In this document: positions 1 through 64,000 of the stretch, piece by piece | Position numbering within the stretch: the stretch's first letter is position 1 | Layout: every line of letters begins with the position of its first letter | Assembly (NCBI GenBank): GCA_030533005.1 | Contig: JAUNJX010000003.1 | Span: 1-64,000, forward strand | Length of the DNA stretch: 64,000 nt | Direction: 5' to 3' | Source of the DNA: Clostridia bacterium | GTDB lineage: Bacteria > Bacillota > Clostridia > Christensenellales > CAG-138 | Made by a program: the position numbers and the translations under genes | Notes under the pieces: model-generated | Database searches by the model: none | What the model was told of the DNA's origin: nothing | The model's input: only the letters and a program-made list of their open reading frames with translations

Positions 1-8
1 TTGCGCAA

Positions 9-85
9 GGGGTTATAGCTCAGCTGGTCAGAGCGCTACGTTGACATCGTAGAGGTCGTTGGTTCGATCCCAACTAATCCCACCA
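9..85 (+). tRNA. tRNA-Val (anticodon GAC)
   Basis: A full cloverleaf is visible. The acceptor stem GGGGTTA (9-15) pairs with TAATCCC (75-81), followed by A and an encoded CCA (83-85). The anticodon stem CTACG/CGTAG (36-40/48-52) encloses the loop TTGACAT, whose anticodon is GAC, read as valine. The T arm carries GGTTCGATCC. The CCA end directly abuts the first base of the predicted 6S RNA, so the two are probably processed from one transcript. The promoter lies outside the window. Confidence 0.95.
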
Positions 86-260
86 AAATCCTGTGGTGTG
101 CGTTATCCCTCGGTTATAAACCCACAGTATAACGCCGGGAGCGTGTGTCAATAGGCCGATGTTGCTTTGATTTTATCTTAGTAAGCAAGAGCCGTTGCAG
201 CGCACCCACCTGCCTTTGAGGCGGGTGTTATGGCGAGGGACGGACGGCACTCTGGGATTT
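86..260 (+). ncRNA. ssrS: Probable 6S RNA, regulator of RNA polymerase
   Basis: This stretch folds like a 6S RNA. A long closing stem is formed by 86-99/247-260, 101-104/243-246 and 106-112/234-240. A central bubble follows, whose 3' side carries the small hairpin CACCTGCC/GGCGGGTG (207-214/220-227) seen in many 6S RNAs. The terminal arm uses 137-143/201-207, 149-156/191-197 and 162-167/183-188. The length of about 175 nt fits the family. 6S RNA mimics an open promoter, binds the housekeeping holoenzyme and templates short product RNAs. It starts one base after the tRNA-Val CCA and ends 17 nt before tRNA-Gln; I see no promoter of its own, so processing from a tRNA transcript is inferred. The identification rests on structure read by eye. 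Confidence 0.7.
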
Positions 261-277
261 CCTTTACAAAAGCGTGT

Positions 278-351
278 TGCGGAATTGTGTAATGGTAGCA
301 CCTACGACTCTGACTCGTATTGTCTAGGTTCGAATCCTAGTTCCGCAGCCA
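278..351 (+). tRNA. tRNA-Gln (anticodon CTG)
   Basis: Acceptor TGCGGAA (278-284) pairs with TTCCGCA (341-347), then G and an encoded CCA (349-351). The anticodon stem TACGA/TCGTA encloses CTCTGAC, giving anticodon CTG for glutamine. The 3' part from 313 onward is repeated at 1688-1732, so this tRNA is the integration target of the adjacent element, and its present 3' end was restored by the incoming DNA. The gene remains intact. Confidence 0.95.
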
Positions 352-357
352 AGAGAA
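313..357 (+). repeat. Left attachment site (45-bp direct repeat)
   Basis: The 3' half of tRNA-Gln from the anticodon arm through the CCA plus AAGAGAA is identical to 1688-1732. Such a repeat at a tRNA 3' end, flanking an integrase gene, is the usual signature of attL/attR created by tyrosine-recombinase integration. Confidence 0.9.
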
Positions 358-389
358 AATCCCCGAATCTTCTAAGGTTCGGGGATTTT
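356..389 (+). terminator. Intrinsic terminator after tRNA-Gln (element-borne)
   Basis: Inverted repeat AAAATCCCCGAA (356-367) / TTCGGGGATTTT (378-389) with a 10-nt loop and a T-rich 3' arm. It lies just inside the element, so it probably replaced the chromosomal terminator that now sits at 1731-1767. Confidence 0.8.
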
Positions 390-436
390 ACTATGCAAGG
401 GACAGGAGATAAAAACAAGCGTTTTCTAATAAATTT

Positions 437-1558
437 CTAACATGGATTGTTTAGAATACTCTCTAAAGCCTTGACTGCGCCCGATTGCATATCGGTCATA
501 ACATGGGAATAGATATCCAAGGTTATGCCGATGCACGAATGTCCGAGCATAGCCGAAACGATTTTCGCAGGCTGTTCCGCACGAAGCAGCAGCGTGGCAT
601 TTGTATGTCGCAGATCGTGAAAGCGAATATCGGGCAGATTGTATTTTGACAGTATTTCTTTGAATCTGTATTGAATCGCATACGGAGTAAAAGGCGTCCC
701 ATCCTCTCTACAATTCACAAGGTTGTATGGATTAAACCCTTCTCCAAATGCCTCGCTAAATTGCCTCTGTTTCATTTTATGCTCGTTAAGGCAATTCCAC
801 ATCGTGTCAGAAATGCGTAACGTCCTACGGCTGTTTTTGGTCTTTGTATCGCTTATCACAAATTGACCCTTAATAAGATTGGCCGATCTTCGAATACTCA
901 CGGTACGGTTATCAAAGTCCACATCATCCCATTGCAACGCCAATACTTCTCCGCGCCGTAAACCTAACACAAGTGCAAGAAGCACAGGCATATAAATCTC
1001 CGTTTCCTCGCAAGCCGAAATAAGACGGCGCGCTTCCTCCGGCATCAGAGGTTCGACCTCAAATTTCGATTTAACGGGCGGTTCAACAAAGTCCGCAGCA
1101 TTTCTTGGAATAATCTGCGATTTCACAGCACTTACCAAAGCTCTATGCAGTGTATTGTGCACATACCGAACGCTAGTACCCGATAACCCGCTCTGTGCTA
1201 AATCATCATAGAGATACTGAACATCCTTAGGTTGAAGATCAGAAAGCTTTATCTTACCTATGCGTGGAATAATGTGCTTTTCGATATTCACTCTGTACCC
1301 GATAACAGTATTCGTCGCAAGACGGGGAACGCAATACGCATCCAGCCAGTGAAGTAAATATGCAGTTACCGTAGATGTATCAACATTTCGTACGAACTGA
1401 TTTTCCAATTCATCCAACCGAGCACGCAACGCCTTTTCGGCTTCTTTCTTGGTGTCAAAACCGCCTTCCCATTTTTGCTTCCATTTTCCGTTTGCATCTT
1501 TGCCGATGTAATAAACGATATACCAGCGATTGTTCTTCTTAGTTACTGTACCTCTCAT
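437..1558 (-). CDS. int: Site-specific integrase (tyrosine recombinase)
   Basis: 373-residue phage/ICE-type integrase catalysing recombination between the tRNA-Gln attachment sites. The N-terminus (about 1-60, with the basic/aromatic run KKNNRWYIVYYIG) looks like an AP2-type arm-binding domain, followed by a SAM-like core-binding domain (about 65-165) and the catalytic domain. Catalytic residues are visible: Arg in LGLRRGE, Lys in the DTKTKNSRR segment, HDLRH, LGH, and the nucleophile Tyr in DIYSH near the C-terminus. An AAAGGAGG ribosome site precedes the ATG, and the start overlaps the upstream xis stop (ATGA), so the two are translationally coupled. It differs clearly from the XerS-like recombinase at 11425-12504. 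Confidence 0.95.
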   Translation of the reverse strand: MRGTVTKKNNRWYIVYYIGKDANGKWKQKWEGGFDTKKEAEKALRARLDELENQFVRNVDTSTVTAYLLHWLDAYCVPRLATNTVIGYRVNIEKHIIPRIGKIKLSDLQPKDVQYLYDDLAQSGLSGTSVRYVHNTLHRALVSAVKSQIIPRNAADFVEPPVKSKFEVEPLMPEEARRLISACEETEIYMPVLLALVLGLRRGEVLALQWDDVDFDNRTVSIRRSANLIKGQFVISDTKTKNSRRTLRISDTMWNCLNEHKMKQRQFSEAFGEGFNPYNLVNCREDGTPFTPYAIQYRFKEILSKYNLPDIRFHDLRHTNATLLLRAEQPAKIVSAMLGHSCIGITLDIYSHVMTDMQSGAVKALESILNNPC

Positions 1559-1674
1559 GCTAAACCTCCTTTTGTCGCTGATTCAAGCCAAAGAAAAAAC
1601 TTTGCTCTTGGAATTACACGTTTTTTCCCTACTTGGATATAGGGGACAGTGTTAGATCGAAGAAGTTTGTACAT
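1555..1674 (-). pseudogene. xis: Excisionase remnant, truncated at the attachment site
   Basis: The minus strand encodes about 39 residues beginning MYKLLRSNTVPYIQVGKK and ending FFLWLESATKGGLA, matching the C-terminal half of small excisionase-family helix-turn-helix proteins (the recognition segment through the Gly-Lys-Lys wing and W-L-E helix). The frame is open upstream (VSVGT) only as far as the 45-bp repeat, where an in-frame TAG in the tRNA sequence blocks any longer protein. The first DNA-binding helix is therefore missing. Its stop overlaps the int start. It may be inert or survive only as a leader peptide for int. Confidence 0.75.
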
Positions 1675-1687
1675 AGTGCCTACGCTA

Positions 1688-1732
1688 ACTCGTATTGTCT
1701 AGGTTCGAATCCTAGTTCCGCAGCCAAGAGAA
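1688..1732 (+). repeat. Right attachment site (displaced tRNA-Gln 3' end)
   Basis: Perfect copy of 313-357. This is the original chromosomal 3' end of tRNA-Gln, pushed away by the insertion. It lacks the acceptor 5' strand and D arm and so is not a functional tRNA. Confidence 0.9.
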
Positions 1733-1767
1733 CCAAAAGCGCCCTGCCAAGGGCGCTTTTTGGTTCT
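1731..1767 (+). terminator. Intrinsic terminator (original tRNA-Gln terminator)
   Basis: AACCAAAAGCGCCC (1731-1744) pairs with GGGCGCTTTTTGGTT (1751-1765) around a 6-nt loop, ending in T-rich sequence. It directly follows the displaced tRNA 3' end, indicating that it served the tRNA-Val/6S/tRNA-Gln transcript before integration. Confidence 0.85.
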
Positions 1768-1832
1768 CGCTGAATATTTGAAAAGCATTGAAGGCATCCT
1801 GTCTGGCCGTCGCAAAATATCGGGTGCATCCC

Positions 1833-1861
1833 TTGCGGTGCGCCATAAAAAAAGTTATAAT
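1833..1861 (+). promoter_or_regulatory. Promoter of the miaB-mutSL-hfq operon
   Basis: TTGCGG (1833-1838), a 17-bp spacer and a perfect TATAAT (1856-1861). Transcription should begin near 1868, one base before the ATG at 1869. Confidence 0.75.
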
Positions 1862-1868
1862 TGATATT

Positions 1869-3281
1869 ATGCAAAAAGAATGTAATGTGCCGGTTTCGGC
1901 AGTCAAACACAATGCGGCGGTTGCCGCGCAGATCGCCACGCGCATGGCGGCGCTTGGCAAAACGTACCATATCGAAGCGTATGGTTGCCAGATGAACGCC
2001 CACGATGCGGAAACCATGGCGGGTATTTTTTTGTCCATGGGCTATAAAAAGGCTTCTTCGTTGCAGGACGCGGACGTGATCGTATTCAACACCTGCTGCG
2101 TGCGGGAGCATGCCGAAAAACGCGTTTTCGGCAATATTGGCGCGCTAAAAAAGAGGAAGGACGAAAACCCCGACCTCAAGATCATCGTTTGCGGCTGTAT
2201 GCCCCAGCAGCGCGAGGTGGCGGAGCGCATGTACAAGCGCTTTCCCTTCGTGGATATGATCGTGGGCACCAACGAGCTGTATATGCTGCCCGAACTGTTC
2301 CAGCGCATTTTAGAGGGAGAGCGCATCCTGCATGTGGTGGATATCGACGGCGAGATCGCGGAGGGGTTGCCTATCCATCGTGAAGGCACGTTTTCCACAT
2401 GCGTAAATATCATGTACGGGTGCAACAATTTCTGCACTTACTGCATCGTGCCCTATGTGCGCGGGCGTGAGCGCTCCCGTACTTCCGCCGATATCCTGCA
2501 GGAGGTTCGCAACGTAGCCGCAGAAGGCTTTAAGGAAGTGATGCTGCTTGGGCAAAACGTAAATTCCTATGCGGGTGACGATGGTACGGTGCACTTTCCG
2601 CAGCTGCTTGCCATGGTCAACGGTATCGAGGAGATCAGCCGCATACGCTTTATGACCTCGCATCCCAAGGATCTTTCACCTGCGTTGATCGATGCGATCG
2701 CCTCCTTGGATAAGCTTTGCAAGCACATTCATCTGCCCGTGCAGTCCGGCAGCGACAGGATCTTACATGCCATGAACCGCCATTATACGCGGGCAGACTA
2801 TTTGCGAATCGTAAGGATGTTGCGGGAGAAGGTGCCGGAAATTGAAATAACGACGGATATCATTGTAGGCTTTCCCGGGGAAACCGAAGCCGATTTCCAA
2901 GACACACTCTCCCTTATGCGAGAGGTGGATTACGCCGCCGCCTATACCTTTATGTATTCTAAGCGCAAAGGCACAAAGGCCGCCGCCATGCCGGAGCAGG
3001 TGGAGGAGGAAACCAAGAAAAGGCGCTTGCAGGAGCTCAATGCCTTACAGGCAGAGCTTTTGCAAAAGGGAAATGCCCGCTTTATCGGCACACGCGGCAC
3101 CGCTCTAGTCGAGGGTTGCGACCATAGGAGTGCGTCCATGGCATACGGCAGGCTTGGCAATAACAAAATGGTGTATTTTCCGGGCGACGAAAGCCTGGTA
3201 GGGCAAATGGTCGACGTAATCGTGACCCAAACGCAGACCAATTCCCTCATTGGCCGTATCGCAACCGAAACAAACAGATAG
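1869..3281 (+). CDS. miaB: tRNA-2-methylthio-N6-dimethylallyladenosine synthase MiaB
   Basis: 470-residue radical-SAM methylthiotransferase that converts i6A37 to ms2i6A37 in tRNAs reading UNN codons, acting after MiaA (8248-9204). The N-terminal UPF0004 domain supplies three cluster cysteines (AYGCQMN near 40, NTCCVRE, CGCMPQ). The radical-SAM motif CNNFCTYC follows with the family signature VRGRERSR, and a TRAM domain closes the protein. The start is uncertain: the ATG at 1869 lies one base after the predicted transcription start and has no Shine-Dalgarno, so the mRNA may be leaderless; ATG 1944 is an alternative. First gene of a plus-strand operon reaching to 10707. Confidence 0.95.
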   Translation: MQKECNVPVSAVKHNAAVAAQIATRMAALGKTYHIEAYGCQMNAHDAETMAGIFLSMGYKKASSLQDADVIVFNTCCVREHAEKRVFGNIGALKKRKDENPDLKIIVCGCMPQQREVAERMYKRFPFVDMIVGTNELYMLPELFQRILEGERILHVVDIDGEIAEGLPIHREGTFSTCVNIMYGCNNFCTYCIVPYVRGRERSRTSADILQEVRNVAAEGFKEVMLLGQNVNSYAGDDGTVHFPQLLAMVNGIEEISRIRFMTSHPKDLSPALIDAIASLDKLCKHIHLPVQSGSDRILHAMNRHYTRADYLRIVRMLREKVPEIEITTDIIVGFPGETEADFQDTLSLMREVDYAAAYTFMYSKRKGTKAAAMPEQVEEETKKRRLQELNALQAELLQKGNARFIGTRGTALVEGCDHRSASMAYGRLGNNKMVYFPGDESLVGQMVDVIVTQTQTNSLIGRIATETNR

Positions 3282-3294
3282 AAAGGCAAGAACT

Positions 3295-3696
3295 ATGATT
3301 ATCGAAAAAGCACGCGAGCTTGGTCTCGCCATCAGCGAATCCCCCGAGTTCGTTTCCATGATGGAAGCACGCAAAAAAGTAGACGGCGACCCGGTGATCT
3401 CCGGTATGATCGGTCAATATTCCGATATGCAGAAAAACATCACCGAGATGCTGGAAGCCTCCGATATCGACGCGCAGGCCATACGCAGCATGACCGCCCA
3501 GATGGAGGAAATACAGGGTACGCTGCTTTCTACGCCCGAGTTTGTCAAAGCTATGGAGACCCAGAACGATTTCCAGCAGCTTATGGAACGCGTAAACGCG
3601 GAGATCGGCGCCTGCATCGGCGCACCCGCACAGGATGAGGACGCCGAACATGGCTGTTCCGGCCACTGCAGCTCCTGCGGCGGCTGCAAGCACTGA
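3295..3696 (+). CDS. YlbF/YmcA family regulator with Cys-rich C-terminus
   Basis: 133-residue helical protein of the YlbF/YmcA family. In Bacillus subtilis YmcA, YlbF and YaaT form a complex that modulates RNase Y and carry iron-sulfur clusters. Position beside miaB matches ymcA synteny. The C-terminal tail CSGHCSSCGGCKH has four Cys and two His in 13 residues, well suited to bind an Fe-S cluster or zinc. The start at 3295 has GAAAGG upstream and follows miaB by 13 bp. RNase Y itself is at 15899-17443. Family assignment is fairly firm; the cluster is an inference from the family and the tail. Confidence 0.8.
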   Translation: MIIEKARELGLAISESPEFVSMMEARKKVDGDPVISGMIGQYSDMQKNITEMLEASDIDAQAIRSMTAQMEEIQGTLLSTPEFVKAMETQNDFQQLMERVNAEIGACIGAPAQDEDAEHGCSGHCSSCGGCKH

Positions 3697-3720
3697 TCGA
3701 ACAGGAATTGAGGTCGTTCC

Positions 3721-6330
3721 ATGCCCGCTAACGTCACCCCCATGATGCAGCAATATCTCACGCTCAAGGAGAAATACAGCGATTGTCTGCTGTTTTTCCG
3801 CTTGGGCGATTTTTACGAAATGTTCTTTGAGGACGCCATCACGGCCTCCCGGGAGCTTGAGATCGTGCTTACGGGGCGGGATTGCGGTTTGGAGGAGCGC
3901 GCGCCTATGTGCGGCGTCCCGTATCATTCCGTAAGCTCTTATGTCAATAAACTGATCGATAAAGGCTACAAGGTCGCCATATGCGAGCAGTTGACCGACC
4001 CTGCGGACAGCAAAGGGCTGGTGGAACGCGACGTCATCCGCATCATCACGCCGGGCACGATCATCGAAGAATCCTTTCTTGCCGAAGGAAAAAACAACTA
4101 CATTGCCGCCTTGTATCTTGACGGCGCGCATGCGGGGCTTGCCTATTGTGACGTATCTACGGGCAGCTTTTTTATGCTGGAATTTGCGGAGGAGAATTGG
4201 ATGGGGCAGATCGCGGACGAACTTGCCCGCATCATGCCTACGGAGATCATCGCAAACGACGCGCTGTTTTTACAGGAAGCCTTTGTAGCCAAGCTGCAGG
4301 CAACCTATTACATGCAGTGCTATGACAATTGGGCCTTTGCGCACGATCAGGCGTATACAAGGATTTTGGGGCATTTTAAGGTGTCCTCGTTGGATGGTTT
4401 CGGCTGCGAGGATATGCGTTGCGCCGTCTCCGCCGCCGGTGCGCTGATCGCTTATTTGGAGGAAACACAGAAAAACACATTGGCGCATATTCGCCGCATC
4501 CGTCCCGTAAGGCGGAGCGCCTATATGCAGCTTGACGTTTCCACGCGACGGAACCTTGAGCTTACGCAGCCCATTCGCACGGAGGGCAGCAAGAAAAACA
4601 CGCTGTTGTATTTGCTGGACAAGACCTGCACGTCTATGGGCGCACGGCAGCTTCGCACATGGATCGATCAACCCCTGCAGCGTCCGGACGATATCGCGCT
4701 GCGTCTGGACGCCGTAGAGGAGCTTTTTTCCCAGCGCATAAAAGCGGAGACCCTGCGTGACGCGTTGGATTCCGTGTACGATATCGAGCGCCTTTGCAGC
4801 CGCATCGCTTACGGTACGGTCAATCCCCGGGACTGCGACGCGCTGCGTAAATCGTTGGCAAAGCTCCCGGCCATATTGGAGGTTCTATCCACGCTAAAGG
4901 CGGAGGCGTTCGCACAGGCCGGACATGCCATCGATCCCATGCCCGACATTGCGGCACTTCTCTGCGACGCGATCATTGACGAGCCGCCTGTGAGCGCCAA
5001 GGAAGGCGGCGTCATCCGCGACGGTTATAACGAAAAGGTGGACGAATACCGTGCAGCTTCCCGCAACGCAAAAACGTGGCTTGCCCAAATGGAAGCCAAG
5101 GAGCGGGAAAGCACGGGCATCAAAAATCTGCGCATCAATTTCAACAAGGTATTCGGTTACTATATCGAAGTGACCAAATCCTATCAAAACCTCGTACCCT
5201 ATACCTATCAGCGCAAGCAAACGCTGGTGGGCTCCGAACGCTACATCACGCCGGAGCTTAAGGAGCTGGAGGAGACCATACTGGGCGCGGAGGAAAAATG
5301 TATCGCATTGGAAGGAACGCTGTTTGGCGAGCTTTGCCAAACGCTGCTTGATTGCATCGACCGCCTTCAAATCAACGCCAGATGTATAGCCGCCTTGGAC
5401 GTATACCAGTCCCTTGCAGCGGTAGCTTTCAACAACAATTACTGCAAGCCTAAAATATGCGCCAAGGGCAAGCTTGAGATCGTTGACGGGCGGCATCCCG
5501 TGGTAGAGCAGGGTCTTAAGGACGGCTTTATCCCCAACAACACGTTGCTCGACGAGAAGGAAAACCGCCTGCTGATCCTCACAGGCCCCAACATGGCAGG
5601 AAAAAGCACCTATATGCGGCAGGTCGCGCTCATCACGCTCATGGCGCATGTCGGCAGCTTTGTACCGGCTCGTTCCGCCCGCATCCCCATCACGGATCGC
5701 ATTTTTACCCGGGTAGGCGCCTCGGACAATCTCGCGTCCGGCCAAAGCACCTTTATGGTGGAGATGAGCGAAATGTCCAACATCCTCAACAACGCCACGC
5801 CGGAAAGCCTGCTCATCATCGACGAGATCGGGCGCGGCACCAGCACCTTTGACGGGCTGAGCATCGCGTGGGCTGTGCTTGAGCACATTGCCGACAGGGA
5901 AAAATGCGGCGCAAAGACGCTTTTTGCCACTCACTATCACGAATTGACCGAGCTTGAGGGAAAGCTTCCTGGCATCAAGAATTATCGCATCTCCGTCAAG
6001 GAGGTGGGGGAGGATATCATCTTTCTTCGCAAGATCGTGCGAGGGGGCGCCGACAAAAGCTTTGGCGTGCAGGTCGCGCGCCTTGCAGGGCTGCCCGACG
6101 GCGTGATCAAGCGCGCCAAGGAGATCCTCGCGGAGCTTGAAAAGGCCGATATCAATCAGGACACGCTGTTATTGGAGCTGCCCGGTACGACGCATCAAAT
6201 GACGCTTTTTGGTTCCACAGCGCCCGATGAAATCATGGAGGAGCTCAAAAAGCTCGACATGGACGCCCTCACGCCACGAGAAGCGCAGGGCATACTCTAC
6301 GATCTGCATATTCGCGCCAAACTGAGGTAA
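3721..6330 (+). CDS. mutS: DNA mismatch repair protein MutS
   Basis: 869-residue mismatch-recognition ATPase of full family length. The mismatch-binding Phe-x-Glu appears near residue 39 in GDFYEMFFED, connector and lever/clamp domains follow, and the ATPase has Walker A GPNMAGKST near residue 622 and Walker B/ABC elements in IIDEIGRGTS. The C-terminus ends in a short helix-turn-helix dimerisation region. The stop is 4 bp from mutL, whose GAGGTAA ribosome site lies over the mutS end, so the pair is coupled. Confidence 0.98.
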   Translation: MPANVTPMMQQYLTLKEKYSDCLLFFRLGDFYEMFFEDAITASRELEIVLTGRDCGLEERAPMCGVPYHSVSSYVNKLIDKGYKVAICEQLTDPADSKGLVERDVIRIITPGTIIEESFLAEGKNNYIAALYLDGAHAGLAYCDVSTGSFFMLEFAEENWMGQIADELARIMPTEIIANDALFLQEAFVAKLQATYYMQCYDNWAFAHDQAYTRILGHFKVSSLDGFGCEDMRCAVSAAGALIAYLEETQKNTLAHIRRIRPVRRSAYMQLDVSTRRNLELTQPIRTEGSKKNTLLYLLDKTCTSMGARQLRTWIDQPLQRPDDIALRLDAVEELFSQRIKAETLRDALDSVYDIERLCSRIAYGTVNPRDCDALRKSLAKLPAILEVLSTLKAEAFAQAGHAIDPMPDIAALLCDAIIDEPPVSAKEGGVIRDGYNEKVDEYRAASRNAKTWLAQMEAKERESTGIKNLRINFNKVFGYYIEVTKSYQNLVPYTYQRKQTLVGSERYITPELKELEETILGAEEKCIALEGTLFGELCQTLLDCIDRLQINARCIAALDVYQSLAAVAFNNNYCKPKICAKGKLEIVDGRHPVVEQGLKDGFIPNNTLLDEKENRLLILTGPNMAGKSTYMRQVALITLMAHVGSFVPARSARIPITDRIFTRVGASDNLASGQSTFMVEMSEMSNILNNATPESLLIIDEIGRGTSTFDGLSIAWAVLEHIADREKCGAKTLFATHYHELTELEGKLPGIKNYRISVKEVGEDIIFLRKIVRGGADKSFGVQVARLAGLPDGVIKRAKEILAELEKADINQDTLLLELPGTTHQMTLFGSTAPDEIMEELKKLDMDALTPREAQGILYDLHIRAKLR

Positions 6331-6334
6331 ATAC

Positions 6335-8245
6335 ATGGAAATCATCCGCGTACTCGACACGCATACAGCCAATCGCATCGCCGCGGGAGAGGTGGTGGAT
6401 CGCCCCGCATCCATCGTCAAGGAGCTGGTGGAAAACGCCATCGACGCGGGAGCCTCCCATATCGTCATCGAAGCGAACGGCGGCGGTATCGACCTTATCC
6501 GCATACGCGACGACGGCTGCGGTATGTCCGAAAAAGACGCCGTGACAGCATTTGCAAGGCACGCCACCAGCAAGATACATACGGCCAGCGACTTGGAGGA
6601 TATCGGCACGCTTGGGTTTAGGGGCGAAGCGCTTGCTTCTATCGCCGCCGTATCCCGCGTCACACTGCGCACCAAAATGCAGGATGCGGAAAACGGCGTC
6701 TGCGTGCGTATCCACGGCGGCGAAATCGTGGAAAACGCGCCCACTGGCTGCGCGGACGGTACGCTTTTCCTGGTGGAAAACGTGTTTTACAACACGCCCG
6801 CGCGCTTGAAATTCCTCAAAAGCGCCCGCACGGAGGCCGCCATGATCAGCGATTACGTTTCCCGCATGATGATGGCCTATCCGCAGATCGCCTTCAAGCT
6901 CGTGCAGAACGACAGAACCATATACCAGTCCGCAGGCGACGGCGATCTTTTGCAGGTGCTGGGCTGCGTCTACGGCAAGGATACGCTGCCGCACCTGAAG
7001 CCCCTTTCCTTCGACGACGGCTATATCCGTTTGCAGGGCTATGCGGGTACGGCGCAGGCGGCGAAAAACAATCGCCTTGCACAGTCCTTTTTCATCAACC
7101 ATCGCTATATTAAATCACAGAAGCTGTCCTTCACCGTGCAGCGCGCCTATGATACGCGCCTTATGTCGGGTCGTTTCCCGCTCATCGTGATGGATATGTG
7201 TATCTCTGGCCGCGAAATCGACGTCAACGTGCATCCAAACAAGCTGGATGTGCGCTTTAAGCAGGAGGATCGTGTGATGCACGCGGCGTATGCCGCCGTA
7301 CGCGCCGCGCTGGGCACAGCGGAGATACCCGCCATGCTCAAGCAGGACGTCATGCCGACGCCCCGCGAAATATGGTTCGGCCATTCGGCCGAAAACAAGG
7401 TCGGCGTTTCGCAGGAGGCGGGAATCGAGGCCGAAGCACGGCCATCCGCCGCTTCCTATATGCTGCAAGCGCAGCAGCCGCAACCGGGCGCAGCCTATGT
7501 GCGGGAACCCGCCGTACAGGCAAGCACAGCCGTTGACGACAGCAGGTACAGCGCGCATGCCGCGCCAGACATCCCCGTATTCACGATTTTGCCGTCCCGT
7601 GCGGCCGCTTCGCCCATGCCGCAGCCCGATTCCGCACCCGCCGCGCCAAACCCCGTACAGACGGAATTTACGACTGCGCCCTATCAGGTGATCGGGCAGC
7701 TTTTTAACTGCTACCTCATCATTCAGCAGGGGGAAGCCGCTTTCTTTATCGACCAACACGCCGCACATGAACGAAAGCTGTACGAGCAGATGATGCAAAA
7801 GGGTCTGCACGCGGACGCGCAGATACTGCTTACGCCGCATATCGAGACCCTGTCCGCCGCCGAATACGCCATCCTTCCCGCGCATATAGAGGACTTCCGC
7901 GCGCTGGGCTTTGATATCGAGGACTTTGGCTCCATGAGCGTCAGCATCCGCGCCGTACCGCATATCTTTGGTAAGCCGCAGGCCGTATCCTTCCTGCACG
8001 ATGCACTGGATATGCTGGAAAGGAAAGAGAAGCTCAGCACGGCCGAGCTTAAGCGCAGCGCCATCATCCAGCAGGCCTGCAAGCATGCCATCAAGGCGGG
8101 CGCCATATTGGATGAGATGCAGATACGCGAGCTTTTGGATGATTTTCAGGCAAACGGTGTGCCCTTGACCTGCCCGCACGGTCGCCCTGTGATGATGCAA
8201 ATGCAAAAATCGGAATTTGAAAAGCTTTTTAAGAGGCTGGTCTAG
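6335..8245 (+). CDS. mutL: DNA mismatch repair endonuclease MutL
   Basis: 636-residue MutL. The N-terminal GHKL ATPase shows VKELVENAIDAG, DDGCGM and GFRGEALASI. A low-complexity Ala/Pro/Gln linker (about 370-445) leads to the C-terminal dimerisation and nuclease domain. The metal-binding endonuclease motif DQHAAHERKLYE (near 473), ACKHAIKAG and CPHGRP are present, so this is the nicking type found in organisms without MutH. It cuts the nascent strand after MutS recognition. Confidence 0.97.
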   Translation: MEIIRVLDTHTANRIAAGEVVDRPASIVKELVENAIDAGASHIVIEANGGGIDLIRIRDDGCGMSEKDAVTAFARHATSKIHTASDLEDIGTLGFRGEALASIAAVSRVTLRTKMQDAENGVCVRIHGGEIVENAPTGCADGTLFLVENVFYNTPARLKFLKSARTEAAMISDYVSRMMMAYPQIAFKLVQNDRTIYQSAGDGDLLQVLGCVYGKDTLPHLKPLSFDDGYIRLQGYAGTAQAAKNNRLAQSFFINHRYIKSQKLSFTVQRAYDTRLMSGRFPLIVMDMCISGREIDVNVHPNKLDVRFKQEDRVMHAAYAAVRAALGTAEIPAMLKQDVMPTPREIWFGHSAENKVGVSQEAGIEAEARPSAASYMLQAQQPQPGAAYVREPAVQASTAVDDSRYSAHAAPDIPVFTILPSRAAASPMPQPDSAPAAPNPVQTEFTTAPYQVIGQLFNCYLIIQQGEAAFFIDQHAAHERKLYEQMMQKGLHADAQILLTPHIETLSAAEYAILPAHIEDFRALGFDIEDFGSMSVSIRAVPHIFGKPQAVSFLHDALDMLERKEKLSTAELKRSAIIQQACKHAIKAGAILDEMQIRELLDDFQANGVPLTCPHGRPVMMQMQKSEFEKLFKRLV

Positions 8246-8247
8246 CT

Positions 8248-9204
8248 ATGGATCATGCAAGACCGCTTCCCATCGGCGTGATACTGGGTCCCACCGCCAG
8301 CGGCAAGACCGCGCTGTCCGTGGAGCTTGCCAAGCGCCTGAACGCGGAGATCGTCTCCGCCGATTCCATCCAGCTCTATCGCGGCATGGATATCGGCTCC
8401 GCCAAGCCTACCGTGGAGGAGCGGCAGGGGATACCGCATCATTTGTTGGACGCCGTGGATATCGGCACGCCGGATTTCAGCGTCGCAGCCTATCAAAAGC
8501 TGGCGTCCACCGCGATACGGGAGATTGCGGCACGGGGAAAATTTCCTTTGATCGTAGGCGGAACGGGGCTCTACATTAACGCCTTGGTGTATCCGCTTTC
8601 CTTTACGGAAATACCTGCGGACGTGGCGTTGCGCGACGCGCTTACGGCGCAGGAGGCGCAGACGCCTGGCAGCCTGCACCAAAGGCTTTGTGCCGTCGAT
8701 CCCGCCTCCGCGGCAAGGCTGCACCCCAACGATACCAAGCGGCTTGTTCGCGCCTTGGAGGTCTACACGCTCACAGGTAAGCCCATAGGGGCGTTCGGCG
8801 GGGATTTTGCAAACGCCGCGCACACGCCTATCCCATATGAACCCCGCATGATCGGCCTGACCATGCCCCGCGAGCAGCTCTACGCGCGCATCGATCTGCG
8901 TGTGGACGCCATGATGCAGTCCGGGCTTCTCAAGGAGGTGCGGCAGCTCGTTTCCCTTGGCTATACGCCGGATACGCCCGCTATGCAGGGGCTGGGATAT
9001 AAGCAGCTGTACAAATATCTACAGGGCGAATACACCCTTGACGAGGCGATTGAGACCATCAAACGGGAGACACGGCGCTTTGCCAAGCGCCAAATGACAT
9101 GGTTCAAACGGGATAAGCGCATCCATTGGCTAAACACCGCAGAGCAAACGCAGCAGCAGCTTTTAGATGAAGCGCAATGCATACTGGAAGGGACGAAAGG
9201 ATAG
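8248..9204 (+). CDS. miaA: tRNA dimethylallyltransferase MiaA
   Basis: 318-residue enzyme that transfers the dimethylallyl group from DMAPP to A37 of tRNAs, giving the substrate of MiaB at the head of the same operon. Its P-loop is GPTASGKT (residues 14-21); SADSIQLYRGMDIGSAKP and PHHLLD are family motifs, and the C-terminal RETRRFAKRQMTWF binds tRNA. The start is 3 bp after the mutL stop with AGAGG upstream. The DMAPP precursor comes from the pathway represented here by dxs and ispH. Confidence 0.98.
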   Translation: MDHARPLPIGVILGPTASGKTALSVELAKRLNAEIVSADSIQLYRGMDIGSAKPTVEERQGIPHHLLDAVDIGTPDFSVAAYQKLASTAIREIAARGKFPLIVGGTGLYINALVYPLSFTEIPADVALRDALTAQEAQTPGSLHQRLCAVDPASAARLHPNDTKRLVRALEVYTLTGKPIGAFGGDFANAAHTPIPYEPRMIGLTMPREQLYARIDLRVDAMMQSGLLKEVRQLVSLGYTPDTPAMQGLGYKQLYKYLQGEYTLDEAIETIKRETRRFAKRQMTWFKRDKRIHWLNTAEQTQQQLLDEAQCILEGTKG

Positions 9205-9212
9205 GGTGAAGC

Positions 9213-9455
9213 ATGGCGAAGCAACAGGAAAACGTGCAGGACACATTTCTAAATAAAGCGCGCAAGGAAAGTGTTCCCGTCACCATACACGTCATCAACG
9301 GCTTTCAGATCAAAAACGCCGTCGTCAAAAGCTATGACAGCTTTGTCGTCCTTATCGAAGTGGATAAGCAGCAGATGATGATCTACAAGCATGCAATATC
9401 CACCATAACCCCCGCCAAAACCATCGTTTTGCGCGATGAGAAGGAAGAACAATGA
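9213..9455 (+). CDS. hfq: RNA chaperone Hfq
   Basis: 80-residue Sm-like protein forming a hexameric ring that binds small RNAs and mRNAs. The Sm1 motif (DTFLNKARKE, then VTIHVINGFQI) and Sm2 motif with YKHAIST are intact; the C-terminal tail is short, as in Firmicutes. It follows miaA by 8 bp, the classic miaA-hfq order. Confidence 0.97.
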   Translation: MAKQQENVQDTFLNKARKESVPVTIHVINGFQIKNAVVKSYDSFVVLIEVDKQQMMIYKHAISTITPAKTIVLRDEKEEQ

Positions 9456-9456
9456 T

Positions 9457-10707
9457 ATGGAAGCATATATAAAAGAAGCCGAACGGGAGCTGCGCCCCGT
9501 TTTTGAAAGGATAGAGGAGATCGAGTACGCCAATCAGGCGCGCGTGCTTTCGGCGTTTCAGGAGGAACGGGTAGCGCTGCGCCACTTTGCGCCCACCTCC
9601 GGCTATGGCTATGATGACATCGGGCGGGATACGCTGGATCGCGTTTTTGCCCGCGCGCTGCAGGCGGAGGATGCCTTGGTGCGACCGCAGATCACCTCCG
9701 GCACACAGGCTATCTTTACCGCGCTCTCCGGCCTTTTGGAGCCGGGCGACGTCATGCTTTCCGTTACCGGAAAGCCCTATGATACGTTGGAATCCGCCAT
9801 CGGCATCACCGGAAACGAACGTGGCTCCCTGCAAAGACAGGGCGTTGTATACAGGCAGGTGGAGCTAAAGGACGGCCAATTGGATACGGACGCCGCTATC
9901 GCCGCGCTGGACGAACGTGTGCGTGTGCTGTATTTTCAACGCTCCCGTGGCTATGCATGGCGCAACGCCATTCTGCCCGCAGATATGCGCGAAACCTTTC
10001 AAAGGCTGCATCAAGCCGCGCCGCAGGCCGCCATCGTCGTAGACAACTGTTACGGCGAATTCGTTTGCATGGACGAACCGACCGCCGTGGGCGCGGATAT
10101 CATCATAGGCTCACTTATCAAAAACCCCGGCGGCGGCGTCGCGCCAACCGGCGGTTATATTGCGGGAAAAGCAAGATATATCGAACGCGTCGCCAACCGC
10201 CTCACCGTACCCGGCATGGGGCGGGAGGTAGGCTCGTATGCGGGAAGCTATGCGCCCTTTTATCAGGGTTTATTCCTCGCGCCGCATGTAGTGGCGCAGG
10301 CCGTCAAGACAGCCGCGCTTTTCGCGCGTGTATTTGAAAAGGCCGGCATGACAAGCATGCCGGCAAGCGACGCCGTTCGTTCAGATATCGTGCAGGCGCT
10401 GCGCTTTGACAGCGCCGAGGCGCTGTGTCTGCTTTGCCGCAGCATACAGGCCGTTTCTCCCGTGGACAGCTTTCTTGTGCCCGAGCCTTGGGATATGCCG
10501 GGCTACAACGATCAGGTCATCATGGCAGCCGGCGCCTTTGTGCAGGGTTCCTCCATCGAATTGAGCGCGGACGGGCCGCTTAGCACGCCCTACACGGCCT
10601 ACATCCAAGGCGGCCTGACCTACGCGCACGGGCGCATTGCCGCGTGCGAAACGCTGCGCGCGCTGCATCAGGCGGGGCTCATCAATATCGGCGGTACAGC
10701 CCAATGA
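9457..10707 (+). CDS. Methionine gamma-lyase family protein (YnbB/aluminium-resistance type)
   Basis: 416-residue fold-type I PLP enzyme related to methionine gamma-lyase and annotated elsewhere as aluminium-resistance protein. Substrate and role are not established. The segment VDNCYGEFV holds the PLP-ring Asp, and GSLIKNPGGG contains the likely Schiff-base Lys. The ATG at 9457 overlaps no upstream codon and has AAGGAAG 9 bp before it; hfq ends at 9455. The same neighbour follows hfq in Bacillus. The end overlaps convergent lexA by 26 bp, so there is no room for a separate terminator. Confidence 0.85.
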   Translation: MEAYIKEAERELRPVFERIEEIEYANQARVLSAFQEERVALRHFAPTSGYGYDDIGRDTLDRVFARALQAEDALVRPQITSGTQAIFTALSGLLEPGDVMLSVTGKPYDTLESAIGITGNERGSLQRQGVVYRQVELKDGQLDTDAAIAALDERVRVLYFQRSRGYAWRNAILPADMRETFQRLHQAAPQAAIVVDNCYGEFVCMDEPTAVGADIIIGSLIKNPGGGVAPTGGYIAGKARYIERVANRLTVPGMGREVGSYAGSYAPFYQGLFLAPHVVAQAVKTAALFARVFEKAGMTSMPASDAVRSDIVQALRFDSAEALCLLCRSIQAVSPVDSFLVPEPWDMPGYNDQVIMAAGAFVQGSSIELSADGPLSTPYTAYIQGGLTYAHGRIAACETLRALHQAGLINIGGTAQ

Positions 10708-11329
10708 CCTTTCCGATGATCTGCACATCCTCTATGGGCACCAGAATAGGTTCCATCGCGTCATTTTCGGGCTGTAAGCGCATAAAACCGTTTTCGCGGT
10801 AAATCCTCTTGACCGTAGCCGCATCGCCGTACACAGCGTTTACGCGCGCCACGCCGATCTCGCCGTTCTCCACGGCCAAGCCGCGATGCACCAATATCCT
10901 GTCGCCGTGCAGGATGCCGATATTGATCATGCTTTCGCCCTCGACCTCCAGCATGAAAATATCGCCTTTTTCCGCGCCATGCAGACAGTCCGCGGGCACG
11001 GGATAATAGTCGCGCACCTCGTCATAAGCCAGAATGGGGCTGCCCGCCGCCACAGCGCCGATCACGGGCACATTGATCACATCAACAACAGGCGGCGTTT
11101 GCGCATGATGCACGATGGAAATGGTGCGCTGCTTAGATGCGTCCATGCGAATATAGCCCAGTTGTTCCAGCTGTTTCAGATATCCATGTACATTGGACGT
11201 GGAACTGATCCCCAGAGCCGCGCCAATCTCGCGTACAGTGGGGGGATAGGCTTTCTCTCCGATAAAGCGCACGATAAAGTCATAAACCGCCTGTTGCCGC
11301 GGCTTTAGCTGCAAATCGTTCTCTTTCAT
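10682..11329 (-). CDS. lexA: LexA repressor (SOS response)
   Basis: About 215 residues. The N-terminal winged helix (RQQAVYDFIVRFI to NVHGYLKQLEQLGYI) binds the operator. The C-terminal S24 peptidase domain has the Ala-Gly cleavage site (VAAGSPI), the nucleophile Ser in EGESM and a general-base Lys in TVKRIY. RecA filaments (recA at 17611) trigger self-cleavage. Start choice: AAAGGAG lies 12 nt before the ATG at 11329 and 3 nt before an ATG at 11338; a more upstream ATG at 11374 falls before the predicted transcription start and is rejected. Two LexA boxes overlap its own promoter. Confidence 0.95.
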   Translation of the reverse strand: MKENDLQLKPRQQAVYDFIVRFIGEKAYPPTVREIGAALGISSTSNVHGYLKQLEQLGYIRMDASKQRTISIVHHAQTPPVVDVINVPVIGAVAAGSPILAYDEVRDYYPVPADCLHGAEKGDIFMLEVEGESMINIGILHGDRILVHRGLAVENGEIGVARVNAVYGDAATVKRIYRENGFMRLQPENDAMEPILVPIEDVQIIGKVIGLYRRY

Positions 11330-11374
11330 GCGAATCATACTCTCCTTTATATAGCACAAATATTCCGTACTCAT

Positions 11375-11412
11375 AGTGTAGCACGGAACGCGCGTTTTGT
11401 AAACGGCTGTTC
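11375..11412 (-). promoter_or_regulatory. lexA promoter with two LexA/DinR boxes
   Basis: On the minus strand TTTACA (11404-11399), an 18-bp spacer and TACACT (11380-11375). GAACGCGCGTTT (11386-11397) sits between the two elements and AAACGGCTGTTC (11401-11412) covers the -35. Both match the Gram-positive box GAAC-N4-GTTC with one mismatch, indicating autorepression. Confidence 0.75.
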
Positions 11413-11424
11413 TGAATTTGTTTT

Positions 11425-12504
11425 TTATTGGTCGTCCTTTGATGGTGCTGCCGGCACATCCTCCCGCAGCTTTACGACCTTTGCGGCTAAACGCCGGCGA
11501 TCCTCGGAAATCGCGGCATAATGCTTTCGCGTGGTATTGACGTCTTTATGCCCCAACACATCGGCCACGAGATAAATGTCGCCGGTCTCGCGGTAAAGGG
11601 TCGTGCCGTAGGTGCTTCTTAGCTTATGCGGCGATATTTTTTTAAGCGGCGTTGCGATGGAGGCGTATTTGCCGACAAGCTTTTCTACAGCCCGCACCGT
11701 AATGCGCTTCTTTTGCAGGGAGAGGAAAAGCGCATCCTCGTGACCCGGCTCCGCCGTCATGCTTTCACGTTGCAGCATGTAGCCCAAGAGCGCCGCGCGC
11801 GCCTCATCGCCAAACACAAGTATGTCCTGATTGCCGCCCTTGCGGATGATGGAAAACTCGTTGGCGGAAAAATTGATATCGTCCATATCGATGCCCACAA
11901 GCTCGCTGATACGGATACCCGTTCCCAAAAACAGGGTAAGTATGGCAAGATCACGCGCCTGCGTGCGCTGATGGTAGGTTTTTTGGCGTTCTGTCAGACC
12001 CTCGCCGTTTTGCACCACGTCCAAGAGGATCGCCACCTCGTCAGGCTCCAGCCGCACGATAGCCTTTTGGTGTATCGTAGGCAGATCCACAAGTGAGGGC
12101 GCATTGACGGTAAGCTTTTCTTTTTTGCAGAAATACTTGTAAAAAGCACGCAGGGAAGCAAGCTTCCTAGCCTTCGCACGCTCGCCGTTGGTCACGTCCT
12201 TGTCGTTTTCGTCCATATGATAGGAGAGATAGCTCATGTAGTTTTCCACGTCCGTTACGCTGACGCGGTTTAAGTCCGCCAACGTCAACGCGCGCATATC
12301 CGGCGCGTTGTTAAATTCGGGCAGGGTAAGCAAAAATGAGAAAAAAGTGCGCAGATCGCAAAGATATGCGTAGCGCGTGCGCACCAACGTGTCGTTCTCT
12401 ATGCCGCGCAAAAACTCGGCGCAGCAGGGGGGAAGTACTGGCAGCAGCGCGCGGATCTTGAGCATGGCGTCCTTATATTGGCTGTTCGCGTAGGTGTCTG
12501 CCAT
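11425..12504 (-). CDS. XerS-like tyrosine recombinase
   Basis: 359-residue tyrosine recombinase. The N-terminal SAM-like domain (about 30-160) is followed by the catalytic domain with Arg in GTGIRISEL, a Lys in RKGGNQD, HKLRS, GHKDVNTT and Tyr in RKHY. Length, a single gene and position away from mobile markers suggest the chromosomal dimer-resolution enzyme of the XerS type rather than an XerC/XerD pair, but I cannot see a dif site to prove it. It lies upstream of lexA on the same strand. GGAGAGA precedes the ATG. Confidence 0.75.
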   Translation of the reverse strand: MADTYANSQYKDAMLKIRALLPVLPPCCAEFLRGIENDTLVRTRYAYLCDLRTFFSFLLTLPEFNNAPDMRALTLADLNRVSVTDVENYMSYLSYHMDENDKDVTNGERAKARKLASLRAFYKYFCKKEKLTVNAPSLVDLPTIHQKAIVRLEPDEVAILLDVVQNGEGLTERQKTYHQRTQARDLAILTLFLGTGIRISELVGIDMDDINFSANEFSIIRKGGNQDILVFGDEARAALLGYMLQRESMTAEPGHEDALFLSLQKKRITVRAVEKLVGKYASIATPLKKISPHKLRSTYGTTLYRETGDIYLVADVLGHKDVNTTRKHYAAISEDRRRLAAKVVKLREDVPAAPSKDDQ

Positions 12505-12530
12505 AGCGCTCTCTCCGTTTCCTTAAAAAA

Positions 12531-13274
12531 TCAATAGCCGAACAGCTGCACATAGTAGTTCCAGCCGTTGGAGGAATAGAAGCCTACGCCAATGGTGTTG
12601 TAGGTCGGATTCACCATGTTCTTATAGTGACCGGGCGAGTTGATCCAGCCGTCCATAATATTGGAATGGGATATGTTCATGCCGGAGGCGATATTTTCCG
12701 CAAAGGCTGCGGAGCTTACCGTGCTCCAGCTGCTCCCATCCAAGCGCGTATGGGCAATAGAGCCGTTGCGCTCCTGCAAGGCGGCAATCTCCTTGGCGCG
12801 CGTGGCGGCGGCCTTTCGCAGCGTAGAGCTTTCCGTCAAGGTATTTAGGCCATTTTGCTTACGCACTTGGTTCGTCAAAGCAAAGATCGTCGAAATAGCC
12901 GTATCCGCGCCATTATCGATCTGCGGCATAACGACCGCGTTTTCATCCGGCACAAAGGTCAAGTCGCTCGTTTTTTCCGGCGCCGCCGTCTTTTTGGATT
13001 CCGGCTTTTTGGTGGGCTTCGCGGTTTCCTTGGGCTTTTCCGTTGGCTTTGGCGTAGGCGCAGGCGTCGGCGTGGGCGGCGGGGTAGGCGAAGGCGTAGG
13101 CGGGGGCGTTACGCGGGTAGCAATCTTCCGCTCCGGCGCATCCACTTCCACCACGCCTTCTTCTGGAATATCCGCCGTTACGTCTATGTCAGCCGCCGTC
13201 TCCGCAACATGGCAGCCCGCACAACACATCATTAAAAAAACTATAGCGGTAAAGAAAAACAGAACCTTTTTCAT
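12531..13274 (-). CDS. CAP-domain (SCP/PR1-like) lipoprotein, YkwD type
   Basis: 247 residues. A signal peptide with a lipobox-like CAGC ending at Cys21 predicts membrane anchoring outside the cell. Residues about 55-110 form a Thr-Pro and Lys-rich linker that would span the wall. The C-terminal 125 residues are a CAP domain (LTNQVRKQNG, HTRLDG, AENIASG, SPGHYKNMVNP, GVGFYSSNGWNYYVQLFG). Bacterial CAP proteins of this kind occur on spores and cell surfaces but have no settled biochemical function. Confidence 0.9.
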   Translation of the reverse strand: MKKVLFFFTAIVFLMMCCAGCHVAETAADIDVTADIPEEGVVEVDAPERKIATRVTPPPTPSPTPPPTPTPAPTPKPTEKPKETAKPTKKPESKKTAAPEKTSDLTFVPDENAVVMPQIDNGADTAISTIFALTNQVRKQNGLNTLTESSTLRKAAATRAKEIAALQERNGSIAHTRLDGSSWSTVSSAAFAENIASGMNISHSNIMDGWINSPGHYKNMVNPTYNTIGVGFYSSNGWNYYVQLFGY

Positions 13275-13346
13275 GAACCAAACGACCTCTTACAAAAATA
13301 GGGAAGCATATCCCAAAATCACGGTGCATACGATCCTTTACATTTT

Positions 13347-13380
13347 AACTATTCGTAAAAGACAAGTTTTGCGAATAGTT
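13347..13380. other. Perfect inverted repeat between rnhA and the CAP gene
   Basis: AACTATTCG (13347-13355) and CGAATAGTT (13372-13380) are perfect arms; AAAA/TTTT extends them to a near-continuous 14-bp hairpin with a GACAAG loop. Neither strand has a T-tract after it, so it is a poor intrinsic terminator. It could be an operator for the CAP gene, a non-canonical terminator for rnhA, or a recombination site. Confidence 0.5.
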
Positions 13381-13400
13381 GTAGCTGGGAAACGCCGGTT

Positions 13401-13841
13401 TTACGTTTTCAGGCTTTGAATGGCGTTTCGAGCCAAGGCGTCGCATCGGTTGTTGTTGACATTATCGCTGTGTCCCTTGACCTTGTTCCATGTAATGTCG
13501 TGCGTCCGTGTGTGCGCCACAAGCAGCTTCCACAAATCTTGATTTTCGACCTCGGCCTTGTTGCTCGTGCGCCAGCCATTCTGTTGCCACCTTGTAAGCC
13601 ATCCTTTACAAAACGCGTTGCACAGATACGCGCTGTCCGTATAGATCGCCACCTGGCACGGCTCCTTGAGCGCGTCCAAGGCGCTTATGGCCGCTTGCAG
13701 CTCCATGCGGTTATTCGTCGTTTTGCCCTCTGCGCCGGAGAGTTCTTTTTTCATCTCCTTATAGAGCAGTATGGCGCCCCAGCCACCGGGACCCGGATTG
13801 CCGGAGCATGCCCCGTCCGTGTAGATCGTTACTTTTTTCAC
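13401..13841 (-). CDS. rnhA: Ribonuclease HI
   Basis: 146-residue RNase HI that degrades RNA in RNA-DNA hybrids. Active-site acidic residues are visible in order: Asp in YTDGACSGNPGPGGW, Glu in NNRMELQA, Asp in YTDSAYL, and Asp in NRCDALAR after the His-containing loop KVKGHSDNVNN. A GTG start at 13841 is chosen because GAGG lies 7 nt upstream and the domain begins at once. A TATAAT lies upstream on the minus strand (13874-13869) with only a poor -35. Confidence 0.95.
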   Translation of the reverse strand: MKKVTIYTDGACSGNPGPGGWGAILLYKEMKKELSGAEGKTTNNRMELQAAISALDALKEPCQVAIYTDSAYLCNAFCKGWLTRWQQNGWRTSNKAEVENQDLWKLLVAHTRTHDITWNKVKGHSDNVNNNRCDALARNAIQSLKT

Positions 13842-13969
13842 ATTCAAGCCTCGCAACAAATATACTGTATTATAGCACGAATGCCACGCTTGTCCTATAG
13901 CGAAAATGCGGCAAGAGTGCAAAAACAAAGATGACTGTCCTTTAGGGACTTCCCAACCTCTTTTTCTGA

Positions 13970-13998
13970 TTGACATGGTACTTGCGATTTGTTATAAT
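13970..13998 (+). promoter_or_regulatory. Consensus promoter of tRNA-Trp
   Basis: TTGACA (13970-13975), 17-bp spacer, TATAAT (13993-13998): a perfect housekeeping promoter 21 bp before the tRNA. Confidence 0.9.
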
Positions 13999-14018
13999 AC
14001 GTCCGTTGCCAATTGAAT

Positions 14019-14092
14019 AGGGGCATGATGTAATGGTAACATAGCGGTCTCCAAAACCGTTCTTGAGAGTTCGAGTCTTTCTGCCCCTGCCA
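14019..14092 (+). tRNA. tRNA-Trp (anticodon CCA)
   Basis: Acceptor AGGGGCA (14019-14025) pairs with TGCCCCT (14082-14088), then G and encoded CCA (14090-14092). The anticodon loop CTCCAAA gives CCA for tryptophan. Single-gene transcript bounded by its own promoter and terminator. Confidence 0.95.
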
Positions 14093-14101
14093 AACATAAA
14101 G

Positions 14102-14132
14102 AAGCCAGAAACGCTTATGTTTCTGGCTTTTC
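14102..14132 (+). terminator. Terminator of tRNA-Trp
   Basis: AAGCCAGAAAC (to 14112) pairs with GTTTCTGGCTTT (14119-14130), loop GCTTAT, followed by T-rich sequence. Confidence 0.85.
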
Positions 14133-14397
14133 TTATGTCTTGGTCTGGGTGATTCCACGTCATCAATCCACATTTACAACCCACGTTGTTTTAATCCACT
14201 AGAAAATGCTTGTTCTGTGCTGCCATCTCGTATCTCCGCATCCACTGCTGGTTGCACAAACGATCGCGGCATTGCCGATTTGAGAATTGCTTTTTTCGAT
14301 GTAGCTTTATCCGTTTTCAATGACGTTGCCTTTTCATAGACGCAAGGGCAAAATTATGGTATCGTAATTAGAGAAATGCGATTTTCATATTGAAAGG
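14133..14397. other. A/T-rich spacer with a possible decayed minus-strand reading frame
   Basis: Between tRNA-Trp and the zinc-ribbon gene no complete gene is visible. On the minus strand a frame runs open from about 14350 to a TAA at 14174-14176 without a clear start or ribosome site; its last part reads MPRSFVQPAVDAEIRDG and ends in GLKQRGL. It faintly recalls C-termini of small phage head-tail proteins, which is only an impression. No convincing promoter for the downstream gene was found. Confidence 0.25.
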
Positions 14398-14817
14398 ATG
14401 GATGCCATAATGTTTGGATTTGTTTTAGCCGCTGCGACGCTCGCGTTTATGGTAATAGTATTCATCAGCGGCACGAGAGCGCGACAAGAACAAGAAGCCC
14501 AAATGCAAAAATCCAAGGAGCACGCCAAGCGTTTTGGCGAACGCCTTCGCTATCTTCGAGATCACCCCGAAGAAGCAAATGAAGCCGAAAAGGTATGGCT
14601 GGACGGAATAAATTCTGGTAAGTTGCTTGAAGAAGTGAAGGTTGGCGGTTCGTGCCCCTATTGCGGATCAACCAATATTCAAGCCGTCAAAAAAGGTTTT
14701 AGCGCAGGCAAGGCGATTGTCGGCGGTGCTATTGCTGGCCCCGTTGGTCTTGCGGCAGGCGCTATAGGCTCAAACAAGATTGAGCGCGTGTGTATAAATT
14801 GCGGGAAAACGTTCTGA
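14398..14817 (+). CDS. Hypothetical membrane-anchored zinc-ribbon protein
   Basis: 139 residues, family not recognised. An N-terminal transmembrane helix (about 5-24) is followed by a charged helical region (about 28-75), then a split zinc ribbon: CPYCGS and, after a Gly/Ala-rich stretch resembling a glycine zipper (KAIVGGAIAGPVGLAAG), CINCGKTF. The cytoplasmic side would carry the ribbon. GAAAGG abuts the ATG at 14398; ATG 14410 (fifth codon) is a possible real start. It is the only plus-strand protein gene in the right five-sixths of the window, sits behind a tRNA and in A/T-richer DNA, so recent acquisition is likely. Confidence 0.75.
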   Translation: MDAIMFGFVLAAATLAFMVIVFISGTRARQEQEAQMQKSKEHAKRFGERLRYLRDHPEEANEAEKVWLDGINSGKLLEEVKVGGSCPYCGSTNIQAVKKGFSAGKAIVGGAIAGPVGLAAGAIGSNKIERVCINCGKTF

Positions 14818-14838
14818 TTTTACGTTTGTGTTTTTAAT

Positions 14839-14876
14839 AGAAAAGCCGGAAAACCGCTTAATTTTCTGGCTTTTCT
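14839..14876. terminator. Bidirectional terminator between convergent genes
   Basis: AGAAAAGCCGGAAAA (14839-14853) pairs with ATTTTCTGGCTTTTCT (14861-14876); both strands end in T-rich tracts. It serves the zinc-ribbon gene (+) and the dipeptidase (-). Confidence 0.8.
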
Positions 14877-14892
14877 ATTGCACATACCGTTT

Positions 14893-15819
14893 TCAATAAA
14901 ACTGTACGATATAATCCCGCAGGTTGTGATAGGCGATACGCTCCACATCCGCTTGCGAATAGCCAAGGCGCAGCAGCTTTTCCCAAAGTATGGGAATATC
15001 CGCGCTGCTGCGGAGGTCTTTAGGCATGCAGTTCATGCCGTCAAAATCCGAGCCTATGCCCACATGCGCCGTCCCCACAAGACCCGCAATATGGTCGATA
15101 TGCCGCACAACGTCCTCCGCCGTGGCTTCACCCTTGGAAAGCTGACGCGGATAGAAATTCACGCATATCACGCCGCCGCCTTTTGCGATCTCTTGGATAT
15201 GGCGGTCGCAGAGCGAGCGTTTGCTTTCATAAACGGCGCGGGCGTTGGAATGCGACGCGAAAATCGGCCTTGACGCACGCTCCAGCACGTCGTCGATGCC
15301 CGCGTCATTCAAATGCGCCACATCCAGCGCAATGCCAAGCGACGACATTCTTTCCACCGCAGCCTTGCCAAGGCGCGTAAGGCCGCGGTTACGCAAGCCC
15401 GTCGCAGGATACGCCAAATCATTTCGGTAATTCCACGTCAGCGTCATAGCGCGCACACCGCGCGCATACAACCTGTCCAAAGCGTCGATTTCGCCCTCTA
15501 TCGCCTCTCCCCCCTCTATGGTGAGCACACAGGCGATCCGCTCGTCCGCAGGCGTGTAGTCCTTGGAAAAGGGCACCAGCGCGTCGGGATGCTTATCCAG
15601 CATCGTGTCAAACGCATCCAGCATAGCGCTGCACTGCCGCACAAAGGGCTGCTTTTGATCCGCATCCATCCAAACCGCAAAAAATTGCAGCTTCACGCCG
15701 CCTTCGCGTAAAGAAGGCAGATATATGGTCTGCCTATCCTTTTTTGCGCCTATATCCCAGCGCTTGTTGGCCATATAGTACAAAAAATCGCAGTGGGCGT
15801 CTCCGACGGGAATCTTCAT
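14893..15819 (-). CDS. Membrane dipeptidase family protein (M19)
   Basis: 308-residue zinc peptidase of the renal-dipeptidase family, expected to hydrolyse dipeptides. Metal ligands are recognisable: His and Asp in GDAHCDFL, Glu in TIEGGEA, His in DVAHLND and His in ASHSNARAV; GSDFDGM is a further family motif. There is no signal peptide, so it is cytoplasmic. The ATG at 15819 lies 9 nt after GGAGG; the ATG two codons upstream is too close. It follows rny but is separated by a terminator. Confidence 0.9.
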   Translation of the reverse strand: MKIPVGDAHCDFLYYMANKRWDIGAKKDRQTIYLPSLREGGVKLQFFAVWMDADQKQPFVRQCSAMLDAFDTMLDKHPDALVPFSKDYTPADERIACVLTIEGGEAIEGEIDALDRLYARGVRAMTLTWNYRNDLAYPATGLRNRGLTRLGKAAVERMSSLGIALDVAHLNDAGIDDVLERASRPIFASHSNARAVYESKRSLCDRHIQEIAKGGGVICVNFYPRQLSKGEATAEDVVRHIDHIAGLVGTAHVGIGSDFDGMNCMPKDLRSSADIPILWEKLLRLGYSQADVERIAYHNLRDYIVQFY

Positions 15820-15840
15820 ATGCATTATCCTCCAAGACCC

Positions 15841-15879
15841 AACAAGAAAATAGGGACACGCCGTAAGCATATCCCTATT
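15841..15879 (-). terminator. Terminator of rny
   Basis: On the minus strand AATAGGGA pairs with TCCCTATT (arms 15872-15879 and 15849-15856), followed by TTCTTGTT. Confidence 0.7.
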
Positions 15880-15898
15880 ATTTTATGGCAAAAGCAAC

Positions 15899-17443
15899 TT
15901 ATTTTGCAAACTCCACCGCACGCATCTCTCGAATCACGTTGACCTTGATCTGTCCCGGATATTCAAGCTCAGACTCAATGCGCTTGACGATGTCGCGCGC
16001 CATGATGATGGTATCGGCATCGTTGACGTTTTCGGGCTTGACCATGATACGCACCTCGCGGCCCGCCTGGATTGCAAAGGATTTATCCACGCCCTCAAAG
16101 GAGTTGGCAATTTCTTCCAGCTTCTCCAAACGACGGATATAGTTTTCCAGCGTTTCTCGGCGCGCGCCGGGGCGCGCCGCCGAAATCGCGTCGGCTGCCT
16201 GCACAAGCACGGCTTCCATCGTCGTCGGCTCCACATCGCCATGATGCGCCATGATGGCGTTGATGACCTGATTGTTTTCTCTGTATTTTTTCGCCAAATC
16301 GGCGCCGATTTGGATATGCGGCCCTTCGACCTCATGATCCACAGCCTTACCGATATCGTGCAGCAAGCCCGCACGCTTGGCAAGCGCCACATTTGCGCCC
16401 AGCTCAGCAGCCATCATCCCCGCGATATGGGAAACCTCAATGGAATGCTTCAGCACGTTCTGGCCATAGCTCGTGCGATAGCGCATACGACCCAACAGCT
16501 TCACCAGCTCATGATGCAAGCCGTGAATACCGGTTTGGAAAATAGCCTGCTCGCCCGCTTCGCGTATCTGCGTATCGACCTCTTTGCGAGCCTTTTCCAC
16601 CATCTCCTCGATCCTGGCTGGATGAATGCGTCCATCCAGAATCAGCTTTTCCAACGCGATCCTGGCAATCTCGCGCCGTACCGGATCAAAACCGGAAAGT
16701 ATGACAGCTTCCGGCGTATCGTCGATGATCAGATCCACGCCCGTCGCCGTTTCCAGCGTGCGGATATTACGACCCTCGCGGCCGATAATGCGACCCTTCA
16801 TCTCATCGTTGGGAAGCGGCACTACAGAAACCGTGGTTTCCGCCACATGGTCGGCGGCGCACCGCTGCACGGCCAATGTGATGATGTTTCGCGCCTTTTT
16901 GTCGGCTTCTTCCTTGGTCTTTGCTTCGATGTCCCGCAGCATGACCGCTGCGTCATGCCTTGCTTCTCGCTCTACATTGCTGAGCAATATCTCTTTTGCC
17001 TCGTCCATCGACAACCCGGATATCGTCTCCAGCTCCTTAAGCTGCTTTGCATGCACTTCCTGTACGGAGGCTTCCATCGCTTCCGTTTCTTTTTGCCGCT
17101 GTATCAACGCTTCCTCACGCTGTTCGATGCTGTCCATCTTTTTATCCAGCGTTTCCTCGCGCTGCAACAGTCGCCTTTCGGTGCGTTGCTGCTCGTTCCG
17201 GCGATCACGAAGCTCTTTTTCGTTATCGCTCTTGATCCGATACGCTTCTTCCTTTGCTTCCAGAAGCGTTTCCTTCTTCAACGTCTCCGCGCGTTTTTGC
17301 GCGTCGTCAATCATCTTGCGAACCGCGTCCTCCGCCTTTGCTACCTTCGCTTCCGCGATATTCCGTCTGTAATAGTAGCCGGCACACGCGCCGATCGCCA
17401 ATGCCAAAACCCCCACGATCAGGGGAATGATAAAGTTACTCAC
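15899..17443 (-). CDS. rny: Ribonuclease Y
   Basis: 514-residue membrane-anchored endoribonuclease that initiates mRNA decay. One N-terminal transmembrane helix ([21 protein letters not shown]), a long coiled coil (about 30-190), a KH domain ([15 protein letters not shown]) and an HD domain with [10 protein letters not shown] and MAHHGDVEP. The GTG start at 17443 gives the usual length; GGAGGTG lies somewhat far upstream. A leader of about 105 nt containing a TTCATA/TATGAA hairpin precedes it. The YlbF/YmcA-type gene at 3295 encodes a likely modulator. Confidence 0.95.
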
Positions 17444-17555
17444 AGGTTCTCTAACACCTCCACCTATTATGTATAAATACCGTGTATGACAGTATGTATG
17501 GACAAACTTCATAAAAATATATGAAATTACACACCTACACAATCACTCGGATTTT

Positions 17556-17583
17556 ATTATAAACATTTCCTAAAAAATGTCAA
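17556..17583 (-). promoter_or_regulatory. Promoter of rny
   Basis: Minus strand TTGACA (17583-17578), 16-bp spacer, TATAAT (17561-17556); separates rny from the upstream recA operon. Confidence 0.8.
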
Positions 17584-17610
17584 GGACACAGGGCTTCTTG
17601 TATAGCAGCC

Positions 17611-18657
17611 CTATTCCGCCGGCACTTCCTCCTCCGGTTTTTTGTCCTTTTCCGCCGCTGCCTTGCGCGCCGCATCCAGATTTCCCCGAAGCTTTGCTTC
17701 GATTTCCTCGCAAAGCTCCTTGTTATCCTTCAAGAACAGCCTCGCGTTATCGCGCCCCTGCGCCATGCGCATATCGCCGTAGGAGTACCACGCGCCGGAC
17801 TTTTCGATCACCTTCTGGTCGATGGCCATATCCAAAATGGAGCCCTCCTTGGAAATGCCCTCGCCGTAGATGATATCAAATTCCGCTATTTTAAAGGGAG
17901 GCGCTACCTTGTTCTTGACCACCTTGACGCGGGTACGGTTGCCTACCACGTCCGCGCCGTTTTTGATGGTATCGATCTTACGCACATCCATGCGGATGGA
18001 AGCATAGAATTTCAGCGCCTTGCCGCCCGTCGTCGTTTCGGGGTTGCCAAACATGACGCCGATCTTCTCGCGCAGCTGATTGATAAAGATCACGATGGTA
18101 TTGGATTTGCTCGTCACACCCGCAAGCTTGCGCAGCGCCTGTGACATCAATCGCGCCTGCAATCCCACATGCGCGTCGCCCATATCGCCCTCGATCTCCG
18201 CTTTGGGCACCAAGGCCGCCACGGAGTCGATCACGATCACATCGATCGCGCCGCTTCGCACCAACGATTCCGTGATCTCCAACGCCTGCTCGCCCGTATC
18301 CGGCTGTGAGACATAAAGATCGTCCACCATCACGCCGAGGTTCTTGGCATACACAGGGTCAAGCGCATGCTCCGCATCCACAAATGCCGCCGTGCCGCCC
18401 AGCTTCTGCGCTTCCGCGATCACATGCAGCGCAAGCGTGGTTTTACCGGAGGATTCGGGACCGTATATCTCAATGATCCTTCCCCTTGGTATACCGCCCA
18501 CGCCCAGCGCATAATCCAGTGCCACGCAGCCCGAGGGAATCGTGGATACGGAAATCTTTCCCGCCGCATCGCCCAGCTTCATGACGGCGCCCTTGCCGAA
18601 TTGCTTTTCGATCTGGCTTAACGCCATCTCCAATGCTTTTTCTTTTTCCATTGCCAT
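17611..18657 (-). CDS. recA: Recombinase RecA
   Basis: 348-residue strand-exchange ATPase and LexA co-protease. Walker A is GPESSGKTT, Walker B lies in [12 protein letters not shown], and loop L2 is around [19 protein letters not shown]. The C-terminal tail is Lys/Glu-rich. It follows cinA by 47 bp with AAGGATGG upstream. No LexA box is seen in that gap, so damage control would have to act further upstream. Confidence 0.98.
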
Positions 18658-18704
18658 GCAGTCTATTCCATCCTTCTTACTTTATTTCTTCTGTATGTAC
18701 AGTA

Positions 18705-19961
18705 TCATTCGTCATTGATGATAGAGTTTTGACTAAGCAGCGCCCGGCGCAGCTGATCCAGCGCGTGCAGGCAGGTGATATGCCGTATCCGCTCCCGGTT
18801 GCCCGTAAGCGAAAGCTGTATGACATCCGTACCCTCCGGCGTCGCAATGCCCACATAGACAAGGCCTACCGGCTTTTCCACCGTCCCGCCGTCCGGACCC
18901 GCAATGCCCGTTGTGGAAAGCGCATAGTCGGCGCCGCTCGTTTTGCGCAAGCCTTCCGCCATCTCGCGGGCGGTCTGTTCGCTCACGGCGCCGAAGTTTG
19001 CAAGCGTTTCCTCTTTTACACCCAATCTAGCCTGCTTGGCTTGGTTTGCATAAGTTACAGCACCTTCAAGAAAGCAGTCCGAGCAGCCCGGCACGGAAAC
19101 CAGCATGGAGGAGAGCATGCCGCCTGTGCAGCTTTCGGCCACAGCCACCGTTTTCTTCGCCCTTTCAAGCAGCCTCACGCAAACCGCGCACAGCTCCTCG
19201 TCATGTGTAGAGTAGACAACGTCGCCTACGATCTCCTGAATTTGCGCGAGCACGGGCTCCACAAGCGCCGCCCCCTCCGCTTCGTCCTTGCACTGCGCCG
19301 TCACGCGCAGCGTGACCTCGCCGGTCTTTGCGTAAGGCGCTATGGTAGGGTTGCTCTGCCGCGCCATCAGATCCTTGATCGCATATTCCACCTGCGACTC
19401 GCCCATGCCGAATATCCGCATGATGCGCGAATACAGGATATGTCCGCTGCGCTTTTGCAAATAAGGCAGCAGATGATCCTCAAACATGGGGATCATTTCC
19501 TTAGGCGGCCCGGGCAACAGCGCTACGGCCTTGCCGTCGCGCTCCATGATGCATCCCGGCGCCGTCCCGTTGGGATTTGCCATGATGATGCACCCCTTAG
19601 GGAACATGGCTTGCTTGAGATTATTGGGCGTCATATCCTTGTGCATACCGGCGAAGCGCACCTTGAGCGTGTGTAAGGATGTCTCGTCAAATTCCAGCTT
19701 CATCCCCATGACGTCTGCGGCCGTTTCCTTGGTCAGATCGTCCGCCGTTGGCCCCAAGCCGCCCGTCAATATCACGATATCCGCCCGCGAAAGACCGTCG
19801 CGTATGCATTGCGCCAGCCTGTTATGGTTATCGCCGATCGTGGTCTGTACATAGATGTCCACGCCCAGCTCCGCAAGCTTCTGCGAGATATACTGCGCGT
19901 TGGTGTTGAGGATCTGCCCCATCAATATCTCCGTGCCTACCGAAACGAGTTCCGCTTTCAT
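18705..19961 (-). CDS. cinA: CinA family protein / nicotinamide-nucleotide amidase
   Basis: 418 residues. The N-terminal MoaB/MogA-like domain (ELVSVGTEILMGQ, ILTGGLGPTADDLTKE, LLPGPPKEM) and the C-terminal amidase domain (AVAESCTGGMLSSML, YALSTTGIAGPDGG) are both present. The amidase recycles deamidated NMN; the role of the first domain is less clear. Conserved pgsA-cinA-recA order; GGAGAAGG precedes the ATG. Confidence 0.95.
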   Translation of the reverse strand: MKAELVSVGTEILMGQILNTNAQYISQKLAELGVDIYVQTTIGDNHNRLAQCIRDGLSRADIVILTGGLGPTADDLTKETAADVMGMKLEFDETSLHTLKVRFAGMHKDMTPNNLKQAMFPKGCIIMANPNGTAPGCIMERDGKAVALLPGPPKEMIPMFEDHLLPYLQKRSGHILYSRIMRIFGMGESQVEYAIKDLMARQSNPTIAPYAKTGEVTLRVTAQCKDEAEGAALVEPVLAQIQEIVGDVVYSTHDEELCAVCVRLLERAKKTVAVAESCTGGMLSSMLVSVPGCSDCFLEGAVTYANQAKQARLGVKEETLANFGAVSEQTAREMAEGLRKTSGADYALSTTGIAGPDGGTVEKPVGLVYVGIATPEGTDVIQLSLTGNRERIRHITCLHALDQLRRALLSQNSIINDE

Positions 19962-19979
19962 GCCCTTCTCCCAACGCTT

Positions 19980-20522
19980 TTACTTATTATTCTTTATAAT
20001 ATAATCCAGCATAGACCATATCGCCATAACGACCGATATCCATAATACGATCGTATCCAGCGGGAACCCTATGGCCGTAATCAGCGGATCATGCAGCAGG
20101 ATAAGCGCAATGGCGATAAACTGCGTGACCGTTTTCATCTTGCCAAGCCAGTTTGCCGCAACGACGTTCCCCTTCCCCGCCCACACAAGGCGACAGCCGC
20201 TGATCACAAATTCCCGCAGGATGATGATCAGCGCCGGGATGGGCGAGAGCATGCCCTTAAACACCAGCATGATGAGCGCACTGGTTGTAAGCATCTTGTC
20301 GGCCATGGGATCCATAAGCTTGCCAAAGTCCGTAACAAGCTTATATTTGCGGGCATAGTAGCCGTCGAAGGTATCCGTGGCATAGGCCACGACAAAAATC
20401 ACGGCGGCCAAAATGTTCCACCAGGATACCGGCAGATAGAAGCATGCGATAAAGAACGGTATCATCACCATCCGTAAAATCGTCAGCTTGTTGGGTAAGT
20501 TCATTTCCTTCCAGAATTTCAA
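19980..20522 (-). CDS. pgsA: CDP-diacylglycerol--glycerol-3-phosphate 3-phosphatidyltransferase
   Basis: 180-residue integral membrane enzyme making phosphatidylglycerol phosphate. The CDP-alcohol phosphatidyltransferase signature DG-x2-AR-x8-G-x3-D-x3-D is complete (DGYYAR to DPMAD). Four to five hydrophobic helices. A TTG start at 20522 is preferred: AAGGAG lies 7 nt upstream and TTGA overlaps the rimO stop; ATG 20504 is the alternative. Confidence 0.95.
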   Translation of the reverse strand: MKFWKEMNLPNKLTILRMVMIPFFIACFYLPVSWWNILAAVIFVVAYATDTFDGYYARKYKLVTDFGKLMDPMADKMLTTSALIMLVFKGMLSPIPALIIILREFVISGCRLVWAGKGNVVAANWLGKMKTVTQFIAIALILLHDPLITAIGFPLDTIVLWISVVMAIWSMLDYIIKNNK

Positions 20523-21811
20523 AGTTCTTCTCCTTCCAAATCATAAGGTTTTGCATTTGTGATCTTTACCATCGTAAAATCGCCGGGATGTAGCGTATTG
20601 CCCGTACGGATAAATTGAATCAGCCCGTCCACCTCCGGCGCTTCCGCATAGGATCGTCCGTAAGCCCGCCCTTCTTCCACGCGCTCCACCAGCACCTCAT
20701 AGGTCTCGCCTATGCGCTGTTGGTTGCGCTGCAAGGCGATCTCGCGCTGCATGCGCATCACGGCGTCCAAGCGCGCCTGTTTGACCTCCTCGGGTATCTG
20801 TCCCTCCATCTCCGCCGCCGCGGTGCCGTCCTCCGGCGAAAACGCGAACGCGCCGACCCGGTCGATCCCCTGCCTTTTTAAAAATTCAGTCAGTCGGCCG
20901 AATTGTTCCTCCGTCTCGCCGGGAAATCCCACCATGACCGTCGTGCGAAGTATAAAGCCTGCGTCCCGTTCCCGGATGCTCTGCATCACGGCCTGAATAT
21001 GCGCGCTGCTGCCATGCCGATTCATGCGGGTAAGCACATCATCGTCGATATGCTGTATGGGCATGTCGATGTAATTTGCGACCTTGGGCTCATTCTGTAT
21101 TGTATCGAGCAATTCCACATCTACGGTGTTGGGATAGGTATACAACACCCGTATCCAATGCAGCTTTTCGATCTTCGCAAGCTCCTTGAGTAAAGCAGAA
21201 AGCGCCGGTTTCCCATAAATATCCATGCCATAGGCTGAGGTATCCTGCGCGATCAAGGTAAGCTCCTTCACGCCGCGATCAGAAAGCGCCTTGGCCTCCT
21301 CGATCAGCTGTTCCATCGGCACGCTTACGCGATCGCCGCGAATCAGCGGTATCGCGCAATAGGTACACCGGTTATCACAGCCGTCCGCAATGCGAAGATA
21401 TGCCCGATACGGCGGCGTTGTCAGCACGCGCGCCGTCGCATGCGCCGCATCCTTACACGTTCCCGCCAAAGCTGCAATCTGTTCCGCCAGACCTCTTTGA
21501 TCCTTCACGCCCCAGAATAGATCGATCTCCGGCAGCTCCGTGCGCAACTCCTCCCCGTAGCGCTGGCTTAAGCACCCGCAAACGACGAGAAAGCGGCACC
21601 GCCCTTCGGCTTTATAGCGCGCCATCTCCAAAATGGTATTGATGGATTCCTGTTTGGCGGGTTCGATAAAGCCGCAGGTATTGACAATGATGATTTCAGC
21701 TTTCGCGGCGTCCGGCGTAACGGTAAAGCCGCACCCTTGCAGCTCGCCAAGCAGTATTTCCGAATCCACAAGGTTTTTGGAGCATCCCAACGATACCATG
21801 CCCACCTTCAT
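20519..21811 (-). CDS. rimO: Ribosomal protein S12 methylthiotransferase RimO
   Basis: 430-residue radical-SAM methylthiotransferase that modifies an Asp of ribosomal protein S12. UPF0004 cysteines in SLGCSKNLVD, NTCGFI and CGCLSQRY; the radical-SAM motif CDNRCTYC; a TRAM domain at the end. The SLGCSKNLVDSE start distinguishes it from MiaB (1869) and MtaB (61838). It overlaps ftsK by ATGA. Confidence 0.97.
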   Translation of the reverse strand: MKVGMVSLGCSKNLVDSEILLGELQGCGFTVTPDAAKAEIIIVNTCGFIEPAKQESINTILEMARYKAEGRCRFLVVCGCLSQRYGEELRTELPEIDLFWGVKDQRGLAEQIAALAGTCKDAAHATARVLTTPPYRAYLRIADGCDNRCTYCAIPLIRGDRVSVPMEQLIEEAKALSDRGVKELTLIAQDTSAYGMDIYGKPALSALLKELAKIEKLHWIRVLYTYPNTVDVELLDTIQNEPKVANYIDMPIQHIDDDVLTRMNRHGSSAHIQAVMQSIRERDAGFILRTTVMVGFPGETEEQFGRLTEFLKRQGIDRVGAFAFSPEDGTAAAEMEGQIPEEVKQARLDAVMRMQREIALQRNQQRIGETYEVLVERVEEGRAYGRSYAEAPEVDGLIQFIRTGNTLHPGDFTMVKITNAKPYDLEGEEL

Positions 21812-24393
21812 TCGCTTTGCTCCCCTCCTTCGCTCATGCGTTGATACTCCTCATAGCTTGCGATCAGCAGCTTGCGGGGCTTGCTCCCGTCAAAACCGCT
21901 GACGATCTTATGCTGCTCCATAATATCGATCAGGCGTGCGGCGCGGGCGTATCCCACACGCAGTCGCCGCTGGATCATGGAGATGGAAGCTTGGCCGCTT
22001 TCCAATACGATCTTTACCGCCTCGTCCAGCAGCTCATCCTCCTGCTTGCCATTGCCCTGCGTGGGGCCGGAAGCAGCCGCCGTGACCGTTTCGATGTAAT
22101 TATCCTCTTTGAACCTGGGCTCGGCCTTGCGCTTTTGGAAAAATTCCATGATCCGTTCCACTTCTTCATCAGAGACAAATGCACCCTGCACGCGCACGGG
22201 CTTACTTGCCCCGTTGGCATGAAAGAGCATATCTCCCTTGCCCAAGAGCTTCTCCGCGCCGTTGCAATCCATAATAACACGGGAATCCACCGCAGAGGAC
22301 ACCATAAAAGCGATACGCGAAGGAATGTTCGCCTTGATAAGCCCCGTGATGATATCCGAGGACGGGCGCTGCGTTGCCACGATCAAATGGATACCACAGG
22401 CGCGGCCAAGCTGCGCAATACGGCAGATGGATTCCTCAACATCCTTGGCAGCCACCATCATCAGATCGGCCAATTCGTCGATCACGATCACCAGCAGCGG
22501 CATTCTTTCCTCCGGGTTCTCCTGTAATGCATTGTAGCGCGCCAAATCGCGCGCGTTGCATTCGGACATCTTGCGATAGCGCTGCTCCATCTCCATAACG
22601 GCCCATTTTAGCGCGCTAGCAGCCTTTTTAGGTTCCGTCACCACCGGTAGGTACAGATGCGGTAAAGAAGCAAACACCTTCAATTCGACCACCTTGGGAT
22701 CGATCAGTATCATGCGCACATCTTCCGGTGCGGATTTATAGATAAGGCTAGTAATGATACCGTTGATGCAAACGCTCTTGCCGGAGCCTGTGGAGCCCGC
22801 GATCAACAGATGCGGCATCCTGCCCAGATCCGTCGTAATGATATTGCCCGCTATATCCTTGCCCAAGCCAAAGGTGATGTTGGATTTGGCGTTTTTGAAT
22901 TCCGCCGACTCCATAACATCCCGCAAAAATACGCCAGAAACATCCTTGTTCGGTATTTCGATGCCAACGGCCGCCTTGCCCGGAATGGGCGCTTCGATAC
23001 GCACGCGGGGCGCGGCGAGCGCCAATGCGATATCGTTGGACAGCGTAGTAATGCGGCTTACACGGATACCCTGCGCGGGCTGCAGCTCAAAACGCGTGAT
23101 CACCGGCCCCACGCTGATATTCAAAATGCGGGCGCTGATGTTAAAGCTTTCCAGCGTGTCGATCAGCAGCTTGCCGATCGCCTCCGGCGAATCCTTGCCG
23201 CTTCCATGCTTCACCGCCGCTTTGTTCAACAGCGTGATCGGCGGAAATTGATAGGCCTGCTGTTTATCCTCCGTCTGCATGGGCAGCATAGGCGGCGCTG
23301 TAGGCGCAGATGGCGCGGGCGCAGCCTTTTGTGTGGGTATCGTTGCTTTAGGCGCAACCGGTTTTTCGCCCAAAACGAGATCGTCCAGGTCGTTAGCCAC
23401 CGGCGCGTTTTCGGATATGCGCGTTTTGCGCTCCACAGGCGGAATGACGGCAGCTGCGTCCGGCACGTCAAAGGCCGCGATGATATCGTCCATGTCCTGC
23501 TCCAGCTGCGACTTTTTGCGTTTTGTCAGCTCGCCGGAGAGAGGGAGAAAATCGATATCCTCATCGTTGTATTTCACCTTGCCAAAGTCTTGTATGCCAA
23601 TCTCACCTTCCGCCGCAGCGGGCTCCAGCCGCAAATCCAAATCGAATTCTCTAGGCTGCTGCCTTCTGCGCGCAACCGTCGTTCCCTTCTGGATAGATCG
23701 TTTTGAGGACGGCGACGTTTCCAGCAGATCCTGCATAAGATTCTCCGTAAACATATCATCGTCCTCCAACACGGAGATCTTCGCAGGCCGGTTTGCCCTA
23801 TGCTCCTTGGCGGTTACCACCGCAGTCTCCACGCCGGAACGGATGGTCTTACCCACCTTTTGCCCGGCGCTGCGTATGGAAATGCGCGTAAGGAGCAGCA
23901 CGATCACGATCAGGATAGAAAAATAGGCAATATACAGCCCCACCTCGCCCAATAGCAGCAAGGAAGGATACGCAAGCAGCGCGCCGAACACGCCGCCGCC
24001 CTTTCGCTGTTCAAGGCCAAGCTGAAAAGCTTCCTTCATGTACGCCAAAAACTTGATCCGCGCCGTTTCCGGCTTGATATAGGCATGCAGCACGGCCATC
24101 ATGCACAGCAGTCCTGCAAGGGATAAGATATATATGGACTTTTTTGACGCACGCGCCGAAAAAATGATGACCAGCAATCCGCCAAGAAAAAACAGTACCG
24201 GCACGGCATAGCCTAAACACCCAAACAGCGCAAAAAACACCCGGCTGATTGCACTTCCCAAAACGCCAACCGCATCCGAATAGAGGCTGACAGCAAGAAA
24301 AAGACCGACCGCGATCAGGCAGACGCCACAGATCTCTCTTTTATTTTGCAGCCTTTGCTGTTCTTCAAGCTGCTTTTGCTTCTTTGTTGCCAT
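21808..24393 (-). CDS. ftsK: DNA translocase FtsK/SpoIIIE
   Basis: 861-residue membrane DNA pump. About four N-terminal transmembrane helices (residues 20-175), a variable linker rich in Ala/Pro, then alpha/beta RecA-like motor domains with Walker A GSTGSGKSVC (near 535) and Walker B LLVIVIDELADLMM, and a winged-helix gamma domain (QRRLRVGYARAARLID). In a spore former this one protein may both resolve division-site DNA and pump the forespore chromosome; no second copy is in the window. Confidence 0.96.
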   Translation of the reverse strand: MATKKQKQLEEQQRLQNKREICGVCLIAVGLFLAVSLYSDAVGVLGSAISRVFFALFGCLGYAVPVLFFLGGLLVIIFSARASKKSIYILSLAGLLCMMAVLHAYIKPETARIKFLAYMKEAFQLGLEQRKGGGVFGALLAYPSLLLLGEVGLYIAYFSILIVIVLLLTRISIRSAGQKVGKTIRSGVETAVVTAKEHRANRPAKISVLEDDDMFTENLMQDLLETSPSSKRSIQKGTTVARRRQQPREFDLDLRLEPAAAEGEIGIQDFGKVKYNDEDIDFLPLSGELTKRKKSQLEQDMDDIIAAFDVPDAAAVIPPVERKTRISENAPVANDLDDLVLGEKPVAPKATIPTQKAAPAPSAPTAPPMLPMQTEDKQQAYQFPPITLLNKAAVKHGSGKDSPEAIGKLLIDTLESFNISARILNISVGPVITRFELQPAQGIRVSRITTLSNDIALALAAPRVRIEAPIPGKAAVGIEIPNKDVSGVFLRDVMESAEFKNAKSNITFGLGKDIAGNIITTDLGRMPHLLIAGSTGSGKSVCINGIITSLIYKSAPEDVRMILIDPKVVELKVFASLPHLYLPVVTEPKKAASALKWAVMEMEQRYRKMSECNARDLARYNALQENPEERMPLLVIVIDELADLMMVAAKDVEESICRIAQLGRACGIHLIVATQRPSSDIITGLIKANIPSRIAFMVSSAVDSRVIMDCNGAEKLLGKGDMLFHANGASKPVRVQGAFVSDEEVERIMEFFQKRKAEPRFKEDNYIETVTAAASGPTQGNGKQEDELLDEAVKIVLESGQASISMIQRRLRVGYARAARLIDIMEQHKIVSGFDGSKPRKLLIASYEEYQRMSEGGEQSE

Positions 24394-24419
24394 CCTTTCC
24401 CTCCTACGGTATCAAGCCT

Positions 24420-24448
24420 ATTATACAATATCTTGTGTTTCTTGGAAA
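24420..24448 (-). promoter_or_regulatory. Promoter of ftsK-rimO-pgsA-cinA-recA
   Basis: Minus strand TTTCCA (24448-24443), 17-bp spacer, TATAAT (24425-24420), followed by AGGAGGG and the ftsK ATG. Confidence 0.7.
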
Positions 24449-24458
24449 GGGTAATCAC

Positions 24459-24489
24459 AAAAAAGAGACTGCAAATTGTGCAGTCTCTT
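24459..24489 (-). terminator. Terminator of the ispH-rpsA operon
   Basis: Minus strand AAGAGACTGCA pairs with TGCAGTCTCTT (arms 24479-24489 and 24463-24473), loop of 5 nt, then a run of T. Confidence 0.9.
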
Positions 24490-24505
24490 AGCAAATGCCT
24501 GTATT

Positions 24506-26818
24506 TTACTTTTCTTCATCTTCGCTGGAGAAGCCGGAGAACAGCGCCGCCAAAGAAGTGGTGGACTGCTGTACGGGAGGCAGCTCGTAATCGCTGTCCT
24601 CACGACGGGAGCGGCGCTCACCGCGTTCGGGACGATCGCCGGAGTTACGCGGGGTATTGTCACGCTCCCTGCGAGTCTCCTGACGGGGGGCGGGCGCTTC
24701 GCTCTGCTGAGAACGCTGCTCCGCACGCTCGGCTGCGATACGCTCACGCTCTGCCTTCTCGGCTGCAAGCTGCTCCGCGATATCGGGATTCTCCTCAAGG
24801 ATAACTTCGCGGCGGCTGAGACTGATACGCTTGGCTTCGGGATTGACATCCAGAACCTTGCAGCGAACCACATCGCCAACATTGATCTCATCCTCGACCT
24901 TGGCAATGCGGCGCACGCCAACCTGAGAAATGTGGATCAAGCCATCGATCGTGGGCTCTAGCGCCACAAATGCGCCAAAGGGAACGATACGCACGACCTT
25001 GCCCTCTACGATGCTGCCCACGGGGTATTTCTCATCCGCCATGGTCCAAGGCTTGGGCTGCAGCTGCTTGTAGCCAAGGGATACGCGCTGTTTTTCCACA
25101 TCCACGTCACGGATGAGTACTTCGATTTCCTGGCCGATGCTCAGCACATCGGAAGGATGCTTCACACGACCCCATGCCACGTCGGTGACGTGCACCAAGC
25201 CGTCGATGCCGCCGATATCGACAAACGCGCCGAAATCGGTAAGACGACGGACGATGCCCTGCACCTTTTCGCCGACGACCAGCTCGTCCCAAAGCTTCTT
25301 CTTGGCTTCCTCCGCCTCCATCAGCATCACGGCCTTATGGGACGCCACGATGCGTTTGCGGGACTTATCGACTTCAATGACCTTAAGGCTCAAGGGTTTG
25401 CCAACATATTCGCCGATATTTTCAACATACTTGGTAGAAAGCTGGGATGCGGGGATAAACGCGCGCACACCGTCGATGTTGGCGATCAAGCCGCCCTTGA
25501 CGACTTCCTTGCCAACGCCCTCAAAGACCTTATCCTGCACATTCTCGTCCTGCATAAGGTCATCCCACATCTTCTTGCTCTCAACGTTCTTACGGGACAA
25601 CAGAACGTTGCCCTCGCCGTCATTGACCTTCAAAACCTCGACCTCAATGGAATCGCCGACCTTAACGACTTCGGCGGGATCCACATCGTTATCAGCAGAG
25701 AATTCACTGCGAGGAATAAACCCATCAGACTTATAACCAATGTTGACGCACACTTCGCCGTCAACGATCTGCACGACAGACCCGGTTATGATCTGTCCGT
25801 TGCGAATCCTGACCAGCGTCTTTTCAAATGCTTCCGCAAACGAAGTGTCGCTGGATTCAGCAGCGGTTTCCGCAGCAGGGGTAGCAGTCGTTTCTGCAGC
25901 CTCGGCCACAGCGGGTTCTTCGACGGTAGCTGTTGCTTCCGTTTCGACCTCACAAACTTCTACTTCGGGGCTTTCAGCCATCGTCTTTTCCAGTTCGCTC
26001 ATTCTAGTTACAACCTCCCTAATTTTCCAATCCGGCGTCGATGCGCCTGCAACAACACCTATTATATCATCGGTAAAATATTTTTCAAGAAAAAGTTCAT
26101 CGACTTTTGCTATAGTTTGGGTATGTTCACAGTTTTTTTGGCATATTGCACACAGCTTTTGCGTATTGGAGCTGTTTTTCCCGCCAATTACGATCATATG
26201 GGTACATTTTTTACTCAATGCCTCCGCCTCTTGCTGCCGTATGGCGGTAGTATTACAGATGGTATTATCAAAGTGAACATTTTTTACTTTATTTTGCACG
26301 CGGCACAACATCGTTTTACAGCGGGTGGCGGAAAAGGTGGTTTGCACAAGGATATACGCTTCCTCCATAGGAGGGAGATTGTCTATATCCTCCACGTTCT
26401 CTGCCACATAGGCCTGATCCTCGCACCAGCCGCGTATACCCACGACCTCCGGATGCTCCGCCTTGCCAAAGAGAATCACGTTTTTGCCCGCCTTGTGATA
26501 GGCCTGTGCAAGCGCATGGATTTTCAGCACAAAGGGACATGTGGCGTCGATCACCTTAAGCCCTCGTTGTGCGCACGCCGCATAAACCTGTTCCCCTACC
26601 CCGTGGGATCGAATCACTACCGTGCCGCCAGCCGGTACTTCATCGAGCTCCGGCGCCGCATGAATACCCTTTTGCTCCAATTCATGGATGACGTCCTCGT
26701 TATGGATCAGCTCACCCAGCGTATATACCGTTCCCGCGCATGCCGCTTCCTCGGCCATCTCAACGGCTCGCCGCACGCCAAAGCAAAAACCTATATCCTT
26801 TGCTACCTTAATCAACAT
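24506..26818 (-). CDS. ispH: IspH-ribosomal protein S1 fusion (HMBPP reductase / S1)
   Basis: About 770 residues. Residues 1-285 are 4-hydroxy-3-methylbut-2-enyl diphosphate reductase, the last step of the MEP pathway giving IPP and DMAPP; cluster cysteines are in DIGFCFGV, DATCPFV and NTICNTT. An acidic Ala/Glu/Thr linker (about 290-345) joins four S1 RNA-binding repeats (starting near GQIITGSVVQIV, then GGLIANIDGVRAF, GIVRRLTDFGAFV and GKVVRIVPFGAFV), and a charged Arg/Glu tail ends the protein. The fusion is known in Clostridia. The start ATG overlaps the plsC stop. The product links isoprenoid supply (dxs at 48534, miaA) with an S1-like translation factor. Confidence 0.95.
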   Translation of the reverse strand: MLIKVAKDIGFCFGVRRAVEMAEEAACAGTVYTLGELIHNEDVIHELEQKGIHAAPELDEVPAGGTVVIRSHGVGEQVYAACAQRGLKVIDATCPFVLKIHALAQAYHKAGKNVILFGKAEHPEVVGIRGWCEDQAYVAENVEDIDNLPPMEEAYILVQTTFSATRCKTMLCRVQNKVKNVHFDNTICNTTAIRQQEAEALSKKCTHMIVIGGKNSSNTQKLCAICQKNCEHTQTIAKVDELFLEKYFTDDIIGVVAGASTPDWKIREVVTRMSELEKTMAESPEVEVCEVETEATATVEEPAVAEAAETTATPAAETAAESSDTSFAEAFEKTLVRIRNGQIITGSVVQIVDGEVCVNIGYKSDGFIPRSEFSADNDVDPAEVVKVGDSIEVEVLKVNDGEGNVLLSRKNVESKKMWDDLMQDENVQDKVFEGVGKEVVKGGLIANIDGVRAFIPASQLSTKYVENIGEYVGKPLSLKVIEVDKSRKRIVASHKAVMLMEAEEAKKKLWDELVVGEKVQGIVRRLTDFGAFVDIGGIDGLVHVTDVAWGRVKHPSDVLSIGQEIEVLIRDVDVEKQRVSLGYKQLQPKPWTMADEKYPVGSIVEGKVVRIVPFGAFVALEPTIDGLIHISQVGVRRIAKVEDEINVGDVVRCKVLDVNPEAKRISLSRREVILEENPDIAEQLAAEKAERERIAAERAEQRSQQSEAPAPRQETRRERDNTPRNSGDRPERGERRSRREDSDYELPPVQQSTTSLAALFSGFSSEDEEK

Positions 26819-27411
26819 AGCATCTCGTCCAATTCTTCGCGCAAGGCGCATATGGCGTCCGTGATCTTATCCGTTACGACCTCTACCATCTCGGATTTTT
26901 TGGCGCTGGCTACGATCTGGTTAACGTCCAGCGCACGGCCTACGATCATGATGGGGCGCCAGCGCCTATAGCTATCCGGGTGAATGTAGACCGGCACGAT
27001 AGGCGCGCCTGAGCGTATAGCTAAAAACGCCGTCCCCCGTTCCAGCGCGTCCAGCTCATGCGTCACGGCGCGCTTACCCTCCGGGAAAATGCCAAATATC
27101 TTTCCTTGATTGAGTACTTCTAGTGCGTTTTTAAGGGATTGCAGATCCGCCTGCTTCCGATTCACAGGAAATGCGTAGAGCATCTTGAAAAACGCCTTAC
27201 CGACAGGGGATTTGAATATCTCCTGCTTCGCCATAAAATGTATGATGCGCGGCGAAAGCAGCGCTATGAGCACAGGGTCGGCCATGGAGCGATGGTTGGA
27301 TACGACAATACCCTTATCCTTGATACGCAAATTTTCGCGTCCAAACACGATAGGCCGCCAAAACAGAAGGATAAGCGGCCCCAATATGTACCTCACGATT
27401 ATATAGAGCAT
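26812..27411 (-). CDS. plsC: 1-acyl-sn-glycerol-3-phosphate acyltransferase
   Basis: 199-residue membrane-associated acyltransferase forming phosphatidic acid. The HX4D catalytic motif is SNHRSMADP (His40, Asp45), and the substrate motif FPEGKRA follows. AAGAGG precedes the ATG at 27411. It sits between cmk and ispH-rpsA, the clostridial order. Confidence 0.93.
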   Translation of the reverse strand: MLYIIVRYILGPLILLFWRPIVFGRENLRIKDKGIVVSNHRSMADPVLIALLSPRIIHFMAKQEIFKSPVGKAFFKMLYAFPVNRKQADLQSLKNALEVLNQGKIFGIFPEGKRAVTHELDALERGTAFLAIRSGAPIVPVYIHPDSYRRWRPIMIVGRALDVNQIVASAKKSEMVEVVTDKITDAICALREELDEMLC

Positions 27412-27415
27412 GCGC

Positions 27416-28084
27416 TTACCTCTTGAGCTGTGCAAGCACAGCTTGTACGGCTGTCGGTATGTCCATATCCGTCGTATCGATCAGTATGGCGTCAGGAGCC
27501 TGCATAAGCGGCGCGAATTCGCGCGTGCTGTCCGTATGATCCCGTGCGGTGATCTCGGATTGCATCGCCTCAAGCGTAACATCTTGATATTGCCCTCTTG
27601 CGCGCAGCTCCGCAAGCCTGCGCCGCGCCCGCTCCTCCACCGATGCGGTGACATAAAACTTATTCGGGGTCTGGGGGATCACATAGGTGCCGATTTCGCG
27701 TCCGTCCATGACCACATCGTTCCCTTGTGCGACCTTTCGCTGCGTATCCGCAAGCTTGATCCGCACAGCCGGGAAAACGGAAATATCCGATGCACCCTTG
27801 GATATCTCAGGCGTGCGGATCAGATCGGATACGTCCTCGCCGTTCAGATAGGTATGCTGCACGCCGTCTATACATCTGGCAAAAATATCCGTTGTCTCCA
27901 ACAGGGGCAGCACACGCGCCACATCATTTGGGTCGATGCCCGCACGCAGCGCACCAAGCGCCAAGGCGCGGTACATTGCACCCGTATCCAAATATAATAT
28001 GCCCAGCTCCCGTGCTATAGCCTTTGCGATCGTGCTCTTTCCCGCGCCAGCGGGTCCGTCTATGGCGATATTGAGATACGGCAT
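27416..28084 (-). CDS. cmk: Cytidylate kinase
   Basis: 222-residue kinase phosphorylating CMP and dCMP. P-loop GPAGAGKST (residues 9-17), LDTGAMYRA for nucleotide binding, and the DGREIGT motif are present. Head of the cmk-plsC-ispH/rpsA operon, with AAGGGAG before the ATG. Confidence 0.96.
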   Translation of the reverse strand: MPYLNIAIDGPAGAGKSTIAKAIARELGILYLDTGAMYRALALGALRAGIDPNDVARVLPLLETTDIFARCIDGVQHTYLNGEDVSDLIRTPEISKGASDISVFPAVRIKLADTQRKVAQGNDVVMDGREIGTYVIPQTPNKFYVTASVEERARRRLAELRARGQYQDVTLEAMQSEITARDHTDSTREFAPLMQAPDAILIDTTDMDIPTAVQAVLAQLKR

Positions 28085-28108
28085 AGTTTTTTCTCCCTTT
28101 GCGATATT

Positions 28109-29326
28109 TTATAGTATGGAACGTCCCGCAAGCACACCCGTCGAATATGCGATCTGCAAGTTATAGCCACCCGTCGTCGCATCTACGTCTATGATCTCGC
28201 CCGCAAAATAAAGTCCCGGCACAAGCTTGGACTGCATGGTGGACGGATCGATCTCCTTCACGCTCACGCCGCCCCTAGTGATAATAGCCTCCTCCACGGG
28301 ACGCGCACGCTTCACCGTCATGGCAAGATTTTTGAGTAAATGGCAGAAGGAAAGCCGCATCGCGCGTTGGATCTCATTGACGGGCAGCGTGGCGGGGATG
28401 CCGGAAAGACCTACGATAACGGGGATCAGTTTAGCGGGAAGCAGCTCGCCAAGCGCGTTGCCAAACTGCCGGTTGATGTTCTTTTCAAAGTCGCGCAGCA
28501 ACCGCCTGTCCAACTCCTCCTCCGAAAGCCCCGGCTTAAGGTCGATCACAAGGCGTATGCCCTCCGGCGCTTCCGCAAAGCGGCTGACCGCGCTCAACAC
28601 CAAAGGCCCCGTCACGCCAAAGTGCGTAAAGAGCATTTCGCCCAATTCTTCATAAAGCTTTTTCTTGTCCCGGTACGCGCGAAGCGTCACGTTTCGCAGC
28701 GACAGCCCCATCAGCTCCGCAGGCCATTCCTCCGCCGTTTCCAACGGCACAAGAGAGGGTACCGGCGGCAGGATCGTGTGCCCAAGGCGCGCCGCAAACG
28801 CATAGCCATCCCCCGTAGAGCCTGTAGACGCATAGCTTTTGCCACCCGTTGCAAGCACCACAGCGTCATAGGGTTCCCTTTGCCCATCTATATCGACCAA
28901 GAAGCCCTTACTTTCCTTATGGATATCCTTGACAGCCGCGTCCAGCCGCACGCGCGCGCCGCTTTTTTGCACATACTTTTCCAAGGCGCGTATTACGTCG
29001 CTGGACTTGTCCGATACGGGAAAAACGCGGTTGCCCCGCTCCTGCTTGGTAGGCACCCCCATAGACTCCACCAGCGCTACGATATCCCGATTATCAAAGC
29101 CGTATAGTGCACTATAGAGAAACTTGCCGTTGCGCGGGATGTGGGTAAAAAAATCCTCCATCTCCGTTGCGTTGGTCAGGTTGCACCGACCCTTCCCCGT
29201 AAGATAGAGCTTGCGACCCAATTTTCCGTTTTTTTCCAGCAGCGTCACGTCATGGCCGTTCTGTGCCGCAAACGCAGCGCAGAGCATGCCCGCGGGCCCG
29301 CCGCCTATCACAGCAACACGGCTCAA
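28109..29326 (-). CDS. NAD(P)/FAD-dependent oxidoreductase, HI0933/YhiN family
   Basis: 405-residue flavoprotein. The dinucleotide-binding GGGPAGM opens the protein, GRKLYLTGKGRCNLTN is the family hallmark, and VLATGGKSYASTGSTGDGY and AGEIIDVDATTGGYNLQ complete the FAD site. The physiological substrate of this family is unknown. A TTG start at 29326 is chosen because AAAGGAG lies 6 nt upstream and TTGA overlaps the stop of the preceding gene. Confidence 0.9.
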   Translation of the reverse strand: MSRVAVIGGGPAGMLCAAFAAQNGHDVTLLEKNGKLGRKLYLTGKGRCNLTNATEMEDFFTHIPRNGKFLYSALYGFDNRDIVALVESMGVPTKQERGNRVFPVSDKSSDVIRALEKYVQKSGARVRLDAAVKDIHKESKGFLVDIDGQREPYDAVVLATGGKSYASTGSTGDGYAFAARLGHTILPPVPSLVPLETAEEWPAELMGLSLRNVTLRAYRDKKKLYEELGEMLFTHFGVTGPLVLSAVSRFAEAPEGIRLVIDLKPGLSEEELDRRLLRDFEKNINRQFGNALGELLPAKLIPVIVGLSGIPATLPVNEIQRAMRLSFCHLLKNLAMTVKRARPVEEAIITRGGVSVKEIDPSTMQSKLVPGLYFAGEIIDVDATTGGYNLQIAYSTGVLAGRSIL

Positions 29327-29958
29327 AGATGGCTCCTTTCCGGCAACAGCCCTTTCTGTAAAAGAAAGTATGTCTCGTTGATCGTGCTCACGGCATAATC
29401 GTCCCCTTTGGTTCTGATCTCCGAATAGCTGCAATTATCCGTGCGTATTTTGTGCATGCAGTTGGGGGACGCATGCAGGTAATGGCACAAAATCAATTTC
29501 ACGGGATTGGCATGGGAAATCATCACAACATTACCATCCTTATAGCGGGAAAAAACATCAGCCGCAAAATCCAAACTGCGCGCGTTGACCTGCTGCACGG
29601 TTTCCGCGCCGGGTATGGCGCAGCTTTCCGGCGTTTTTACCCAAACATCCCAAAGCGCGGGCTGCGTTTTGGAAAGCTCCGGCATGATGACGCCTTCCCA
29701 TTCACCAAAGTCACGCTCGATCAGCCGTTCGTCCACGATCAGCGGGCAGCCCTGCCTGTCTGCGATAAAACGTGCCGATTCCTGTGCGCGCTGCAAGGGG
29801 CTTGCATACACCACATCGATCTTCATGCAGCTTAAGCGCTCCGATAACGCCTGCGCCTGCGCGCGTCCCCTTTCGTTGAGCGGGATATCCGTGCGACCCT
29901 GCACGCGAAAGCAGGTGTTCCAATCGGTCTGCCCATGTCTTGCAAGGATCAGCTTCAT
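29323..29958 (-). CDS. Histidine phosphatase family protein (phosphoglycerate mutase-like)
   Basis: 211 residues with the phosphohistidine motif LARHGQTDWN, the Arg in ERDFGEWEG and the second His in MISHANPVK. The substrate cannot be read from the sequence; relatives include CobC-type and broad phosphatases. ATGA overlap with surE. Confidence 0.88.
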   Translation of the reverse strand: MKLILARHGQTDWNTCFRVQGRTDIPLNERGRAQAQALSERLSCMKIDVVYASPLQRAQESARFIADRQGCPLIVDERLIERDFGEWEGVIMPELSKTQPALWDVWVKTPESCAIPGAETVQQVNARSLDFAADVFSRYKDGNVVMISHANPVKLILCHYLHASPNCMHKIRTDNCSYSEIRTKGDDYAVSTINETYFLLQKGLLPERSHL

Positions 29959-30707
29959 TCCGCTTTCTTTTCCTTCCATGCCTGCAAACAGGCATAATCC
30001 GTCAGATCCAGCTTCAGCGGCACGATGGCGATATAGCCCTCCTGCACCCAGCGTTCGTCCGTATCCTCATCCGGCTCACAGCGCGTCAGCTTTCCGGCAG
30101 GCACCCAATAATATTTCTGTCTGTGCGGATCCTCCCGTTCTACATAAGCAAGCTCATATTTCTGATGGCTGCTCGCGGTAAAACGATACCCCTTGACCTC
30201 CTCCATGGGAAGATCCGGCGCATTGATGTTGATGACGCCGCAAGCGCCCTCCAAGGCCGCGGGTATCATTGCCTTGATCGCCTGAATCACGGGCGCAAAG
30301 TTTTTGGGTTTCGAGGCGCAAACAGAACCCGCGATGGCGGGTACACCCTCTGCCGCCGCAGCCATGGCGGCGGAAACCGTGCCGGAATAATGCACGTCCG
30401 AGCCCAAATTCGCGCCCAGATTAATGCCGGAAAGCACCACATCGGGCGTTACGCCCAAGTTGCCGCAGGCGATCTTCACGCAATCCACCGGCGTACCGTT
30501 CACCGCAAAGGTGGGAACGCCAGGAAGATCGGAAAGCTCGACCTGTTTGACACGCAGCGGTGTGGTAAGCGTGATGGAGTGGGACGCGCCGCTCCTTTCA
30601 CTGTCGGGAGCCACCACGAACACCTCATGCTCATCGCAAAAAGCCTTGGCAAGCGCCCGGATGCCGGCGGCATACACGCCGTCGTCGTTGGTTATCAATA
30701 TCTTCAT
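29955..30707 (-). CDS. surE: 5'/3'-nucleotidase SurE
   Basis: 250-residue metal-dependent nucleoside-monophosphate phosphatase. The active-site NDDG (residues 7-10), APDSERSGASHSIT and SGINLGANLGSDVHYSGTVSA motifs are complete. First gene of a three-gene unit with the histidine phosphatase and the HI0933-type flavoprotein. Confidence 0.96.
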   Translation of the reverse strand: MKILITNDDGVYAAGIRALAKAFCDEHEVFVVAPDSERSGASHSITLTTPLRVKQVELSDLPGVPTFAVNGTPVDCVKIACGNLGVTPDVVLSGINLGANLGSDVHYSGTVSAAMAAAAEGVPAIAGSVCASKPKNFAPVIQAIKAMIPAALEGACGVININAPDLPMEEVKGYRFTASSHQKYELAYVEREDPHRQKYYWVPAGKLTRCEPDEDTDERWVQEGYIAIVPLKLDLTDYACLQAWKEKKAE

Positions 30708-30736
30708 ACATACACCCCGTATCACATACTTTTTTT

Positions 30737-30765
30737 ATTTTAACAGACGCAGATGCACAATTCAA
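30737..30765 (-). promoter_or_regulatory. Promoter of surE
   Basis: Minus strand TTGAAT (30765-30760), 17-bp spacer, TAAAAT (30742-30737). Confidence 0.6.
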
Positions 30766-30801
30766 TCATTGCGTATGCCTACATACCCACTTGCCTTCAT
30801 C

Positions 30802-30834
30802 AAAAAGGAGGCGAATGTTTCCATCCGTCTCCTT
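30802..30834 (-). terminator. Terminator of the oad operon
   Basis: Minus strand AAGGAGACG pairs with CGCCTCCTT with one mismatch (arms 30826-30834 and 30805-30813), followed by a run of T. Confidence 0.75.
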
Positions 30835-30853
30835 CCAATCGCCATATAGGGAT

Positions 30854-32317
30854 TTACAGGCTCAAATCCTCCACATAGAGGGTCGTAACGCCAGCAGGCG
30901 CGGATGCGGCAACAGCCGGTGCAGCCTTAGGCGCCGCAGGCGCAGCAGCGGGCGCGGCCACGGGAGCCTCGGCCTTCGCCTTGTCGCGGTTTTCAAAGAA
31001 CTTAAGCGCGACCTGCGGGAACAGCGCGTAGGTGAACACATCCTCGTCGGACTTGGCGATACCCTTGAGCTCCTCGCGGTACTTGTCAAGCTCGGGTTCC
31101 AGCAGGTCAGCGGGGCGGCAGGTGATGGGGGTCTTGTCGCCGATGGCCAGCTTGCGGACTTCCTCGTTGACCTCACCGGGCAATGCGCCGTATTCACCGG
31201 CGAGCAGCGCCTTGGACTCCTTGGTGAAGTTCTTGTAACGGCCAAAGAGTACATTGAACACCGCCTGCGTACCAACGATCTGGCTGGTGGGCGTAACCAG
31301 AGGCGGATAACCAAAGTCCTTACGCACTACGGGAACCTCTTCGAGAACCTCGTAATACTTATCCTCTTTGCCGGCTTCCTTCAACTGGTTGATAAGGTTG
31401 CTGAGCATGCCGCCGGGAACCTGATAGATCAAGGTGTTAGTGTCTACCTGCAACACCTTGGGGTTGCGGAAGCCCTCGTCTGTCAGCTTCTGGGCAACGC
31501 CGCGGAAGTGCTTGGCAGCCTCGGCAAGCTTGACAAGGTCAAGGCCGGTATCGCGCTCCGTACCCTTGAGCGTCGCAACCAAGGACTCGGTAGCGGGCTG
31601 AGAGGTGCCGTTTGCCAATGGAGAAAGCGCACAGTCCACGATATCCACGCCCGCTTCGGCGGCCTTAAGATAGGTCATGTCGCCGGTGCCGGTGGTGTTA
31701 TGCGTGTGCAGATGTACGGGAAGACCCACCTCGTCCTTCAAGCGCTTCACCAGAGAATACGCCTCAAAGGGCAGCAGCAGGTTCGCCATATCCTTGATGC
31801 AGATGACGTCCGCGCCCATATCCTTAAGGTCTTTGGCGACCTTAACAAAGTAATCCTCGCTGTGCACGGGGCTGATGGTGTAGCTGATCGCGGGCTCGCA
31901 TATGCCGCCGTACTTCTTTGTGAACTTGATGGCGGCTTCCAGATTGCGCACGTCGTTAAGCGCGTCGAAGATACGGATTACATCGATACCGTTTTCGATG
32001 GCCTTGCGGCAGAACTGCTCCACAACGTCGTCAGCATAGTGCTTATAGCCAAGGATGTTCTGGCCGCGGAAAAGCATTTGCAGCTTTGTATTGGGCAGCG
32101 CCTTTTTCAGCTTGCGGATGCGCTCCCAAGGATCTTCGTTCAAAAAGCGGATGCAGCTATCGAATGTAGCGCCGCCCCAGCATTCCAACGACCAATAGCC
32201 GATGCTGTCCAGTATTTCACAGGCGGGGAGCATATCCTCCGTACGCATGCGCGTAGCGGCCTGCGACTGGTGAGCATCACGCAATATGGTATCTGTAATC
32301 AACAGTTTCTTTTCCAT
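30854..32317 (-). CDS. oadA: Oxaloacetate decarboxylase alpha subunit (carboxyltransferase)
   Basis: 487 residues. The DRE-TIM-type carboxyltransferase barrel begins with DTILRDAHQS, contains GQNILGY, RIFDALND and the metal-ligand segment HLHTHNTTGTG, followed by the PYC_OADA conserved domain. It moves the carboxyl group of oxaloacetate to biotin. The C-terminus keeps an Ala/Pro linker but ends without a biotinyl domain; that domain is a separate gene (33581-33937). Last gene of the oad operon. Confidence 0.93.
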   Translation of the reverse strand: MEKKLLITDTILRDAHQSQAATRMRTEDMLPACEILDSIGYWSLECWGGATFDSCIRFLNEDPWERIRKLKKALPNTKLQMLFRGQNILGYKHYADDVVEQFCRKAIENGIDVIRIFDALNDVRNLEAAIKFTKKYGGICEPAISYTISPVHSEDYFVKVAKDLKDMGADVICIKDMANLLLPFEAYSLVKRLKDEVGLPVHLHTHNTTGTGDMTYLKAAEAGVDIVDCALSPLANGTSQPATESLVATLKGTERDTGLDLVKLAEAAKHFRGVAQKLTDEGFRNPKVLQVDTNTLIYQVPGGMLSNLINQLKEAGKEDKYYEVLEEVPVVRKDFGYPPLVTPTSQIVGTQAVFNVLFGRYKNFTKESKALLAGEYGALPGEVNEEVRKLAIGDKTPITCRPADLLEPELDKYREELKGIAKSDEDVFTYALFPQVALKFFENRDKAKAEAPVAAPAAAPAAPKAAPAVAASAPAGVTTLYVEDLSL

Positions 32318-32335
32318 ATATACCGATCTCCTTCT

Positions 32336-33529
32336 TTAATAGAACAGGGCAAGGAACACACCGGCCGCGATCGCGGAGCCGATGACGCCTGCCACATTGG
32401 GGCCCATAGCGTGCATGAGCAGGAAGTTGCCGGGATTCTCCTTCTGCCCGACGATCTGGGAAACACGCGCCGCCATAGGCACAGCGGAAACGCCCGCAGA
32501 GCCGATCAAGGGGTTGATGGGATCCGTCTTTCTGAGAAAAACATTCATCAGCTTTGCAAGCAGCACGCCGCCGGCGGTACCGAAGCCGAACGCGCAAACG
32601 CCCATGACCAGAATACCGATGGTCTCAAAGTTGAAGAACGCGTTCGTGGTGGCCGTAGCGCCAACGGAAACGCCCAAGAATATCGTGACGATATTGATAA
32701 GCTCGTTCTGCGCGGTCTTGCTCAAGCGCTCCGTTACGCCGCTCTCGCGGAACAGGTTGCCCAGCATCAGCATGCCGACAAGGGGTGCTGCGGAGGGAAG
32801 CAAGAGGGACACAAAGATCGTGACCACGATGGGGAAAATGATCTTTTCCGTCTGGGACACGGGACGAAGCTGCTTCATGACGATGCAGCGTTCTTCCTTC
32901 GTGGTCAAAAGCTTCATGATGGGCGGCTGAATGACCGGCACCAGCGCCATGTAGGAATAGGCCGCTACCGCGACAGGGCCAAGCAACGCCGGCGCGAGCC
33001 TAGACGTCACATAGATCGCCGTTGGCCCGTCGGCGCCGCCGATGATGCCGATAGAGGCCGCCTCGTTATAGCCAAAGTGGATGGCTTCGGGGAAAATGGC
33101 CGTAAGGGCCAGCGCGCCCATGAAGGCGATAAAGATGCCCAGCTGTGCGGCTGCGCCCAGCAACAGGCTCTTGGGGTTGGCGATCAAGGGACCAAAGTCC
33201 GTCATGGCGCCCACGCCCATAAATATCAATGACGGGTATATGCCTAGTTTGACGCCCAAATACAGGTAATCGATCAATCCCGCGCCGTTGTTGAAGGCCT
33301 GCCAATCCACATGCCCGCCGGTATAGAATTCGGCATGGTACAGGTTGGCGCCGGGCAGATTGGTCAAGAGCATACCAAATGCGATGGTGACCATCAGCAG
33401 GGGCTCAAACTTCTTGGCAATGCCAAGATAAAGGAGGAGACACGCCACGCCGATCATGACCAAGCAGCGGGGGTCCTCAAAAAGCATCCAAAATCCCGTC
33501 GATTTTACGAATTCAAATATAGCTTCCAT
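32336..33529 (-). CDS. oadB: Sodium-translocating decarboxylase beta subunit
   Basis: 397-residue polytopic membrane protein with about nine hydrophobic helices that decarboxylates carboxybiotin and exports Na+. Family motifs [21 protein letters not shown] and the C-terminal [11 protein letters not shown] are intact. GAAGGAG precedes the ATG. Confidence 0.95.
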
Positions 33530-33580
33530 TTATTTGTTTACTCCTTCGCAATCGTTAGGGAACATCAAAAAAGCGATCGC

Positions 33581-33937
33581 TTATTCAATGACGCAAAGGA
33601 CATCACCGGAATTCACGGCAGCACCCTTCTGAACGTTGACGGCCACGACCTTGCAGTCACGGGGCGCCATGATCTCGTTCTCCATCTTCATGGCTTCGAG
33701 GATCAGCAGCACAGCGCCGGACTTAACAACGTCGCCGGGCTTGCACTTGACTTCCCAGATGTTGCCGGGCATGGGGCAGGTAACAGTCTCCTGCTTGCCG
33801 GTGGCGGCTACGGGAGCGGGCGCCGCAACAGGGGCGGGCGCGGCAGCGGGTGCCGCAACAGGCGCGCTGCCGGCAGCGATTTCTTCAACTTCTACTTCAT
33901 AAGAAGATCCGTTAACATTGACGATGAACTTACGCAT
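33581..33937 (-). CDS. Biotin carboxyl carrier protein of the sodium pump
   Basis: 118 residues. A short N-terminal strand region, an Ala/Pro hinge (about 22-46) and a biotinyl domain with EAMKMEN; Lys84 is the biotinylation site. It shuttles CO2 between OadA and OadB. The start at 33937 follows GGAGGG; the reading frame extends upstream but without homology. Confidence 0.93.
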   Translation of the reverse strand: MRKFIVNVNGSSYEVEVEEIAAGSAPVAAPAAAPAPVAAPAPVAATGKQETVTCPMPGNIWEVKCKPGDVVKSGAVLLILEAMKMENEIMAPRDCKVVAVNVQKGAAVNSGDVLCVIE

Positions 33938-33959
33938 TTGTGTTTTCCCTCCAACAAAA

Positions 33960-34367
33960 TTATATTTTTTTGATGCTGTGAATTCTAAGGCCCTGTACGT
34001 CAGCGCCCATCGTAGTGGCGACCGCAGCGGAAACCGCGGCAACAAATTGCTGCCTGTTTGCGCTGGATCCGCCGATTTGCCGAATAGATCGAATCCGAAG
34101 CCCCTCGATATTGGAACCATCATATGTGGCGATCGCCGCAGCAATGATAGCATCTAAAAGCTTCCTGTCCCCAAAGGCTACACCGCCTGCGGGAAGTACG
34201 GCCGTCGGCACGGCAACCCCTTGTGCGGCGCTTTCTGCCGGTACGGCAGGTTTTTCAAATTTACGGATCATCCAACTCATCAGCATCGAGATGAAAATTA
34301 AGCAAATGAGTCCAAAAAACACAGTTCCCATACCTAAAGCCAACACGAACCACGGACTAATACTCAA
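33960..34367 (-). CDS. OadG family gamma subunit with duplicated C-terminal module
   Basis: 135 residues. An N-terminal transmembrane helix (ALGMGTVFFGLICLIFI) anchors the decarboxylase complex. The remainder has two tandem 31-residue modules that can be aligned without gaps, ending in GLRIRSIRQI and GLRIHSIKKI, about half identical. A TTG start at 34367 is chosen because GGAGG lies 9 nt upstream. First gene of the operon oadG-bccp-oadB-oadA. Confidence 0.8.
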   Translation of the reverse strand: MSISPWFVLALGMGTVFFGLICLIFISMLMSWMIRKFEKPAVPAESAAQGVAVPTAVLPAGGVAFGDRKLLDAIIAAAIATYDGSNIEGLRIRSIRQIGGSSANRQQFVAAVSAAVATTMGADVQGLRIHSIKKI

Positions 34368-34438
34368 AGAAATGCGCCTCCTTTCTAAATTGTAGTGATA
34401 TCTGAAATGAAGGAATATCTTCAATGTCACCCAATTAA

Positions 34439-34467
34439 ATCATAAGTGGGTTTTTCTTCAAAGTCAA
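34439..34467 (-). promoter_or_regulatory. Promoter of the oad operon
   Basis: Minus strand TTGACT (34467-34462), 17-bp spacer, TATGAT (34444-34439). A leader of about 65 nt follows; no riboswitch was recognised. Confidence 0.75.
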
Positions 34468-34484
34468 TACATCGACTCATAAGG

Positions 34485-35195
34485 TTATTTACACAATGCG
34501 TCAAGTTCAATAACTTCTACTTTTGTCAGCTCCCGCCATGTGCCCGCGCGCAGGCCGCCAAGGCGCACCGCAGCAAAACGCGTGCGCTGCAAACGTATGG
34601 TTTGACGCCCCATGACCTCCATCATACGGCGCACCTCCCTGTTCTTCCCCTCATGGATGGTCAGATCCAGCGCATAATGTCCGTTATCGGTGCGGCGTAT
34701 GTTTTCCACCCGCGCGGGCGCGGTCACGCCGTCTGCAAGCGTCACGCCGGTTCGCAGCGTTTCGAGCTGGGCGTTGGTCAGCATAGCGTCCAGCACCACA
34801 TGATAGGTTTTTTCGATCTCATATTTGGGGTGCGTCATGCGATAGGCTAAATCCCCATCGTTGGTCATGAGCAGCAGACCTTCCGAATCATAATCCAATC
34901 GCCCGATGCTATAAAGCCGGGACGGAAAATCAGCAAAGTAATCCAGCACGGTCTTTCGCCCCTGCGGGTCGCTCGCGGTACACAAAACGCCGCGCGGCTT
35001 ATTGAACGCCAATATGATGCGTTCCGCCGCGGGCGTGATCCGTCTGCCGTCGTATTCCACGACGTCGCCATCCTCTACTGTGCACCCTATTTGAGCAACA
35101 TGGCCGTTTACGCTGACCAAGCCCCGCTCTATAAGTTCCTCGCACTTCCTGCGTGACGCGATCCCGGCGTCAGCCATCCACTTTTGCAATCGCAA
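34485..35195 (-). CDS. rluB: Pseudouridine synthase, RluB/RsuA family
   Basis: 236 residues. An S4 RNA-binding domain (RLQKWMADAGIASRRKCEEL) precedes the catalytic domain with the active Asp in GRLDYDSEGLLLMTNDG. It pseudouridylates rRNA; synteny with scpAB and dacB favours RluB. The TTG start at 35195 has GGAGG 7 nt upstream. Confidence 0.9.
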   Translation of the reverse strand: MRLQKWMADAGIASRRKCEELIERGLVSVNGHVAQIGCTVEDGDVVEYDGRRITPAAERIILAFNKPRGVLCTASDPQGRKTVLDYFADFPSRLYSIGRLDYDSEGLLLMTNDGDLAYRMTHPKYEIEKTYHVVLDAMLTNAQLETLRTGVTLADGVTAPARVENIRRTDNGHYALDLTIHEGKNREVRRMMEVMGRQTIRLQRTRFAAVRLGGLRAGTWRELTKVEVIELDALCK

Positions 35196-35207
35196 AAGAA
35201 GCACCTC

Positions 35208-36332
35208 CTATGCGCTCCAGTCCCTGATACAGCGACCAAAGTATTCGTGAACCCCCGGACGTTCCACCGTCTCGCTGGCAACGAGCGGCGCGCGGCCAAC
35301 CACGCGTCCGTTTTCCAGCACCGAAAGCATACCGCATTCACTGCCTGCCTCGACGGGCACATGGAGCGCGTCCAGCGCCACACGGCTCTTTATAGATACG
35401 TTTTCCCCGGTAGCCACGGGTATCATTATATCCTTTGCCGCGCATAAAGCCAAGGTGTTTTTTGTGCCGCCCTGCAGCCTTACATAGGTCACGTCGTCTC
35501 CTTTTTTAACAATGGGCTGCATATGGAAATTTCCAAAGCCGTAATCCAACAGCGTATAAGCGTCGCCAAACATATCGCCGCTGTTAAGCACCACGCCCAC
35601 AAGCTGCATATCCTCTCGCATGGCTCCAAAGCACAGGCATTTCCCCGCATCCGAGGTATAGCCGGTTTTCACGCCATTCCCGCCGTCATATTGCCACAGC
35701 GTGCGGTTCTTGTTGGAAAACGTCCGTATGGTATCCCCCGTTTTTGTCTGATACCGTTGTGTGCTCACGATTTTCTGAAAGGTCGGGTTTTTCATGGCAT
35801 AGGCCGCGATCACGGCAAGATCATAGGCGGTGGTGTAGTGTGCGTCATCATGCAGCCCGTTGGGCGTAACAAAGTGTGTGTTCGTCAAGCCTAAATCTGC
35901 AGCTTTGGCGTTCATCATCGCCGCAAAGCCCGCTACGCTGCCGCCCACATGCAGCGCGATCGCCACCGCCGCGTCGTTGCCGGAGGCCAGCATCAGCCCA
36001 TAAAGCATATCCTCCATGCTGACCTTTTCGCCAAGCCCAAGATACATGCTGGAGCCTTCCGTGCCGTAAGCTTCCCGCGTCACCGTCACCGTTTCCCGCA
36101 ACGGGCAGTTTTCCAGCGCGATCACCGCCGTCATGATCTTGGTCGTGCTTGCCATGGGAAGGCGCGTATGGGCGTTTTTTGCGCAAAGCACCTTGCCGCT
36201 GCTCACCTCCAGCAGCGCGCTCGCCTTCGCTTTGACAACCGGCGCCTCTGCCGCCCGGCTTGGTGCGACCCAGACGATCATCGCGCAGCAGGCGCAAAGA
36301 ACCGCGCACAACCTTTGCCACAGCCTACGCAT
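35208..36332 (-). CDS. dacB: D-alanyl-D-alanine carboxypeptidase (PBP5 family)
   Basis: 374 residues with signal peptide (about 1-27, ending PSRA). Penicillin-binding motifs are intact: STTK, SGN and KTGYT. A C-terminal beta-rich PBP5_C-like domain follows, but no clear amphipathic anchor helix. It trims pentapeptides in peptidoglycan; neighbours ytfJ and rluB suggest the sporulation-associated DacB group, though DacF cannot be excluded. ATG 36332 overlaps the ytfJ stop. Compare with the inactive homologue at 39436-40572. Confidence 0.9.
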   Translation of the reverse strand: MRRLWQRLCAVLCACCAMIVWVAPSRAAEAPVVKAKASALLEVSSGKVLCAKNAHTRLPMASTTKIMTAVIALENCPLRETVTVTREAYGTEGSSMYLGLGEKVSMEDMLYGLMLASGNDAAVAIALHVGGSVAGFAAMMNAKAADLGLTNTHFVTPNGLHDDAHYTTAYDLAVIAAYAMKNPTFQKIVSTQRYQTKTGDTIRTFSNKNRTLWQYDGGNGVKTGYTSDAGKCLCFGAMREDMQLVGVVLNSGDMFGDAYTLLDYGFGNFHMQPIVKKGDDVTYVRLQGGTKNTLALCAAKDIMIPVATGENVSIKSRVALDALHVPVEAGSECGMLSVLENGRVVGRAPLVASETVERPGVHEYFGRCIRDWSA

Positions 36333-36759
36333 TGGTTTCGTCTTCCTCCTTGCGTGCGCTGTTTTTCGCCCAGCCCTCCACGATCTGCAGCGCCTGAGGC
36401 ACGGCGTCCATAATACGCTCGATGGGCGTAGCATAGCTTGTGGACAGAAGGCGCACCTTCTCCTCGTTCACATACAAAAAACCCATAGGCGTCAAGCTCA
36501 TGCCAGCCACCGCCGTGCCCGCGAAGGGATACGTCTGTTTCTCCGCTGTATCCAGCATTTCACCGCTTTTCTTCACAGGGCCGCCCTTTTGCCCGTATTC
36601 GCCGCCGCCGGACAAAAATCCCAGCGTGACCTTGGATATCGGCAGGATCACCGTCTTTTCCCCCGCCATGATGGGCTTTCCCACCACCGTATTCACATCT
36701 GCGATCTCCTTGAGCTGTTCCATAGAGGTTTCCATAATGTTTTCAATGGGATGCGGCAT
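36325..36759 (-). CDS. ytfJ: Sporulation protein YtfJ (GerW family)
   Basis: 144 residues starting MPHPIENIMETSMEQLKE and containing the Gly-rich segment GFLSGGGEYG typical of YtfJ/GerW, which is needed for proper spore germination in Bacillus. It overlaps both neighbours. Confidence 0.92.
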   Translation of the reverse strand: MPHPIENIMETSMEQLKEIADVNTVVGKPIMAGEKTVILPISKVTLGFLSGGGEYGQKGGPVKKSGEMLDTAEKQTYPFAGTAVAGMSLTPMGFLYVNEEKVRLLSTSYATPIERIMDAVPQALQIVEGWAKNSARKEEDETNA

Positions 36760-37309
36760 ATTCTTCTCCTTGCTTTCTTTTCATTTTCTCACGCAATACA
36801 GCAAGCATAATATGCGCGGCGCGCAACACGAATATGCCTTCCAGTTTTAGCCTGCATGCGTTTCCCTCGAAGGTCGGAAAAACAGCGATTTCACAAGGTA
36901 TCCGCTGCACGCAGGCCAGCGTGTCAAGGGCGATGCGGATAAAACCCGTCAGCAGCAGCGTACCCACGACGCTGTCCGCGCACCCTATCTCTCCCTCGCA
37001 GCGCAGCTTGACAAGGCGCACATGCCGGCGAAGCGACAGCATGCCCTTCCACTTTCCTTTTCTAGTTTTCTTCTTTTTCTTTAGAGAAAAGCGCGGTATA
37101 TGCCACCGATCCTTTTCAAGCTTTTTCCATGTGTATGGATCCTTCCATTCCCCGTAAAACTCGAACCGAAGCGGTAAAAGCCCATAAAATACCCGGTATT
37201 CCGTACGCACATACACCGCGCTGCCGCAAAGCCGCAAGCTCACGAACACACGGATATTCCAAAACAAACCGGCCACTGCGATCAGCGGCAGCAAAAAAAA
37301 CAACGGCAT
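36743..37309 (-). CDS. DUF2953 domain protein
   Basis: 188 residues. One N-terminal hydrophobic segment (FFLLPLIAVAGLF), a basic Lys-rich middle and a C-terminal region with a second hydrophobic stretch. DUF2953 proteins commonly sit between scpB and ytfJ in spore formers; function unknown. Overlaps ytfJ by 17 bp. Confidence 0.8.
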   Translation of the reverse strand: MPLFFLLPLIAVAGLFWNIRVFVSLRLCGSAVYVRTEYRVFYGLLPLRFEFYGEWKDPYTWKKLEKDRWHIPRFSLKKKKKTRKGKWKGMLSLRRHVRLVKLRCEGEIGCADSVVGTLLLTGFIRIALDTLACVQRIPCEIAVFPTFEGNACRLKLEGIFVLRAAHIMLAVLREKMKRKQGEEYAASH

Positions 37310-37362
37310 AGCCCTCTCCTCTCGGATCGCTATGCCGTTAGATTGATGCATTTTTGCTTTTT

Positions 37363-37926
37363 TTATGAAAAATTTTCCCCTTCGACTTCCGTAGCCCCCA
37401 GCTGCGGCTCCTCCTCATCCCCCGGCGAAAACTGTGGCAGATCTTTCAGCGAGTGAAGGCCGAACTGACGCAAAAAAGCGTCCGTGGTGCCAAACATCAT
37501 GGGGCGGCCTATGGTGTCCTTGCGCCCCACCTCCTGTATCATGCCAATGTTGAGCAATTGGCTCACGGAATAATCGCAGCGCACGCCGCGCACAGCCTCG
37601 ATCTCGGCACGCGTAACGGGCTGCTTGTATGCGATGATGGAAAGCGTCTCCAGCATGGACTGTGAGAAGCTTTTTGCCTGCACGGGCTGCAGCATATTCT
37701 CTATGACCGGCGCGTATTCCCGGTTGGATACAAGCTGCACCGTCTGTTCGGTCATATAGAGCTGTATGCCTCTTTTTTCCTCTCGATATAACGCATCCAT
37801 CCTTTGAAGAAGGGATTGCAGCTCAAGCTGCGTCATATCCAGGCCGCTCATCAGCTCCGCAAAGGTAAGCGGCTCTCCCGACACAAAAAGAATACATTCC
37901 ACAATGGATATTTCTCTGTCCTGCAT
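37363..37926 (-). CDS. scpB: Segregation and condensation protein B
   Basis: 187-residue winged-helix protein, partner of ScpA and SMC in chromosome condensation. IVECILFVSGEPL and the TIGRPMMFGTTDAFL segment are family hallmarks. It starts inside the end of scpA's downstream gap with GGGGAAAG upstream. Confidence 0.95.
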   Translation of the reverse strand: MQDREISIVECILFVSGEPLTFAELMSGLDMTQLELQSLLQRMDALYREEKRGIQLYMTEQTVQLVSNREYAPVIENMLQPVQAKSFSQSMLETLSIIAYKQPVTRAEIEAVRGVRCDYSVSQLLNIGMIQEVGRKDTIGRPMMFGTTDAFLRQFGLHSLKDLPQFSPGDEEEPQLGATEVEGENFS

Positions 37927-37939
37927 CTGTCTTTCCCCT

Positions 37940-38695
37940 TTATTCGTCCATATACGCGATATCCGCGTCGTCATCAAGCAGGCGATCCGCCTCGATGAAA
38001 ATGGGGCCGTACTGCCTGTCCTGATCAATCTTGACCTCGTTATGCTGCAGCATGTCCATCAACGCCATCATGGTAACGATGATCTCCATTTTGACAAAAG
38101 CACCATCAAAAAGTTCTTCAAAGCGTATCCGTCTGTGCGACGAGAGCAAGGCGCGTATCTTGCCGTGCTGCGCACGAATGGTGTACGCATCCGCCTGCAC
38201 CTGCCGCTGCGGTGCGCGCCCCGTGCGCTCTTGTACCTTGCTGAGCACGGATAGAAAGGCGTTGTACAGGCTGTCCAGATCGGACGCCGCCAAATCGTAT
38301 TCCTGCGGCGGCAGTAAAACCTCCTCCGGGAGCTTGGTATAGCTTCCGCCTGTTCCGTCGCGCAGGGCGGCAAGCTTTTGCGTCGCCTCTTTGAATGCTT
38401 TATATTCCCGCAGCTGACGGATCAGCGTTACCTCGGGGTCTTCTTCCTCGTCCTCCTCGCGGGGCGGCCTTGGCAGCAGCGAGCGGGATTTGATATACAA
38501 AAGCGTCGCGGCCATGGCTAAAAACTCGCTGGCCATATCCATGTCCAGCGCATCCACCTGTCGCATATAGGCCAAATATTCCGCAGTGATCTGTGAAATG
38601 AAAATATCCTTGATATCGACTTCCGCCCTTTCTATCAGGTGCAAAAGCAGATCAAGGGGGCCGTCGAATTGTGAAATGTGTACCTCGTATGCCAT
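37940..38695 (-). CDS. scpA: Segregation and condensation protein A
   Basis: 251-residue kleisin that bridges SMC heads. The N-terminal FDGPLDLLLHLIERAEVDI and SEFLAMAATLLYIKSR signatures are clear, with an acidic insert EEDEEEDPE. The ribosome site is weak. Confidence 0.95.
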   Translation of the reverse strand: MAYEVHISQFDGPLDLLLHLIERAEVDIKDIFISQITAEYLAYMRQVDALDMDMASEFLAMAATLLYIKSRSLLPRPPREEDEEEDPEVTLIRQLREYKAFKEATQKLAALRDGTGGSYTKLPEEVLLPPQEYDLAASDLDSLYNAFLSVLSKVQERTGRAPQRQVQADAYTIRAQHGKIRALLSSHRRIRFEELFDGAFVKMEIIVTMMALMDMLQHNEVKIDQDRQYGPIFIEADRLLDDDADIAYMDE

Positions 38696-38701
38696 AATCG
38701 C

Positions 38702-39358
38702 TTACAACGCACGAAACAGAAGGCTATAAAACGCCAGAATGCCATTGGATACGCCGGATATAGCAAATGACATAATACCCGTAAGAAGCCTTGTCAACAC
38801 CAGCGCGATGAGGATAAAGGAACCGTAGCGCTCCATCCACATAAAGAAATTGGGGCCGATCTTGCGGATCAAAAGGCATTCCAGCACATGAAAGCCGTCC
38901 AAGGGATAAATGGGGATCAGATTAAAGATGCAAAGACCCAAATTCAACGAATAAAACACGGAAAGGAACCGCATGAGTATCGCGTTGTCAACGTTGAGCT
39001 TGAACAGGCAAAAAAGCTGCACGCCCATGGTGATAAAGGCCAGCAGAAAATTGACGGTCACGCCCGCCAAGGATACGATGATCTCATCCCTGCGAGGTCT
39101 GTCAAAGTTGCGCGGGTTGATGGGCACGGGCTTCGCCCAGCCAAAGCGGAACATCAAAAGAAACACCAGCCCCATGGGGTCGATGTGCTGCAGCGGATTC
39201 AGCGTCATACGTCCCATAGCCTTGGCCGTCGGGTCGCCCAGCTTGTAGGCGGCAAACGCGTGCGCCCATTCATGGGCGGATAGCGCCACCAATATAGCCG
39301 GCACAAGATAGATCGCGTCGCTTAACAGCTCGCGCAGGTAGGTAGTGATAAAGCTCAA
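38702..39358 (-). CDS. Site-2 protease family membrane protein (M50)
   Basis: 218 residues with about six hydrophobic helices. The zinc motif HEWAH is in helix 1 or 2 and the third ligand in NLIPIYPLDG. Relatives near scpAB are widespread; substrates are unknown. A TTG start at 39358 has GGGAG about 10 nt upstream. Confidence 0.9.
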   Translation of the reverse strand: MSFITTYLRELLSDAIYLVPAILVALSAHEWAHAFAAYKLGDPTAKAMGRMTLNPLQHIDPMGLVFLLMFRFGWAKPVPINPRNFDRPRRDEIIVSLAGVTVNFLLAFITMGVQLFCLFKLNVDNAILMRFLSVFYSLNLGLCIFNLIPIYPLDGFHVLECLLIRKIGPNFFMWMERYGSFILIALVLTRLLTGIMSFAISGVSNGILAFYSLLFRAL

Positions 39359-39435
39359 GGATTCACGCTCCCATATTCAGCATTGCCCCTATTATACGCC
39401 AAACGCACAGCGCAGGGCAAGGTCAAATACGCGAT

Positions 39436-40572
39436 CTACATGTGAAGAAAGCTGCGCATGACCCGCGCAAGCCTGTCGCGCCAACGTGACGCCGCCATAT
39501 CCTCCCGCACCGTCAGCTCTACCTTTGCCAGCAGCCCGCCGTCCGCATCCATATAGCTGATGCCGCCCAGCACCTCCCCCGCGCGCATGGGAGCCGTAAG
39601 CTCGGTCGGGATATCGCTCTTTTCCGTGTAGGCGCCGTCAAGCGGCATGACCACACGCACATCCGACGCCGCGATCAGATCGCACGCGGCCTCCACGCCG
39701 TTTTTCACCGGCACGCCGCTGACCAGTACCTCGCCACGCTTTGCAAGCTGCTCCACCTGAAAGGTCGCAAACGCATATTCCAACAATGCCTTGGCCGCTT
39801 GCGCCCGTTCCTTGGCGTTTTCCGCCCCCAGTACGGCACACACATACGTCGCGCCCTCGCGCGTAGCCATGTAAACGCCACAATACCCGGCCGTATCCGA
39901 GGAGCCCGTTGCGCCGCCGTTGCAGCCGGAGCAGCTTTTGAGCAGCTTATTGGCGCTGGCCATCTCCGTCACAAGACCCGAATCGTGTGTGATGGTATCG
40001 TAATACATGCCGCTGTAGGTCAAAAATGTACTGCTTTGGGACAGCGCCGCGCCAAGAAGCGTAATATCCGCCGCTGAAAGCTGCGTCTGCGTCCCCATCC
40101 TATCCGTGCAGCGTGCCGTGACGCCCAACGCAGCAAGCCTTTCGTTCATGCGTTCAACAAACGCCTCGTCCGAAGAAAGCACCGCCTCGCTCAAGGCAAA
40201 GATGGCGTCGCCCGCCATGATCATGACGGCGCTTTTATAGAGATCGCCCGCCAGCATCTCCTCCCCGGTCGTCAAAAACGCCGTAGGCCCGCCTATATCC
40301 GCAGCGGCCTCGCTTATGCGCAGACGCTGCGTCAGTTCAAGCTCCCCCCTGTCCGCCGCCTCACACACGCTTAGCAGTGCGGGCAAGCGCATAAGTCCCG
40401 CCGTATCCATCGCTTTTTGCGCCTCCTGTTCCATGAGGATCACGCCGCTTTGCGCTTCCATCACGCATACCGCAGCGCCGCTGTCGATCTCTATGGGCAG
40501 CCCCCGCGTCGGCGCAGGCAGCAGCAGGTAAAAGCACAGGCATAAAATGATGACCGTCTTTTTTTTTCGCAC
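39436..40572 (-). CDS. Catalytically dead penicillin-binding-protein homologue
   Basis: 378 residues with a signal peptide (about 1-24) and the overall layout of a D,D-carboxypeptidase, including the C-terminal domain. All three active-site motifs are lost compared with the enzyme at 35208: SxxK becomes T57-A-G-L60, SGN becomes AGD, and KTG becomes ATG inside CNGGATGSSDTAGY. Several Cys pairs are unusual for this family. It lies behind deoB, where Bacillus has dacF. The GTG start has GGGGAGGG upstream, buried in a terminator hairpin, and codons 2-5 form a run of nine A. The reading frame is intact, so it is a pseudoenzyme, not a pseudogene. Confidence 0.8.
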   Translation of the reverse strand: MRKKKTVIILCLCFYLLLPAPTRGLPIEIDSGAAVCVMEAQSGVILMEQEAQKAMDTAGLMRLPALLSVCEAADRGELELTQRLRISEAAADIGGPTAFLTTGEEMLAGDLYKSAVMIMAGDAIFALSEAVLSSDEAFVERMNERLAALGVTARCTDRMGTQTQLSAADITLLGAALSQSSTFLTYSGMYYDTITHDSGLVTEMASANKLLKSCSGCNGGATGSSDTAGYCGVYMATREGATYVCAVLGAENAKERAQAAKALLEYAFATFQVEQLAKRGEVLVSGVPVKNGVEAACDLIAASDVRVVMPLDGAYTEKSDIPTELTAPMRAGEVLGGISYMDADGGLLAKVELTVREDMAASRWRDRLARVMRSFLHM

Positions 40573-40619
40573 AATAAAACCCTCCCCATCCTACCTAAGC
40601 ATACGATGATGGAGAGGGT
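40571..40619 (-). terminator. Terminator of deoB overlapping the next ribosome site
   Basis: Minus strand ACCCTCTCCATC pairs with GATGGGGAGGGT (arms 40608-40619 and 40579-40590), followed by TTTATTGT. The 3' arm contains the Shine-Dalgarno and the tract runs into the GTG start of the downstream gene. Confidence 0.7.
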
Positions 40620-40630
40620 CGCAGAAGTAC

Positions 40631-41800
40631 TTAACGCAATTTTTTCAGGAAGGATGTTCCGCTTATCCAATCCTCGCCCGTGAGGTACGCATACGCCGTA
40701 CTGCCGATATCCGCAAAGCTGTGCAGCGTACCCAGATCCACGCCGCCCTTCAGGGAAGGCGCGTACACAAGAAGCGGAATATATTCCCGCGTGTGATCCG
40801 TGCCCGGATGGGTAGGATCGCACCCGTGATCCGCCGTGATCATCAATAGATCGTTAGGGTGCATGGCCTGTATGAGAGAAGGTAAGCGCGTATCGAAATA
40901 TTCCAATGCGGCAGCATAGCCTTCCACGTCGTTGCGATGCCCGTAGAGCATGTCGAAATCCACCAGATTGGTGAATATAAAACGCCCTTCGCCCTTTTCG
41001 ATGTATTGCAGCGTCGCGTCGATCCCGTCGGGGTTGTTGCGCGTATGGTTTACCACGTCCACGCCGCGCTTGCAAAAGATATCCTCGATCTTGCCTACGC
41101 CGATGGTGGTAAAACCCTTCGCGCTCAAACCGTCCAGCACCGTTTCCTCAATGGGCGGCACGGCATAATCGCGGCGGTTTTCCGTGCGCGTATACGCTTC
41201 TTCCGTACCGATAAAGGGTCTCGCAATCACGCGCCCTACCAAATCGTCGCCCACGAGCATCTCGCGTGCGATCATGCAAATCCTATACAGCTCGTCCAGC
41301 GGAATCACCGCCTCATGCGCCGCGATCTGAAACACGCTGTCAGCGGAGGTATAGACGATGGGCTTGCCCGTGCGAACATGCTCGTCGCCCAAACGTTGTA
41401 TGATCTCGGTGCCGGAGGCTACGCAGTTCCCCAGCGTGCCGCGGCTAATGCGCCTTTCAAACTCCTCCATAATGCGCTTGGGGAAGCCGTTCGCATAGGT
41501 TTTAAACGGCGTTTGCATGATGATGCCCATCATTTCCCAATGCCCGCAGGTCGTATCCTTGGCATGCGTCATTTCCGCCGCACGCCCGAAGCTTCCCTTG
41601 ATGGGGCCTGTCCATTCCGGCAGGCGGGAATCCGCAATACGGCTCAACCCCAACCCGTACAGGTTCGGCAGTGCCAGTTTACCCCGTGCCTTATATAGAT
41701 TCCCCAGCGTATGTGCGCCCGCGTCGCCAAAGTCGGCAGCGTCCGGCAGCGCGCCTATGCCAACACTGTCTAAAACGATCAAGATCACCCGTTTATCCAT
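40631..41800 (-). CDS. deoB: Phosphopentomutase
   Basis: 389-residue Mn-dependent enzyme of the alkaline phosphatase superfamily that interconverts ribose-1- and ribose-5-phosphate. VLDSVGIGALPDA holds metal ligands, KDTTCGHWEMMG the phosphothreonine, and TADHGCDPTHPGTDHTRE further ligands. Confidence 0.97.
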   Translation of the reverse strand: MDKRVILIVLDSVGIGALPDAADFGDAGAHTLGNLYKARGKLALPNLYGLGLSRIADSRLPEWTGPIKGSFGRAAEMTHAKDTTCGHWEMMGIIMQTPFKTYANGFPKRIMEEFERRISRGTLGNCVASGTEIIQRLGDEHVRTGKPIVYTSADSVFQIAAHEAVIPLDELYRICMIAREMLVGDDLVGRVIARPFIGTEEAYTRTENRRDYAVPPIEETVLDGLSAKGFTTIGVGKIEDIFCKRGVDVVNHTRNNPDGIDATLQYIEKGEGRFIFTNLVDFDMLYGHRNDVEGYAAALEYFDTRLPSLIQAMHPNDLLMITADHGCDPTHPGTDHTREYIPLLVYAPSLKGGVDLGTLHSFADIGSTAYAYLTGEDWISGTSFLKKLR

Positions 41801-41853
41801 GCTTCACCTCATTATGTTTTTTTCATCCTACCACCGACGCCCTTTTCCGTCAA

Positions 41854-42435
41854 TCAATCCATGCGCAACAGATACACCGCCAGCGGCGTAACAAGCCCCT
41901 GCAACAGCACGAGAAAGGCAAGCTTGCCGATCAGGCGTACAGGGGCGCTCCCTTTTCGCCTGTTGCGCGTCCCCGCGTCGGCAGGCGTCGGCTCCTCCCA
42001 TAAAAACCAGTACAGCCGCAGTACGATCCCCATCATACCGCATGTTGCCGCCGCCAGCGACAACACCGCGATCCCCTTTTCGCCATAAGCAAACAACAGC
42101 TCGCTTAAGGTAAAGCCATATGTGAAGCCCTCAAGCCCGAAAGCAGCCAGCGCCGCCGCAATCCGTGTGCCGCCTTCCCGGCCATATGCGACGGCGCATG
42201 TCAGCATCGTCTGCCAAAGCGCCGCACACAAAAGCGCCCGCCATAAAACAGCGGTATCGATACACAGATAATCGGAGATTACAGCTTGCGCCACATCCTG
42301 CCCGTGAAAAAGAATATTGCTGGAAACGCCGCATAGGATACACAGCCCCAGCGCACATGCGCTAAACATAAAACGATAGGGATGCCGCCCCACGGTTTTT
42401 AGAAATCCAGACGGTTCGGATAAATAGATGGGCAT
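41854..42435 (-). CDS. SpoIIM-like membrane protein
   Basis: 193 residues with about five hydrophobic helices. The segment GFTYGFTLSEL resembles the GF-x2-GFT core of SpoIIM/DUF95 proteins, and position next to deoB matches spoIIM in other spore formers. SpoIIM takes part in septal peptidoglycan hydrolysis during engulfment. The match is weak overall, so the family call is tentative. AGGAGG precedes the ATG. Confidence 0.5.
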   Translation of the reverse strand: MPIYLSEPSGFLKTVGRHPYRFMFSACALGLCILCGVSSNILFHGQDVAQAVISDYLCIDTAVLWRALLCAALWQTMLTCAVAYGREGGTRIAAALAAFGLEGFTYGFTLSELLFAYGEKGIAVLSLAAATCGMMGIVLRLYWFLWEEPTPADAGTRNRRKGSAPVRLIGKLAFLVLLQGLVTPLAVYLLRMD

Positions 42436-42475
42436 AGAAAGCCTCCTGCCAAAGCGTATGGCAAAAGGCCGGCGA

Positions 42476-43264
42476 TTATTCCGGTTTCTGCTTCATGCGC
42501 ATCACCACACGCTCGCAAAGCATAGCGATAAATTCCTTGCAGGTAGGTGCGCCGCTCCCTCGATCCACCGTATAACCAAAAAGCTGATGCTGCGCGTCCA
42601 TATTTCCATGGTTCCACGCGTATTCGATCGCCGTGCGCACGTCACGATCCACGGTTTTCCACGACGCACCGTTTGGCTCTCCCAATATAGGAAAAAGCTC
42701 TGTGGATATGTTGGGCACCTTGCCGCCGTGACTTACGCAGTACTGCAAAGCGCTTTTAATATAGGCATAGCCCTTTAAATGTGCCGGAACGCCCAAGGCG
42801 CGCAGATAGTTGACCGTAATCGTCTCGCAGCGAAGATCGTGCGCCGGTGTTTTCGCGCCCGCCGGGGCGCTGAATATCCGGCTCCTCGCCTGCACGGTTT
42901 CCTTTACGCGGGTAAACACTTGCGAAGGGTCGATAGGCTTATAGAAGAAATAGACCACGCCCAAATCCATAGCCTGTTGAATGATTGCAGGATTCAGATA
43001 AAACGGCGTCGTCGCAAAGATCATAGTATCCGGCGTCGTCTTTGCAGCGTGCAAATTGCGCAAAATATCCATACCGTCCATCTGCGGCATGATCATATCC
43101 AGTATGGCAATATCCGGCTGCAAGCCGGCAAACGCCTGCAAAGCGTCTTGACTGCCACCAACGCAGGGCAACACTTCAAAAAGGTCTGAGGTGGCAAAAC
43201 ACTGCTGCAGACGCAAGGCAAAATCCGTATTGTCGTCTATGATCAACACACGCACAGGTTTCAT
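42476..43264 (-). CDS. spo0A: Sporulation master regulator Spo0A (divergent DNA-binding region)
   Basis: 262 residues. The receiver domain has Asp10/11, the phosphorylation site Asp56 (ILDMIMP), a switch Thr in FATTP and Lys108 (FYKP). The effector domain keeps AIEYAWNHGN, FGYTVD and KEFIAML, but the turn and start of the recognition helix that read AKKYNTTASRVER in Bacillus read GEPNGASWKTVDR here. A TATAAT lies 8 nt before the ATG and no Shine-Dalgarno is seen. Downstream of spoIVB as in Bacillus. Confidence 0.93.
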   Translation of the reverse strand: MKPVRVLIIDDNTDFALRLQQCFATSDLFEVLPCVGGSQDALQAFAGLQPDIAILDMIMPQMDGMDILRNLHAAKTTPDTMIFATTPFYLNPAIIQQAMDLGVVYFFYKPIDPSQVFTRVKETVQARSRIFSAPAGAKTPAHDLRCETITVNYLRALGVPAHLKGYAYIKSALQYCVSHGGKVPNISTELFPILGEPNGASWKTVDRDVRTAIEYAWNHGNMDAQHQLFGYTVDRGSGAPTCKEFIAMLCERVVMRMKQKPE

Positions 43265-43272
43265 ATATGTAA

Positions 43273-43278
43273 ATTATA
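43273..43278 (-). promoter_or_regulatory. -10 element directly before spo0A
   Basis: Perfect TATAAT on the minus strand, 8 nt before the ATG; the -35 is weak (TTTATT at 17-bp spacing), suggesting an activated promoter. Transcription would start at or one base before the ATG. Confidence 0.45.
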
Positions 43279-43309
43279 GCAAATTCCTCTGCGCAAATAA
43301 AGCATTTTT

Positions 43310-44545
43310 TCACTGTGACATTGCAGCTTCATACATCCATTCCGCATACACGCAATAACCGCGCGACGGGTCATTGACGAAAACATGCGTCACGATGCCC
43401 GCAAGCTTTCCATTTTGCATGACCGGGCTACCGCTCATGCCCTGCACGATGCCGCCGGTCGTGGAAAGCAGCCTTTCGTCCGTGATCTCCACGATCATGC
43501 CCTTCCCTGACGCCTTTTCCTGCGGAAAGCACTTGTTGATACGGCATGCAAAAGCCTGCACGCCGGCTTCATCCACAGTGGAAAGGATCACCGCATCCCC
43601 CGTTTTCACCTCGTTTGCATAGGCCAACGGCACGCCGTTCGGATAAAGCGGATGCGATAACGGTGCGTAAAGCTCTCCAAAGATACCGTATTCCGTGTTG
43701 GTACGCAGCGCGCCGATCTTTTCACCCGCACCGCCAAATGCGCCGTGCAGCTCCCCCGGCGTGCCCTGCAAGCCATAGGATATGCCGATCACACGCGCCT
43801 GCGATATTTCGCCGTTCCCGATTTGCAGCAGCGAACCCGTATCCACGTCCGTCACGGGATGGCCAAGCGCGCCATAACGCAGGGTCAGCGTGTCATAAAA
43901 GGAGATCGTGCCGATACCCGCCGTGCTGTCCCGCACCCAGATTCCAAGCTTATATAACCCATCGTCCGCCGCCTGCGCGGGACGAACCTGCACGTCAAGC
44001 CTGGTATCCTCCCGTTGGATCGTCAACAGCAGCGTGTCCCCCCCGTGCGCGCAAAGCTGGCTTAAATGCGCGGCGTTCTTCACCGCATCGCCATTCACGC
44101 TTAAAATGATGTCGCCCGCCTTCAGACCCGCCGTTTGTGCGGGTGACGTCGGCTTTCCATTGATGGCGGTAAAGCTCGTCATGCCTACCACCAAGGCGCC
44201 CGGCATGTATAGGGCTACGCCTATGGACTGGCCGCCCGGCATAAGCATGATCCGTTCTCTTTGATGCACATGGATGCGTTTGACGGTCAGCACGTCAAAC
44301 AGCTTCACCCGCATAGTCTGCACGGCGTCGTTCAAACGCTCCGCCGTGCTCGCGCCTACGGGAGCCGCCTGTGCGGAAAGGGAAAACGGTCTTTCCATTC
44401 CCAAAGAAAGACTAGGCATATCCCCCTCCGTCACATAGATGTCTGACGGAAGCGCCGCCACAAGCCGCATAGGCTTGCTTAGATTGCAGGCCGTCAGGAG
44501 TATACACAGCAGCACGCCAAAGCGTTTCAGTCCCTTATATTTCAA
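43310..44545 (-). CDS. spoIVB: SpoIVB serine peptidase (sigma-K checkpoint)
   Basis: 411 residues. N-terminal membrane/lipid-attachment-like segment (LLCILLTACN), a PDZ domain (about 125-205, AGLKAGDIILSVNGDAV) and an S55 peptidase domain with the nucleophile in GMSGSPVMQNGK and a conserved GIVTHVFVNDP. In the forespore-to-mother-cell signal it triggers pro-sigma-K processing. TTG start at 44545 with GAGG 7 nt upstream. Confidence 0.95.
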   Translation of the reverse strand: MKYKGLKRFGVLLCILLTACNLSKPMRLVAALPSDIYVTEGDMPSLSLGMERPFSLSAQAAPVGASTAERLNDAVQTMRVKLFDVLTVKRIHVHQRERIMLMPGGQSIGVALYMPGALVVGMTSFTAINGKPTSPAQTAGLKAGDIILSVNGDAVKNAAHLSQLCAHGGDTLLLTIQREDTRLDVQVRPAQAADDGLYKLGIWVRDSTAGIGTISFYDTLTLRYGALGHPVTDVDTGSLLQIGNGEISQARVIGISYGLQGTPGELHGAFGGAGEKIGALRTNTEYGIFGELYAPLSHPLYPNGVPLAYANEVKTGDAVILSTVDEAGVQAFACRINKCFPQEKASGKGMIVEITDERLLSTTGGIVQGMSGSPVMQNGKLAGIVTHVFVNDPSRGYCVYAEWMYEAAMSQ

Positions 44546-44558
44546 AGCACAACCTCAC

Positions 44559-44590
44559 AAAAAAATCACTGCGAAATGCTTCGCAGTGAT
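44559..44590 (-). terminator. Terminator of nadK-argR-recN
   Basis: Minus strand ATCACTGCGAA pairs with TTCGCAGTGAT (arms 44580-44590 and 44565-44575), then a run of seven T. Confidence 0.92.
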
Positions 44591-44646
44591 TATCATGGGT
44601 GTATAAGCGCCTATGTATACTTGGATAAATATGTGGTTCATCCGGC

Positions 44647-46347
44647 TCATTTTTTACGAAGCGCCGCCTTGTCCTTCCGGGAAGCCAGCAACAGCTCACG
44701 GGCATGCTCGCGCGCCGAGGCGGAGCTCGTCCCGCCGCTCATCATATCGCACAGCCGCTCTACGCATCCCTCGTCGTCCAGCCTGCGCACCCGCGTGTGC
44801 GTCGCATTCTTGTCGCTTTGCTTTTCCACGATATAATGTACATCCGCCAGCGCCGCGATCTGGGGAAGATGCGTCACACACAGCACCTGATGCGACATGG
44901 CAATACATACCATCTTTTCGCCGACAACGGAGGCCATACGCCCGCTGATGCCCGTATCGATCTCGTCGAATATGAGCGTGGGTATCGCATCCCTGTCCGC
45001 AAAGATGGCCTTGAACGCCAACATGATACGGGAAAGCTCGCCGCCGGAGGCCACCTTTGCCAGTGGCTTTACCGGCTCGCCTGCATTGGCGCTCAGCAAG
45101 AATTCTACGTCGTCCTCGCCCTCCGGCGAGAAACGCAAAGCGGCTGCCTCGGAAAAACGCGTCTGAAAGTCCGCTTTGCTCATCCCCAAATCATGCAGCT
45201 GTCCCTCCACCTGCGTTTTAAGCGTCTTTGCCGTTGACGCGCGAAGTGTGGACAGCGCTTTCGCCGCCTGCCTGTACGCTTTGGCGCAGGCTTCGCGTTC
45301 CGCCTGCAGCTTTGCTTGCCGCATCGCCGCATTTTCAAGCGCGTCCAGCTTATCCTTGGCGGCTGTGCAAAACGCGAGCACCGCCGACAGGTCTTGTCCG
45401 TATTTTCGTTTCAGGGATGCAAGCAGATCCAGCCGCTCCTCGATCTGTGCAAGCCGCTCAACGTCAAATTCAAAGCCGCTTTTGCAATCCCGCAGGGTAT
45501 AAACCGTATCCTCCAACATATAGTATGCCTCGGAGAGCCGCTCGCTTATTTTCGCATATGCTTCATCATATTCCCCGATAGCCTCCATGCCGTGCCGCGC
45601 GCTTTGCAGCTGCGGCATCACACCCTGCTCGTCATTTAACATGCTGTAGCTTTGCTGCAGCGCTTCCATGATCTTTTCGGCATTCATCAGAAGCGCACGT
45701 TCCTTCATGAGCGTTTCTTCCTCATCCGCTTGCAAGGACGCCGCATCGATCTCGTTGATCTGATAGCGAAGAAGATCCATTTCCCGCATGCGCTCATCCT
45801 CGCTCATGGCGCCAAGCTTGTCCTGCTGCAACAGCGCATGATAGGCAGCGGCAGTTGCAGCTACCTTTTCCTTGAGAGGCTTCATCTGTGCCGCAGGCGC
45901 GCAGGCGTCCAAAAAGCTTATGTGCGTAAGCGGATTCAGAAGCGCTTGATGCTCGTGCTGGCCGTGGATATCCACCAGCCGATCCGTAATGGATTTCAGC
46001 AGCGACAGCGTAACGAGCGTCCCATTGATGCGGCACACGTTTTTGCCGCTTTGGGCAAGCTCACGGGAAACGATCAGCTCATCCTCTGCATCTATCCCGT
46101 TTTCTTCTAAAATAGTCGATATTCGCGCATCGCGTATGTCGGTAAAAACGGCTTCCACCCTCGCCTTTTCCGCATCGTGCTTAATGAGCTCGCGGCTCGC
46201 GCGCTCGCCAAGCACCAGATTCACCGCGTCGATCACGATGGATTTTCCCGCGCCTGTTTCGCCGGTCAAAACATTCAGGCCGGACGCAAATTCCAAGTCC
46301 AGCCCTTCGATCAACGCGACATTATGAATACACAGCCGTTGCAGCAT
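44647..46347 (-). CDS. recN: DNA repair protein RecN
   Basis: 566-residue SMC-like ATPase for double-strand-break repair. Walker A GETGAGKSIV, long coiled-coil arms (about 165-370), signature VASGGELSRIML and Walker B PTLIFDEIDTGI. Confidence 0.97.
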   Translation of the reverse strand: MLQRLCIHNVALIEGLDLEFASGLNVLTGETGAGKSIVIDAVNLVLGERASRELIKHDAEKARVEAVFTDIRDARISTILEENGIDAEDELIVSRELAQSGKNVCRINGTLVTLSLLKSITDRLVDIHGQHEHQALLNPLTHISFLDACAPAAQMKPLKEKVAATAAAYHALLQQDKLGAMSEDERMREMDLLRYQINEIDAASLQADEEETLMKERALLMNAEKIMEALQQSYSMLNDEQGVMPQLQSARHGMEAIGEYDEAYAKISERLSEAYYMLEDTVYTLRDCKSGFEFDVERLAQIEERLDLLASLKRKYGQDLSAVLAFCTAAKDKLDALENAAMRQAKLQAEREACAKAYRQAAKALSTLRASTAKTLKTQVEGQLHDLGMSKADFQTRFSEAAALRFSPEGEDDVEFLLSANAGEPVKPLAKVASGGELSRIMLAFKAIFADRDAIPTLIFDEIDTGISGRMASVVGEKMVCIAMSHQVLCVTHLPQIAALADVHYIVEKQSDKNATHTRVRRLDDEGCVERLCDMMSGGTSSASAREHARELLLASRKDKAALRKK

Positions 46348-46358
46348 ATAGAATTCTC

Positions 46359-46811
46359 CTAATGTTTAGCCATCGCCTTAAACTTTTCGATCAGATTCTG
46401 CATGTCCGCGCCCTCGCTCACCGCGATAAAGATCGTATTGTCGCCCGCTATGGTGCCTACGATATCCTTCCATTTCAGGGAATCGATCGCCTCGCTGGCA
46501 GCATTGGCCGTGCCCGTCATGGTTTTGATTACGATCAAATTGCCGGTAGAGTGAATGGAAGTGACAGCATGCGCAAAAATGCTGATAAAGCGTTCCTGCA
46601 AGCCGTTTTCCGCATTGTCCACCGTCGCGTATTTATAATTGCCGTCGGAAGCGAGAACCTTGATAAGCCGCAGCTCCTTAAAGTCCCTTGAAAGCGTAGC
46701 CTGCGTCACGTTCATCCCGTGCGCGCGCAAGCGCGCCGCAAGATCCTCCTGCGTTTCGATATCCTCTTGCGTAATAATGTCCAGTATCATGGATTGTCTT
46801 ATCGATTTCAT
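46359..46811 (-). CDS. argR: Arginine repressor ArgR/AhrC
   Basis: 150 residues. Winged helix with TQATLSRDFKELRLIKV and a C-terminal arginine-binding domain with the DN-containing segment GTIAGDNTIFIAV. GGAGG lies 5 nt before the ATG at 46811. It separates nadK and recN as in many Firmicutes. Confidence 0.96.
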   Translation of the reverse strand: MKSIRQSMILDIITQEDIETQEDLAARLRAHGMNVTQATLSRDFKELRLIKVLASDGNYKYATVDNAENGLQERFISIFAHAVTSIHSTGNLIVIKTMTGTANAASEAIDSLKWKDIVGTIAGDNTIFIAVSEGADMQNLIEKFKAMAKH

Positions 46812-46825
46812 CTGAACCTCCATCG

Positions 46826-47638
46826 TTAGGCAAGCTTATCGTGGATCAACGCGTACAGATTCCGTTTACGCACGCGCACAAACTTCACCATGCGTTCGCC
46901 GCGGGTGATCGTCACCACATCCGTGGGCAAAACCTCGCACACATGTACGCCGTCGATCGCAAGATGCGTATTGCCGTCAACCAACATCTGTATCCTGGAG
47001 GTCGCGGGCGTAATGATAGGGCGAAACGCCAGGGAATGTGGGCAGATCGGCGTAATGACAGCCGCCTCCAGCCCGGGCGCCACGACAGGGCCGCCCGCAG
47101 AGATAGCGTAACCCGTCGCACCGGTCGGGGTGCTAACGATCACGCCGTCACAGAACACATCGCCCGCGTCCGTATCATCAATGGCGACGCTCACCTTGAC
47201 GACGCCGGAAAAGCTTTCCTTATACAAAAGCACATCGTTGATACAGGTATATTGCTGTTTTTCATTGACATTGCATTGCAGCATCATGCAAGGATCGATC
47301 GAATAGGCGTTTGCAAGGAGCGCGTCGAGCACCTCGTCAAATTCGTCAAGACCCACATCGCTCAAAAAGCCTATCCTGCCAAGATTCACGCCGCAAAGCG
47401 GGATATCCCGGCGCACCGCCTCCGAAGCCGCACGCAAAATAGTACCATCCCCGCCAAAGGCAAAAAGGATGTCGGGTTCTATCTCGGCAAAATTAGGCAA
47501 CGCAAGCACGCCATCCAATTCCTCCGTTACGGAGCAACGAAAGCCCCTCTGCGCAGCCCGCTCCGTCGCATGGCGCACAGCCTGTACCAATTCATTTCTT
47601 TGTGGGTTTGCTACAAATCCGAGACATGGTTTCGTCAT
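46826..47638 (-). CDS. nadK: NAD kinase
   Basis: 270 residues. GGDGT motif (AFGGDGTILRAA), NLGRIGFL and the TPTGATGYAISAGGP segment form the NAD/ATP site. Produces NADP for biosynthesis. Confidence 0.97.
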   Translation of the reverse strand: MTKPCLGFVANPQRNELVQAVRHATERAAQRGFRCSVTEELDGVLALPNFAEIEPDILFAFGGDGTILRAASEAVRRDIPLCGVNLGRIGFLSDVGLDEFDEVLDALLANAYSIDPCMMLQCNVNEKQQYTCINDVLLYKESFSGVVKVSVAIDDTDAGDVFCDGVIVSTPTGATGYAISAGGPVVAPGLEAAVITPICPHSLAFRPIITPATSRIQMLVDGNTHLAIDGVHVCEVLPTDVVTITRGERMVKFVRVRKRNLYALIHDKLA

Positions 47639-47670
47639 AGGGAAGCAACTCCTTCCTGCGACCTTATTCT

Positions 47671-47717
47671 ATTATACTTGGTATGTATATTTCAAGGAAA
47701 ATCCAATAAATATACAT
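47671..47717 (-). promoter_or_regulatory. nadK-argR-recN promoter with a large palindrome
   Basis: TATAAT on the minus strand (47676-47671) with a weak -35. A perfect 10-bp inverted repeat ATGTATATTT/AAATATACAT (47683-47692, 47708-47717) covers the spacer and -35 region. It is A/T-rich and lacks a T-tract on the minus strand, so an operator is more likely than a tlyA terminator. ArgR autoregulation is possible but the arms do not match an ARG box well. Confidence 0.5.
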
Positions 47718-47727
47718 CCGCCTTGTA

Positions 47728-48537
47728 TTATTCCGCTTTATCCAGCGCCTCGTGCGCCAGTTCCGTCACCGTTTGCGGGGAATCCGCACAATTCTCCGCA
47801 TCCCCGCCCTTTTGGAGCACCAGCAGAAACTCGATGTTTCCCTTCGGCCCCTTGATGGGCGAATAATCCATATGCCGCACGGCGAATCCCGTCGCCCGCG
47901 CAAAATCAGCCGCCGACGCAAGTACCTGCGCATGCACGCGCACATCCCGCACAACGCCGTTTTTGCCCACATGCTCCCGCCCCGCTTCAAACTGCGGCTT
48001 AACAAGCACCACGGCATACGCCCCATCGCCAAGGCAGGTATACAGCGCGGGCAGGATCAGGCGCACAGAAATGAAAGAAACGTCTATAGACGCAAACCGC
48101 GGCGCCTCATCGAACCAATCCGGCGAAAGGTTGCGCGCGTTTGTTCTTTCCATCACGACCACACGCGGATCGTTGCGCAGCTTCCAATCCAGCTGCCCAT
48201 ATCCCACGTCGATGGCATACACCTGTTTCGCGCCGTGCTGCAGCATACAGTCCGTAAAGCCGCCCGTAGACGCGCCAATATCCAAGGCCACAGCGCCGTC
48301 TAGCGTCAGGCCGTACTTTTCCATAGCCTTTTGCAGCTTTAAGCCGCCCCGGCTCACGAATGGATTCATATCGCCGCGCACAAGCAGCACAGTCTCCGGC
48401 GGCACCGCCTGACCCGGCTTATCGATACGCACCTCCTGTAGATACACCAACCCCTCCATGATCATGGAGCGGGCTTTTTCTCTGCTTTCAGCAAGTCCCA
48501 GCTCCGTAAGCCGGACATCCGCCCTCGTTCCCTTCAT
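47728..48537 (-). CDS. TlyA family rRNA methyltransferase / hemolysin-like protein
   Basis: 269 residues: N-terminal S4 domain (RADVRLTELGLAESREKARSMI) and FtsJ-like methyltransferase (LDIGASTGGFTDCML, VDVGYGQL-like IDVGYGQLDWKL). Relatives 2'-O-methylate rRNA. ATGA overlap with dxs. Confidence 0.92.
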   Translation of the reverse strand: MKGTRADVRLTELGLAESREKARSMIMEGLVYLQEVRIDKPGQAVPPETVLLVRGDMNPFVSRGGLKLQKAMEKYGLTLDGAVALDIGASTGGFTDCMLQHGAKQVYAIDVGYGQLDWKLRNDPRVVVMERTNARNLSPDWFDEAPRFASIDVSFISVRLILPALYTCLGDGAYAVVLVKPQFEAGREHVGKNGVVRDVRVHAQVLASAADFARATGFAVRHMDYSPIKGPKGNIEFLLVLQKGGDAENCADSPQTVTELAHEALDKAE

Positions 48538-50381
48538 GCGTTTGCGCCTCCACAGTTGAGTACGGCGCTGCGAATATCCTGCACCGTTATGCCGCACCAC
48601 ACATCCTGCCTTGCGACCGCCGCATGCGCGACAGGCACATCAGGCACGCCAAGCCGTATGACCGGAATACCGGGCAACGCTTCCGTAACGCGCATGCCAA
48701 GACCCTGCGATGCAAGACCGTCCTCCACGGTAATGACGCGTTTGCAGCTCTCGCGGAGCCTTTGGAGCATCGTCTCATCCATCGGACGAACGGTACACGC
48801 CTCCACAAGACCGGTGTTAAGGTCTTGGCACGCGCAGCGCGCGTTTGCAAGCACACGGCCGCTTGCGATCACGCACACGTCGGATAACGGCATGAGTTCT
48901 CGCCATTTCCCCGGCACAAAAGACTGCTCGCACGCCTCGCCAACGGGTAAGCACCCGCGCGGATAGCGTATGACGACCGGTACGTTTTCAGACAGCGCTG
49001 CGCGCAGCATAGCCGCAAGATCCGCCTGCGTGGAAGGCGACCATATCTGTATATACGGCATGGATAGAAAATACGCCACATCGTATACGCCCTGATGCGT
49101 CTCTCCATCCTCGCCCACAAGCCCTGCGCGGTCGGCGCAAAACACCACCGGCAGCTTTTGCAGGCAAACATCATGCAGGATCTGATCATAGGCCCTTTGC
49201 AAAAACGTCGAATAGATCGCTACCACCGGGCGCATGCCGCGCGCGGCAAGCCCGGCCGCCATGGTGACGGCATGCTGTTCGGCAATGCCAACATCAAAAA
49301 ACCGTTCAGGGTAGCGCTGAGCAAATCCCGTCATGCCGGTTCCCATCGGCATAGCCGCGCACACCACGGCTACCGCAGGGTCATGCGCCGCGAGCTCGCA
49401 AAGCGTTTCGCCCGCAATCGCCGCATTATCCTTTATATGCCCGCTGCAAAGCGCGCCGGTTTGCGGATCGAATTTGCCGACGCCGTGAAAAACATCCGGC
49501 CGCGCCTCCGCCGGCTGGTAACCGTGCCCTTTTTGCGTCAAAACATGTACGATCACAGGATGTTGCAGTTCCTTGGCTCGCTGCAGCACCTGGCAAAGCT
49601 GCTCGACATCGTGCCCGTCTACAGGACCCCAGTATTTAAAACCGAAATTTTCAAAGTAAGCGTTATCGGGCAACAGAAAGAACTTGATTCGATTGCGTAT
49701 GGTGCGAAGCCGCATCTTTGTTTTTTCGCCCCAGCTTGCGCGGCGTGCTAAAAACGCCTCTGTCTTTTGCTTAAAGCGCTGATATCCTCTGCTCCGCCTC
49801 GCTTTGCGCAGACTTTTGCTCAACGCGCCGACGTTGCGGGAAATGGACATATTGTTGTCGTTGAATATGACGATCAGCGGTAGCTTCGCGTCTCCCGCGT
49901 CGTTGAGCGCTTCAAAGGCCATACCGCCCGTTAGGGCGCCGTCGCCTATAACCGCTACCACATGCTCGTCGCTTCCCTGCAATCTGGCAGCGCGCAGCAT
50001 GCCAAGCGCCGCCGAAACGGAGGTGCTGGAATGTCCCGTATCAAAAGCGTCATATACGGATTCGTTCCGCTTGGGAAATCCGCTTAAGCCAGCCTCCGTT
50101 CGGATGCTGGGAAAGCCTTCGCGGCGACCTGTTAAAAGCTTGTGCACATACGCCTGATGCCCAACGTCAAATACGATCTTATCCTTGGGGCAGTCAAATA
50201 CGCGGTGTATTGCAATCGTAAGCTCCACCACGCCAAGGTTGGACGCTAAATGCCCGCCGTTTTGCGAAACGGTCTCCACCAGCGTCTCCCTGATCTGCGA
50301 CGCAAGCGGCGCAAGCTCCTCTTTCGGAAGCTTTTTTATATCGGCAGGTGTATGGATTTTTCGTAAAATATCATCCGTCAA
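48534..50381 (-). CDS. dxs: 1-deoxy-D-xylulose-5-phosphate synthase
   Basis: 615-residue thiamine-diphosphate enzyme, first step of the MEP isoprenoid pathway (ispH is at 24506). GDGALTGGMAFEALNDAG binds ThDP, DVGIAEQHAVTMAAG is the transketolase signature. A TTG start at 50381 is inferred as no nearby Met is in frame. Confidence 0.97.
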   Translation of the reverse strand: MTDDILRKIHTPADIKKLPKEELAPLASQIRETLVETVSQNGGHLASNLGVVELTIAIHRVFDCPKDKIVFDVGHQAYVHKLLTGRREGFPSIRTEAGLSGFPKRNESVYDAFDTGHSSTSVSAALGMLRAARLQGSDEHVVAVIGDGALTGGMAFEALNDAGDAKLPLIVIFNDNNMSISRNVGALSKSLRKARRSRGYQRFKQKTEAFLARRASWGEKTKMRLRTIRNRIKFFLLPDNAYFENFGFKYWGPVDGHDVEQLCQVLQRAKELQHPVIVHVLTQKGHGYQPAEARPDVFHGVGKFDPQTGALCSGHIKDNAAIAGETLCELAAHDPAVAVVCAAMPMGTGMTGFAQRYPERFFDVGIAEQHAVTMAAGLAARGMRPVVAIYSTFLQRAYDQILHDVCLQKLPVVFCADRAGLVGEDGETHQGVYDVAYFLSMPYIQIWSPSTQADLAAMLRAALSENVPVVIRYPRGCLPVGEACEQSFVPGKWRELMPLSDVCVIASGRVLANARCACQDLNTGLVEACTVRPMDETMLQRLRESCKRVITVEDGLASQGLGMRVTEALPGIPVIRLGVPDVPVAHAAVARQDVWCGITVQDIRSAVLNCGGANA

Positions 50382-50400
50382 ATTCTTCTTTGTCCTTTGT

Positions 50401-51276
50401 TTAGGATTTTCGCGCCAAGGTTTGATCGATCAGCGCAAGGAAAAATGCCGCGCGATCTTCAAATACCGCCAGCGCCGCCCGCGCGTCACAGGCGGCTGCC
50501 TGTGCCTTTTCCCGCGCCGTTTCCAGCCCGAACAGCCGTACATACGTCAGCTTGTCCGCGCTCGCATCCTTGCCTAAGGTTTTTCCCATCCGCGCAAAGT
50601 CGCCCTCCACATCCAAAATATCGTCCGTGATTTGGAAAAGCAAACCATACGCCGTACCAAAGTCCTCAAGCGCCCGGATGGCCGTCTCGTCGCCGCCGGC
50701 CGCATAGCCGCCTGCACAAACGGCGGCTTTGAGCATAGCGCCCGTCTTGTTTTCATGGATATGCCGCAACGTCTGCGCATCGCCGGCAGGCTGTCTTTCG
50801 TTGACAAGATCGCAGGCCTGCCCCGCCACCATGCCGTGTACGCCAGCACCCTTGGCTACTGCGTCCACGGCCTTCAAATAAGCGCTGTCGTTGGCGTTGG
50901 CAAGCGCCGCCTCCAGCATAATCTCAAACGCATAGGAAAGCAGCCCGTCGCCCGCCAGCACCGCGAAGCCCTCGCCGTATACCTTGTGGTTGGTAGGCTT
51001 GCCGCGCCGATAGTCGTCGTTATCCATGCAGGGCAGATCGTCATGGATCAGCGAATAGGTATGGATCATCTCTATTGCGCATGCAAGCGGCAGCGCCCGC
51101 TCCACATCCCCGTGCAGCATATCGCAGGCAGCAAGGAGCATGCGCGGGCGGAGCCGCTTCCCGCCCGCCATCACGCTGTATGCCATGACCTCCGCCAAAT
51201 GCGGCGGTATGCGCGCATCCGAAAGATACGCCTGCAATCGCCGCTCGATCAAGGCGCTCATCTGCTCCGCACTCAT
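50401..51276 (-). CDS. ispA: Farnesyl/geranyl diphosphate synthase
   Basis: 291-residue prenyltransferase. First Asp-rich motif LIHDDLPCMDNDDYRRGKPT and second FQITDDILDVEGD; GGKRLRP at the start of the core. Condenses IPP with DMAPP and GPP. ATGA overlap with xseB. Confidence 0.95.
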   Translation of the reverse strand: MSAEQMSALIERRLQAYLSDARIPPHLAEVMAYSVMAGGKRLRPRMLLAACDMLHGDVERALPLACAIEMIHTYSLIHDDLPCMDNDDYRRGKPTNHKVYGEGFAVLAGDGLLSYAFEIMLEAALANANDSAYLKAVDAVAKGAGVHGMVAGQACDLVNERQPAGDAQTLRHIHENKTGAMLKAAVCAGGYAAGGDETAIRALEDFGTAYGLLFQITDDILDVEGDFARMGKTLGKDASADKLTYVRLFGLETAREKAQAAACDARAALAVFEDRAAFFLALIDQTLARKS

Positions 51277-51479
51277 GCCTTTTCTCCCGTTTCCACCACA
51301 TCGAGCTTCGCGTCATAGGCTTCCAATATGCCTTGGCAATGCTTGGATAATGCTAAGCCGCGCTCGTATAACTCCATCATAGCGTCCAACGAAATGTTGC
51401 CGGAGGAAAGCGCCTCCACGACCTGCTCCAGCTCCTTGACCGCTTCCTCGTATGGCATATCCTTTTTGATTTTCTGCAT
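51273..51479 (-). CDS. xseB: Exodeoxyribonuclease VII small subunit
   Basis: 68-residue helical subunit with the family core YEEAVKELEQVVEALSSGNI and LELYERGLAL-like MELYERGLALSKHC. One base after the xseA stop. Confidence 0.95.
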   Translation of the reverse strand: MQKIKKDMPYEEAVKELEQVVEALSSGNISLDAMMELYERGLALSKHCQGILEAYDAKLDVVETGEKA

Positions 51480-51480
51480 G

Positions 51481-52698
51481 TCAGCTTTCCTTCCGTGTTT
51501 CCATGATCAATGCCTGCGCCGTACCGTCCGCCATGATCAGCTCCACACTTTGCTCCTTGTGCAGCTGGCGCACAGCGCTTATATAGCCGTCCCCGCCCTT
51601 CACAAGCGCGTAGCCGCTCGCAAGCGCCCGCCGGGGCGAGAGTGCCTCCAAACGTCCCGTAAGCGCGTCCAGTGCGGCGTAATTCCCCACCATCTGCGCC
51701 TGGGCAGCGCGTTTGAGCGTATCCGTTTGATATCGCACATTTTCGCGCAGCTTTGCGATCCTATGCGCGGGCGCTATCATGCCAGCCGAGGTTTGCAGGC
51801 TTTTGAGCCTGTCCCGCTCCCTTTGCAGCGCACGGCGCACGCCGTTTTGCATACGCGCCCGCGCATCCTCCGTCCAGCCATACAGCTCGTCATACACAGG
51901 CACGCACAGCTCCGCGGCCGCAGAGGGCGTCGGCGCCCTTTGATCCGCCACATAGTCCGCAATGGACACGTCCGTTTCATGCCCAACGGCGCTCACCACG
52001 GGAATATTGCTTTCATAGATGGCGCGCGCCACCGCCTCCTCGTTAAACGCCCAAAGATCCTCCATACTGCCGCCGCCACGTCCCACGATCAACACGTCGG
52101 CCAAATGCTTTTCATTCATATATCGTATGCCTGCGGCAATATCCTCCGCGGCGCCAGACCCCTGCACCTGCGCGGGATAGAGAAGAATTGGCATATTGGG
52201 AAATCTGCGGCCCGCAACATTCACAATATCATGGATCACCGCGCCGCTGCGAGAGGTGACGACACCTATACGCCGTGGCAGCAGCGGCAACGCACGCTTA
52301 TGCGCCGCATCAAAAAGCCCCTGCGCCTCCAAGCGCGTTTTAAGCATCAAAAAACGGCGATATAATTCCCCTTCGCCTTCCTGCCGCACATCCTCAACAT
52401 AAAGCTGAAACTGTCCGTCACGCACAAAAAGCGATATGCTGCCATAGGCGACGACCTGCATGCCGTCTTGCAGCGCACAGCTAAGCTTCGCCGCCTGATT
52501 TCTAAACATCACGCAGCGTATCAAGGCCGTGTCGTCCTTCAGGGAAAAATAAAGATGTCCTGACGAATGACGCTTCATGCCGCTGATTTCGCCGCGCACG
52601 CCAATATGCTGCAACAGCGTTTCCCGCCGCAGCATGCCGTTTACATATTCGTTAAGCTGCGATACGCGCAGCACATAGCCGTTTTCCATCCTATCCAT
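51481..52698 (-). CDS. xseA: Exodeoxyribonuclease VII large subunit
   Basis: 405 residues. N-terminal OB fold (GEISGMKRHSSGHLYFSLKD), catalytic domain with GVVTSRSGAVIHDI and GRGGGSMEDLWAFNE, then coiled coil. Degrades single-stranded DNA. Confidence 0.97.
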   Translation of the reverse strand: MDRMENGYVLRVSQLNEYVNGMLRRETLLQHIGVRGEISGMKRHSSGHLYFSLKDDTALIRCVMFRNQAAKLSCALQDGMQVVAYGSISLFVRDGQFQLYVEDVRQEGEGELYRRFLMLKTRLEAQGLFDAAHKRALPLLPRRIGVVTSRSGAVIHDIVNVAGRRFPNMPILLYPAQVQGSGAAEDIAAGIRYMNEKHLADVLIVGRGGGSMEDLWAFNEEAVARAIYESNIPVVSAVGHETDVSIADYVADQRAPTPSAAAELCVPVYDELYGWTEDARARMQNGVRRALQRERDRLKSLQTSAGMIAPAHRIAKLRENVRYQTDTLKRAAQAQMVGNYAALDALTGRLEALSPRRALASGYALVKGGDGYISAVRQLHKEQSVELIMADGTAQALIMETRKES

Positions 52699-52771
52699 TT
52701 TGCCGTCTTGTCCTCTGCCGTTAAGAAGCCTAAACCTATGTTATACTAGCATATGCCGCAGTGCATAGCAA

Positions 52772-52799
52772 GAGCGCTGTCCCCACGGGGCCAGCGCTC
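52772..52799 (-). terminator. Strong hairpin between nusB and xseA
   Basis: GAGCGCTG/CAGCGCTC arms (52772-52779, 52792-52799) with an additional CCCC/GGGG core. On the minus strand it is followed only by TTGCT, so termination may be partial. Confidence 0.5.
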
Positions 52800-52816
52800 A
52801 AAAAATGACAGAAAGC

Positions 52817-53233
52817 TTATACCGGCGCATCCTCTATCCTTTTTGCGAGCGTACCCAGCATGCCGTTGATGTAGGAGGAGGACTTTTCTCCGCCAAATTC
52901 CTTTGCGAGCTCCACAGCCTCGTTGATGGATACGCTGCACGGTATATCATCCCTATATTGCATTTCGTAGATCGCAATGCGCAGTATGGACAGATCAACT
53001 CTGGGCATGCGCTCAATCTTCCAGCCGATAGCAATATCGTCGATCAGCGCGTCGATCTCCTCCGCATGCGCCTCAATGCCGGAAATGATCTCATTGGCAT
53101 ACGCCACATCCTCTGCAGCAGGCTCCGCATCTATACCGGACTTCTCCAATACCGCCTCATAGGTATCCTCGCCGCCGGCAAGCTTGGCAAACACCAGCTT
53201 CATGGCGACCTCTCTAGCTACTTTTCTGCTCAT
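52817..53233 (-). CDS. nusB: Transcription antitermination factor NusB
   Basis: 138-residue all-helical protein of the rRNA antitermination complex. SRKVAREVAMKLVF at the start and VDLSILRIAIYEMQY, INEAVELAKEFGGEKSSSYINGML at the end are family motifs. Confidence 0.96.
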   Translation of the reverse strand: MSRKVAREVAMKLVFAKLAGGEDTYEAVLEKSGIDAEPAAEDVAYANEIISGIEAHAEEIDALIDDIAIGWKIERMPRVDLSILRIAIYEMQYRDDIPCSVSINEAVELAKEFGGEKSSSYINGMLGTLAKRIEDAPV

Positions 53234-53257
53234 GCCCCTTTGTTATCCCCGTTCCTG

Positions 53258-53473
53258 TTACTTCTTAAAAAGCGTGTCAAACGCGTCCTTAACACGACCC
53301 CTGCCACCAGCATCCAGCAGCATACCGATAAAGTAACACACCGCCACGATCAAAATCAACAGCAAAGTGCGCCAAAAACCGATGGTAAAAAACAGGATGG
53401 ACAACACGACGCCCACGCATACAGCAATAATGCGCCATTTATACTGTTGAAAAAACGCTCTGAAATCGTCCAT
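53258..53473 (-). CDS. DUF2273 family small membrane protein
   Basis: 71 residues with two transmembrane helices and a short Gly/Arg-rich tail. DUF2273 genes accompany amaP and asp23 and the three probably form a membrane-associated envelope-stress unit. Confidence 0.85.
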   Translation of the reverse strand: MDDFRAFFQQYKWRIIAVCVGVVLSILFFTIGFWRTLLLILIVAVCYFIGMLLDAGGRGRVKDAFDTLFKK

Positions 53474-53483
53474 TCTATCCCTC

Positions 53484-54044
53484 TTATCCGTTCTTTTGTT
53501 CGTGCGGCGGCACGATCAGCACATCGATACCCGTCACCGCAAGGCCGCACATCTTTTCTAAATATCCGCTCAACCCCTCCTGCAATTCAGCGATCGCAGC
53601 GGGTATATCCGCATCCGGCGACAGCGCTGTCCGCAACAGCAGCGAAGCGCCGCTTTCCCTTGGCGTGACCTCCGTATCGCAGGAGAGCACCGCCGGTTTG
53701 CTCTTGCAATATTGCCTGACCATCGTGTCCAGCGCCACAGCGCTGATCTGCAGGGAACCGTTCTCCCCCTTGCGGATCGTCACAGAGGCGGAGCCTTCGG
53801 CATGCGAGCCGCGCCTTAGTAAAAACGCCCATATGACCCAAATCGCCGCCACGATCAGCAATATTCCGACAACGCCAAAGGGCAGTGCGCTTAAAACACT
53901 CTGATCGGCGGCGGTAAGCATGCGGATAGGTACCCCCGTCCCTGTAACGCCCACGGACAAGCATACACCCCAAACACCCGCGCCTGCGGATAGCAATGCC
54001 AATAGCAAAAGCACCAGCTTGTCCCACGGGGAAGATGGTTTCAT
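53484..54044 (-). CDS. amaP: Alkaline shock response membrane anchor protein AmaP
   Basis: 186 residues, two N-terminal transmembrane helices (about 10-35, 52-75) and a cytoplasmic Asp23-like domain with ISAVALDTMVRQYCKSKPAV. Anchors Asp23 to the membrane. Between asp23 and DUF2273. Confidence 0.85.
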   Translation of the reverse strand: MKPSSPWDKLVLLLLALLSAGAGVWGVCLSVGVTGTGVPIRMLTAADQSVLSALPFGVVGILLIVAAIWVIWAFLLRRGSHAEGSASVTIRKGENGSLQISAVALDTMVRQYCKSKPAVLSCDTEVTPRESGASLLLRTALSPDADIPAAIAELQEGLSGYLEKMCGLAVTGIDVLIVPPHEQKNG

Positions 54045-54058
54045 GTATCGCCCTCTCG

Positions 54059-54472
54059 TTATTCTTCCGTCGTCTTTTCGATATCTTCCACGACGGGTTT
54101 TGCAGCCTTGTCAAAGGCAATGGACTGCACAAAGACATTGACCTGCGCCACATCCAAGCCCGTCATGGTTTCGATGGCTTTTTTGACGTTCTGCTGGATC
54201 TGGCGGCAGACGTCCTGTATTTTGCAGCCGTATTTGACGACGATGGTCATATCCGCCACCACGGTATCGTCATTTACTTCGACCTTCACGCCCTTCGTAT
54301 AATTCTTTTTGCCGAGTTTTCCGGTCAGTTCTTCCATCACGCCGCCTGTCAGACCCATAACGCCTTCTATTTCCATGGTAGCCAAATTGGCGATGGTTGC
54401 GATAACATCGTTGGCAAAGATAACCTTGCCACCCTCATTGGTGGTAATATCCGTGCTGATGTCTTTTTCCAT
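54059..54472 (-). CDS. Asp23/Gls24 family envelope stress protein
   Basis: 137 residues with VIATIANLATMEIEGVMGLTGGV, VNDDTVVADMTIVVKYGCKI and VNVFVQSIAF motifs of the family. Equivalent to YqhY upstream of nusB in Bacillus. GAGGAGG lies before the ATG. Confidence 0.93.
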   Translation of the reverse strand: MEKDISTDITTNEGGKVIFANDVIATIANLATMEIEGVMGLTGGVMEELTGKLGKKNYTKGVKVEVNDDTVVADMTIVVKYGCKIQDVCRQIQQNVKKAIETMTGLDVAQVNVFVQSIAFDKAAKPVVEDIEKTTEE

Positions 54473-54501
54473 AACCGTACCTCCTCATTCAATTTTTCAT
54501 C

Positions 54502-54530
54502 ATTATAGCAGAATCCCAAGGTTCTGTATA
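54502..54530 (-). promoter_or_regulatory. Promoter of the asp23-amaP-DUF2273-nusB unit
   Basis: Minus strand TATACA (54530-54525), 17-bp spacer, TATAAT (54507-54502). Confidence 0.6.
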
Positions 54531-54579
54531 GGTTGGGTTACGTTTACTTACGGAAATTTCATATTTCCGCTACCTTTTC

Positions 54580-55083
54580 CTACCGTCCCGTCGTCACCTT
54601 GACGTCGCCCGCGTCGGCGCCCGTCTCACGCTGCACGATATCCAATATTTGCGCCACCTGCGCCGCGTTAAGGCTTTCGGCGTCCACGACCACGTTGACC
54701 GCGCCATTATGAAACGTCACGGCCGCGTCCGAAAAGCCCTTCGCGTTGATAAGCTGTTCAATGGTAAACTCCGCCTCCATGTGTTCTACCAGCGCAAGCT
54801 TTTGCTCCACGGCCTCATCCAGCGTTTCCGCGTCTACGCCCACGGTCGCAATCACTTCGTCCAGATACTGTATCTCCCGTTCCCGTACGCTCTCACGTTC
54901 GGCACGAAAGGCCGAAAAATAATCCTCCTGCGCGGGTTCCGTTTCAGTGCCCGCCGCTTCTATCACAGGCGTTGCCGAAGGCATCGTGCCGCTTGACGCA
55001 GCCTCCTTTTCCGACACCTTTAGGCAGATAGAGCCCACAAGCAAAACCCCCACCACGATCAGCACGCCATATTTTCGCAGCAT
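54580..55083 (-). CDS. spoIIIAH: Stage III sporulation protein AH
   Basis: 167 residues. One N-terminal transmembrane helix (YGVLIVVGVLLVGSICL), a linker, then an EscJ/PrgK-like ring domain with the heptad-like FSAFRAERESVREREIQYLDEV. Forms the mother-cell ring that meets SpoIIQ. Last gene of spoIIIA. Confidence 0.9.
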   Translation of the reverse strand: MLRKYGVLIVVGVLLVGSICLKVSEKEAASSGTMPSATPVIEAAGTETEPAQEDYFSAFRAERESVREREIQYLDEVIATVGVDAETLDEAVEQKLALVEHMEAEFTIEQLINAKGFSDAAVTFHNGAVNVVVDAESLNAAQVAQILDIVQRETGADAGDVKVTTGR

Positions 55084-55087
55084 ATGT

Positions 55088-55501
55088 TCATTCCTCCTCC
55101 GCTTTTTCATACATTTTAAAAACTTCCACCCGTTCGCTTTCTATCCCAAGCACCGTGCAAACGGCGGTTTGTATACGAAGCCTTACCGAAATATCCTCGG
55201 CGCCCTCCGCCACCACGATCACGCCGCGTACCGTCTGCGGATCATTCTCCCGTGTAATCATCACCTTGGCCTGCCCCACGCCCTGCATGCAGCACAGCGC
55301 CTCCTCCAATTCGACGGCAATCGCATCCGCCCCGCTTTCCACGCTGTTATCCCATGGGCGCACAGGCGTTTTCGCCATCAAAAGGTACACGCTCGCGGCG
55401 ATCACAAGCAGCACCAGATAGACCGTCGCCTCGAATCTTTTATCCGCCTTCATGCGCGCGATCAGCCGTTGCCAAACGCTCGTCTTTTCCTTCTTTTGCA
55501 T
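55088..55501 (-). CDS. spoIIIAG: Stage III sporulation protein AG
   Basis: 137 residues, shorter than the roughly 200 usual in Bacillus. Transmembrane helix (VYLVLLVIAASVYLLM) and ring domain with MQGVGQAKVMIT and GVIVVAEGAEDISVR. Oligomeric channel component. Confidence 0.9.
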   Translation of the reverse strand: MQKKEKTSVWQRLIARMKADKRFEATVYLVLLVIAASVYLLMAKTPVRPWDNSVESGADAIAVELEEALCCMQGVGQAKVMITRENDPQTVRGVIVVAEGAEDISVRLRIQTAVCTVLGIESERVEVFKMYEKAEEE

Positions 55502-55504
55502 GTG

Positions 55505-55672
55505 TTAGCCCATCCATTCGCCCAGAATGCCCGCCATGCACAGCAGCGCCGTCATGCGCAGGCTCATTGCAGCACTTTTCTTTATGGAACCGCTTGGCAG
55601 CAAAAACTCCAACAGCGTATACACCGTGCAAACCACGACCACCTTCATCACCATGCTTCCCATGCGCGTCAC
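55505..55672 (-). CDS. spoIIIAF: Stage III sporulation protein AF, membrane region only
   Basis: About 55 residues covering two hydrophobic helices (MKVVVVCTVYTLLEFLLPSG and MSLRMTALLCMAGILG). The family normally has about 200 residues with a large C-terminal domain, which is missing: spoIIIAG starts 4 bp later. The GTG at 55672 overlaps the spoIIIAE stop (GTGA). The call rests on operon position and the helices. Confidence 0.65.
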   Translation of the reverse strand: MTRMGSMVMKVVVVCTVYTLLEFLLPSGSIKKSAAMSLRMTALLCMAGILGEWMG

Positions 55673-56817
55673 CCGTTCCCTACCGCCATCACAAGCCCCG
55701 CCATGATCATAAACATCAGCGCCACTACGATCACCACGGCCAACACATAGTTGCACAACTCCCCCATGTCCGCGATCATACCCGCGATATGCCCGTCGCT
55801 CACTGGCTCACAGACAGCCGCGCACAGCCGGAAGGTCAGGCCTGCCGCCACGATCTGCAGCACGGGCATGAGCGCATATGCCAGCGTCAATAGTACCGTC
55901 GCCGCACCCGCCGCATTTTTGATGAGCACCGCACACCCACGCACCGTATCCAGCGTGCCCGACACGATGCCGCCCACCACGGGCACGGCCTTATCCAGCG
56001 TATATTTTGCCGTGCGTATGCCTATGCTGTCCGCACCCGCCACGCTCATGCCCTGTAGCGTCACCACGCCTACATATACCGTAAACACAAAGCCTATCAT
56101 CCATTTGCAGGCTGATTTGAGCAGCGTGCCGAAGCGTTTGAGCTCCTGTCGTGCTGTCAGATTGCCCGCAATGGTCAAAAGCCCCGCCGCCGTCACCACA
56201 GGCAGCACCGTGCCTGTGAAAAAGTCCATGACGCCGTCGCTCAAAAACGCCATAAGGGGACGCAGCATACCGGCGCTGGTCACGCGCCCCGTAGCGCAAA
56301 GCATGGTGACGAGTACCGGCGTCGTCATGGCGGCAAAGGCGCTGATCTCCCCCATGGTTTGCTGCGCGCGCTGCACGATGTCCAGAAAAAAACTCGCTGA
56401 GGCCGTTACCATCATGCCGTAGCACAAGAGCATAAGAACCTCTCGTATCCCGTGCACGTCGTCGAAAAGCGTCCCCAACACGCCCGTCAACAGGGCAATG
56501 GCAAAAAGCCGGGCGATCGTAAACGCGTTGTCGGTCAAGGCGCTTCGCAGGATATCCTTTAGCCCCCGCTCCATATCCGCGTAATCGATGGAAAGATCGC
56601 CGCTTGCATACTCCATCATCCAATCCGTGATGGGCATGCCGTTCCAAAGCGTCTGCAGCTCGTGCGAGAGTCTGGACGTCGCCTCCAGCCAAGGAGAAAG
56701 GTCATAGGTTTCCAGCTGCCGCTCTGCCTCCTCCTGTATCTCATCCTCCTGCGCATGCGCCTGCAACGGCACGCACAGCAATAGAAGCAAGCACAGCCAT
56801 ACATACAGCCTTTTCAT
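55669..56817 (-). CDS. spoIIIAE: Stage III sporulation protein AE
   Basis: 382 residues, signal peptide (about 1-22, ending QAHA) and seven or more transmembrane helices. Polytopic component of the channel with segments FAAMTTPVLVTMLCATGRVTSA and VPVVGGIVSGTLDTVRGCA typical of the family. Its ATG overlaps the spoIIIAD stop. Confidence 0.92.
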   Translation of the reverse strand: MKRLYVWLCLLLLLCVPLQAHAQEDEIQEEAERQLETYDLSPWLEATSRLSHELQTLWNGMPITDWMMEYASGDLSIDYADMERGLKDILRSALTDNAFTIARLFAIALLTGVLGTLFDDVHGIREVLMLLCYGMMVTASASFFLDIVQRAQQTMGEISAFAAMTTPVLVTMLCATGRVTSAGMLRPLMAFLSDGVMDFFTGTVLPVVTAAGLLTIAGNLTARQELKRFGTLLKSACKWMIGFVFTVYVGVVTLQGMSVAGADSIGIRTAKYTLDKAVPVVGGIVSGTLDTVRGCAVLIKNAAGAATVLLTLAYALMPVLQIVAAGLTFRLCAAVCEPVSDGHIAGMIADMGELCNYVLAVVIVVALMFMIMAGLVMAVGNG

Positions 56818-57206
56818 ATATACGTCGCAAAACGCGAAAGAATGTCCAGTATATCCAATATGACCGGAACGCTGACGGAAAGTATCAGCACGCGACCCAC
56901 CAGCTCTACCTTGCCGCTTAGCGCGCTCTCGCCCGCGTCCTTGCAGATATTGGATGCAAATTGGATCAAATACGCAATGCCGATCACCTTGATAGCCACC
57001 CCCATATAGCGAACATCTATGCCGTAGCGCTCGAAGGCCGTACGAAGCGTTGAAAATATGCCCGTGAGCGTTTCCAGCGCTGAAAGCAGCAGCACGCCGC
57101 CCGCGGCGACCACAAACGGAACGACAAGCTCCTGCTTATACGCGCGCAGGATCACGGCGGCAACGCACGCAAGCAGGGCTATGCCCAACAGCTTTACGAC
57201 CGTCAT
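56814..57206 (-). CDS. spoIIIAD: Stage III sporulation protein AD
   Basis: 130-residue membrane protein with about four helices. Contains AIKVIGIAYLIQFASNICKDAGESA, a family hallmark. ATG 57206 overlaps nothing; an earlier frame runs into the spoIIIAC end. Weak ribosome site suggests coupling. Confidence 0.9.
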   Translation of the reverse strand: MTVVKLLGIALLACVAAVILRAYKQELVVPFVVAAGGVLLLSALETLTGIFSTLRTAFERYGIDVRYMGVAIKVIGIAYLIQFASNICKDAGESALSGKVELVGRVLILSVSVPVILDILDILSRFATYI

Positions 57207-57210
57207 AGCG

Positions 57211-57408
57211 CTAATACAGCTCAAATACCTGGCGGACGTTATTGAGCAAGTTGCCGATCAGATCGATCACGATCATCAGCGTGATCACCAACCCCGCAAG
57301 CGTTACCAGCATTGCCATGTCCTCCCGCCCGGTCTGCTTGAGCAGCTGGCAAATCACCGCCACCAGAATGCCCACGCCCGCTATTTTTAAAATGATCGTA
57401 ATATCCAT
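57211..57408 (-). CDS. spoIIIAC: Stage III sporulation protein AC
   Basis: 65 residues, two transmembrane helices, with VICQLLKQTGREDMAMLVTL typical of AC. AGGGGG precedes the ATG. Confidence 0.94.
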   Translation of the reverse strand: MDITIILKIAGVGILVAVICQLLKQTGREDMAMLVTLAGLVITLMIVIDLIGNLLNNVRQVFELY

Positions 57409-57424
57409 ATTTCCCCCTATTTCT

Positions 57425-57940
57425 TTAGCAGATCACCACCGCAAGGGCTAAGCCGCCCAACACCCCCAAGGAGCGGTACAGCCGTGCCCTCTTTTGCGTC
57501 TGTGCCCGCGCTTCCTCCGCAAACAACTGTAACCTTTGAAGCAGGCCGTCTATAAAGCGAAGCTGCGCTTTTGTATCCTGCGTGGCGCAAAACGCGTCGC
57601 CCAGCTCCAGCACCAGCCGGTATTCCTCCTCGCTAAGCGGCTGTAAAGCGTCCCTTCGCAGCGTACCCAAGCAGTTTTTCCACGCCTGATCAAAGCTTTC
57701 CGCGCGGGTAAGCTCCGCGTTCACACCATCCCAAAGCGCTTGCAGGCTTCCCTCCCTCAGCCGTAAGAGCATCAAGCGCATAGGAGGCAGGCTGCCCGCC
57801 ATCCATCCGCGCATAGCGGCGATATCCCGATGCAGCGCGTATAAGAGCGCAACGCGCCTCTCGAGCTCCCCCGCCATTGCGTTGGCGCTGGCAAAGCACA
57901 GCAGCCCGCAGGCAAGGATAAGCAGCATCCGCGCCATCAT
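57425..57940 (-). CDS. spoIIIAB: Stage III sporulation protein AB
   Basis: 171 residues, with N-terminal and C-terminal hydrophobic helices around a helical domain resembling GspF. The GVLGGLALAVVIC end is typical. ATGA overlap with spoIIIAA. Confidence 0.9.
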   Translation of the reverse strand: MMARMLLILACGLLCFASANAMAGELERRVALLYALHRDIAAMRGWMAGSLPPMRLMLLRLREGSLQALWDGVNAELTRAESFDQAWKNCLGTLRRDALQPLSEEEYRLVLELGDAFCATQDTKAQLRFIDGLLQRLQLFAEEARAQTQKRARLYRSLGVLGGLALAVVIC

Positions 57941-58827
57941 GCCGGTATGACCCGTGCATATACCCGGTTCTCCGCCCGGTACAGCTCTATAATTTGCCTG
58001 AACAAACCCTCCTCCAGCAGCGCGCGCAGCTCCGGCCGCGCCGTCGCCGACGCGCGATCCCCCGCATGGGCGCTTGCCACCACCGCGACCCCGCTTTGGC
58101 TTGCGTCCCGCAGCGCCAAAGCATCCTCGCTTCCCCCAATCTCATCCGTGATGATCACGGCGGGCGACATGGAGCGTATGAGCATGGAAACCGCCTGCGC
58201 CTTGGGGTAGCCGTCCATCACGTCCGTGCGCTGCCCCACATCCAATAAGGGCGTTCCCAGATAGCATCCGGCGATCTCACCCCGTTCATCCGCAATCGCC
58301 ACCTTGCGTGCCCGCACGCGCTTTCCGTCGGAAAACTGCCGGGCAATATCCCGCAGCATAGTCGTTTTCCCAACGCCGGGCGCGGAAAGCAGGAGGGCTG
58401 ACACCGGCGCGCCCGCCCCGTCCACAAGATGCGGCATCACGTTGTCCGCACACCCCTTCCATTCCCGCGCAATGCGAATGTTAAAGCCGGACACCTCTGC
58501 CATGCTTCCCTCGCCGCCCATGCGGCCGCATATGCCGACCCGGTATCCGCCCCGTATGGTGAAATAGCCCTGACTTCTTTCTCTTTCGTAGGCATATATG
58601 GAATGCTCGCTCAGACCCTCCAACAGCACCGCACACAGTCTTTCATCGATGCTCTCCTGCCACAGAAGCTCATCATAATCGCTGCCGATCAGCTGCACGG
58701 GACGATGCACGCGCACGCGAATCTCCTCCAGCGTAGCACTTCGCTTTTCATCCAACGTAAATAGGCTTTTTTTTAACTTTTCCGGAAGATAGGCGGATAG
58801 ATCCCGTTTCCAGCGTTCAGCTTCCAT
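57937..58827 (-). CDS. spoIIIAA: Stage III sporulation protein AA (ATPase)
   Basis: 296-residue secretion-type ATPase powering the feeding channel. Walker A SAPGVGKTTMLRD, Walker B AVIITDEIGGSEDA, GGYRVGICGR ahead of the motor. First gene of spoIIIAA-AH; AAAGGGGG lies before the ATG. No clear sigma-E-type promoter was resolved. Confidence 0.95.
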   Translation of the reverse strand: MEAERWKRDLSAYLPEKLKKSLFTLDEKRSATLEEIRVRVHRPVQLIGSDYDELLWQESIDERLCAVLLEGLSEHSIYAYERERSQGYFTIRGGYRVGICGRMGGEGSMAEVSGFNIRIAREWKGCADNVMPHLVDGAGAPVSALLLSAPGVGKTTMLRDIARQFSDGKRVRARKVAIADERGEIAGCYLGTPLLDVGQRTDVMDGYPKAQAVSMLIRSMSPAVIITDEIGGSEDALALRDASQSGVAVVASAHAGDRASATARPELRALLEEGLFRQIIELYRAENRVYARVIPA

Positions 58828-58879
58828 GCCACTTGTCCCCCTTTCCTGCTTCCATTCTATGAAGGGGACGTATGAATTA

Positions 58880-59323
58880 TCACTCTTGCCTAAGCGCCCT
58901 CCGGTTCCGCAATCCGTATACCGCGCAGCGCAGCAGCAGGGCTATGGCCCAAAGCGTCATTTCCATATTCAGTGCGCCGGCGTCAAGCTCAAAGGAAAAA
59001 AACATGTGCTGCATCCCATTCACGATAAGCATTACGACCGCCCGCAAAACCGGCAGGCACACGGCCAGCATATCCAGCGTCCATATACGCTCCCGAAGGT
59101 TTTCGCCATTACACAAAAACAGCCAATACGCAGGCCAAAATAGGGCGGCGGCGTTACAGTACACAGCATCGCTCTGCAAGGAAAAATTCGACAGCACCGT
59201 TATAACCAGCGCCCCAAAGGCAAAGCGCGGCACGCTGACGCCCGTTGCAGCGGCGGGAACCGCTAAGGCCGTCGTGAGCGTGAGTATCCATATACATAAG
59301 CAAATGAGCATATAGGTCTGCAT
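58880..59323 (-). CDS. Hypothetical membrane protein upstream of spoIIIA
   Basis: 147 residues, four predicted hydrophobic helices (about 4-24, 30-50, 55-70, 82-103 and a terminal one near 123-137), ending in a basic tail. I do not recognise the family. It directly precedes spoIIIAA by 52 bp on the same strand and may be sporulation-related. Its GGAG ribosome site lies in the 3' arm of a terminator and the T-tract ends at its ATG. Confidence 0.7.
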   Translation of the reverse strand: MQTYMLICLCIWILTLTTALAVPAAATGVSVPRFAFGALVITVLSNFSLQSDAVYCNAAALFWPAYWLFLCNGENLRERIWTLDMLAVCLPVLRAVVMLIVNGMQHMFFSFELDAGALNMEMTLWAIALLLRCAVYGLRNRRALRQE

Positions 59324-59370
59324 AAAAAACTCCGTTCGGATTCTGATGCTTTCAGTTTATCCAAACGGAG
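59324..59370 (-). terminator. Terminator of pgeF overlapping the next ribosome site
   Basis: Minus strand CTCCGTTTGGAT pairs with ATCCGAACGGAG (arms 59359-59370 and 59330-59341), then six T and immediately the ATG of the membrane protein. The 3' arm supplies the GGAG Shine-Dalgarno. Confidence 0.8.
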
Positions 59371-59402
59371 CTGTAATAACGCATATAAACCGTTGGGTTT
59401 TG

Positions 59403-60245
59403 TTACGTCAGCTTGATAAAGCCGGACATAGAGCCCGTTTTTCCCTTATCGCGGCGATAGGAAAAAAACAGCGCGGGATCATGATAGGTGCATGCGTCCA
59501 TCATGGTGATATGCGCCGGCGTTATACCGGCGTCCAACAGCTGTATCAGCGCAGCGCGCGCTAAATCCAGCTGCGCCTTGCCGGGTTTGCCGGGACTGTA
59601 GATCGCCGGATCGTCAAATTCCAAGGCAAAGCGTTCGCCAAGCTCCATATCCACCTCAAAGCAATCCCGACATATGCAGGGGCCGATCGCTGTGATGATG
59701 TTTTCCGGCGCACAGCCGTAGTTTTCGCGCATAGCATCCACCGTTTTGCCGCCGATACGACCCAGCGTTCCCTTCCATCCGGCATGCGTCATGCCCACAG
59801 CCTTGCAAACCGGGTCATAAAAGAAAAGCGCACCGCAGTCCGCATGGGACGTAACCAGCGTAACGCCCGGATCGTCCGTTATAAGCCCGTCGCAAAAGGG
59901 GAGTTGCGGCAGGTCAAAGCCCCGCCCGCAATCCGCCCGGGTCACGGGTAAGACATTGACGCCATGCTCATAATTGATGATGGTCAATTCGGGATAGGAA
60001 AATCCAAACGCGCCGCAAAAGCGCGTAAAGTTTTCTTCGGCGTTTGCGAAGCAATCCTTATCGTTCCAGCTAAGGTTCAGGGAATCGAAGGGCGCAGGGC
60101 TGACGCCGCCCTGCCGCGTGGAAAAAGCATGCCGCACGCCGGACACATCCAGCGCTTCCGCCTGCAAACAGCTTGTCCCGTTTTCTCCCTTATGGAAAAG
60201 ATAGCCGTGCTTTATCAGCGCGGCATAATTATCATAATCAAACAT
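59403..60245 (-). CDS. pgeF: Peptidoglycan editing factor PgeF / purine nucleoside phosphorylase (YlmD)
   Basis: 280-residue multicopper-oxidase-fold-like zinc protein. Ligand segments are SHADCGALFFYDP, VGMTHAGWKG and GPCICRDCFEV. Members remove wrongly incorporated amino acids from wall precursors or phosphorolyse nucleosides; which applies here cannot be read. Confidence 0.92.
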   Translation of the reverse strand: MFDYDNYAALIKHGYLFHKGENGTSCLQAEALDVSGVRHAFSTRQGGVSPAPFDSLNLSWNDKDCFANAEENFTRFCGAFGFSYPELTIINYEHGVNVLPVTRADCGRGFDLPQLPFCDGLITDDPGVTLVTSHADCGALFFYDPVCKAVGMTHAGWKGTLGRIGGKTVDAMRENYGCAPENIITAIGPCICRDCFEVDMELGERFALEFDDPAIYSPGKPGKAQLDLARAALIQLLDAGITPAHITMMDACTYHDPALFFSYRRDKGKTGSMSGFIKLT

Positions 60246-60254
60246 AGATCTTTC

Positions 60255-60713
60255 TCACTCGTTTTCCTTCAAAAGCTGTTTGAGCTCCGCCATGAAGGTA
60301 TTGATATCCTTGAATTCACGATAAACGGAGGCAAAGCGCACATAAGCGACCTCATCCAAATCCTTCAGCCGCGCCATGACCATCTCGCCAATATTGTCGC
60401 TTGTGACCTCCTGTTCGAGAGAATTGAAAACCTCTCGTTCCACACTGTCCACCAGCTTATCCATTTCAGCCGACGGAACGGGACGCTTTTCACAGGCCTT
60501 CCGAACGCCGGAGAGTATCTTCTCGCTGTCGAACGGCTGCCTGCGCCCATCCTTCTTGATGACCATGATGGGCAGTTCTTCTATCTTTTCATAGGTGGTA
60601 AAGCGCCTGCCACAGCTTATGCACTCGCGCCGTCTGCGAATGGATGTACCATCCTCGGTGGGTCTTGAATCGACTACCTTACTGTCTGTGCTCTGGCAAT
60701 AGCGGCATTTCAT
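60255..60713 (-). CDS. nrdR: Transcriptional repressor NrdR
   Basis: 152 residues. Zinc ribbon with Cys3, Cys6, Cys31 and Cys34, then an ATP-cone domain ([20 protein letters not shown]). Represses ribonucleotide reductase genes. AGGAGG lies 10 nt before the ATG. Confidence 0.97.
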
Positions 60714-60746
60714 GAATGTGCGTCCTCCTGATCGGTCATTATGGTT

Positions 60747-60767
60747 ATTGTAACACAACATGTTGGT
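60747..60767 (-). promoter_or_regulatory. nrdR -10 element with a possible NrdR-box half
   Basis: TACAAT on the minus strand (60752-60747) overlaps ACACAACATGTTGGT (plus strand, 60753-60767), which has the outer bases of an NrdR box and an AACATGTT core. Only one copy is seen and the centre deviates, so this is weak. Confidence 0.3.
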
Positions 60768-60772
60768 AATTT

Positions 60773-61015
60773 CTACAAAATTATATCCACCAGTATTACA
60801 TCGCCGCCGATCTTGTTGATCTTGCAATAGGGTATCACAAGCTCCTCGTCGCTGCGCAGCAGACCAAACAGCTTGGGTGGCCCCGGTACCACGATGGACT
60901 GGATCAGACCCGAGCCCTCCTCCACCTCAAGGTCGCATATGCAGCCCAGCCGCGCGCCGTCCCGCAAATTGATGACCTCCTTATGCCTTAGATCGCCAAA
61001 GCTCATAAAAGCCAT
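60773..61015 (-). CDS. YlmC/YmxH family PRC-barrel sporulation protein
   Basis: 80 residues, a PRC-barrel domain with [20 protein letters not shown] and [18 protein letters not shown]. Found in nearly all spore formers; function poorly defined. GGGGTGATGAT precedes the ATG. Confidence 0.9.
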
Positions 61016-61054
61016 ATCATCACCCCACTGCTATGGTATGCATAAAGGGCAAAG

Positions 61055-61078
61055 AAAAAACCCCGACAAACGTCGGGG
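61055..61078 (-). terminator. Terminator of rpsU
   Basis: Minus strand CCCCGAC/GTCGGGG (arms 61072-61078 and 61061-61067) with a 4-nt loop and TTTTTT. Confidence 0.93.
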
Positions 61079-61087
61079 CCAAATTCT

Positions 61088-61258
61088 TTAATACTTGCGC
61101 TTTCTTGCAGCTTCGGCTTTCTTTTTACGCTTTACACTGGGCTTCTCATAATGCTCACGCCTACGCACCTCCGCAAGGACGCCAGAACGAGCGCATTTCC
61201 GCTTGAAACGCTTAAGAGCACTTTCCAGGGACTCGTTTTCACCAACGCGAATTTCCAA
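61088..61258 (-). CDS. rpsU: 30S ribosomal protein S21
   Basis: 56 residues beginning (M)[17 protein letters not shown] and ending [11 protein letters not shown], the full S21 family. A TTG start at 61258 is supported by GGGGAGGG 8 nt upstream; no ATG is in frame nearby. Strong promoter and terminator of its own make it a separate transcript. Confidence 0.97.
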
Positions 61259-61327
61259 TTTCTTTCCCTCCCCTCTTGCTGCGGTTCAGCTTGAATACCC
61301 ATGTTCGGAATTCCAAACACAAGTGGT

Positions 61328-61356
61328 ATTATACTTGAAGCAAGGTAACAAGTCAA
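61328..61356 (-). promoter_or_regulatory. Promoter of rpsU
   Basis: Minus strand TTGACT (61356-61351), 17-bp spacer, TATAAT (61333-61328). A near-palindrome TGTTTGGAATTCCGAACA (61319-61302) lies in the early leader. Confidence 0.85.
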
Positions 61357-61371
61357 CACCAAATTCTATAG

Positions 61372-61396
61372 AAAGCCCGCCCGCAAGCGGTCTTTT
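61372..61396 (-). terminator. Probable terminator of the HIT gene
   Basis: Minus strand AAAGACCGC and GCGGGCTTT form a 9-bp stem with one mismatch, followed by a short T-rich tail. Confidence 0.5.
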
Positions 61397-61403
61397 CCCT
61401 TGA

Positions 61404-61748
61404 TCAGCCCGCCGGCCACCCAAACTTGCGGCCGCCCAGGAGATGGATATGCAGATGCGGCACGGATTGCCCGCCGTTTTCGCCGGTGTTCACAACAAGG
61501 CGGAAGCCGTCATCGCTTATGTTTAGCTCGCGTGCAAGCTGCTGCGCGACCTCGATCATATGCGAAAGCAGCGCCGCGTCCGAAGCCCCTATATCCATGA
61601 TGCTGGTATAATGCTTCTTAGGCACGATCAGCACATGCACCGGCGCCTGCGGCTCGATATCGTGAAACGAGAGAACCGTATCGTCCTCATAAGCCTTATT
61701 GCTGGGTATGTCGCCGTTGGCGATTTTGCAGAACAAACAGTTTTCCAT
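61404..61748 (-). CDS. HIT family nucleotide-binding protein
   Basis: 114 residues of the PKCI/HinT branch. N-terminal CLFCKIANGDIP and the catalytic His triad HLHIHLLGG. Hydrolyses nucleoside phosphoramidates in relatives. AAGGAG precedes the ATG at 61748. Confidence 0.95.
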   Translation of the reverse strand: MENCLFCKIANGDIPSNKAYEDDTVLSFHDIEPQAPVHVLIVPKKHYTSIMDIGASDAALLSHMIEVAQQLARELNISDDGFRLVVNTGENGGQSVPHLHIHLLGGRKFGWPAG

Positions 61749-61790
61749 ACGCAAGCTCTCCTTTTTGTTTTCAAATTAAGCTATAATCTT

Positions 61791-61819
61791 ATCATATCAC
61801 GTCCGCGCCGATCTGTCAC
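61791..61819 (-). promoter_or_regulatory. Possible promoter of the HIT gene
   Basis: Minus strand GTGACA (61819-61814), 17-bp spacer, TATGAT (61796-61791). Confidence 0.5.
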
Positions 61820-61837
61820 CACGCGGCGAGCGCACTT

Positions 61838-63136
61838 TCATGCTTCATCCCGCAACGCGCCCACAAGATGCAAGTCCTGCATGCCCGTAATGGCGACGGG
61901 CAAAATCCGTCCTGCCAGTTCATCGTGTGCGCCGCCTACGCGCACATGCACATAGGTATCCGTATAGCCCTGCCATTCCCCGTCGATACATTCCTCAAAC
62001 AACACGTCCTGCACGCTGCCGATCATACGGCTTGCATACGCCTTTTCCATCTCCTCCGCAAGCACGATGAGCGCTGATGCGCGCTTGGTCTTTTCGCTGC
62101 GGGAAAGCTGGCCGGGCATAGCGCTTGCAATCGTTCCCTCGCGTCTTGAATACGGGAACACATGGATGCGTGCAAAGCCGATCTCGCGGGCAAAATCCAT
62201 CGTCTCCTGAAACTCCCGCTCCGTTTCTCCCGGAAATCCTACGATAATATCCGTCGTTATGGCACAATCCGGCATGGCGCCGCGCAAAAGCTGCACGCAG
62301 CGTTTATATACATCCGGCGTATAGCGCCTGTGCATGCGTTGTAACACGCCCGCGCTCCCGCTTTGCAGGGAAAGATGGAATTGCCTGCAAATCCTATCGT
62401 TTCCTGCAAGCTCCGCAACGTATGCTTCGTTTAGAAGCTGCGGTTCCAAAGAGCCCAACCGTATGCGGCGTATGCCGTCCAAGCCTTCCGCCTGCCGGAT
62501 CGCGTCCAGCAGCGTGACGTCCGCCGAAAGGTCTTTGCCATACGACATCAGGTGGATGCCCGTAAGCACGATCTCCTTGTAATTTGCCGCCTCCAAAAGC
62601 TCCATCTGCTTGCGTATATCCGTTAACGTGCGGGAACGCAAAGGCCCTCTGGTATAGGGAATGATGCAGTAGGTGCAAAACCTGTCGCAGCCCTCCTGTA
62701 TCTTCATATGCGCGCGGGTGCGCCCCTCTCGGGTCACGGTCATTTCTTCAAACGCCGTTTCCTGCCGCAGCGGCCCCACGGCGTTCACGCCGCCATCCGT
62801 GTCCAGCATTTTTACGAAGTCTACGATCCTGCTTCGATCCTTCGTGCCCACCGCCAGATCGACGCCGGGCAGCAGCAGCACCTCCTGCGGCGCGCGCTGG
62901 GCGTAGCAGCCCGCCACGATGATCTTGGCCTGAGGCGATAGCGCGTGGGCTCTGGATATCATCTGCCGGGACTTCTTCTCTCCCGTTTGCGTCACGGAGC
63001 AGGTATTGATCAAATATACGTCCGCAACCTCGTCAAAGGGTACGCTCGTATGCCCCGCGTTCTCCAGCAACTCCCGCATGGCCTGTGTATCGTATTGATT
63101 TACCTTGCACCCAAGCGTCGTATAAGCGATCCGCAT
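61838..63136 (-). CDS. mtaB: tRNA t6A37 methylthiotransferase MtaB
   Basis: 432-residue radical-SAM methylthiotransferase converting t6A37 to ms2t6A37. UPF0004 cysteines in TTLGCKVNQYD, NTCSVTQ and AGCYAQRA; radical-SAM motif CDRFCTYC; TRAM domain at the end. GCKVNQYDT marks the MtaB branch. ATG 63136 is preferred; GTG 63145 is possible. Confidence 0.96.
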   Translation of the reverse strand: MRIAYTTLGCKVNQYDTQAMRELLENAGHTSVPFDEVADVYLINTCSVTQTGEKKSRQMISRAHALSPQAKIIVAGCYAQRAPQEVLLLPGVDLAVGTKDRSRIVDFVKMLDTDGGVNAVGPLRQETAFEEMTVTREGRTRAHMKIQEGCDRFCTYCIIPYTRGPLRSRTLTDIRKQMELLEAANYKEIVLTGIHLMSYGKDLSADVTLLDAIRQAEGLDGIRRIRLGSLEPQLLNEAYVAELAGNDRICRQFHLSLQSGSAGVLQRMHRRYTPDVYKRCVQLLRGAMPDCAITTDIIVGFPGETEREFQETMDFAREIGFARIHVFPYSRREGTIASAMPGQLSRSEKTKRASALIVLAEEMEKAYASRMIGSVQDVLFEECIDGEWQGYTDTYVHVRVGGAHDELAGRILPVAITGMQDLHLVGALRDEA

Positions 63137-63137
63137 A

Positions 63138-63866
63138 TCATTCACCCAAAGCGTATTGCAGCATGGCGAGCGTTGCCATGCCCGCGGTTTCCGTGCGCAG
63201 GATGCGTTTGCCCAGCGTTACCGTCCTGCCGCCCGCCGCGCGCAGGCACGCTACTTCTTCCCGCGCCAAGCCGCCCTCCGGCCCGATGACCATGGCAATG
63301 CGGGCAGGTCGCTTTGGCAGGGCTTGCAGCGCGTCTTTCAGCGTACAGGCTTCCTCCTCCTCGTCCAGCACCAGAAGCAGGTCATAGACCGTATAATCAA
63401 GCTTTTCAAAGCTCTTTAAACTGTATACCGCCGGCAAAATGCCGCGCCGGGACTGTTTTGCGGCTTCGGCAGCTACCTTGCCGTAGCGCGCACGCTTTTT
63501 TTCAAAATCCTTTATGGATACCCGCACCACGCTGCGCACAGCCGTAACCGGCTGCACGGCGTATACGCCCAGCTCCACACATTTTTGGATGATGGTTTCC
63601 ATTTTGCCCGCCTTGGGAAGCCCCTGCAGCAGCGTGATTTGATACGGAAGCTCCGCAAGGCATTTTTGCGCTTCTCCCAGCGTCACCTGCACGCTCTCGC
63701 CTATAGAAAGGATGCGCCCCTCGTATTCCGTGCAGGCGCCGTCGCAGAGTATCAGCGTATCGCCTATCGCCATGCGCAACACGCGGGTGATGTGCGCGAC
63801 ATCCTCGCCTGTGATGACGGCGTTATGTCCGTCAATCTGCGTTTGTTCCACAAAAAAACGGTTCAT
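63138..63866 (-). CDS. rsmE: 16S rRNA (uracil(1498)-N(3))-methyltransferase
   Basis: 242-residue SPOUT methyltransferase. MNRFFVEQTQ start with PUA-like domain, then the knot with VIGPEGGLAREEV and LGKRILRTETAGMATLAML. Its ATG overlaps the prmA stop (ATGA). Confidence 0.97.
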   Translation of the reverse strand: MNRFFVEQTQIDGHNAVITGEDVAHITRVLRMAIGDTLILCDGACTEYEGRILSIGESVQVTLGEAQKCLAELPYQITLLQGLPKAGKMETIIQKCVELGVYAVQPVTAVRSVVRVSIKDFEKKRARYGKVAAEAAKQSRRGILPAVYSLKSFEKLDYTVYDLLLVLDEEEEACTLKDALQALPKRPARIAMVIGPEGGLAREEVACLRAAGGRTVTLGKRILRTETAGMATLAMLQYALGE

Positions 63867-64000
63867 ACAAGCTTCGCCTTGATGGCGCGCCAATCCTCCG
63901 AGCTGTAGACCGCAAGGATCGCAAGCCCGTTTTCCGTCAGCGCTGCCGTTACATCCTCCAGCCTGTCCGCAATGATGCCGGAGGTGATCAACACGCCGTC
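63863..64000 (-). CDS. prmA: Ribosomal protein L11 methyltransferase, C-terminal part
   Basis: The last 45 codons of a gene running off the right edge, reading VLITSGIIADRLEDV and ending WRAIKAKLV. This matches the end of PrmA, and prmA-rsmE is a conserved pair. Only the C-terminus can be judged. Confidence 0.8.
   Translation of the reverse strand, partial: DGVLITSGIIADRLEDVTAALTENGLAILAVYSSEDWRAIKAKLV

Follow-up and report, generated by a model that had tools for sequence, protein, structure and literature searches.

A 6S RNA Gene Between tRNA-Val and tRNA-Gln, Probably Part of a Stable-RNA Operon, in an Order of Clostridia

6S RNA Genes in Described Systems

6S RNA is normally regarded as an independently regulated brake of stationary phase. 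In E. coli, its gene has its own promoters and, downstream, a protein gene rather than tRNAs, unlike the predicted operon described here. In plants, dicistronic tRNA-snoRNA genes place a second non-coding RNA under a tRNA promoter, and this RNA is released by tRNA 3′ processing. These genes differ from a 6S operon in that they are eukaryotic, are transcribed by RNA polymerase III, encode a guide RNA rather than a regulator of the polymerase, and have no tRNA behind the released RNA.

In lactic acid bacteria, 6S has a promoter of its own and neighbors rarA/upsA-type genes (PMC8414754). The 6S RNA encoded by ssrS in E. coli is made as a longer precursor, the 5′ end of which is cut by RNase E (PMC4191395). 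The locus described below resembles ssrS insofar as its 6S is likewise proposed to come from a longer precursor through a general RNA-processing nuclease. No description of a tRNA-embedded 6S was found in the literature searched, which did not extend to Barrick 2005 and Wehner 2014, the main surveys of 6S, or to Kim and Lee 2004.

Identity of the 6S RNA and Its Neighbors

The window, by which we mean the whole stretch of 64,000 nucleotides analyzed, begins with the following features:

9..85, plus strand: tRNA-Val(GAC) with encoded CCA, first gene of the predicted operon (ARAGORN, genome tRNA survey)
86..262, plus strand: 6S RNA (RF00013; Rfam and clade model match, predicted fold, covariation)
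261..277, plus strand: 3′ trailer of 17 nt from the 6S closing stem to tRNA-Gln, without a terminator (sequence)
278..351, plus strand: tRNA-Gln(CTG) with encoded CCA, last gene of the predicted operon; RNase P is expected to cut at its 5′ end (ARAGORN)

The match to RF00013 covers 85-262 of the plus strand and the full length of the model (positions 1-187), at 46.8 bits (gathering score 46.4), with E = 3e-6 over the window and 5.6e-8 over the first 1.2 kb. A preliminary description of this DNA had proposed that a 6S-like fold fills the gap between the two tRNAs, from one base after the CCA of tRNA-Val to about 17 nt before tRNA-Gln, and had named the lack of a covariance hit as grounds for abandoning that view. 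The hit obtained is a real match above the cut-off, and the predicted closing stem, 86 to 260, begins 1 base past the CCA and stops 17 nt short of tRNA-Gln, in agreement with that description. A clade covariance model, built from an alignment of 26 diverse relatives, gave the locus 138.5 bits (E 2e-37), this sequence itself being in the training set, and it recovered 6S in 31/51 family members without any Rfam match. By Rfam and by the clade model alike, this is the sole 6S detected in the assembly.

The fold of the single sequence is modestly better than that of shuffles (z -2.3), and it is covariation that is decisive over the borderline Rfam score. Among the 26 relatives, compensatory changes on both sides were found in 26 of 43 pairs, over eight helices; paired cells made up 92.4%, vs. 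81.6% for shuffles and 40-49% after sliding one side; and the observed covariation values were reached by none of 500 shuffles. A rod with a closing stem, a central bubble, and an apical arm is thereby backed, and many positions of the alignment are invariant. The locus is thus confirmed as a genuine 6S RNA gene. It shares fold, length, and conserved bubble sequences with the canonical 6S of Firmicutes (RF00013; B. subtilis 6S-1, lactic acid bacteria) and is present here in one copy per genome; membership in this family is the basis for predicting that it acts as a brake on RNA polymerase.

In a tRNA survey of the assembly, which is 85% complete, tRNA-Val(GAC) and tRNA-Gln(CTG) were detected at this locus only. 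Genes for Val(CAC) and Gln(TTG) tRNAs are located elsewhere in the same assembly, outside the 6S locus.

Conservation of the Gene Order

In the window's family, tRNA-Val(GAC) is flush with the start of 6S in 66 of 67 loci. Seven other families of the order (f5, f7, f15, f17, f21, f25, f31) contribute another 13 such Val-led loci, giving 79 in total from eight families. tRNA-Gln(CTG) lies within about 60 nt downstream of 6S in 73 of the 79, some of the remaining six being truncated by contig ends, and in f15 and f25 tRNA-Glu(CTC) is downstream as well. Loci were sampled by score and family, not randomly, and these counts are not independent events because loci within a family are related. The one exception in the window's family (L004) has lost tRNA-Val and kept the promoter, which now faces 6S across a leader of about 55 nt. 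Another locus (L028) was counted as Val-led even though, in the 3′ part of its tRNA-Val, about 11-12 nt of the acceptor/T-stem region are duplicated in tandem; the adjoining 6S is intact. Shortened 6S versions of about 156-160 nt, almost spacer-free between tRNA-Val and tRNA-Gln, occur at L364-L369, L371, and L372 (g23) and at L361 and L362 (g5).

None of 68 loci sampled at the class level has tRNA-Val flush with 6S, a different tRNA (Leu) being flush in one, and 50 loci from other parts of the phylum had no tRNA called near 6S. As far as sampled, the layout is therefore a feature of the window's order. The best match to the window's MutS is in a Christensenellaceae MAG, at 69%, so that this order is probably Christensenellales or one close to it. 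Elsewhere in the class and phylum, 6S stands alone, mostly with its own promoter and often with its own terminator, and hardly any of the loci checked there has a flush tRNA. Among named relatives, no 6S near mutS was found in stretches L032-L039.

Promoters and Terminators

The contig begins at base 1 of the window, 8 bases upstream of tRNA-Val, so that the promoter of the window's own copy is out of view, and the absence of a 6S promoter was therefore tested in relatives. A built-in promoter scan of 1-1800 found none; it is blind to an operon promoter, since the contig starts at 1. For the relatives, a promoter was defined by a -10 box with at least 5/6 matches including TAnnnT, a -35 box with TTG or 4/6 matches, and a spacer of 15-19. 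A first, stricter rule missed -35 boxes of the TTGCAT type and was hence relaxed for the final counts; Val-led loci yielded zero 6S promoters under both. At the 6S itself, inside tRNA-Val, or in the spacer, a promoter was found in 0 of 79 Val-led loci, vs. 76 of 77 testable loci with a promoter just upstream of tRNA-Val. The promoter directly upstream of 6S that marks a stand-alone 6S gene was present in 58/71 (order) and 53/67 (class) of the control loci, which have no flush upstream tRNA; shuffle means for the control promoters were about 0.11 and 0.17, respectively. The predicted start nucleotide is often G at tRNA-led promoters vs. often A at those of free 6S genes, a difference that would be suggestive of growth-rate control but is too weak to use.

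Terminators are placed correspondingly, in counts that are raw and without a shuffle control. No intrinsic terminator was found between 6S and a close tRNA-Gln in any of 52 loci; past the last tRNA, 45 of 51 loci have one. In loci that lack a tRNA downstream of 6S, the 6S gene itself is followed by a terminator in 37/55 cases for the order and 38/66 for the class. The closing stem of 6S reaches to within a few bases of tRNA-Gln in several genera, which leaves no room for a terminator. In the relatives the locus thus has the layout of a tRNA operon: a promoter before the first tRNA, none within, no internal terminator, and a terminator at the end. The preliminary description had read the locus as a tRNA-6S-tRNA unit whose 6S has no promoter of its own and had suggested that relatives be compared; the tRNA-Val-6S(-Gln) order kept in 79 loci of eight families, and the promoter counts just given, bear this out, and every part of the reading that sequence can test (match, synteny, promoters, terminators) turned out as predicted.

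The end of the window's own locus has been altered by an insertion:

313..357, plus strand: left copy of an exact 45-bp direct repeat, the 3′ half of tRNA-Gln, attachment-site-like
359..386, plus strand: terminator-like hairpin with a short T tract, directly past tRNA-Gln, within the inserted element (terminator scan, L001)
1688..1732, plus strand: right copy of the 45-bp repeat
1735..1760, plus strand: second hairpin with a T tract, past the right repeat; the plus strand reads ...GGGCGCTTTTTGG, and the scan lists the hairpin on the minus strand

The repeats enclose about 1.4 kb, in which the only clear gene is that of a tyrosine integrase (437-1558, Pfam PF00589), and tRNA-Gln was left intact. 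The hairpin at 1735-1760 probably served as the operon's terminator before the insertion displaced it, and the element supplies a new one behind the 6S operon.

Proposed Production of the 6S RNA and Alternative Explanations

From the conserved order and from where promoters and terminators lie in relatives, we infer a single transcript of tRNA-Val, 6S, and tRNA-Gln. Very probably, then, 6S belongs to a stable-RNA operon (promoter, tRNA-Val(GAC), 6S, tRNA-Gln(CTG), terminator), is co-transcribed with the tRNAs, and is released by tRNA processing. RNA polymerase would start just upstream of tRNA-Val and transcribe all three genes to the terminator past tRNA-Gln. Maturation of tRNA-Gln requires an RNase P cut at its 5′ end (277/278); the same cut would free the 3′ side of 6S, and trimming to the stem would come next. 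The 5′ end of 6S would be generated when tRNA-Val is processed behind its encoded CCA. The enzymes for these steps are assumed on the basis of tRNA processing in general, and the one acting downstream of a CCA-encoding tRNA-Val is uncertain; RNase Y, encoded in the window at 15899-17542, is one candidate. Once released, the RNA would act as 6S does elsewhere, mimicking an open promoter, binding the housekeeping RNA polymerase, and being freed when pRNA is synthesized. The tRNA promoter, together with tRNA processing, would determine how much 6S is supplied, and this amount should probably track tRNA production.

The regulatory consequence of this operon could equally well hold or fail, in our estimate. 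If it holds, Val-led lineages have a 6S without separate transcriptional control, its 3′ end set by RNase P and its 5′ end by tRNA 3′ processing; this RNA, the principal RNA-based brake on the cell's RNA polymerase, would be made in fixed proportion to tRNA, and new synthesis would drop once the tRNA promoters were turned off, contrary to the stationary-phase promoter logic of model species. The strongest competing view accepts the same operon anatomy and differs on regulation only: 6S would be co-transcribed, but its abundance would be governed by regulated processing or stability, and its level would not follow tRNA synthesis. Such post-transcriptional control is plausible because RNase E cuts the 5′ end of 6S in E. 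coli (PMC4191395), but no sequence feature at the locus speaks in its favor, and we consider it rather unlikely.

A further possibility concerns transcription itself. A weak cryptic promoter within tRNA-Val, giving independent transcription of 6S, is conceivable because the anticodon arm of tRNA-Val(GAC) holds TTGACA, a perfect -35 box, 16 nt before TTCGAT or TTCGAG in the T-loop region, which could serve as a -10 box. Under a weighted promoter score this pair outscored shuffled sequence, and a promoter-like signal appeared inside tRNA-Val, in about half of the Val-led loci; that score was dropped for the rule requiring a good -10 box because the signal came from the anticodon-arm TTGACA. Both hexamers are, however, obligatory for the function of tRNA-Val(GAC). 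The would-be -10 box lacks the key A, and in many loci, which read TTCGAG, the final T is missing too; none of the 79 Val-led loci combines a -10 box of at least 5/6 with a usable -35 box, and loci without a flush tRNA mostly show a proper promoter at 6S. We judge the pairing of TTGACA with a poor TTCGAT/G to be an accident of tRNA sequence and a cryptic promoter to be improbable.

That the 6S-like stretch is a decayed or inert spacer between tRNAs is scarcely credible: the Rfam score is just 0.4 bits above the cut-off and some genera carry a short version of about 156 nt, but compensatory change is strong over several families, many positions are invariant, and no other 6S was found in the genome. 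That the three genes adjoin by chance, or through misassembly at the contig edge 8 bases before tRNA-Val, is refuted by the same order in dozens of independent assemblies.

Other Layouts and a Possible Course of Evolution

The window's order contains intermediate layouts, so that a stepwise change can be traced. In six loci of the order (f12, f22, f23, f33) and two other members of the class (f36, f73), 6S is followed by a separate promoter and then by Gln, mostly Gln-Glu. At L125, L126, L145, L162, L163, L183, L273, and L279, tRNA-Gln(CTG), mostly with tRNA-Glu(CTC), lies 60-200 nt past 6S and has its own promoter. Where tRNA-Val is missing and the 6S-Gln gap is wide, a Gln promoter stands in the gap in 8/8 loci (six in the order, two outside); the gap is also long in two Val-led loci, neither of which has a promoter there. 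In one family (f2), tRNA-Val is 76 nt upstream of 6S, which keeps its own promoter. In another (f31), some genera have a promoter, 6S, and Gln with no terminator between the two genes, and others have the full Val-6S-Gln order; in the window's family all three genes are fused. The layout with separate promoters is possibly an older form that preceded the fused operon, and the events may have run from separate to fused layouts.

A member of the same class outside the order (L292) carries a 6S (601-789) that begins 8 nt after tRNA-Leu(GAG). A promoter of the form TTGACT-17-TATAAT lies upstream of tRNA-Leu, none was seen by eye at 6S, and a terminator-like hairpin lies past 6S. As in the Val-led loci, a tRNA precedes 6S, but the tRNA is a different one, no tRNA is downstream, and the genome carries a second, free-standing 6S (L263). 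This single case looks like an independent origin.

Implications

If 6S does lie within a tRNA transcript throughout the lineage, its brake on transcription would be tied to the translation machinery, and RNase P would be directly involved in making a global regulator of transcription. The Val-led lineages would then offer a natural test of whether 6S needs transcriptional control of its own.
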